Of a stretch of 27,547 bases of DNA, positions 1-27,547 are shown one piece after another. This DNA comes from a virus. Location of the stretch: the IMG/VR virus record IMGVR_UViG_3300022200_009232, positions 1-27,547 of that record; one strand, written 5' to 3'. The translations under genes and the position numbers were made by a program. The notes beneath the pieces were generated by a model that saw nothing but the letters and a program-made list of their open reading frames with translations, did no database searches and was not told where the DNA came from. Every line of letters begins with the position of its first letter. Position 1 is the first letter of the stretch.

Positions 1-157
1 AATCTTCCTTATTATTCCATAAACGCCAATTGCAATAATGAAACATCGTATGGCAAGTTCTTGATACTGTAACTAAATTCTCAAAATCATCTGATCCACC
101 CATATATTTGGGTATAATATGGTGCTTATCAAACAAACCCTCTTTTCTACAACTCAT
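1..157 (-). CDS. HNH endonuclease, N-terminal part, cut by window edge
   Basis: The reading frame starts at ATG 157-155 and stays open to base 1, giving about 52 residues; the rest lies outside the window. The visible part is a compact HNH core: a double His (HHIIPKYMGG), then an Asn in ENLVTV, then CHTMFH. This is the usual order of the metal- and DNA-binding residues in phage HNH nucleases, which nick or cut DNA and often behave as free-standing homing genes. An in-frame TAG at 178-176 limits the start to this ATG or a near-cognate codon just upstream. No clear Shine-Dalgarno sequence is visible. The gene has a private late-type promoter at 181-188 and a perfect palindrome at 164-180. The family assignment is strong; the target and activity are unknown. 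Confidence 0.8.
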   Translation of the reverse strand, partial: MSCRKEGLFDKHHIIPKYMGGSDDFENLVTVSRTCHTMFHYCNWRLWNNKED

Positions 158-163
158 ACTTAT

Positions 164-180
164 AATAGGACAGTCCTATT
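164..180 (-). promoter_or_regulatory. 17-base perfect palindrome between late promoter and HNH start
   Basis: The minus strand reads AATAGGACTGTCCTATT, two 8-base arms around one central base. As RNA it can form a 7-bp stem with a 3-base loop. It directly follows the TATAAATA box and ends 6 bases before the ATG. It could be a DNA operator or an mRNA hairpin that limits translation from read-through transcripts. Confidence 0.6.
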
Positions 181-188
181 TATTTATA
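181..188 (-). promoter_or_regulatory. T4-type late promoter TATAAATA for the edge HNH gene
   Basis: An exact match to the T4 late -10 box (TATAAATA) lies on the minus strand, 23 bases upstream of the HNH ATG. T4 late promoters need only this box, the gp55 sigma factor, gp33 and the sliding clamp. The expected start of transcription is about base 175, inside the palindrome. Confidence 0.65.
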
Positions 189-204
189 TGAGTTTTGTTA
201 AAAA

Positions 205-275
205 TAAGCGGACGGGGAATTGAACCCCGATTGAGCCCTTATAAGGAGCCTCTTTTACCATTAAAGTACCCGCCC
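205..275 (-). tRNA. tRNA with UAU anticodon (probably Ile, reads AUA)
   Basis: A full cloverleaf of 71 bases can be drawn on the minus strand. The acceptor is GGGCGGG against TCCGCTT, with three G-U pairs and discriminator A. The D arm is CTTT/AAAG. The anticodon stem is GGCTC/GGGCT with loop CTTATAA, and the T arm is CGGGG/CCCCG around TTCAATT. No CCA is encoded. By geometry the anticodon is UAU. The loop differs by one base from CTCATAA of bacterial minor tRNA-Ile, so isoleucine (codon AUA) is the likeliest identity. That would suit an AT-rich phage supplementing its host. Confidence 0.85.
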
Positions 276-295
276 AAAAACCACATAAAGTGGAA

Positions 296-383
296 TAGAA
301 GTGGATGGATTCGAACCATCTCAAAGGCGCTAATCTGGCGCAAATCGCTTATAAGGCGACTCTGACTACCAAGTCTCACTTCC
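296..383 (-). tRNA. Class-II tRNA (long variable arm) with UAU anticodon loop; identity unclear
   Basis: The minus strand folds as an 88-base tRNA. The acceptor is GGAAGTG/CACTTCT with discriminator A. The D arm is short but has the GG of the D loop. The anticodon stem is GTCGC/GCGAT with loop CTTATAA, and the variable region is about 23 bases and can pair GCGC with GCGC. The T arm is GATGG/CCATC with loop TTCGAAT. Long variable arms belong to Leu, Ser and bacterial Tyr tRNAs, but the loop gives UAU rather than UAA, UGA or GUA. A73 fits Leu or Tyr. It may be a Leu(UAA)-type tRNA changed at position 36, or a degenerate gene. The D-arm spacing is irregular. Confidence 0.7.
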
Positions 384-426
384 TAATGAGTGTCAGGTCA
401 ATTATAGCAGACCTGAGATGCTGTTG

Positions 427-594
427 TCAAGACCCTTCGTTATGTTCTGTGTATATTCGTAATAATTCGTCGTCTGCTGGTATCATGACTGCTATGTTAT
501 CTCCGTTTGAGATCCCTATTTGCTCTCCACCTTCAACTCTGGAGATCAGTTCGTCCCAATGTTCTTGCCAGTGATCCACAGTGTAGATTTTCAT
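427..594 (-). CDS. Phd/YefM-like antitoxin, 55 residues, no adjacent toxin
   Basis: This short minus-strand gene encodes 55 residues, starting MKIYTVDHWQEHWDEL and continuing SRVEGGEQIGISNGDNIAVM. The pattern is an N-terminal strand with a helix carrying regular acidic residues, then R-V-E-G-G-E, a strand, and an A-V-M-I-P strand. It matches the DNA-binding N-terminal half of Phd/YefM antitoxins, which dimerise, repress their operon and neutralise a Doc- or RelE/YoeB-type toxin through a C-terminal tail. Here the tail is short and acidic. No toxin gene is recognisable on either side: the neighbours are a 64-residue unknown gene and a tRNA. It is probably co-transcribed from the sigma-70 promoter near 850. 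Family call likely, function inferred. Confidence 0.7.
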   Translation of the reverse strand: MKIYTVDHWQEHWDELISRVEGGEQIGISNGDNIAVMIPADDELLRIYTEHNEGS

Positions 595-620
595 CGTTGA
601 GTTTATTTAGGTTAAGTATA

Positions 621-815
621 TCACACCTTTTGGCAAATTGCAAGGTCTGCATATTCGATCTGATCTTCTTCCAAATTGGCAGTTACAACTTCGAGGACAT
701 TCATAAATTGATCGACAGTATCGCACTCTACGAACTTCTCATCTCCTTCGCTGCTGAGCAGAAGGAAAGAGCGAGAGCAAATGTCGATCACAATGCCTTT
801 GACGTACTCGTTCAT
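621..815 (-). CDS. Small unknown protein, 64 residues
   Basis: I do not recognise a named family. The protein begins MNEYVKGIVIDI, has two hydrophobic strands near the N-terminus and an acidic C-terminal half predicted to be helical. It has no signal peptide or membrane segment. It is likely real because an exact -10 hexamer and a good -35 hexamer, 17 bases apart, lie just upstream, because a GGAAC element precedes the ATG, and because the composition is not that of a shadow frame. It is the first gene of the leftward unit running into the antitoxin and tRNA genes, so early expression is likely. Confidence 0.6.
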   Translation of the reverse strand: MNEYVKGIVIDICSRSFLLLSSEGDEKFVECDTVDQFMNVLEVVTANLEEDQIEYADLAICQKV

Positions 816-838
816 GCTGTTCCGTTGATTACCCCCAT

Positions 839-867
839 ATTATAGGGCATCTGGACCGGGTGGTCAA
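839..867 (-). promoter_or_regulatory. Sigma-70 promoter TTGACC-17-TATAAT
   Basis: On the minus strand the -35 box is TTGACC (867-862), the spacer is exactly 17 bases, and the -10 box is a perfect TATAAT (844-839). Transcription should begin near base 832 and run through the 64-residue gene, the antitoxin and the tRNAs. The -35 box and spacer contain the inverted repeat GACC/GGTC, which might be an operator. It is in the class expected for early genes read by host RNA polymerase. Confidence 0.8.
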
Positions 868-894
868 GGGGTGTGTGCCAGTCGGGTGAGTGTC

Positions 895-3800
895 CTAGAC
901 CTTCTCAGTTGATAGGTTTCCATCATCGTCAACAACGAAACGATACTTAACTCCGTTTTTAGAAGTTATGATATTTCTATCTTCAGAAAGTTCCTTGATT
1001 GCCTCAATTAGGAGAGGAATTACTTTATAATAATCAACCGCAAGATACCCATTATCTCTTTCAGTAACAGCTTCTGGCAGAATTTCTTTTATTTCTTGTG
1101 CAATAACACCAACATCATGACCAGACTTATTGGAATTTTGATTCCAATCGAATGTGTTACCACTAATTGATATTACCTTTGCCAAAGGATCATCAATTGG
1201 AGTGATATTATCCTTTAATCTTTCATCAGAAGTATAGAATGCAGTAATATCACCAGTTACATTGAGATCTCCGGTAATTAAAACACCAGTATCTGTTGCC
1301 GTAATTGCATCTCTGGCAACTGTTGTTTGATCGAAGACATAAACGACACCGGCAGCACTAGTACCTCCAATCTCATCATTGAGAGCAGAAGCAATAACAG
1401 ACTTACCATCTGCACTACATGCCACTGCGTATCCAAATTTATCAGCAAGATTAGTAGCATAAGAACCGGTTATAATACCTACTTTATTAAAGTTATTTCC
1501 CTGACGATTAAAAACATGAACAATGCCAGTAGTAAAAGTAGATGAATATTCATCATTGGGAGCACCAACAAAAATAGTCTTACCATCGGCACTACATGCA
1601 ACTGACCATCCAAAATAATCATGATTATCAGCATATTCAGTTCCTGCTGTTAGAATACCTACTTCATTAAAATCATTTCCAACACGATCAAAGACATGAA
1701 CAGTGCCTTTAGTAGGATCACCGGTCCCAGACTCATAATAAGCACTACCAATAATAGTCTTACCATCGGCACTGATTGCTACTTCGCGTCCAAAGTCATA
1801 GCGCACGGTATCGTAAGATGCTGTTAGAATACCTACTTGATTAAAATCATTTCCAACACGATCAAAGACATAAATTGCACCTACATCAGTTACTGTTACG
1901 CCACTTTCATCACCATACGCACCAACAGCAATAGTCTTACCATCGGCACTGGTTGCTACAGAATATCCAAAATAATCAAAAACAAATGCACCACTTGATA
2001 CTGTTAGAATACCTACTTCATTAAAATCATTTCCAACACGATCAAAGACATAAACTACACCTCCGCCATCAACACTATCAACACCCTTCTCATCCAGAAG
2101 AGCACCAACAACAATAGTCTTACCATCGGCACTGGTTGCTACTGACGATCCAAAATTATCACTATTTTGAGAAGCATAAGAACCGGTTAAGATACCGACT
2201 TCATTAAAATCATTTCCAACACGATCAAAGACATAAACAAGTCCACTATTCGACTCCGATCCTGGTAATTCACTATATTGGTTGCCAACAACTATGGTTT
2301 TACCATCGGCACTACATGCAATTTCTTGTCCAAAATAATCGCTGCTACTGGTAGCATAAGAACCAGTAAAGAAACCTACTTGACTATAAGTATTTCCTTC
2401 ACGATCAAAGACATAAACTGCACCTACATTTGATAATGAATTAGTATCATGATCGGGAGCACCAACGATAATGGTCTTACCATCAGCACTGGTTGCTACT
2501 GTGTGTCCAAATTCATCGTTAGAGTTAGGATTATCAAGTTCTATAGCACCTACTTCAATATAAGTTGATCCAATACCTACAAGATTATAAGATCCATTTG
2601 ATGTTTCACTATGACTTGCATAATCGGAATAGGAAGAGAAAATACTTCTATCGGCATTATCTGCAGTTCCTTTAATATCACCCGTTACTGTTAAATTAGA
2701 TTCTATAATTATATTTTTTTCATCTATAGTCCTTAAAAGTGATTTTGTATTTACATTTTGATCGAAAACATAAACAAGACCTTGTTCACTATTAATCTCA
2801 TCATTGTAAGCACCAACGATAATGGTCTTACCATCGGCACTGGTTGCTACAGAATGTCCAAAATAATCACCAGTATTAGAAGCATAAGATCCGGTGAGAA
2901 TTCCTACTTCATTAAAGTTGTTTCCCTGACGATTAAAAACATAAACGAGACCAGAACCATTGCCAGAACCAGGATACTCATCACTTTGAGCTCCTACAAT
3001 AATCGTCTTACCATCGGCACTACATGCCACAGAGATCCCAAATTGATCATCATCATCGGCATAAAAACCTGTTAAAATTCCTACTTGATTAAAGTCATTT
3101 TCAACACGATCATAAACATAAACAGCACCAGGTTGATTAGCAGAAATAGAACTTCTACCAACAAAAATAGTTTTGCCATCAGCACTAGTTGCTACTTCAT
3201 TTCCAAAAAAGTAGTAATTATTACTGTCAAATGCTGTTAAAATTCCTACTTCATTAAAATCATCTCCAACACGATCAAAGACATAAACTGCGCCTGAAGA
3301 TGTATGTCCCGAAAGATCGTCATGACCACCAGCACCAACAACAATAGTCTTACCATCAACACTACATGCAACATCCTGTCCAAAAGAATCACCTGCACCT
3401 TGATCAGATGCTGTTAAAATTGCTACTTCATTAAAGTCATTTCCAACACGATCATAAACATAAACAAGACCATGACCAGTAGTGCCAGAAGTTTCATCAC
3501 CATAAGCACCAACAATAATAGTATTACCATCGGCACTGGTTGCTACTGACCATCCAAAGTAATCAAAAGATTCGGTGGCATAAGAACCAGTTAAAATTGC
3601 TACTTCATTAAAGTCATTTCCAACACGATCATAAACATAAACAAGACCATAACCAGTAGTGCCAGAAGTTTCATCATCAAAAGCACCAACAACAATGGTC
3701 TTACCATCGGCACTGGTTGCTACTGCTTGTCCAAAATTATCATAATTATCGGTAGAATAAGAACCTGTCAAGACACCTACTTGACTATAGGTATTTCCTT

Positions 3801-6800
3801 CACGATCAAAGACATAAACTGCGCCTGAATCTGTTGCATTACCATCACCAAAGCGATCTCCAACAACAATAGTCTTGCCATCAGCACTGGTTGCTACTGA
3901 CCATCCAAAACTATCTGCAGAAGATGAATTTGCAGTAAGTATTCCTACTTCATTGTAAGAAGTGTTTGCAATACCTACAATACCGTATGCATAATTTGAT
4001 GTTTCACTATGACTTGCATAATCAGAATAATGAGAGAAAACACTTCTATCCGTTGCTGTTGGAGTTACTGTCGCAACACCACTTGAAGTAGAAAGTAATA
4101 CATTAAATCCTCCACTAAAATTAATTGTTGCTGCAGCTCCAACCGAAGTTCCATTTGATTGAAGTTCAACGCCAGTGCCTACACCAATAACACCAGTCAG
4201 TAAAGATCCATCACCCTCAAAACTAGCAGATTGCAATTTTCCAGTACTTGAATCATAAGTTAAGTTGGCATTAGTTTTTGGTGGAAGAATTCCATTAGAT
4301 GCGGTTACAAAAACTATATTACACTCGGCATCAGTACTTTCTTCGGTAACATTAATATTAGTTGCTGTTATATCACCAACAATATCACTACTATTAACTG
4401 TGCCAATAAATCCACCAGTTGCTGTTATAATTCCGGTGACGGCAATACCTCCATTAGATGGAGTAATGGTCACACCAGTGCCTACAGATGTGATACCAGA
4501 TATGAATGTATCTCCACTTGATGAAATCGTTACAGCCGCACCAACTTTTATAGTTTCACTGACTGATGCAATTCCAGTAACTTGTAAATTACCACGAACA
4601 TCTAATTTTGCTTCGGCACTTGTAGTGCCTATTCCAACAGAACCGGTTTGTCCAATAGCAATAACAGCACTATCATTTCTTATACCAAAAGTAATAGGAA
4701 CATTAGTTTGTGCTACAGTATTAGTTGCATAAGTATCAACAATAATTGTATTTCCAACAATATTTGAAATCTTCGTGCCAACTGTATGGAATCCAGATTT
4801 TACTTCTTGTCCCAATACAATACCAGATCCAGATATTGTGATTCCAGTAATTTCATTGGTACCCAAACCACCAACAGGAGCAGCAAGATCTCCAGTATTT
4901 GTATTTACAACTGGTATAAATTCGTTCCGTGATCCTATTTGAAGTCTATCAACAGGAGTTCTTGTTGCAATACCAACTTTAACGGGGTCAATAGTATCCA
5001 CGATATCAGGATCATTACATAATATCAAATCACTTCTGATATGAACACCACCAGCAACAATTAAAGCACCATCATTATTACCAGTGGTTGGTTCAGTACT
5101 ATTAATTTGCAGTTCGCTATCAGTAACAATTGTATTAGAACCACCTTGAGCATTAATAATTAAATTTCCAGAAGTTGTATCTATTGTATTAGAAAGATTT
5201 CCACCAAGACCACCAATCTTAATATTAGAAATAGTTGATGCAGAAGAAACATTTAATGTATCGGTTTCTACATGACCCGTTACATCAATACCATTTTCCG
5301 TTACTTCTAATTTTTCAACTCCATTATAGTATAGATTTACATAAGTATTATAATTATCTCCACTATTAACATGTGTCACTCTCATGGCAGTGCTTATGCC
5401 AAGATTATTATCAAAAGAAACGAAGTCTAATGTCTTACCACCACTAGAATCTAACCCAACATATGTTTTGGTGAGTGTAGAATCATGGTAAATTCGTAGG
5501 TCGGCAGTTGTCCCTACACGAAATTCTGCATTATCATAAGCATATAAAGAGTTTTCACTCACATCAAAGTAAATATCACGACCAGCAGTATTTCCATCAA
5601 ATATTACATCTCCATGAAACTCTGATGTGCTGTGATCAACATATAATCTACCATCTATACGAAAACCACTGATATCTGTATATGCTTTTCTACTATTATT
5701 ATAATAAAGATCTATGCCAGCATCATCGTTACAAATAATACTATTTTCTCCACTTCTTGCCTGAATATAAATGTTTGAATTAATATTTGACCCAGCATTT
5801 CTAATATATAAATGTCCAGTCTTATTATCAATATATCCAGTAGTGCCATTATGATATATTTCTAAATCAGAGTCAGTGCCTGCAGCAAACTTGGCATTAT
5901 CATCAAGTATTAAACTATAAGCACTCTTGTCCCAGTGAAGATCATAGTTATTATCACCTTTAAATAAAACATCACCGACAACATCTAAATTAACTGTCGT
6001 AGAATCTCTCTTTGTCCTTGGATTTACTGTGCCAATACCAACATCACCAGTGCTAGTAACTACAAAGACATCATCTCCCTCGTAGGTAGTTTCTGGTATG
6101 GTGGCATCATTTGCAACAGAAGTTATATACCTGCCAGTAGCTAAAAGAGTGTTATTAAAGTATATTCTATACCCATTACCAGTAAAAGAACTCCATTGAG
6201 TTCCTTTTGTTTCGTAATTACTATTTCTAACCGTTAGTGCTGTTCCGGCAGAAGGCACATCATATACAAGAGTTCCAAATATATCCTGCAGTCCAAATGG
6301 AGAAGCTGCCGTTCTCAATTGAACTAAATCTCCTGCACTATAATTATCACCTATAGCACTATCTAAAGTTAATTTCTTTGTTGTATATCTTTTTCCATCT
6401 ACTCCAACTTGAAACTTCTGTGCCGGATCATTAGTACCAATACCAATAAACTCATTATAAGGATTGAAATTTAATTCATTATCACCCTGAACCAATCCAG
6501 TAGTGCCATGAAACTGAATATTACCAATTGTTCCACCAGCACCAGTAATAATAGATTCCAAACGAACCCAATCTATTGTCCCAGGATTTCCTGCTCCCTT
6601 CGCAAGAATTTGCCCGTCAGTTCCTGGATCACCATCACTATCATAGATAGTTGCTCCAACTTTAATGCTACCACTTACATCAATATCTCCTGTAACATCT
6701 AAAGTATGTGCAGGATCACTACTATTAATACCTAATCGTGTATTAGACTTATCCCAATAAACACTAGCACCATTAAATTCCCCATTATCATTAAATATTA

Positions 6801-7425
6801 ATTCTTTATTTTCAGAAAAGAATTGTGGAGAAACAGTTATGTCTGCTTTAACTCCAGTCTCAATAATCGAAGATAAAGAATCTACGGTTAATCCAGTGGT
6901 TACTCCATCCTCATAAATTTCATCACTTGCATTTTGAGCAAACGATCCCTCAACATTAGTGACAGTAACATATCCAACTGTTGTTGTAGAATATTTTACA
7001 AAACCAGTAACATTATTGTTACCCTGTGTAATACCTAAACCAACAGAAAAACTATGATTGCCACTTAAAGTTAATGTTGTTTCTTTAAATGAATCTGATG
7101 TTGCAGTTATAGCAGCACCAATAAAATTGAGTTGAGTTATACTACTAATATTACCAACAAGTTTAGTAGATTCATCATAGACAGTAATAGATCCTGGAAT
7201 GATTCCACCCTCAACAGGAATCCAATATCTTTCTCCAGGATATCCTTCAACGGAAACTATTTGATATCTTGTACCAGCAGGTGGAGTGTCTTGAAATGTC
7301 CCGGAAAGAGGATCACCTAAATTTGGTTCAGTTTCATTAAGTCCAAGATAACGGTAGCGATCCGTAGAAATTGCTACTTTGGATTGTTCTTTTCTTTTTA
7401 CTCTTCCGCTTAAATATTTTGCCAT
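895..7425 (-). CDS. Giant tail fibre with two FG-GAP propellers and S74 chaperone
   Basis: This 2176-residue protein is probably a distal tail fibre or adhesin. Residues 1 to about 1100 are fibre-like beta repeats, with motifs such as VGIGTTSAEAKLDVRGN and LEIYHNGTTGYIDN. Residues about 1156-1557 and 1623-2034 are two blocks, each of seven repeats with the core FG-SVATSADGKTIVVG, read as two seven-bladed FG-GAP (integrin-alpha-like) propellers. A 20-residue linker (YSDYASHSETSN) precedes both, indicating module duplication. Residues about 2063-2176 match the S74 intramolecular chaperone, with TSDERLKDNI at 2065-2074. In this family the domain helps the trimer fold and cuts itself off just before the Ser, here S2066. 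The gene starts two bases after the upstream stop and ends the tail operon. Confidence 0.88.
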   Translation of the reverse strand: MAKYLSGRVKRKEQSKVAISTDRYRYLGLNETEPNLGDPLSGTFQDTPPAGTRYQIVSVEGYPGERYWIPVEGGIIPGSITVYDESTKLVGNISSITQLNFIGAAITATSDSFKETTLTLSGNHSFSVGLGITQGNNNVTGFVKYSTTTVGYVTVTNVEGSFAQNASDEIYEDGVTTGLTVDSLSSIIETGVKADITVSPQFFSENKELIFNDNGEFNGASVYWDKSNTRLGINSSDPAHTLDVTGDIDVSGSIKVGATIYDSDGDPGTDGQILAKGAGNPGTIDWVRLESIITGAGGTIGNIQFHGTTGLVQGDNELNFNPYNEFIGIGTNDPAQKFQVGVDGKRYTTKKLTLDSAIGDNYSAGDLVQLRTAASPFGLQDIFGTLVYDVPSAGTALTVRNSNYETKGTQWSSFTGNGYRIYFNNTLLATGRYITSVANDATIPETTYEGDDVFVVTSTGDVGIGTVNPRTKRDSTTVNLDVVGDVLFKGDNNYDLHWDKSAYSLILDDNAKFAAGTDSDLEIYHNGTTGYIDNKTGHLYIRNAGSNINSNIYIQARSGENSIICNDDAGIDLYYNNSRKAYTDISGFRIDGRLYVDHSTSEFHGDVIFDGNTAGRDIYFDVSENSLYAYDNAEFRVGTTADLRIYHDSTLTKTYVGLDSSGGKTLDFVSFDNNLGISTAMRVTHVNSGDNYNTYVNLYYNGVEKLEVTENGIDVTGHVETDTLNVSSASTISNIKIGGLGGNLSNTIDTTSGNLIINAQGGSNTIVTDSELQINSTEPTTGNNDGALIVAGGVHIRSDLILCNDPDIVDTIDPVKVGIATRTPVDRLQIGSRNEFIPVVNTNTGDLAAPVGGLGTNEITGITISGSGIVLGQEVKSGFHTVGTKISNIVGNTIIVDTYATNTVAQTNVPITFGIRNDSAVIAIGQTGSVGIGTTSAEAKLDVRGNLQVTGIASVSETIKVGAAVTISSSGDTFISGITSVGTGVTITPSNGGIAVTGIITATGGFIGTVNSSDIVGDITATNINVTEESTDAECNIVFVTASNGILPPKTNANLTYDSSTGKLQSASFEGDGSLLTGVIGVGTGVELQSNGTSVGAAATINFSGGFNVLLSTSSGVATVTPTATDRSVFSHYSDYASHSETSNYAYGIVGIANTSYNEVGILTANSSSADSFGWSVATSADGKTIVVGDRFGDGNATDSGAVYVFDREGNTYSQVGVLTGSYSTDNYDNFGQAVATSADGKTIVVGAFDDETSGTTGYGLVYVYDRVGNDFNEVAILTGSYATESFDYFGWSVATSADGNTIIVGAYGDETSGTTGHGLVYVYDRVGNDFNEVAILTASDQGAGDSFGQDVACSVDGKTIVVGAGGHDDLSGHTSSGAVYVFDRVGDDFNEVGILTAFDSNNYYFFGNEVATSADGKTIFVGRSSISANQPGAVYVYDRVENDFNQVGILTGFYADDDDQFGISVACSADGKTIIVGAQSDEYPGSGNGSGLVYVFNRQGNNFNEVGILTGSYASNTGDYFGHSVATSADGKTIIVGAYNDEINSEQGLVYVFDQNVNTKSLLRTIDEKNIIIESNLTVTGDIKGTADNADRSIFSSYSDYASHSETSNGSYNLVGIGSTYIEVGAIELDNPNSNDEFGHTVATSADGKTIIVGAPDHDTNSLSNVGAVYVFDREGNTYSQVGFFTGSYATSSSDYFGQEIACSADGKTIVVGNQYSELPGSESNSGLVYVFDRVGNDFNEVGILTGSYASQNSDNFGSSVATSADGKTIVVGALLDEKGVDSVDGGGVVYVFDRVGNDFNEVGILTVSSGAFVFDYFGYSVATSADGKTIAVGAYGDESGVTVTDVGAIYVFDRVGNDFNQVGILTASYDTVRYDFGREVAISADGKTIIGSAYYESGTGDPTKGTVHVFDRVGNDFNEVGILTAGTEYADNHDYFGWSVACSADGKTIFVGAPNDEYSSTFTTGIVHVFNRQGNNFNKVGIITGSYATNLADKFGYAVACSADGKSVIASALNDEIGGTSAAGVVYVFDQTTVARDAITATDTGVLITGDLNVTGDITAFYTSDERLKDNITPIDDPLAKVISISGNTFDWNQNSNKSGHDVGVIAQEIKEILPEAVTERDNGYLAVDYYKVIPLLIEAIKELSEDRNIITSKNGVKYRFVVDDDGNLSTEKV
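1325..2560 (-). repeat. Second set of seven FG-GAP blade repeats in the fibre gene
   Basis: Seven tandem coding repeats of about 175-182 bases encode the blades of the C-terminal propeller. Their SADG cores lie near 1406, 1585, 1760, 1943, 2130, 2307 and 2488. A block of about 50 bases encoding VGNDFNEVGILT is nearly identical at about 1652, 1825, 2004 and 2186. This degree of DNA identity could allow recombination between blades. Confidence 0.85.
2755..3960 (-). repeat. First set of seven FG-GAP blade repeats in the fibre gene
   Basis: Seven tandem repeats encode the N-terminal propeller. Their cores lie near 2835, 3016, 3176, 3357, 3531, 3710 and 3880; the one at 3357 reads SVDG in place of SADG. 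Each blade carries an acidic, variable loop (for example AFDDETSG, AYGDETSG), which resembles the calcium-binding loops of FG-GAP domains. Confidence 0.85.
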
Positions 7426-7427
7426 TG

Positions 7428-8099
7428 TTATGCAAGACTATTTTCAAGAATACTAAGGGTTAATTCCAATCTTAAGGGTGCTACTTTTCCTGTTCCACTA
7501 ACATGATTGTGAGCAATGCCAACACTCTTACCAGAATTTACTTCAAAAGTTGTTGGAGTATTTGATACATCTACAGTAAAACTTCTCTGTGGTGAGGGGA
7601 AAAACGTTGTGGTTATTCCGTATCCATCTCCCGTACAAGTGAATTGAATATCTGCCATAGTAATCTCATCACCAACTTGGAATCCATGAGGAGTTGTGGT
7701 AGTTACAGTAGTTACCCCATTAGGAGCATGATATTCAACACCCTGAATATCTCTGACACCATGCTGATCACTAATAATAGTCAATGAATCCGATACAGCA
7801 GCAGTTCTTTCTAAGACTAATCTTCCATCAATAAGAAACAATGTATCATTCGGTAGCACCTCAATATCTTTTACAATTCTCGTATCTCTGGTATTACCAA
7901 ATGTTCTTGTTCCCGTGGATTTTCTTTGGTGCGTAAACGTTACTGTTGGATATGAAGTAGTCGTTCCTAAACCAACATTTGAAACTCCGGCATATAATAC
8001 AATAGCACTTACACCAACAGGAGTTGTATATACAGTATTAATTCCAGGTGCAACCGGTACTGCTACAGTTATAAATTTATTTAATGGTGCTACTGCCAT
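7428..8099 (-). CDS. Virion structural protein, beta-rich, 223 residues
   Basis: The protein starts MAVAPLNKFITVAVPVAPG and is mostly predicted beta strand rich in Thr, Val and Gly. A middle segment (TTTTPHGFQVGDEITMADI, then FTCTGDGYG) resembles a module often seen in structural proteins of T4-like cyanophages. It lies between two fibre-type genes: its stop is 2 bases before the giant fibre ATG, and its ATG follows the stop of the upstream gene almost directly. This placement suggests a fibre connector or baseplate attachment protein. No catalytic motif is seen. The structural role is likely; the exact part is not known. Confidence 0.65.
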   Translation of the reverse strand: MAVAPLNKFITVAVPVAPGINTVYTTPVGVSAIVLYAGVSNVGLGTTTSYPTVTFTHQRKSTGTRTFGNTRDTRIVKDIEVLPNDTLFLIDGRLVLERTAAVSDSLTIISDQHGVRDIQGVEYHAPNGVTTVTTTTPHGFQVGDEITMADIQFTCTGDGYGITTTFFPSPQRSFTVDVSNTPTTFEVNSGKSVGIAHNHVSGTGKVAPLRLELTLSILENSLA

Positions 8100-8100
8100 A

Positions 8101-11100
8101 TTAATTTAATGCAAGTATTAATGGTGTAATTTCTGCCTGAACTGCTCTACTAAAATCTCTACCTCTAATTGTTGACGTTGTTTGGTCGATTTGTATCCCC
8201 TCTCCTATATCAAAATTTCCTTTTTGGTCGGTGCTAGTAAACGGAATTTGTGCTCCATCTCTGGCATCAACTTCATTAGCTTTGATTGGAACTGCACCCT
8301 CAAAGGGTAACGCACTATTTATAGTGGTCCCAGTACCAATGTATTCAAATGAATGTGAAGATGTAAGAATACGACTTATTCTTGCAAAATAAATTGGATC
8401 TCCTTCAAATAATTCATATGGTATAAATTCATTAAAGGTTATAGTCGTCATACCCACAGAATTGAAATCGCCCGCTTCAGAAACTGTATAGTAGATAGGT
8501 TTCATGATAGCAGTCGCAATTCCAGTATTTCCATTAATACTAACAACTATATTTTGAGTTGGAAGATAATTTCTACCATTACTAATTAAATTAATTTGGG
8601 TAATGGATCCTCCTGCACTTACAGTTGCAGTTGCTTGAGCAGCAATAGATTGAGGACCTTTAGGTTCAACTAAAGTATCATCAAAATCTTCTATAATCAC
8701 ATTAGGAGGAGAAGCAGCACTAAATCCAGAGTTACCAGTAGCATTAGGTATTAAATCAATTCTCTCAACTTCTCTCATAGGAGATGGAAGTATTGTGCTT
8801 CCACTTGGTGGAGTTGCATCTGGATAGTTTGCAAGATCAATCGCAAACCAAACTGCCTGCCCATCAAAAGGTCTTTGATATACATTGGATCTGTCGGTAA
8901 CAGCAGTGCCAACTATAATATCGGTGTTATTAAAATCATAAGCAACTCCAGCAGTATTAGAAGTAACAAAACCAGTGTATTGAGTTGCTCCCAATCCAAC
9001 TGCAACCAATCCATAATTTCCAAAGGAAGAATTAGAATTAGTCAAATCACACTGAGCACCAGTATCAGCATAAATTCCTATATCATTATTAATTGTAAAT
9101 ATAGAAACTAATTGGGCATATGCTTCATTGGTAAGTGATACTCCAATACCTGCTTCATTGTATTGAGTAAATGAATCACAAACCATTGATTTCAAATTAG
9201 CACCATCACTTGATGCTGTGGCATGATTACCATCAATCTTCATGCCAATACTTTTGGTCATGAAGTTTGTGCAATTTCTAATATATGGACTTCTCCATCT
9301 TCCCGTAGGACCTTCTGTTGCTGGTCCAACATCAGTAAATCCACTTACCGCTTGATATGCAGTCCCGGCATCAATGTCTGTTTGTGTTGGAGGAAATGCA
9401 ACTGCTCCTCCTCCAGTATTTGCAACACTTACTCCATTGTCATTTGGATCTCCATCATTATTTTTACAGGCAAAATTCAAATTCTCAATGAGACATCCTC
9501 TTCTTACATGAAAAATATCACGCATCAAATTTTGAGGTCTGATTGTAACCAATCTCAAATCTTGACCTGTAACAGATACGTCAGTTCTTAATCCAATTGG
9601 ATTGTTTTCATCATATGTTCCGGGTCTTATAACAATTGTATCACTCGCTTCTGCTATTGCTGCTGCACCACCAACTGTTCTTTTTGCATCACCCTCAAGT
9701 AATCCACTATTGGCATCGTTACCACTCTCCGAAACCCAAATAGTTCTCTTTGTTTGAACACCAGAAGGTCTCCAAGAAACACCACTTCCAACTGCAGCAA
9801 GACGATAATCTTTATCGCCACCAGTAGAATCATTAACATCCTGTATAAAAGAATTTAGTATTAGAGTGCCATCAATATCAACTTCATCCTCAAAATATGC
9901 AGTACTTCCAACACCAACTGTATTAGCAATACTTACATTATCTACGGTTAATCTTTTTGCAATTCCTACACCACCATCAACAACTAATGCGCCTGTTGTT
10001 TTACTGGTTGAATCCTTCGTAGAATTTATGCTTATAATGCCCGTAGCATCATTCTTACCTATCTCAATAGAAGTTGCAGCACCACCAAGATTTAATGTGG
10101 TTACAGTGGTGTTTAATAAGTTAAATGTGGATTGATTAGTTTTTATATCTCCACCAAAAACAGATAAATCATCTTTAACAAATAATTCACCACCTACAGT
10201 AGCAGCACCTCCTATAGTAGCAGCACCTCCTACAGAAAGACCATTATCAACAAATAAGTCTCCACCGGTTGTTGTAATACCTCCATCAGATGCAAGAGTT
10301 GTTACACCACTAATAGAGACACCGCCATAAACATCCAAAGGAAATCTTGGATTTGTAGTTCCTATTCCAAGATTACCCTCCGATGTAATGGCAACCACAC
10401 CAGAAGTATTTTTACCAATCTGTAGTGCAACTAATGGATTATTGGTAAAAATACCAACATTGGTCATTCTATAAATGTTATTATCGGCAACTGCCTTGTC
10501 ACCACCTATTGCATTTCCCCAATAATCATTGGAAAATATAGTGGCAAGTCCTAAAATTCCGGAAGATGTAATTCCCAGAGTCTCGGTCAAAATACCAAGA
10601 CTGTTTCTCTCCACGAAATTAATATTTGTGAAAGAAACCCCTTGTCCTACTTCAACACCTTCTTCTTGTAAAAAGACACCTTCCTGAACTTCTGTACTTA
10701 ATTCTTTCCAGAAAATTCCATTTGCATCAACAGAAAGAACGTTTGTATTATTACCTCTTTTATCAAATTGATCATAAATGTATTTTGTGATCTTTATACT
10801 TCCACCAACTTCAAGAACTCTATTGCCTGTTGGATCAATATAATCAGAATTAATACCTACCCTACCACCATTAATATCAACCGTTCCTCCTATTCCAACA
10901 TTACCAATCGCAACAATTGATCTATCAGGATTTAATGTGTTAATTCCAATTCTTTTAGTATTATCATTAACATTTAAAAGTTTTTCCTTAGTACCTACAC
11001 TAAAATATTTTCTTACTCGTAAAACATCAAGATTAACATCACCAGTAAAAATTGTGTTATCTACAACAATTTCATTCGCATAAAGTTTATCGTAAATATA

Positions 11101-11163
11101 TACGGTTTCAAATATCGAATTACCTAATTGAGAAAAATCTGGATTTATTCTTGGTATTCCCAT
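8101..11163 (-). CDS. Fibre or tailspike-like protein with beta-helix domain, 1020 residues
   Basis: The N-terminal about 450 residues are fibre-like repeats (NLGIGTTNPRFPLDVYGGVS, GAATIGGAATVGG). Residues about 473-760 look like a right-handed beta-helix of the pectin-lyase-like/DUF1565 type. The entry is VSESGNDANSGL, followed by DTIVIRPGTYDEN and a ladder of short strands with regularly placed Asn and Gly. The C-terminal part has further beta modules (ISNGRNYLP and others). Beta-helix domains of this kind bind or cut surface polysaccharide in tailspikes, but I cannot identify catalytic residues. It sits between the spike gene and the fibre genes and is expressed in the same late tail unit. 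A baseplate-linked short fibre or tailspike is the best reading. Confidence 0.7.
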   Translation of the reverse strand: MGIPRINPDFSQLGNSIFETVYIYDKLYANEIVVDNTIFTGDVNLDVLRVRKYFSVGTKEKLLNVNDNTKRIGINTLNPDRSIVAIGNVGIGGTVDINGGRVGINSDYIDPTGNRVLEVGGSIKITKYIYDQFDKRGNNTNVLSVDANGIFWKELSTEVQEGVFLQEEGVEVGQGVSFTNINFVERNSLGILTETLGITSSGILGLATIFSNDYWGNAIGGDKAVADNNIYRMTNVGIFTNNPLVALQIGKNTSGVVAITSEGNLGIGTTNPRFPLDVYGGVSISGVTTLASDGGITTTGGDLFVDNGLSVGGAATIGGAATVGGELFVKDDLSVFGGDIKTNQSTFNLLNTTVTTLNLGGAATSIEIGKNDATGIISINSTKDSTSKTTGALVVDGGVGIAKRLTVDNVSIANTVGVGSTAYFEDEVDIDGTLILNSFIQDVNDSTGGDKDYRLAAVGSGVSWRPSGVQTKRTIWVSESGNDANSGLLEGDAKRTVGGAAAIAEASDTIVIRPGTYDENNPIGLRTDVSVTGQDLRLVTIRPQNLMRDIFHVRRGCLIENLNFACKNNDGDPNDNGVSVANTGGGAVAFPPTQTDIDAGTAYQAVSGFTDVGPATEGPTGRWRSPYIRNCTNFMTKSIGMKIDGNHATASSDGANLKSMVCDSFTQYNEAGIGVSLTNEAYAQLVSIFTINNDIGIYADTGAQCDLTNSNSSFGNYGLVAVGLGATQYTGFVTSNTAGVAYDFNNTDIIVGTAVTDRSNVYQRPFDGQAVWFAIDLANYPDATPPSGSTILPSPMREVERIDLIPNATGNSGFSAASPPNVIIEDFDDTLVEPKGPQSIAAQATATVSAGGSITQINLISNGRNYLPTQNIVVSINGNTGIATAIMKPIYYTVSEAGDFNSVGMTTITFNEFIPYELFEGDPIYFARISRILTSSHSFEYIGTGTTINSALPFEGAVPIKANEVDARDGAQIPFTSTDQKGNFDIGEGIQIDQTTSTIRGRDFSRAVQAEITPLILALN

Positions 11164-11166
11164 TTT

Positions 11167-11697
11167 TTATGCTTTTAATTTTGGATTTCCAGAAGCTAAT
11201 GACCCTTTAAAAGATGCAACTGTGCTTGAAGACATTAGTGCTTCTTTCAATTCAAATTTTTTTATTTTTCCATTCTCTACAGGAATCAAATTTTGTGCAT
11301 GAAGTTCAATTTTATTTGTTTGCCCTTCATTATTTCCAATTCTAATTGAAGGAGCATCTATTACAATTTCATCTGTTGCCTTTAAAGTAATTGTTTCTGC
11401 ACCTACAACGAATGATCCACTATCAGCATTAAAATGAATATTGCCATTATGTGCAATTAAAGTAAAATCTGGTTGTCCATCTCTATTTTTATCTCCACAC
11501 TCTATTTCAAACCGTCCTTCTGTTCCTTGATGAAACATCCCATTTTCATACAATCCTTGTGAGCAACGAATACCAGACTCGTTTTCACTTTTAATAGAAA
11601 AGGCACATTTACCGGCAGTAGTTTGCTCTTCAGAATTCGACTCAATAACTAATTTTGGACTACAAACCTCTCGATATAAACTATCAGAATTTGCCAT
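11167..11697 (-). CDS. Membrane-piercing spike, beta-helix needle (gp5 C-terminal-like)
   Basis: This is a 176-residue protein. Residues about 77-137 form a run of short alternating strands (GNIHFNADSGSFVVGAETI, ITLKATDEIVIDAPSIRIG), the pattern of the triple-stranded beta-helix found in the C-terminal part of T4 gp5 and in VgrG spikes. The N-terminal half is Cys-containing and unusual. No lysozyme domain is present. The gene is preceded by a good Shine-Dalgarno (GAGG) and abuts the 496-residue structural gene. Together with the OB-fold gene at 13208-13720 it suggests that the single gp5 of T4 is made here as separate polypeptides. The needle assignment is inferred from the strand pattern and from position. 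Confidence 0.6.
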   Translation of the reverse strand: MANSDSLYREVCSPKLVIESNSEEQTTAGKCAFSIKSENESGIRCSQGLYENGMFHQGTEGRFEIECGDKNRDGQPDFTLIAHNGNIHFNADSGSFVVGAETITLKATDEIVIDAPSIRIGNNEGQTNKIELHAQNLIPVENGKIKKFELKEALMSSSTVASFKGSLASGNPKLKA

Positions 11698-11700
11698 ATG

Positions 11701-13191
11701 TTACCTCACACAATCTATAACTTGAATAACTTCTCTCTGTGGCGGAACAACTGCCATTATTGGTCTTAGCACAGCTCCAAACCCAGTGTTACTGTTGATA
11801 TTTAGGTCAGGCAATCCATTGTATCCTAAGTTTTCAATTTCAGTGTCAACAATTTGACCATCACGAATTGTTAATTTAATCCCTTGAGCAGAATCACCTT
11901 CAGAGTATCCAGATCCGGGATTTTCAATTACAATATCTTCAATGTATAATGGATCTTCAATAAGACCTTCCGTTGGGTAATTTTCTCCTTTACTAATAAT
12001 ACTTATAGAAGTAACTTGACCATAAGTTGGAGAACTAGGATTTGTATCTATGTTTGCTCTGCCATATGCACCATATCCCTTATCACATGCATCAGTAAAA
12101 GATACAATTGGTGGAGTTGTATATCCACTTCCGGGATCTTGAATTTCTACACCAACAATACTTGCAGTCCTTTGTGCAGAATCAATTACACCTTCACTAT
12201 CAACTTCATTAATAATATTGCCAAGTATTACTCTTCCAAATGCTCCTGCACCATCACCACCAAAAAATTCTACATTTGGTGTGCCACAACTGACAACATT
12301 TCCAGTATAACAACCCGAATTTGGATCAGCATTTTCTAGGGTCTCGCCAAATATAGACCATGATCCATATTGATTTTCAAAATCATTTGCAAGATTTGCA
12401 GCACCTCTTGACAGTGCTCCTTTTGCAAATATTCTATCAAAGGCGTCTTTCTGCTCTCCTTCTCCCCTATCTCTCAACAATCCTTGATTGATTTTATATT
12501 TTGTAGATGGAGGACACTTTTTCTTCTCATTACAATTTAAAAGATTTTCAACCTTTCTCAATGTTTTCACTACACCAACAAGAAAATCTCTTACATCAAA
12601 AACAAATTCTAATGCATTCTTAATCGGTTCCAATATTGGTGAAACGGTGCTCTCAATGATATCTATCATCTTATTAGTAAATGCACCCAATATTTGCTCA
12701 ACTGCACAAATAGGGACATTCAATACATTTTTTACTGCTTGTGATAGCAAATCAGTGAATATTTTTTCTGCGGCATCCGTAACCTTATTTGCCAAACAAG
12801 CAAGTGCCTTAAACAGATTATCAACTGGATCAATTTGAGCGCCTTGTTTTTTTGCTAATTCATCAAGAGCTTTGAATAATTCATTTCCTTTATATGAAGA
12901 TCTAACTGCATTTTCCAGTCCTGCAAGTCCACCTTTTATTCTTTCAATCAATTCATCTTGAAATCTTCCCACAACAGAATTTACAAAACCTTTCATACCA
13001 ATAGAAAGAAGTTTCACGGTTTTTTTCAATTCTTGATCTAAACTTGAGGATGAATCAAGTGGTTTTGTTACCAAAGCAAAAAAGTTTTCCAGATATGCTT
13101 CTGCCTTCGCAAAGGTATTATCTTTACAAGGATCTGGAAGAATTACTACATGACCAGATGTATTACTGATAGGATCTGCACAAACTGACAT
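11701..13191 (-). CDS. Baseplate structural protein, helical N-half and beta C-half, 496 residues
   Basis: I do not know a T4 counterpart. Residues 1-230 are mostly amphipathic helix with several hydrophobic stretches and scattered Cys. Residues about 340-480 contain repeated beta units marked by PGSGY at 353-357 and 425-429, a motif common in cyanophage structural proteins. It lies between the OB-fold spike base and the needle gene, so it may be a hub or spike connector. The start at ATG 13191 is supported by a CATAAATA late-type box 14 bases upstream. The Shine-Dalgarno is poor. Confidence 0.6.
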   Translation of the reverse strand: MSVCADPISNTSGHVVILPDPCKDNTFAKAEAYLENFFALVTKPLDSSSSLDQELKKTVKLLSIGMKGFVNSVVGRFQDELIERIKGGLAGLENAVRSSYKGNELFKALDELAKKQGAQIDPVDNLFKALACLANKVTDAAEKIFTDLLSQAVKNVLNVPICAVEQILGAFTNKMIDIIESTVSPILEPIKNALEFVFDVRDFLVGVVKTLRKVENLLNCNEKKKCPPSTKYKINQGLLRDRGEGEQKDAFDRIFAKGALSRGAANLANDFENQYGSWSIFGETLENADPNSGCYTGNVVSCGTPNVEFFGGDGAGAFGRVILGNIINEVDSEGVIDSAQRTASIVGVEIQDPGSGYTTPPIVSFTDACDKGYGAYGRANIDTNPSSPTYGQVTSISIISKGENYPTEGLIEDPLYIEDIVIENPGSGYSEGDSAQGIKLTIRDGQIVDTEIENLGYNGLPDLNINSNTGFGAVLRPIMAVVPPQREVIQVIDCVR

Positions 13192-13204
13192 ATATTTTTT
13201 GAAT

Positions 13205-13212
13205 TATTTATG
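13205..13212 (-). promoter_or_regulatory. Possible late promoter CATAAATA
   Basis: The minus strand carries CATAAATA, one base off the T4 late box. It overlaps the stop codon of the OB-fold gene and lies 13 bases upstream of the ATG at 13191. The position is right for a late promoter, but the leader would be only about 8 bases long. Confidence 0.35.
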
Positions 13213-13720
13213 GAGATGTTCTACCTTGTTTCCCATTCCCAGGTATTAGTCTTGGCGTGCATATTCCTTTTTGTTCACATGTTTCTTGATTTTTTGTTAA
13301 TGATGTCTTTTTTCTACTTCCAACAAATCCAGTTTTTGGATCAAATCTACCAGATCCATATCCATATTGTATATCAGACGTTCTACATAAAACATGCAAT
13401 ATAATTGGCAATTGTTTATTATCACCATCTAAAAATTTACCCAAAACAACATCTCCTTGAGTCAATTTAGATGTTTTATAACACGATCCACCGCCGCCGC
13501 CATCAGCAGGTGAGAATCCAGTTATGGCATAAGTAATTTCTTCATCAGTTATACTATTATCAAGTGGATGATAACCCATAATAGCCACTCGATAACGAAA
13601 ACCAAATCCTTTCTTTCCCGTAGATTGATCTTTTTGGGATTCAAAGGGCAATATCATACCTATCCACTCATTTGTCCCCAAACCATAAAAATTAAATTGT
13701 GCCGAATTTAGTCCTTCCAT
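13208..13720 (-). CDS. Baseplate hub OB-fold protein (gp5 N-terminal-like)
   Basis: The 170-residue protein has an N-terminal segment WIGMILPFES and a central segment GDVVLGKFLDGDNKQLPIIL, which match the OB-fold that caps the hub in T4 gp5 and VgrG (a GD-V-V-G-F-DGD-P-I-I pattern). T4 gp5 continues into a lysozyme domain and a needle; this protein stops after a basic, Gly/Lys-rich tail. A Gly-rich loop (ADGGGGGSCY) is notable. It overlaps the hub gene by one base (TAATG), which suggests translational coupling and equimolar synthesis. The OB-fold reading is fairly strong; the name gp5 applies only to this part. Confidence 0.65.
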   Translation of the reverse strand: MEGLNSAQFNFYGLGTNEWIGMILPFESQKDQSTGKKGFGFRYRVAIMGYHPLDNSITDEEITYAITGFSPADGGGGGSCYKTSKLTQGDVVLGKFLDGDNKQLPIILHVLCRTSDIQYGYGSGRFDPKTGFVGSRKKTSLTKNQETCEQKGICTPRLIPGNGKQGRTSP

Positions 13721-15036
13721 TATTTGCTCTTACTAAAATGTAATCCATAAGAATCGCGAATAAGTTTTAATCCAGTAGTAGATACTTTAGGAGTAAAATG
13801 ATGCCTTATTCCCCTAATTATATATTTACCACTTTTAACTTGATCAACACCTTGCACCTTATCATTAGATATACTTTCAATATTTAAAATAATCGAATCT
13901 CCAGCTTCAAGTAAAATATTTGATGGAATTGTTACATTATGAATTTGAGAAAATAATGCATTATATCTAGTAGTTCCTGCTGCATAGTAAAGTTCTGGAT
14001 TATTATTTTGAGTTTTTTCTTCTGTATTACTTCCTATATCTAGGATAGCAGACTGAACTCGATGATATTTTTTCCCCTCATTGAAATCTTGATCTAAAAT
14101 TCTTGGAAGTTTTTGTTTTTTACCCAATGAAGAAAACTTTGAATTTGTTATCACAGATATGTCAATTTCGGTAAATTTAAAAGTTAGTGGATTGAAAAAT
14201 AAATTTTTTGTAGCATACATTCCAGATCTAATTTGCATCAACAAATCTTGATCTTTTTCTGTCGAAAATGTTGCTACCTTAAAATCAGCACTGTCATCTT
14301 TAGTTTCAAAAGATGATATATTTTTGCCATTATATTCATAAGGAATTTTAAATTCCTCTCGATTTATCAAAGTATCAATAGAAACATAATTAAATCCACT
14401 CTTTGTTTCATAACAAAAATAACCAGGATTTACTGTATTGGGGGGTATAGATTGTTTTAATAAAAGTCCTATTAATAAATCAAATGGTCTCTTTCTCATT
14501 CCAGTAAATGTGAGACTATTGATTGCTTCTTCAATAAAAATTTTATTAGATTTTATACCCAATTCTTTTGTTAATATAGATTCTACAGATTTGGTAATTT
14601 TTCCATTAAATGATCGTGTAATTCTGGTAGTTTCATTTAACCATCCAATTTTAGATGTAAACTTTATAGATATTGTTTCTGAATTAGAATCTTGGATTAG
14701 AGGAACAACCTTTGTCACATATAAAACTTTATAATCATCTCCAGAAAAATTCAATACTCCATTTTTTGTGCGTATTTTTGTCGATATTATTGATCCTGCA
14801 CGAAGAGGTAAATGCGATAATATACTTCCTACTCTATTTTGGGGATCTTCCCTCGATACAGCAGCATCAGATCCACTAGAAATTATAATTGTGCCAGTAA
14901 TGCACGGTGATAATATAGATTCAAAGTAATCAAAACTAATAATTCTTATCTGACCATCATAAAGATTTACAGAATTACTTCCGTCATCAGATGTAATTAT
15001 AAATTCTTCAAATATACTTGCTTGTGCTGCATTCAT
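13720..15036 (-). CDS. Baseplate hub protein, gp27-like
   Basis: The 438-residue protein is beta-rich and has no membrane segments. Its length, its place directly before the OB-fold spike gene, and its C-terminal segment (SGKYIIRGIRHHFTPKVS) fit the hub ring proteins of contractile tails (T4 gp27, P2 gpD, the VgrG N-half). These form a trimeric cup joining the tail tube to the spike. The start overlaps the stop of the M23 gene (TAATG), and the stop overlaps the next ATG in the same way, so three consecutive genes are translationally coupled. Identity with T4 gp27 is inferred from fold type and gene order. Confidence 0.65.
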   Translation of the reverse strand: MNAAQASIFEEFIITSDDGSNSVNLYDGQIRIISFDYFESILSPCITGTIIISSGSDAAVSREDPQNRVGSILSHLPLRAGSIISTKIRTKNGVLNFSGDDYKVLYVTKVVPLIQDSNSETISIKFTSKIGWLNETTRITRSFNGKITKSVESILTKELGIKSNKIFIEEAINSLTFTGMRKRPFDLLIGLLLKQSIPPNTVNPGYFCYETKSGFNYVSIDTLINREEFKIPYEYNGKNISSFETKDDSADFKVATFSTEKDQDLLMQIRSGMYATKNLFFNPLTFKFTEIDISVITNSKFSSLGKKQKLPRILDQDFNEGKKYHRVQSAILDIGSNTEEKTQNNNPELYYAAGTTRYNALFSQIHNVTIPSNILLEAGDSIILNIESISNDKVQGVDQVKSGKYIIRGIRHHFTPKVSTTGLKLIRDSYGLHFSKSK

Positions 15037-16547
15037 TATTGAGGTCCTCTCGTTTGCCAGGGATTTAAAGGTCGTCCACCATAATCTTTTCCTCCACCAG
15101 GTCTATAGACCTTTGTAGAATTGCCAGTAACTGGAACTGGAGTTTCAATAGGCACTAACTTTTCTACAGGAACTATAATAATTTGTTTCTTAATTTCGTC
15201 ACTTAAAGGAATTATTTGTCTAGATGTTATACTATTATTTAACTGCCCACCTTCACCATCTTTAGATTTCTCTGGTCCACTGGATAAGTGAGCAATTAAA
15301 TAATAATTTCCATATTTATCCACAATAACTATATTATTTCCATATCCACTTGGATCTCTAACCGTATCATAATCAACAAGTTTCAATCCCCCTTTAAGAG
15401 TAATTGGTGTCCCCTTCGGAATACCATAATCCAATCCACGGTGCCCTCTACCATCACCAATTGTTGAAGTTTGAGGCCAATCAGACAATGGTTTACCACC
15501 AACAATAATATTACTCAAAACTGATGAAGGAATCTCTCCTCCCGCTCCTCCTTCCCCCCTTCCAGTTTCAATGTGAATGTGAGAACCCTCTGGACCTTCT
15601 GGGATCGTATACCCACTATGCCCAACTCTTCCAACAATTTGTCCGGTAATTTTACCATCACTAATTACAACTTTATTATCAGTTGCCGGTTTATTATCAT
15701 TAGTAGTAATAGATTTTTTCCTTTCTGATGATTTTAATAATTTTGCAATTTCTTCTAATTTATCATTATTTTTTTCAAATAGATTTACATTTTCGCTGTT
15801 TTGCTCTGTTACCTTTCCAAATAACCTTAAAGGATTTGTTTTTGCATTTTCATAATTATTTCTTCTTGGTGGAAGATTCGCATTTTGTCTTTTGTTTACT
15901 AAACCACCAGTATTTCTTTTTTGTATTTCCGGTTTTACTTGAGTTTGTTGTTGAATGACAGGCGTAGAAGGATCCGTATAATTATTTACTTCTTGAGTTT
16001 GAGTTGTCTCAGATTCAGTATTATCATTATCTTTTGACAATTCAAAACCTTCATCTAAATCCTTATCAATTAATTTGAGTGTATCTTCTGCAGTTTTAAT
16101 ATTATTTCGTGCTTCATTTTCATTAAAAAATAATGGCGCAACAGAATTATACAAAAATCCTATTCCATTTATCACAAATCCCAATCCTTTCATAAAACCT
16201 TCATATATTGGTTTCATAGTTTCAAAAATAGGAGTCAACTCTGCAATTATTTTTGGCAAATTATTAACTACAAATCCAAGTAATATAGCACTGAAAAATC
16301 CCATTATTCTATCAAATACTCCCATAACAGGACTTGCAATTTTTCTTACAATTCCTTTGGCAAGTTCGGATCCAGGAATTCTAGGGGTCTCTATTTTTTT
16401 CTCTCTTTCAAATCTTTTTTCGCCTTGTATTTGTTTCCTTAATATACTTGTCTTTTTAATTTGTAACTGTTTCAAATTTTTATTTGATGTAGTCAATACA
16501 CTTTTTATATTACTAACATTAAGTTTTAAATTCTCGACGCTTTCCAT
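15036..16547 (-). CDS. Tail protein with M23-type peptidase domain in permuted order
   Basis: The 503-residue protein starts with a coiled-coil-like region (1-60). A hydrophobic segment follows at about 72-100 (ASPVMGVFDRIMGFFSAILL), then a second near 112-140 and a low-complexity Q/N/T linker (170-290). Residues about 300-425 hold the M23 (LytM-like) zinc-peptidase signatures. HIH is at 323-325, where normal M23 domains place it last. HRGLD (H369, D373) and the AHLS histidine (H420) come after it. M23 enzymes cut peptidoglycan cross-bridges, so the protein may open the cell wall at injection. It replaces the gp5 lysozyme domain, which is absent here. All five key residues are present, so activity is plausible. 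Confidence 0.72.
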   Translation of the reverse strand: MESVENLKLNVSNIKSVLTTSNKNLKQLQIKKTSILRKQIQGEKRFEREKKIETPRIPGSELAKGIVRKIASPVMGVFDRIMGFFSAILLGFVVNNLPKIIAELTPIFETMKPIYEGFMKGLGFVINGIGFLYNSVAPLFFNENEARNNIKTAEDTLKLIDKDLDEGFELSKDNDNTESETTQTQEVNNYTDPSTPVIQQQTQVKPEIQKRNTGGLVNKRQNANLPPRRNNYENAKTNPLRLFGKVTEQNSENVNLFEKNNDKLEEIAKLLKSSERKKSITTNDNKPATDNKVVISDGKITGQIVGRVGHSGYTIPEGPEGSHIHIETGRGEGGAGGEIPSSVLSNIIVGGKPLSDWPQTSTIGDGRGHRGLDYGIPKGTPITLKGGLKLVDYDTVRDPSGYGNNIVIVDKYGNYYLIAHLSSGPEKSKDGEGGQLNNSITSRQIIPLSDEIKKQIIIVPVEKLVPIETPVPVTGNSTKVYRPGGGKDYGGRPLNPWQTRGPQ

Positions 16548-16550
16548 TTA

Positions 16551-18320
16551 TTACACTCCCAATCCAAGAGAAGATGCAGTGTAGTATGAAACATAAAAAT
16601 TATCATTATCCTCTGCATCAAGTGCAATTATCGAATCTCCACCAGAGGGTGTTGAATTTACTTTAGAAGCAGATAAATTAGTGGCAGCACTTATCGGAGG
16701 CAACATTGTAATCGATGGAGACCTATTCATAGATCTCATTGACATGTTTGAAGTATTTTTCTTCACAGGATTCAAAGATTTATTTGCCATTGAATCTCGT
16801 GGTCCTCCAATGGCACCATATAATTTATTATATAAGTTGGGATCAAGCGCTTTTAATGTTTCTTTTTTAAAGTACTTGGAAAGCACTTCTATAGATTCTT
16901 CAAATTTTTCATTCGCTTCTTTAAATATATTATTATTATATTCTTGTTTTCTCAATGAGAGAAACATTTTCTCAAATAATTCTCCACCATTACTAATAAT
17001 ATCAGATAAAAATCCCGAAAATCTTGCTGTTTCTTTTTTAGGGACAACAGCCTCTCCAGGAGTAGCAAGTATTGGCACAATGTCCTTATTAATATTGGGT
17101 CCAGGAACAATACCACCTCTATTCATTTTTAAAGGATCTTCCTGTTTTTCTCCAACAATTGCATCGTAAATTTTACCACCAACAAAGTCACCAAGTAAAC
17201 CCCCAGCAAATGTTCCAACACCAGGAATTGGAATTAATGTTCCTAAAGCACTACCAAGCAACATACCAACCGACTTTGCTGCTGCCCTACCTATTGGCTC
17301 TCCAAGAGCAAGAGACACGGCAAAATCAATTAGTGCTCCAAATACAGGTACTCTTTTAAATACTGGTCTCAAAAATTTCATGAGACCTTTTGCACCAAGT
17401 GCTTTTACTACCTTTTTACCAGCTAACTTTGATAATACTTCTGCTTTTTGAACTGCCTTTGCTACTGGATTTTTAGTTCTCTTATATACATCTACTCTCT
17501 CATGAAGTAGTCCACCAGAACCAGGTTTTGCTCTGGTAATTCTTTCCATCTCAACATTAACACCTCTTCTACCACCGGCAGCATTTCTAATTAAACCACC
17601 TCTCCTTATAGCATCACCAGCACCAGCACCAGCACCACGTCTACCAATACCAATAAGTCTCAGTGCTCCACGGATAAGTTTATATAATCGATAAATTTTT
17701 AATACAACATTAGTTAAAAGAAAACCGCCAATAACAGCAAGAATTGGTTTCCAATGTTTCCCAATAAAAGTAAATATCCCCGCTATTTTTTCAGCATTAC
17801 CTGGTTTTGTTAACCAATCAATCGCCTTATTAACTACAAATCCAGTAATAATGGCACCAAAAAAGTCAAGTATTTTTTGAAAAAATCCTTTTACAGGAGT
17901 AGTAACTTTATCAACTTGATTTTTAACAAAACCACCAATTTTTTTTACACTTTCTACACCTGCTTCTGCCCTACTCTTTTTTTCCTTATCAGATGTAATT
18001 TTTATTTTTTGTATATCTTCTTTCTCTTTTGCAATCCTATAAGCAAAATCAGTTGCTAACTGATTTTGTATTTCTATAAGAATATTGTTTGTTTCTACTA
18101 ATGTTTGTTCAATTGGCGTGCTTTCTTCTTTTCTTAAATAACTTGGATCAACATAAGACTTACTTGCCCCTATTTGCATTCCTTTAGGAATTTTGATAGT
18201 AGTCGATTTTCCAATAGATTTAAAGGCACCACGAAAAACTGAAGAAGAAATCATTTTCTTCCCCAACTTTGGTTTTTTATCTAAAGTAGGTGCCGTAAAA
18301 CTTTGACTACTAAATACCAC
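16551..18320 (-). CDS. Tape-measure-like tail protein, 589 residues
   Basis: The protein is basic at the N-terminus. It has hydrophobic, membrane-like segments at about 147-170, 178-205 and 325-385, the last a glycine-zipper region. It then has the motif MNRGGIVPGPNINKDIVPIL followed by TPGEAVVPKK (about 399-428), which is typical of tape-measure proteins of tailed phages. These set tube length and enter the host membrane with the DNA. In T4 the equivalent role is held by gp29, though this protein is not obviously similar to it. The start is GTG at 18320, overlapping the gp51-like frame by 11 bases. The next in-frame ATG (residue 23) is an alternative. Confidence 0.6.
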   Translation of the reverse strand: MVFSSQSFTAPTLDKKPKLGKKMISSSVFRGAFKSIGKSTTIKIPKGMQIGASKSYVDPSYLRKEESTPIEQTLVETNNILIEIQNQLATDFAYRIAKEKEDIQKIKITSDKEKKSRAEAGVESVKKIGGFVKNQVDKVTTPVKGFFQKILDFFGAIITGFVVNKAIDWLTKPGNAEKIAGIFTFIGKHWKPILAVIGGFLLTNVVLKIYRLYKLIRGALRLIGIGRRGAGAGAGDAIRRGGLIRNAAGGRRGVNVEMERITRAKPGSGGLLHERVDVYKRTKNPVAKAVQKAEVLSKLAGKKVVKALGAKGLMKFLRPVFKRVPVFGALIDFAVSLALGEPIGRAAAKSVGMLLGSALGTLIPIPGVGTFAGGLLGDFVGGKIYDAIVGEKQEDPLKMNRGGIVPGPNINKDIVPILATPGEAVVPKKETARFSGFLSDIISNGGELFEKMFLSLRKQEYNNNIFKEANEKFEESIEVLSKYFKKETLKALDPNLYNKLYGAIGGPRDSMANKSLNPVKKNTSNMSMRSMNRSPSITMLPPISAATNLSASKVNSTPSGGDSIIALDAEDNDNFYVSYYTASSLGLGV

Positions 18321-18497
18321 TCTGTTTTTGCTGTTTTAAATTTTCTTCCTCAATATATTGTTGCAAAAGAGAAACATATATTTCTCTTTCCCAAGGTATC
18401 ATATTTTCTAGTTCCGTCAATGAATATTTATGGTGCTGAATCAAGGCAAAGTTTGTTTTGTAATAATTTTCCAAACTCTCATGAGCCAGCGCTAACT
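18310..18497 (-). CDS. 51: gp51-like extension, read only by -1 frameshift from gp26
   Basis: Directly after gp26, the -1 frame is open for 62 codons after the slippery site and ends TAG at 312-310 of the 18300 block. It encodes QLALAHESLENYYKTNFALI, then HHKYSLTELENMIPWERE and a Gln/Glu-rich helix. The pattern of a short helical protein with W-E-R-E resembles the small gp51-type hub-assembly or tail-chaperone proteins found after gp26 in cyanophages. The frame has no ATG until MIPWERE, past the middle of the conserved part. It is therefore best read as the C-terminal part of a 301-residue gp26-gp51 fusion (18310-19214). A TTG start near 18474 is the alternative. Confidence 0.6.
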
Positions 18498-19214
18498 GAA
18501 AAAACTTGCTAACCCTTCCAATACAACTTCTGACTCCACACCTGTCTTTGGATTCTTCACATTAATTGTATGTGATAATTTTGGCATCGTGTTAAAGAAT
18601 TCTTCAATTTTCTTAAATTGTTTGGTATTCATTTGCTCGATGAAATCATTCAATTCTTTCTTACTACAATCAGAAGCATCCCAAGATTCTTCATCAGTAA
18701 ATACTTGACCAATGCAAGATGCTATCACTTGAATAGACTTATCAACTTGTTCATTTTTATTATCAACTTCAAAATTACTTTCAACAAATTGATTTAAAGA
18801 TGGATATTTCATTTTAACCGAAAGATTATCATCCAATTTAATAATATTACTATGATTAGGATTCTTTTGAACCTTAATTAAATCAATATCAATTTCAACT
18901 TGTAATTGTGTTTCTCCATCATCTGGACATGTTACACTTACTTCTACAGATTCTCCTACGGATTTTGCACGAACATTTAAAAACAAATATTCAATATCAA
19001 AAGTTGATAACTGATCTACTTTAATTCCTCTTGTAATAATACAATCTGATATAACAGTTTTAATTGCATTTGAAATTTGTTTAAGATCTTCACTCTCCAG
19101 TGCCATGATAAGAATTTTTTCTTCTTTTACAAGAAATGGACGATATTTAATTAATTTTCCATTTGAAGGCAATTCCAACTCATATGTCGGTGTCGAAATC
19201 TTGGGTAAAGGCAT
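18492..19214 (-). CDS. 26: Baseplate hub protein gp26
   Basis: The 240-residue protein begins MPLPKISTPTYELELPSNGK and continues IKYRPFLVKEEKILIMALES. This is the recognisable N-terminus of the T4 base plate protein family (gp26). In T4 the protein is needed to build the hub. The C-terminal third is acidic and helical, ending LASFFS. The last codons contain the slippery heptamer TTTTTTC, so some ribosomes may shift into the gp51-like frame and make a longer form. A late-type box AATAAATA lies 27 bases before the start. The hub role comes from the family; whether it acts as a structural protein or an assembly chaperone is open, and the frameshift favours a chaperone. Confidence 0.82.
   Translation of the reverse strand: MPLPKISTPTYELELPSNGKLIKYRPFLVKEEKILIMALESEDLKQISNAIKTVISDCIITRGIKVDQLSTFDIEYLFLNVRAKSVGESVEVSVTCPDDGETQLQVEIDIDLIKVQKNPNHSNIIKLDDNLSVKMKYPSLNQFVESNFEVDNKNEQVDKSIQVIASCIGQVFTDEESWDASDCSKKELNDFIEQMNTKQFKKIEEFFNTMPKLSHTINVKNPKTGVESEVVLEGLASFFS
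18498..18504 (-). promoter_or_regulatory. Slippery heptamer T TTT TTC for -1 ribosomal frameshifting
   Basis: The minus strand reads T TTT TTC in the gp26 frame, the canonical X XXY YYZ form, followed by AGT and TAG. After a one-base backward slip the next codon is CAG, the first codon of the open gp51-like frame. A short GC-rich palindrome (AGCGCT) lies just downstream; no strong stem or pseudoknot is obvious by eye. Confidence 0.65.
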
Positions 19215-19240
19215 ACTGTTTGATACAATTCAGGTATGAT

Positions 19241-19248
19241 TATTTATT
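19241..19248 (-). promoter_or_regulatory. Possible late promoter AATAAATA for gp26
   Basis: The minus strand has AATAAATA overlapping the stop of the tube-like gene. Transcription would begin near 19235, giving a leader of about 20 bases before the gp26 ATG. It matches the T4 late box at seven of eight positions. Confidence 0.45.
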
Positions 19249-20002
19249 ACCCCACGCCAGGAGGAAGACCTACTTGATCATCCCCATCAATGTTCAATCC
19301 TGTTTTATTAGTAGGATAATCATGAAAAGGACCTTTATTCCATCCTCTATATTGCTCAACAATATACCTATCATAAGCAAAAGAAACTGTAACTCTTAAA
19401 ACTTCTGCACTTCCATAAGAAACTGGAATAGAAGTAATTGCTTTAGGAAAAGCATGAAAAAATCTATAGGATATAATTGGTCTCTCTCTTTCGTTTGAAT
19501 CTTTTTCACCCTTTGTTATATACAGTCCATCCAATTTATACCCATCAATGGGATCTAAAGGATAATTGAATCTTTTATAATATCCATCATGTGCTACCGA
19601 AACTTGACCACCTTGCTTATTCACTGGATAATTATTTTCACCGGCAACATAATCTATCCAACCCTCAAAAAATTTCAAAACTCGATAATCCCCATCAAGA
19701 TAAAAAGTAAAATCACTATCGGTATATAATCTCGTATGAGCATATTGCTCATTAATACCATGAAAATTATCTTTTACCTCTGCTGTGGCAAGAGAACTAG
19801 TGGGAAGTGTTGCCTCAGAACACATCAATCCAAGATTATTGCTCAACCAATCCACCTTTAATCCATATTTTTTAAGAAATTTCATAAGACCACTTCCTTC
19901 CGAAAGTCCAGTCATATGAACTTGATAATAATTCGATAATGATACATTGGTAATTTGACTTCTTTCGATAGCACCTACTTTTAAGTCATTTATCCTTGGC
20001 AT
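19247..20002 (-). CDS. Tail-tube-like baseplate protein, possibly gp54
   Basis: The 251-residue protein contains a segment FTFYLDGDYRVLKFFEGWID (about 98-117), together with an N-terminal strand-loop pattern typical of the T4 gp19 tube fold, shared by gp19, gp48 and gp54. In T4, gp54 sits on gp48 at the top of the baseplate and starts tube polymerisation. The closeness of gp48 on the other strand fits this. It is the first gene of the leftward tail unit, with a late-type box CTAAATA at 20043-20037. AAGG lies about 12 bases before the ATG. It could instead be another tube-fold baseplate protein; the gp54 name is tentative. Confidence 0.55.
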   Translation of the reverse strand: MPRINDLKVGAIERSQITNVSLSNYYQVHMTGLSEGSGLMKFLKKYGLKVDWLSNNLGLMCSEATLPTSSLATAEVKDNFHGINEQYAHTRLYTDSDFTFYLDGDYRVLKFFEGWIDYVAGENNYPVNKQGGQVSVAHDGYYKRFNYPLDPIDGYKLDGLYITKGEKDSNERERPIISYRFFHAFPKAITSIPVSYGSAEVLRVTVSFAYDRYIVEQYRGWNKGPFHDYPTNKTGLNIDGDDQVGLPPGVG

Positions 20003-20003
20003 C

Positions 20004-20010
20004 CTAAATA
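20004..20010 (+). promoter_or_regulatory. Late-type promoter CTAAATA, rightward, for gp4
   Basis: CTAAATA on the plus strand lies immediately beyond the start of the leftward tube-like gene and 33 bases before the gp4 ATG. Other genes in this window have the same or a TATAAATA box in the same position. Transcription is expected from about base 20017. Confidence 0.55.
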
Positions 20011-20036
20011 CCTTATACGAATCCTACATTATTAAG

Positions 20037-20043
20037 TATTTAG
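20037..20043 (-). promoter_or_regulatory. Late-type promoter CTAAATA, leftward, for the tail operon
   Basis: CTAAATA on the minus strand abuts the gp4 ATG and lies 34 bases before the ATG of the tube-like gene. It is the mirror image of the rightward box at 20004. It should start the long tail transcript near base 20031. Confidence 0.55.
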
Positions 20044-20484
20044 ATGGCATATAAAGGAAAATACCAACCATCCTTTCCTAAAAAATATAAAGGTAATCCA
20101 TCAAATATAGTATATCGTTCTCTATGGGAGCGAAAGTTTATGGTTTATTGTGATAAGAATGAAAATATTTTAGAATGGGCAAGTGAAGAAATTGCACTCC
20201 CTTATCGTTCACCATTGGATAATAGAATTCATCGTTACTATCCTGACTTCTACATCAAAGTAAAAGAATCTAATGGTGCAATTAAAAAAATGCTAATTGA
20301 GGTAAAACCCAAAAAGCAGTGTGTTGAACCAATAAGACCAAAAAGAAAGACTAAAGGATATATTTACGAAGTCAAAGAGTATGTAAGAAATCAGGCAAAG
20401 TGGAGAGCAGCAAAAGATTTCTGTGAAGATCGTCAATGGGAATTTAAAGTAATCACCGAAGACGAATTGGGAATTCATAAATGA
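20044..20484 (+). CDS. 4: Head completion nuclease gp4
   Basis: The 146-residue protein matches T4 gp4 (also called gp50/65), needed to finish filled heads so that tails can attach. It has a TnsA-like PD-(D/E)XK nuclease core. E29 is in RSLWERKF, D68 in RYYPDFY, and E86-V87-K88 in LIEVKPK; together these form a complete metal-binding set. It is basic overall, as expected for a DNA-binding protein. It is the first gene of the rightward unit, and its stop overlaps the next ATG (ATGA), indicating coupling. In T4, gene 4 also lies next to gene 53. The assignment is firm. Confidence 0.85.
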   Translation: MAYKGKYQPSFPKKYKGNPSNIVYRSLWERKFMVYCDKNENILEWASEEIALPYRSPLDNRIHRYYPDFYIKVKESNGAIKKMLIEVKPKKQCVEPIRPKRKTKGYIYEVKEYVRNQAKWRAAKDFCEDRQWEFKVITEDELGIHK

Positions 20485-20855
20485 GATATCCAACAGACAT
20501 TAATAGCAATCGCATTCGTGGAGTGGTTGATAATCTAATTGGCACAGAAGATGCCGATGATATCATGATGGAATTAATGAATGCTCTTAGTAGTGACTCT
20601 ACGCTTGTTCCAGATGTTGGAAAGTATTATGTATTTGTTTATAGACCGAAAACTCCTCTAATACAATACGATCAAAATCCTTTGGTGGCAGTTACTGATA
20701 TATTTCGTTGGGGATTTCGTGGAATCAATTATCACTGGAGACAATATCGTCAATATTCTTGGGAAGAAGTTGTTGGATCATTATACCAAATATATCCAGA
20801 TGAGCTTGCAGATGCAAGAGAGCTTCCAATTCAAAAATTCATTCTAAATAGTTAG
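20481..20855 (+). CDS. Conserved-looking unknown protein between gp4 and gp48, 124 residues
   Basis: I do not recognise a named family. The N-terminal about 45 residues are helical and acidic (NLIGTEDADDIMMELMNALS). They are followed by an aromatic-rich segment (YYVFVYRPKTPLIQYD, DIFRWGFRGINYHWRQYRQY). No signal peptide, membrane segment or catalytic motif is visible. It overlaps gp4 by four bases and is followed by gp48 after 11 bases, so it is made together with head-completion and baseplate proteins. A virion or assembly role is the natural inference. Confidence 0.7.
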   Translation: MRYPTDINSNRIRGVVDNLIGTEDADDIMMELMNALSSDSTLVPDVGKYYVFVYRPKTPLIQYDQNPLVAVTDIFRWGFRGINYHWRQYRQYSWEEVVGSLYQIYPDELADARELPIQKFILNS

Positions 20856-20866
20856 AAAAAACGATA

Positions 20867-22054
20867 ATGACATACACAGGAGCAAGTAGAACAAGATATA
20901 GTGGAGGAAGACCCAGACCTACTCCTAATAATACTCCTAATAATACTCCTAATAATGCTGGCAACCCCCAATACTATGAAGTGCTTGGAAATGTTTATGG
21001 TCCTGATGGTCGTAGAGAGGGAATAACAGAAGACCATGCTGATTACAATAAAGATCCCAAAATAGAAAAATTGGGTGCTGGACGTAATATAAAAAAATTA
21101 GAATCAAATTTAAGATATCCCATAGCAAGTATTAATCTTGATCAAGATCATATAAAATTTGATATTATTAAGTATGAAAGAAAAAAATCAGAAGGTATTA
21201 GTTATACATCAGGAGAGCAAGTAAAGGTATTTGAAAAGAATAAAGATGGAACCGATTATATTGAAAAGGGAACTACAATAATTAATGTAAGAAACCAGAA
21301 TGCTTTTGATAACCCATTTGTTGGAGGTGCTCGTAATCCTACTGCAGAAAATCGGTTGGGATCAATAATATTACCAATTCCTGGACAAGTATCTGATACT
21401 AATGCAACAAATTTTGGCGAAAGTAATTTAAACAATTTTTATGCTGCTGCTATTGGCACTGCTCTAAAGGGAATATCTTCTGGTAGTCCAGAAGAATTAG
21501 CAACATCATTAGCATCAAGTACAATTGATGCTGCAAAAATAGCGCAAGATCGAAAAGTACAAGCTGCGTTGCGGTTATTTTTTGCTTCACAGGCAGTTTC
21601 TAGTCTAGGAGCAAACGTAAGCACAGATCAATTATTTGCAAGAGCAACTGGATCAATAATAAATCCAAATATGGAATTATTATTTAGTGGTCCAACTTTA
21701 AGACAATTTAATTTCGAATTTAAATTCACTCCAAGATATCAAAAAGAAGCAGTGATGGTTAAAGATATCATGAGGGTTTTTAAACAAAACATGAGTCCAA
21801 TATCATCTCCAGGAGATAAGTTTATGCAAACTCCGAATATTTTTAAATTATCATATATTGGTAAGGGAAGTAATTATTTAAATAGGTTTAAACTTTGTGC
21901 TCTCACAAATATGAGCATTAATTATACTGGTGAAGGAAATTATGCTACTTATGCTGATGGTGCTCCAGTTTCGAGTACGATGCAATTAGCATTTCAAGAG
22001 TTATCACCAGTATATTATAGTGATCACGATGACGTAGGCGGAACAGGATACTAA
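20867..22054 (+). CDS. 48: Baseplate tail-tube cap gp48
   Basis: The 395-residue protein is recognised as gp48 by its C-terminal half. This includes GSIINPNMELLFSGPTLRQF and FEFKFTPRYQKEAVMVKDIM, a tube-fold signature of gp48-like proteins. gp48 sits on the baseplate hub and, with gp54, seeds the tail tube. The N-terminus has a low-complexity stretch of three TPNN units (about residues 19-30) from a perfect 12-base tandem repeat. An Ala/Ser-rich region follows in the middle (about 200-260). It is followed after one base by gp53. In T4 gp48 is grouped with gp54; here the probable gp54 is on the other strand about 870 bases away. Confidence 0.82.
   Translation: MTYTGASRTRYSGGRPRPTPNNTPNNTPNNAGNPQYYEVLGNVYGPDGRREGITEDHADYNKDPKIEKLGAGRNIKKLESNLRYPIASINLDQDHIKFDIIKYERKKSEGISYTSGEQVKVFEKNKDGTDYIEKGTTIINVRNQNAFDNPFVGGARNPTAENRLGSIILPIPGQVSDTNATNFGESNLNNFYAAAIGTALKGISSGSPEELATSLASSTIDAAKIAQDRKVQAALRLFFASQAVSSLGANVSTDQLFARATGSIINPNMELLFSGPTLRQFNFEFKFTPRYQKEAVMVKDIMRVFKQNMSPISSPGDKFMQTPNIFKLSYIGKGSNYLNRFKLCALTNMSINYTGEGNYATYADGAPVSSTMQLAFQELSPVYYSDHDDVGGTGY
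20921..20956 (+). repeat. Three perfect 12-base tandem repeats in gp48
   Basis: ACTCCTAATAAT occurs three times without a break, encoding three TPNN units. Such repeats can change copy number by slippage without shifting the frame. Confidence 0.9.
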
Positions 22055-22055
22055 A

Positions 22056-22709
22056 ATGGGATATTTCAGAGAACTACCAAATTTACTTTATCAATCACCA
22101 CTGACAAATAGAAATACTTCTGATCAATACGTTGCGGTAAAAAATCTTTTTAGAAGAAACAAACTTCGTGATGACCTCCAAAATGTTTTTACTTTGTTTA
22201 ATAAGTATGAAATTGTAGAAGGTGCAAGACCAGACACGATTGCCGAAGAATTATATGGAAGTGCAGAACTAGATTGGGTTGTTATAATGACTGCAGGTAT
22301 TGTTAACATAAGAGATGAATGGCCTCTATCAAATTATCATCTATATGAATACGCTAATAATAAGTATGATGACATCAATGCAATTCACCACTATGAAACA
22401 ACTGAAGTAAAAGATAATAATGGTCGATTAATTTTACCAAAAGGAAAAGAAGTTAATAGCGATTTTAAAATTCCTAATCCAGATGATTATACTGCACAAA
22501 AATTAAATCCAGTCAGAGGAATTACAAATTATGAATACGAAGTTAGAAAAAATCAAGAAAAATCTAATATATATCTTTTAAAACCAAGATACTTACAACA
22601 ATTCTTGAATGACATGAGACAAATCATGACTTATCAAACTTCTTCTCAATACATTGATGAAAGATTAATTATAACAGAGAATACTAGAAATACCATACCA
22701 CCTGCATAA
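22056..22709 (+). CDS. 53: Baseplate wedge protein gp53
   Basis: The 217-residue protein matches T4 gp53. It starts MGYFRELPNLLYQSPL and contains the LysM-like segment YEIVEGARPDTIAEELYG followed by ELDWVVIM (about 50-79). The rest, with YLQQFLNDMRQI near the C-terminus, is the gp53-specific part. gp53 is the last wedge protein to join and lets six wedges assemble around the hub. It lies one base after gp48 and ends the rightward unit, facing gp32 across a terminator. Its TAA stop lies in the A-run that forms the T-tract of that terminator on the other strand. Confidence 0.87.
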   Translation: MGYFRELPNLLYQSPLTNRNTSDQYVAVKNLFRRNKLRDDLQNVFTLFNKYEIVEGARPDTIAEELYGSAELDWVVIMTAGIVNIRDEWPLSNYHLYEYANNKYDDINAIHHYETTEVKDNNGRLILPKGKEVNSDFKIPNPDDYTAQKLNPVRGITNYEYEVRKNQEKSNIYLLKPRYLQQFLNDMRQIMTYQTSSQYIDERLIITENTRNTIPPA

Positions 22710-22732
22710 AAAAGGGGGAGGTTTCCCTCCCC
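22708..22732 (-). terminator. Rho-independent terminator of the gp32 transcript
   Basis: On the minus strand GGGGAGG and CCTCCCC form a perfect 7-bp stem with a 4-base loop, followed directly by TTTTTT. It begins 8 bases after the gp32 stop. In the plus direction the hairpin is not followed by a T-run, so it acts mainly on leftward transcripts, though the stem may also slow rightward ones. Confidence 0.9.
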
Positions 22733-22739
22733 AACTCTA

Positions 22740-23669
22740 TCAATCTTCGGCAAGACGGGCAAAGTAGGACATTGCATCATCGTCCTCATCTTCAGTCATT
22801 TTAGAAGAACTCAGACTATCAAGTTCATCTTTGAGTGATTGGGGAACAGAAGGTGCTACATCTCCACGATTCTGCTGACGAAACTCTTCTTCTTCCTCGA
22901 TTGTTTCTTGATCTTGGAAACGAGGAGTGCCCTTATTACCGAGCACATAATCCATACGCTTCTTCAAGTCATCATAAGACTTGAATTGATCGGGAGCAAC
23001 AAAGTCTTGAAGAGAATATTCTTTCTTCCAAATCGCTTCCATTGCATCGTCATCATCAAGCAGTGCTTCTTGGCGGGCAAACTCTGAAGAGTCATAGTTA
23101 CGATAACCAGCAACGTTCTTTGCCTTCAGTTTGAAGTTGGCACCTTGCCAGAAGTCAAAGGGATCGATTGCTTCTTCATCTTCAAACTCAGGTTGCATTG
23201 CGGCAGTGATCTTGTCAAAGATCTTCTTACCGAACTTATACAGGAAGACTTTACCTTCGTTCTCGGGGTTGGCAGGATCTTTCACCACATAGATATTGCT
23301 AATGTAGGTGAGTTTACGCTTCTGCTTACGTGCCTGATCTTTGCCAGCATCGGTGCCATTGTTCCACAGCATCGTGTTGTATTCAGACACAGGATCTTTT
23401 TGATTCATGGTGGTGAGAGAGTTCTCAATATACCAACCACCAGGACCTTGGAATGCGTGTGAATAGAGTTTCACAAACGGCAGATCTTCGCCGTTAGGAG
23501 CAGGAAGGAAACGGATTACGGCATAACCATTACCGCTCTTATCGCATTCGAGTTTCCACAGACGCTCATCACCTGAAGCGTTTGCATTACTCATTTTTTC
23601 GACTTCTTTGACCAGTTTGGCGGTCAGAGAGCCCAGTTTGGATTGCTTTTTAAGATCAGCAAAAGACAT
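22740..23669 (-). CDS. 32: Single-stranded DNA-binding protein gp32
   Basis: The 309-residue protein is the phage SSB used in replication, recombination and repair. A basic N-terminus (KKQSKLGSLTAKLVKEVEKM) corresponds to the cooperativity segment. The OB-fold core is recognisable by WYIEN, VVKDPANPENEGKVFLYKFG and DFWQGANFKLKAKNVAGY. The acidic C-terminus (TEDEDDDAMSYFARLAED) would recruit gp59 and other partners. In T4 the core holds a zinc ion through one His and three Cys; here a His remains in YSHAF, but the Cys are replaced in a changed loop (NSLTTMNQKDPVSEY). It has its own promoter, a repeat-bearing leader with GAGG before the ATG, and a terminator. Confidence 0.92.
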   Translation of the reverse strand: MSFADLKKQSKLGSLTAKLVKEVEKMSNANASGDERLWKLECDKSGNGYAVIRFLPAPNGEDLPFVKLYSHAFQGPGGWYIENSLTTMNQKDPVSEYNTMLWNNGTDAGKDQARKQKRKLTYISNIYVVKDPANPENEGKVFLYKFGKKIFDKITAAMQPEFEDEEAIDPFDFWQGANFKLKAKNVAGYRNYDSSEFARQEALLDDDDAMEAIWKKEYSLQDFVAPDQFKSYDDLKKRMDYVLGNKGTPRFQDQETIEEEEEFRQQNRGDVAPSVPQSLKDELDSLSSSKMTEDEDDDAMSYFARLAED

Positions 23670-23717
23670 TCGGATTACCTCGGATTTTTTTGGATTTGTC
23701 GGGTTTGTTGGATCGAC
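23670..23717 (-). promoter_or_regulatory. gp32 mRNA leader with four ATCCRA repeats
   Basis: The leader of about 48 bases contains ATCCAA twice and ATCCGA twice, the last ending at the ATG. It has few G residues before the GAGG ribosome site, so it should be largely unpaired. T4 gp32 represses its own translation by binding an unstructured, repeat-containing leader; this may be the equivalent operator. Confidence 0.5.
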
Positions 23718-23723
23718 TTGGAT

Positions 23724-23752
23724 AGTATAACAGCGTTGCCCTCAGGTGTCAA
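23724..23752 (-). promoter_or_regulatory. Sigma-70 promoter TTGACA-17-TATACT for gp32
   Basis: On the minus strand a perfect TTGACA (752-747 of the 23000 block) is followed, after exactly 17 bases, by TATACT (729-724). The -35 box lies inside the last codons (Ile-Asp-Thr) of the DUF1825 gene. Transcription should begin near base 23717. Confidence 0.85.
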
Positions 23753-24074
23753 TGCTTTCTCTGAGAGAATCAATGGTTGCACACATGCTGTCGAATAAAA
23801 TCTTCATATCAGTATCTGGTGGAAAACCCATAAACTCTACAGATTTACGAAGATTTTCTTTCATTTCAATTGCTTGAGGATCATTTGAAAGAGACAATCT
23901 AGTATACATCACACGTTGTTTTTCTAACAATGTCGTGAGTATTTCAACATGTTCAAGTTTATCTTCACGGGACATTGCTCCAAAACGTAATATACTTTTG
24001 TAAATTTTTTCTTGAAGTCTATTAATCTGACTCAGTTCTTCCTGAATAATTTCGGATTTGAAAAAATCACTCAT
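23742..24074 (-). CDS. DUF1825 family protein, 110 residues
   Basis: The protein begins MSDFFKSEIIQEELSQINRL and is almost entirely helical, with LLEKQRVMYTRLSLSNDPQA in the middle. This matches my memory of DUF1825, a family of unknown function found in cyanobacteria and their T4-like phages. There are no membrane segments or catalytic motifs. It overlaps the end of gp59 by eight bases and its last codons contain the gp32 -35 box, so it sits inside the replication operon. A role in DNA replication or in altering host physiology is possible but not shown. Its presence supports a cyanobacterial host. Confidence 0.75.
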   Translation of the reverse strand: MSDFFKSEIIQEELSQINRLQEKIYKSILRFGAMSREDKLEHVEILTTLLEKQRVMYTRLSLSNDPQAIEMKENLRKSVEFMGFPPDTDMKILFDSMCATIDSLRESIDT

Positions 24075-24663
24075 CTAAAATTTCCCGTAAAATTTTTTTA
24101 AACTTGAATATATCAATATTTAGGAATGGATTATATTTTTGAATTTTTAAACTTACGGTTTCCCACACAGGGTCTAGCAGTTTTTTATCAAATCTTTCTC
24201 TAAAAGATAATATCTTCTCGCAGATTGATAAAGTTTCAATAGATATTTCTCCACCAAGGAACTTTTTGAGTATAGGTGGATGACCTTTGGAACAATTGAA
24301 GGCATCCTCTAATTTGTTTTCCGAGAAGAATTCTTGCATTTGTTCTTTGTACAAGTAACTCAAACTCTGCTGTCGTTTCATCCACTCGGCGTAGTTTCTT
24401 TCGCCAGAATTGATAATTTCTCCAATCCATAAGTTTTCTGGGTTAGTAGATGCAACAAAATTAGATACTAAAAAATCTACGATTTCTTTATCAGAATACT
24501 TACGAGAAGTCTTCTCAAACCAGTATTTGTCGCGTCGTTTGTTAAATGACGCCACACTTGCCCTAGTTTTTGCTCCGTATTTAAAGAAATCGTATTTTGG
24601 ATTTGTAAAATGATTTTTGAGTGACAAATAATGTTGATAAGTTTCAAATGGTGTCACGATCAT
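24067..24663 (-). CDS. 59: Helicase loader gp59
   Basis: The 198-residue, mainly helical and basic protein matches T4 gp59. It has the segment FNKRRDKYWFEKTSRKYSDK (about 40-59), which aligns with KRRDKYFFQK in T4, then LVSNFVAS and WIGEI. In T4, gp59 binds forked DNA and gp32, and loads the gp41 helicase. The gene order gp33-gp59-gp32 is the same as in T4, with one extra gene between gp59 and gp32. Its ATG overlaps the gp33 stop by four bases. The assignment is strong. Confidence 0.87.
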   Translation of the reverse strand: MIVTPFETYQHYLSLKNHFTNPKYDFFKYGAKTRASVASFNKRRDKYWFEKTSRKYSDKEIVDFLVSNFVASTNPENLWIGEIINSGERNYAEWMKRQQSLSYLYKEQMQEFFSENKLEDAFNCSKGHPPILKKFLGGEISIETLSICEKILSFRERFDKKLLDPVWETVSLKIQKYNPFLNIDIFKFKKILREILDE

Positions 24664-24920
24664 AGAGGAAGTTTTGCCCTTGAAGTTTTTTTCATAAAAT
24701 TAAGTTGAGTCGCATCCCACTTCAATTTTTCTTTGAGTGGTTTTGATACTAACTTAGTAACCGATTCTACCTCAATCTGATTGATTTCGCAATAGTGACA
24801 AATAGCATCAATATAATTGAGTTTTTCTTCGGCAACGATTTTTTCAATCTCTAGGGCAAACCTAGACGGCGTTAGAAACTTCTTCTCTATCGCTTGTTCC
24901 AGTTCCTTGTTTGGTTCCAT
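24660..24920 (-). CDS. 33: Late-promoter transcription accessory protein gp33
   Basis: The 86-residue protein contains FALEIEKIVAEEKLNYIDAI, then CHYCEINQIE and LVSKPLKEKLKWDATQLNF. This is the compact helical pattern I associate with cyanophage gp33. In T4, gp33 tethers RNA polymerase to the sliding clamp at late promoters and acts with gp55. I chose ATG 24920, with GGAAC just upstream, over an ATG at 25025. The latter would overlap the exonuclease gene by 164 bases and add an atypical extension. The remaining overlap is 59 bases. Its place before gp59 agrees with T4 order. Its presence fits the TATAAATA-type promoters in this window. Confidence 0.75.
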   Translation of the reverse strand: MEPNKELEQAIEKKFLTPSRFALEIEKIVAEEKLNYIDAICHYCEINQIEVESVTKLVSKPLKEKLKWDATQLNFMKKTSRAKLPL

Positions 24921-25587
24921 ATTGTTCCAGTTTATCTCCAACAAACTTTCTAATATATTTGTCGAGAAGTTTGATGTACTTTGCTTTGTCTCTTTGTTCA
25001 TAAACGACGCATTCTCCATTTTCACATGCCATGATGATCACAAGTTTTTTGACCATAATACCGGTCATTTCGTAAAGCATACAACCATATGCCATACATT
25101 GAACGAAATAGTGTTCGATCCAGTCTTCTGGTTTTGGTTTCGCAGATGTCTTAAAGTCGATTATCGCTAACTCACCGTTATATTCGGCAATACAATCAAC
25201 AGTCCCAGCAATACCAAGTTCCTTACTATATAGGGAACTTTCTAAAGCATGAATATTATTTATATTGTTAAGTGTTGATTTGGAGATTTTAAAAAGAAAA
25301 TCTGAAATCGGTTGAACTTTTGGTAAATCCTCATTTTTAAGATGATGCTCAACAAGAGTGTGCATATCAGTACCACGACTTGTAGCAGCCTTGGTAATCC
25401 GATTTGCCTCTTCTTCACCAACTTTTTTGCGCCACTTTACAAAGATTTCCTTATTAAAATGACTGGTCACCGAAGTAATGGAGACCAGTCGAATAAGATC
25501 TTCTTGATTTGGTACTTTATAATAACGAACTCCATCAATAGTTTCTCTGTCGAGAGATGGAAGATTCAAATCAATATGATTAAACAT
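24862..25587 (-). CDS. PD-(D/E)XK exonuclease (RecB/Cas4-like)
   Basis: The 241-residue protein carries a complete PD-(D/E)XK nuclease set. H76 is in TDMHTLVEHH, D131 in GTVDCIAEY, D144-F145-K146 in IIDFKTSAK, and Q163-Y167 in VQCMAYG. The QxxxY motif marks the RecB/Cas4/MGME1 branch, which degrades or processes DNA ends. In marine T4-like phages such genes lie next to phoH and the gp33-59-32 block, so a role in host DNA breakdown or replication-end processing is likely. Its ATG overlaps the phoH stop (TAATG). Activity is well supported by motifs; substrate is unknown. Confidence 0.8.
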   Translation of the reverse strand: MFNHIDLNLPSLDRETIDGVRYYKVPNQEDLIRLVSITSVTSHFNKEIFVKWRKKVGEEEANRITKAATSRGTDMHTLVEHHLKNEDLPKVQPISDFLFKISKSTLNNINNIHALESSLYSKELGIAGTVDCIAEYNGELAIIDFKTSAKPKPEDWIEHYFVQCMAYGCMLYEMTGIMVKKLVIIMACENGECVVYEQRDKAKYIKLLDKYIRKFVGDKLEQYGTKQGTGTSDREEVSNAV

Positions 25588-26345
25588 TAAAAACCTGCAT
25601 CAATTTTTGCTGTAAGATATTCTTTGACAAGACCGGAACGAACAATATCTTCGATTCCAAATTCAATTATATCAAATGATGTCATTTTACGCAAGATATT
25701 CATAAAGTCAATAATACCGTTTTTATCATTGGTCTTTGTCAAATCAGACTGTCTTGCATCTCCACAAAAACAAATTTTAGTATTTTCGCCGACACGAGTA
25801 ATAATAGAATCTAATTCATGAAAATTAAGATTCTGAAACTCATCAACAATTACAATAGCATTATCAAGTGTGGTGCCACGAAGGAATGATGTACTCCAGA
25901 ATTTAATAGTTTCTTGAGATTTAAGATTGCCATACAGCATCTCGAAGTCAGCATCGGATGGCATTTGAAACATATACTTTACCATATTCTTATAAGGAAT
26001 TTGGTAAATATCTGCCTTATCTTCATGGTCGCCAGGGAGAAACCCAATTTCTCTGGTAGCAACAAGAGATCTTACAAGATAAATTTTTTCATATGGAGTA
26101 TTCTCTGAAAGAACATCCATCAGTGCATTGTAAAGTGTGATGAAAGTTTTACCTGTGCCCGCGCAACCATAAGCAACTAAATGTTTTCCTTTCTTGTAAG
26201 ACTCAAATAAAACTTTTTGATTTTCTGTAAGTGGTCCAATATCAACTAGATATTCTTGGCTAAGAGGTTTCTTCCTCTTCATCTGCTTTGTGGTGAGTCC
26301 AACCCCAATTGGTTGCTCTGCAGACGCTCTTTTTCTTCTTGTCAT
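25587..26345 (-). CDS. phoH: PhoH-like P-loop ATPase
   Basis: The 252-residue protein has a Walker A motif GCAGTGKT at 60-67, a Walker B motif IVIVDEF with D168 and E169, and GDARQSD at 195-201. This set is diagnostic of the PhoH family, whose core resembles the N-terminal part of superfamily-1 helicases. phoH is very common in marine phages and is often linked to phosphate stress, though its role in infection is not settled. Linkage to RNA handling is another idea. The N-terminal about 35 residues are basic and probably flexible. It lies between an 83-residue gene and the exonuclease gene with almost no spacing. Confidence 0.9.
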   Translation of the reverse strand: MTRRKRASAEQPIGVGLTTKQMKRKKPLSQEYLVDIGPLTENQKVLFESYKKGKHLVAYGCAGTGKTFITLYNALMDVLSENTPYEKIYLVRSLVATREIGFLPGDHEDKADIYQIPYKNMVKYMFQMPSDADFEMLYGNLKSQETIKFWSTSFLRGTTLDNAIVIVDEFQNLNFHELDSIITRVGENTKICFCGDARQSDLTKTNDKNGIIDFMNILRKMTSFDIIEFGIEDIVRSGLVKEYLTAKIDAGF

Positions 26346-26346
26346 G

Positions 26347-26598
26347 TTAACCTAATTTTTTTACATTTGCGCCTGGCATTTTAGATGCTTTATGAAGAAC
26401 ATCATTCCACCCAGGATACTTCGTTTTAAGTTTATTTCTCCAATCACCAACTTCAGTTGCCATTGGTGCAGTAGATGGATCAGACCAATCTCGTGTCCAA
26501 TCCGGGTTATCTTCTTTCCATTGATCCCAAACAGTGTAACTCATAGTCACTTCTTTTTGTTCACCAGTTTTTTTATTTACTATAGGATATGTGGGCAT
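26347..26598 (-). CDS. Small conserved cyanophage protein (MPTYPI...), 83 residues
   Basis: The protein starts MPTYPIVNKKTGEQKEVTMS and is rich in Trp, with five Trp in the middle (DQWKEDNPDWTRDWSDP and VGDWRNK). The opening resembles the first strands of FmdB-type zinc ribbons, but the Cys pairs are missing, so zinc binding is unlikely. I recall similar proteins in other T4-like cyanophages, but no function. The C-terminus is basic (KMPGANVKKLG). It has its own late-type box TCTAAATA 22 bases before the ATG and is followed by phoH after one base, so it may be expressed late in infection. Confidence 0.65.
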   Translation of the reverse strand: MPTYPIVNKKTGEQKEVTMSYTVWDQWKEDNPDWTRDWSDPSTAPMATEVGDWRNKLKTKYPGWNDVLHKASKMPGANVKKLG

Positions 26599-26620
26599 TG
26601 TTAAGAATTCAATACAAAAA

Positions 26621-26628
26621 TATTTAGA
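26621..26628 (-). promoter_or_regulatory. Late-type promoter TCTAAATA for the 83-residue gene
   Basis: The minus strand carries TCTAAATA overlapping the stop of the HNH gene. It would give a leader of about 17 bases before ATG 26598. The CTAAATA core is the same as in the pair at 20004-20043. Confidence 0.5.
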
Positions 26629-27190
26629 CCCACTCTAAAGATCTTTTAGAGAGTTTTTTTATGTGTTCAGAAAATTTATTTAGAGATAAATCCATTTTCA
26701 TAGTATTACATATGTGGCAACAAGATACCGAATTGTTAGAAGTATACCCAACACTGTTATCTTGTCTGTCTATCCCCCAATGTGAGAATGGAATACCAAC
26801 ATTACTTTCTCTTAAAATTGGAGGTTCTCCACAATAATAACAGGATTTTGTAATAATGTCAAAATGTTCTTTTTTTGTTAAAGACCACTCCTTTCCTCTG
26901 TGTTTAGCAGATCTTTTACAATCACCATAAATTTTATTGTGGTAAGATTCTATTGTTTTTTGTTTTCTTCCAGTTTCCTTAGCTCTATCAGATCTAAGAC
27001 AACCACAACTTTTACTTGTTCCTCTTGTTAGATAATCACCTCTAACTAATTTTTCTACTCCACATTCACATTTACATAGAAAACATCTAACAGGACGATT
27101 ACTTGTTCCAAAATATTGAATTGTGGGGGAAGAACTTATAACTTCCCACCTATTAAATTTTTGTCCCTCATTAAGTGTTATTGCTTTCAT
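26624..27190 (-). CDS. Free-standing HNH endonuclease, likely homing
   Basis: From ATG 27190 the protein has 188 residues. An N-terminal DNA-binding-like part holds Cys clusters (FLCKCECGVEKL, KSCGCLRSDRA). The C-terminal HNH domain has CYYCGEPP, then HWGIDRQDNSVGYTSNNS and CCHICNTMK, with paired CxxC zinc ligands. This is the architecture of phage homing nucleases inserted between genes. A GTG at 27205 would add five residues, but it lies at the predicted late start site, so ATG 27190 is preferred. The gene has a perfect TATAAATA and a hairpin overlapping its start codon. It lies directly downstream of thyX, and thymidylate synthase genes are frequent homing targets in T-even phages. Confidence 0.82.
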   Translation of the reverse strand: MKAITLNEGQKFNRWEVISSSPTIQYFGTSNRPVRCFLCKCECGVEKLVRGDYLTRGTSKSCGCLRSDRAKETGRKQKTIESYHNKIYGDCKRSAKHRGKEWSLTKKEHFDIITKSCYYCGEPPILRESNVGIPFSHWGIDRQDNSVGYTSNNSVSCCHICNTMKMDLSLNKFSEHIKKLSKRSLEWV

Positions 27191-27213
27191 AGATATAACA
27201 TACACTATATCTA
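27190..27213 (-). promoter_or_regulatory. Start-codon hairpin of the HNH gene
   Basis: On the minus strand TAGATATA (27213-27206) and TATATCTA (27197-27190) form an 8-bp stem with an 8-base loop. The last paired base is the A of the ATG. A transcript starting at the late promoter would lack nearly all of the 5' arm; read-through transcripts would carry the whole hairpin. Confidence 0.6.
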
Positions 27214-27219
27214 TTTATA
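27212..27219 (-). promoter_or_regulatory. T4-type late promoter TATAAATA for the HNH gene
   Basis: A perfect T4 late box lies on the minus strand 21 bases before ATG 27190, in the short gap after thyX. The predicted start of transcription is about 27206. Confidence 0.65.
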
Positions 27220-27230
27220 CATTCACTACA

Positions 27231-27547
27231 TTACAATACCCAATCTACATCTAAACCTCCAAGTGCTTCGGCACAAGTTGGGAAATGCTCTACAAAAATT
27301 CTTTTACAATCTTTAGCAAGTTTCATGTGCTCTTTTTGTGTTCCATTTTTTTCACGAAGAGCAATATATGTAATCCATGAACGACATGATCCTGTCATGT
27401 AGATTTTGGTAGGCGTTGCCAGAGGAAGCACCATACGAGCACATTCCTTTGCCACGCCAAGATCAAGCATTTGACCATAGAGTGCCATGGCAGAATCAAA
27501 TAATGTCTTTGTCTGACGCTCCAGTTTATCCACAGTTACTGGATCGA
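27231..27547 (-). CDS. thyX: Flavin-dependent thymidylate synthase ThyX, C-terminal part
   Basis: The frame is open to the right edge, so only the last about 105 residues are present. The segments ECARMVLPLATPTKIYMTGS and CRSWITYIALREKNGTQKEH match the ThyX core helix that binds FAD and dUMP (typical pattern ECAR-VLPL, then T-G-RSW-xF-xLR). ThyX makes dTMP from dUMP with methylene-folate and FAD, supplying thymidine for phage replication. A GTG at 27533 is internal and not the true start, since the frame continues upstream (DPVTVDKLER). It is followed by the HNH gene after 40 bases. Confidence 0.9.
   Translation of the reverse strand, partial: DPVTVDKLERQTKTLFDSAMALYGQMLDLGVAKECARMVLPLATPTKIYMTGSCRSWITYIALREKNGTQKEHMKLAKDCKRIFVEHFPTCAEALGGLDVDWVL

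Follow-up and report, generated by a model that had tools for sequence, protein, structure and literature searches.

We found that a marine T4-like virus very probably yields two chaperone forms from one gene by −1 slippage. The gene known as gp26 and the small reading frame annotated as "gp51" are, with high likelihood, the short and the long form of one tail assembly chaperone, the latter obtained via −1 frameshift. Direct support for this reading comes from the frames, the conservation of the slip site, the stimulators present in many relatives, the homology with T4 gp26/gp51 and the match of the N-terminal fold; slip site, homology and fold therefore point to a chaperone pair similar to lambda G/GT. 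The window, i.e. the whole stretch of 27,547 nt analysed here (IMG/VR record IMGVR_UViG_3300022200_009232), carries all the features described below on the minus strand.

The gp26 gene (18492..19214) encodes the 240-aa short form. Close to its end stands the slippery heptamer T TTT TTC (18498..18504), followed in the gp26 frame by one sense codon only, AGT, and then by the TAG stop. A slip of one base backwards at this site would lead into a −1 frame extension of 62 codons plus stop (18310..18498, with the stop codon at 18312-18310), which is the frame annotated as gp51 in the relatives. The predicted trans-frame long form (18310..19214) would have 301 aa, and its junction aligns without gaps to T4-type gp51. 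The extension frame is open upstream as far as 18561, with no ATG, GTG or TTG ahead of the slip. The first eight gp51-frame codons of the window also lack a start codon: the earliest possible one, a TTG, comes at 18474 (ninth codon), followed by a first ATG at 18402 (codon 33). The earlier note had placed the heptamer at 18504-18498, with a 301-residue fusion against 240 aa for gp26 and no ATG before the middle of the 62-codon frame. All of this was verified on the sequence, including the overlap, by 11 nt, between the GTG (18320) of the next ORF and the end of gp51.

The presence of the heptamer is not a proof in itself, because TTTTTTC recurs across the window (26 occurrences on both strands vs 18.1 expected). 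The decisive evidence for the site is its conservation, not its mere occurrence. The comparison of gp26-gp51 junctions proposed in the earlier note revealed that almost every sampled relative preserves the X XXY YYZ motif and the frame offset, with an in-frame T TTT TTZ at the junction in 194 of the 198 non-redundant ones. The heptamer was kept in 120/121 distinct junctions of the first relative set. As judged from the sequences, gp51 lies in the −1 frame in all the 121 junctions of this set, in 95/95 distinct junctions of the distant set and in 18 out of 19 named loci. In the non-redundant set, the codon preceding TTT TTZ ends in T in all conserved sites, and Z is C in 171 relatives, T in 16, A in five and G in two (194 in total). 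When Z is A or G the second residue becomes Leu instead of Phe, and therefore what is conserved are the bases, not the amino acid. Among the cyanophage-type relatives TTT TTC is fixed at the site (105/105); elsewhere in those genes, FF dipeptides are written as T TTT TTC in 2/105 cases.

The four relatives missing the canonical heptamer are three of Ackermannviridae type and Vibrio phage K483. Among the named loci, the only one without the −1 offset is that of Campylobacter phage CP21, where gp51 seems to be in the +1 frame. We rejected CP21 as an exception: in CP220 and WX1 the long form is a single in-frame gene, and CP21 differs by one base from these relatives, so that no frameshift is involved there. 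CP21 is thus an isolated case of a lost in-frame long form, and a broken gene or an assembly error could similarly be imagined to have divided an in-frame gene in the window. This is next to impossible, as 198 non-redundant junctions, drawn from several phage families, are split at this same point, and 194 of them have the same site. The frame could also change in the mRNA, by slippage of the polymerase, and not of the ribosome, on the six-T run shared by all 194 canonical sites. Six T are few for transcriptional slippage, the fixed phase X XXY YYZ with a free Z fits tandem tRNA slippage, and the upstream anti-Shine-Dalgarno (anti-SD) binding site and the spaced hairpin described below are ribosomal stimulators. 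On this basis, we consider polymerase slippage highly improbable.

The E. coli dnaX frameshift cassette is composed of a Shine-Dalgarno (SD)-like element ~10 nt upstream, the heptamer and a hairpin ~6 nt downstream. The relatives of the window present the same three-part layout, although dnaX involves an A-run with Lys tRNA and the site studied here a U-run with Phe tRNA. In the window, an internal SD-like GGAAGGG (18513..18519), a possible stimulator, is placed 8 nt upstream of the heptamer and has an anti-SD duplex energy of −6.0 kcal/mol. An SD-like site is not unique there: segments of the locus starting from −43 to −33 reach −5.3 to −6.3 kcal/mol. Among the 194 relatives the internal SD-like site is usual, ~10 nt upstream of the heptamer, and stronger than that of the window, with a mean energy of −7.28 kcal/mol and values of −5 or lower in 82% of them vs 30% in a control stretch. 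At the SD-like peak, the Glu codon is GAG in 87/105 cyanophage-type relatives vs 669/2418 elsewhere.

On the other side of the heptamer, a possible RNA hairpin starts 7 nt past it (18435..18490; fold energy −15.8 kcal/mol for 73 nt). The folding of this region, also suggested in the earlier note, gave a weak hairpin in the window and a stronger one in the relatives. The z values of the window were −1.85 (73 nt), 0.22 (61 nt) and −0.91 (86 nt), while a consensus hairpin located 6 nt downstream of the heptamer was found in 74 of the 105 closer relatives. For the 53/105 sequences folded at several offsets, the mean z was −2.28 at 0 nt, −2.6 at +5 nt and −1.33 at +10, and it ranged from −0.73 to +0.43 at seven other offsets. 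Over all 105 sequences, the mean minimum free energy (MFE) was −12.41, vs −9.72 (sd 0.17) and −4.25 (sd 0.25) in two synonymous controls. Of the 31 relatives lacking the common stem, five hardly fold downstream (MFE above −4). RNAalifold found no consensus fold shared by the 105 sequences as a whole, because the stems differ between clades. Since the paired bases of the stem show little variation within the main clade, the case for the hairpin was built on energy controls.

The start codons bear on whether gp51 could be a separate small gene, expressed by translational coupling when ribosomes finishing gp26 restart at an ATG just past the stop. An in-frame ATG for gp51 in the relatives, which the earlier note had regarded as contrary to the fusion, is in fact frequent near the start of the frame (130/194); it is not general, and 60/194 relatives have no ATG, GTG or TTG from the upstream stop to eight codons past the slip. 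A start codon lies upstream of the slip in 6/194 relatives, and TAATG or TGATG overlaps occur at the gp26 stop in several distant phages. Therefore, a separate gp51 could also be made, and databases do annotate it as a gene, for example in the P-SSM2 record. However, coupling does not account for those 60 relatives and for the window, which lack any start in the first eight codons, and it leaves the conservation of T TTT TTZ unexplained. The mean anti-SD energy ahead of the gp51 ATG is no lower than −1.9 kcal/mol, the SD-like site being correctly spaced for the slip site instead, and in the 74 relatives that have the consensus hairpin the ATG always falls inside the 5′ arm of the stem. Taken as the sole explanation, coupling is very unlikely.

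The heptamer and the near-stop ATG coexist in most relatives, so that ATG-bearing phages might produce both the long form by frameshift and some free gp51 domain by restart. We regard this as unlikely, because the ATG is explicable as a part of the stem and as a Met/Leu at a hydrophobic position, where a Leu codon (CTG, CTA or CTC) is found in 13/105 sequences. In any case, such a dual product is not applicable to the window, which does not have that ATG.

The chaperone nature of the predicted products is suggested by family and fold comparisons. The window gp26 matched PF12322 (T4_baseplate, the gp26/gp51 family) with an E of 6e-76 and 255.4 bits (curated cut-off 24.5), and phrog_150 with an E of 2.5e-81. 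The 62-residue extension matched phrog_634, "baseplate hub assembly catalyst" (E 1.1e-29). For the AlphaFold model of gp26 (pLDDT 88), the best VIA-align matches were 3FGX (Z 8.1), 2OB9 (Z 7.8) and 3KLU (Z 7.2), followed by values of 5.4 and 4.2; a Z near 8 can arise by chance. These three structures are tail assembly chaperones, according to PMC9603447. The chaperone-like matches cover residues about 1-96, and the modelled N-terminal fold appears to resemble that of the solved chaperones, so the short form would have a chaperone fold, at moderate Z. Unlike in lambda and P2, the 240-aa short form has further domains past the chaperone-like part. For the same model, no Foldseek match reached an E below 0.001 (E near 1), the listed VIA-align matches of a T4-type gp51 model included no chaperone, and the T4 gp51 sequence had no match with E up to 1 among solved structures. 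NCBIfam held no relevant family, and a viral scan based on the protein of Vibrio D481 brought no confirmation.

PF12322 covers residues 1-201 of T4 gp51 and phrog_634 residues 147-246, as in an in-frame gp26+gp51 fusion. Judging from these sequence matches, T4 gp51 represents a long form that naturally occurs in one frame, and T4 gp26 and gp51 are separate paralogous genes. The window extension begins right after F200 of T4-type gp51, ungapped over 22 residues, and in an alignment of gp26 lacking the extension the slip-site FF comes to lie at residues 199-200. The T4 pair is homologous to that of the window, PF12322 matching both T4 proteins; in T4, however, the two forms come from two divergently transcribed genes with no heptamer, whereas in the window both would come from one gene. 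Vladimirov et al. (2022) reportedly treat T4 gp26 and gp51 as short and long tail assembly chaperones. T TTT TTZ was found in none of the 12 T4-type loci with a separate gp51, near-copies counted. In the tree, one branch (100/100) separates T4 gp26 from T4 gp51, each grouping on its own side; this is consistent with a single duplication and not a proof of it, because the tree has no root and long branches join one another. A separate full-length long gene is matched in the record by the −1 frame extension only; since this record is the 27.5-kb window alone, a copy could lie elsewhere in the virus.

We propose, with about equal chances of being right or wrong, that slippage at T TTT TTZ into the −1 frame, accompanied by the upstream anti-SD site and by a downstream hairpin that turns over, is the ancestral means of producing both tail chaperone forms throughout the T4-like group and in related phages (Kyanoviridae, Pootjesviridae, Ishigurovirus, Menderavirus and probably Ackermannviridae with a degenerate site). 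A gene duplication would have freed the T4 lineage from the frameshift, with the short form retained in one copy and the long form fixed in frame in the other.

As regards the mechanism, most ribosomes would end at the gp26 TAG, giving the 240-aa short form, and a minority would slip back one base while decoding U UUU UUC, helped in most relatives tested by the anti-SD-binding site ~10 nt upstream and the hairpin ~6 nt downstream. The slipped ribosomes would read 62 further codons, producing the 301-aa long form. Many copies of the short form and few of the long one would coat the tape measure protein, as in lambda G/GT, the C-terminal part of the long form would recruit the tail tube protein, and both forms would depart before virion completion. 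We infer that frameshifting occurs, as well as its frequency, the partners bound and the part played in building the tail; no experimental frameshift product was found.

Lambda frameshifting in tail chaperones is treated in PMC5009743, which describes the phenomenon as general "except T4"; this generalisation is softened by our results. Chaperone frameshifting in Vandenendeviridae and Andersonviridae, which are other phage families, uses a GTTTTT motif instead of T TTT TTZ, according to PMC12846349. Vladimirov et al. 2022 is cited for tail assembly chaperones of T4-like phages and for poly-T slip sites in their TAC-N genes. The lambda-like −1 reading of gp26/gp51 is thus supported by the conserved slip site and offset, and the layout, of which the earlier note knew no description for gp26 of T4-like phages, has apparently been noted already, going by these citations. 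It is apparently a new example of a known trick, not a new kind, although among part of the literature matches listed we found no description of a gp26/gp51 frameshift in cyanophages. Similarly, the view of gp26 as a chaperone and not as a hub part agrees with our results and is not new: in a 2010 review (PMC3004832), T4 gp26 and gp51 appear under the term "hub assembly chaperone", and genetic studies that assign gp26 to the T4 hub are mentioned as well.

The gp51 of cyanophages and marine vibriophages looks about 200 residues too short, an oddity long remarked upon (PMC3037559), most probably because it is only the frameshift extension of gp26. It is omitted from the annotation of S-WAM1, S-H9-1 and S-MbCM6. 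The correct annotation would be one joined CDS, and not a separate or omitted gp51. The loci also form a large natural set for studying how frameshift signals evolve and are lost.

Lambda G/GT and P2 E/E+E′ are tail assembly chaperone frameshift pairs in which, as predicted for the window, a short protein with a low-level −1 extension is encoded beside the tail tube gene. The upstream gene (19247..20002) belongs to the tail tube family (phrog_45 tail tube, E 2e-33; PF23849, E 5e-21). The downstream 589-aa ORF (16551..18320), whose GTG start overlaps the gp51 end, occupies the position where a tape measure gene would be expected. Its best PHROG match was phrog_12490, labelled endolysin (E 6.4e-30), against E 0.0012 only for the tape measure phrog_934. 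When the profile of eight downstream proteins was compared with that of five partial gp29 proteins of T4 type, the result was negative, with a probability of 0.3 (per cent scale; E 0.2). In phiM12, the protein at the same place is annotated as "similarity to phage tape measure proteins".

In the window, gp26 (240 aa) lies on the minus strand at 18492-19214 and its end reads ...GCA AGT TTT TTC AGT TAG, with the heptamer T TTT TTC at 18504-18498 on the same strand. A -1 slip there would lead into a 62-codon extension running to 18310 (minus strand), giving a predicted gp26-gp51 fusion of 301 aa; the window sequence bears out the earlier note on all of these points. Between the preceding stop and the slip, the extension frame has no ATG, GTG or TTG, its first TTG being at 18474 (codon 9 of the extension) and its first ATG at 18402. 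The gp26 protein belongs to PF12322 and phrog_150, and the extension to phrog_634 ("baseplate hub assembly catalyst"). By chance, 18 copies of TTTTTTC would be expected in the window and 26 are present, and therefore only conservation can support the frameshift case. The comparative tests indicate that the T4-like tail assembly chaperone gene contains a genuine site of programmed -1 frameshifting.

Two scans of viral contigs (queries P0002 and gp26, best 80 of a longer list each), with two named phages added, yielded 121 distinct junctions matching both queries among the matches listed. Among these, T TTT TTC stood one codon ahead of the stop in 120 and gp51 was in the -1 frame in all 121. The sole exception to the heptamer, L022, was left out of later sets: at about 1480-1510 the KQF of gp26 is joined directly to the final residues and the heptamer is missing, which looks like a deletion or an assembly fault. 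The 119 distinct viral-contig junctions were reduced to 105 once near-copies were taken out. TTT TTC was present at the slip site in 105/105, preceded by AGT, TCT, GCT or AAT, the last base being T throughout, while the codons flanking the site vary. FF dipeptides elsewhere in the same genes were encoded by T TTT TTC in just 2/105 cases, and the remaining conserved Phe columns were a mixture of TTT and TTC.

Two further scans, run with distant queries, yielded 103 loci; their 95 distinct junctions all place gp51 in the -1 frame. All scans and named phages together comprised 240 loci, two of them too short, and 198 non-redundant junctions below 90% identity. An in-frame T TTT TTZ was found within the final 12 codons of gp26 in 194/198, so the heptamer and frame offset proposed from the window are conserved in nearly all of the relatives sampled. 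Z was C in 171, T in 16, A in five and G in two; since A or G gives Leu as the second residue, it is the nucleotide run, not Phe-Phe, that is conserved. The slip site lay one codon from the stop in 173/194 (range 0 to 8 codons). The four exceptions (phiA8-29, CRW-SP2, K483 and viral contig L279) read A CTT TTC or A ATT TTC. These loci (L185, L187, L188 and L279; Vibrio phage K483 and relatives of Ackermannviridae type) still have gp51 in the -1 frame without the canonical heptamer; the slip site is degenerate or different. Among the 19 named loci, 15 had T TTT TTZ and 18 had gp51 in the -1 frame; site-bearing phages included those of Stenotrophomonas, Vibrio, Aeromonas, Desulfovibrio, Pelagibacter, Methylophilales, Rhizobium, Sinorhizobium, Variovorax, Synechococcus and Prochlorococcus. 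The records of S-WAM1 (L161), S-H9-1 (L189) and S-MbCM6 (L192) keep the -1 frame intact, yet no gp51 CDS is annotated.

RNA structure prediction downstream of the heptamer identified a candidate stimulator. For 53 of the 105 sequences, 60-nt folds starting 0 and 5 nt past the heptamer had mean z of -2.28 and -2.6, against -1.33 at +10 nt and -0.73 to +0.43 at the seven remaining offsets. A stem beginning 6 nt past the heptamer formed at least 8 of 10 pairs in 74/105 relatives. Of the other 31, 20 reach -7 kcal/mol or below within the first 50 nt, frequently through other stems, and five remain above -4. Mean energy over the 105 was -12.41, versus -9.72 (sd 0.17) after codons had been shuffled column by column and -4.25 (sd 0.25) when codons followed the usage of the whole gene; for the 31 it was -8.25 versus -3.61 in a synonymous control. 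Both synonymous controls support selection for RNA structure past the heptamer.

Upstream, the Glu codon eight codons ahead of the gp26 stop was GAG in 87/105, compared with 669/2418 elsewhere in gp26, and with neighbouring bases it formed GGAGG or GAGG in 87/105. The anti-Shine-Dalgarno duplex energy minimum there (stretch starting 15 nt ahead of the heptamer) averaged -7.28 kcal/mol in 194 relatives, and was -5 or lower in 82% of them versus 30% in a control stretch. Evidence for stimulators is weaker in the window itself: its hairpin z is -1.85, 0.22 or -0.91, varying with the length folded, and its GGAAGGG scores -6.0, with -5.3 to -6.3 in stretches 20-odd nt further upstream.

Restart at a start codon of gp51 itself would produce a separate protein. 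The earlier note regarded an in-frame ATG in relatives as evidence against a fusion, and from the upstream stop through the eighth codon past the slip the gp51 frame indeed has an ATG in 130/194; 60/194 lack all three of ATG, GTG and TTG in that stretch, and 4/194 have GTG or TTG alone. Upstream of the slip, any of the three occurs in 6/194. The ATG sits within the 5' arm of the hairpin in 74/74 common-stem sequences, is replaced by the Leu codons CTG, CTA or CTC in 13/105, and is preceded by a mean anti-Shine-Dalgarno energy no lower than -1.9. Restart as the general gp51 mechanism is ruled out; it may add a gp51 product in some phages.

T4 differs from the relatives with T TTT TTZ and a -1 frame gp51: its gp26 and gp51 are divergently transcribed genes and the long form is in frame. 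T4 gp51 (249 aa) matches PF12322 over its first 201 residues and phrog_634 over residues 147-246, and thus combines a gp26-like domain with the extension in a single frame. In an alignment of gp26 proteins with T4-type gp51, the Phe pair of the slip site fell on residues 199-200; the extensions, aligned by themselves, begin at residue 201 and continue for 22 residues before the first gap (one residue). T4-type gp51 therefore holds an in-frame counterpart of the predicted junction. In-frame T TTT TTZ was absent from the gp26 end of all 12 T4-type loci (near-copies of T4 included); two kept a six-T run, which in one follows a G and in the other is out of phase. A single duplication in the T4 lineage is compatible with the tree, which is unrooted with long branches. 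An in-frame long gene is likewise present in Campylobacter phages CP220 and WX1. In phage CP21 (L190, 2355-2942), a one-base difference from CP220 in the gp51-like gene, a sequencing error or mutation, breaks the in-frame long form.

The model of the window gp26 (m1857eb809e94, window 18495-19214) had a pLDDT of 88. Its top three VIA-align rows were 3FGX (Z 8.1), HK97 gp13 2OB9 (Z 7.8) and YqbN 3KLU (Z 7.2), although Z near 8 can reflect a common arrangement; the following rows had Z 5.4 and 4.2. The chaperone matches span residues ~1 to 96. All three proteins are termed tail assembly chaperones in PMC9603447, and this agreement is the stronger point than the Z values. Foldseek alone placed 2OB9 and 3FGX within the top seven, with E near 1. 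For the T4-type gp51 model, no chaperone was among the structure matches listed. The fourth-best VIA-align row for gp26 was 5IR0, ORF19 of a Vibrio cholerae PICI-like element (Z 5.4), a satellite protein that may share the chaperone fold.

The proposal that gp26 is a chaperone rather than a hub part agrees in part with what a 2010 review states (PMC3004832): T4 gp26 and gp51 are listed as hub assembly chaperones, but genetic work placing gp26 in the hub is also cited. This kind of frameshift is already known. Atkins et al. 2016 describe tail frameshifting as conserved "except T4" (PMC5009743). The earlier note knew of no description of this layout for gp26 of T4-like phages, but it is apparently in print: the PRFect paper (PMC10885494) cites Vladimirov, Gautam and Davidson 2022 for T4-like phages in which a short chaperone gene accompanies a fused long one, and the Adele paper (PMC12846349) cites this work for poly-T slip sites in the chaperone genes of T4-like phages. 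Sullivan et al. 2010 observed that gp51 of cyanophages and marine vibriophages is missing the first ~200 residues (PMC3037559). As far as can be told, new here are how widely the slip site is conserved, the anatomy of the stimulators, the match of the junction to T4 gp51 at residue level and an explanation for the short cyanophage gp51.

Elsewhere in the window, a 589-aa ORF at the place of a tape measure gene (16551-18320) has endolysin as its best PHROG label, and comparing it with partial T4-type gp29 gave nothing significant. On the minus strand, two tRNA-like genes (204-276 and 296-383) were both called tRNA-Ile, anticodon TAT, by ARAGORN; the second (88 nt) differs in anticodon position and may be mis-called. 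A 2176-aa ORF (895-7425) contains numerous VATSADGKTIVVGA-type repeats and, C-terminally, an SDERLKDNI segment; judging from its sequence, it is presumably tail fibre-like. Finally, the ORFs at 26624-27205 and 2-157 carry CxxC and HH motifs, and we take them to be candidate HNH homing endonuclease-like genes.
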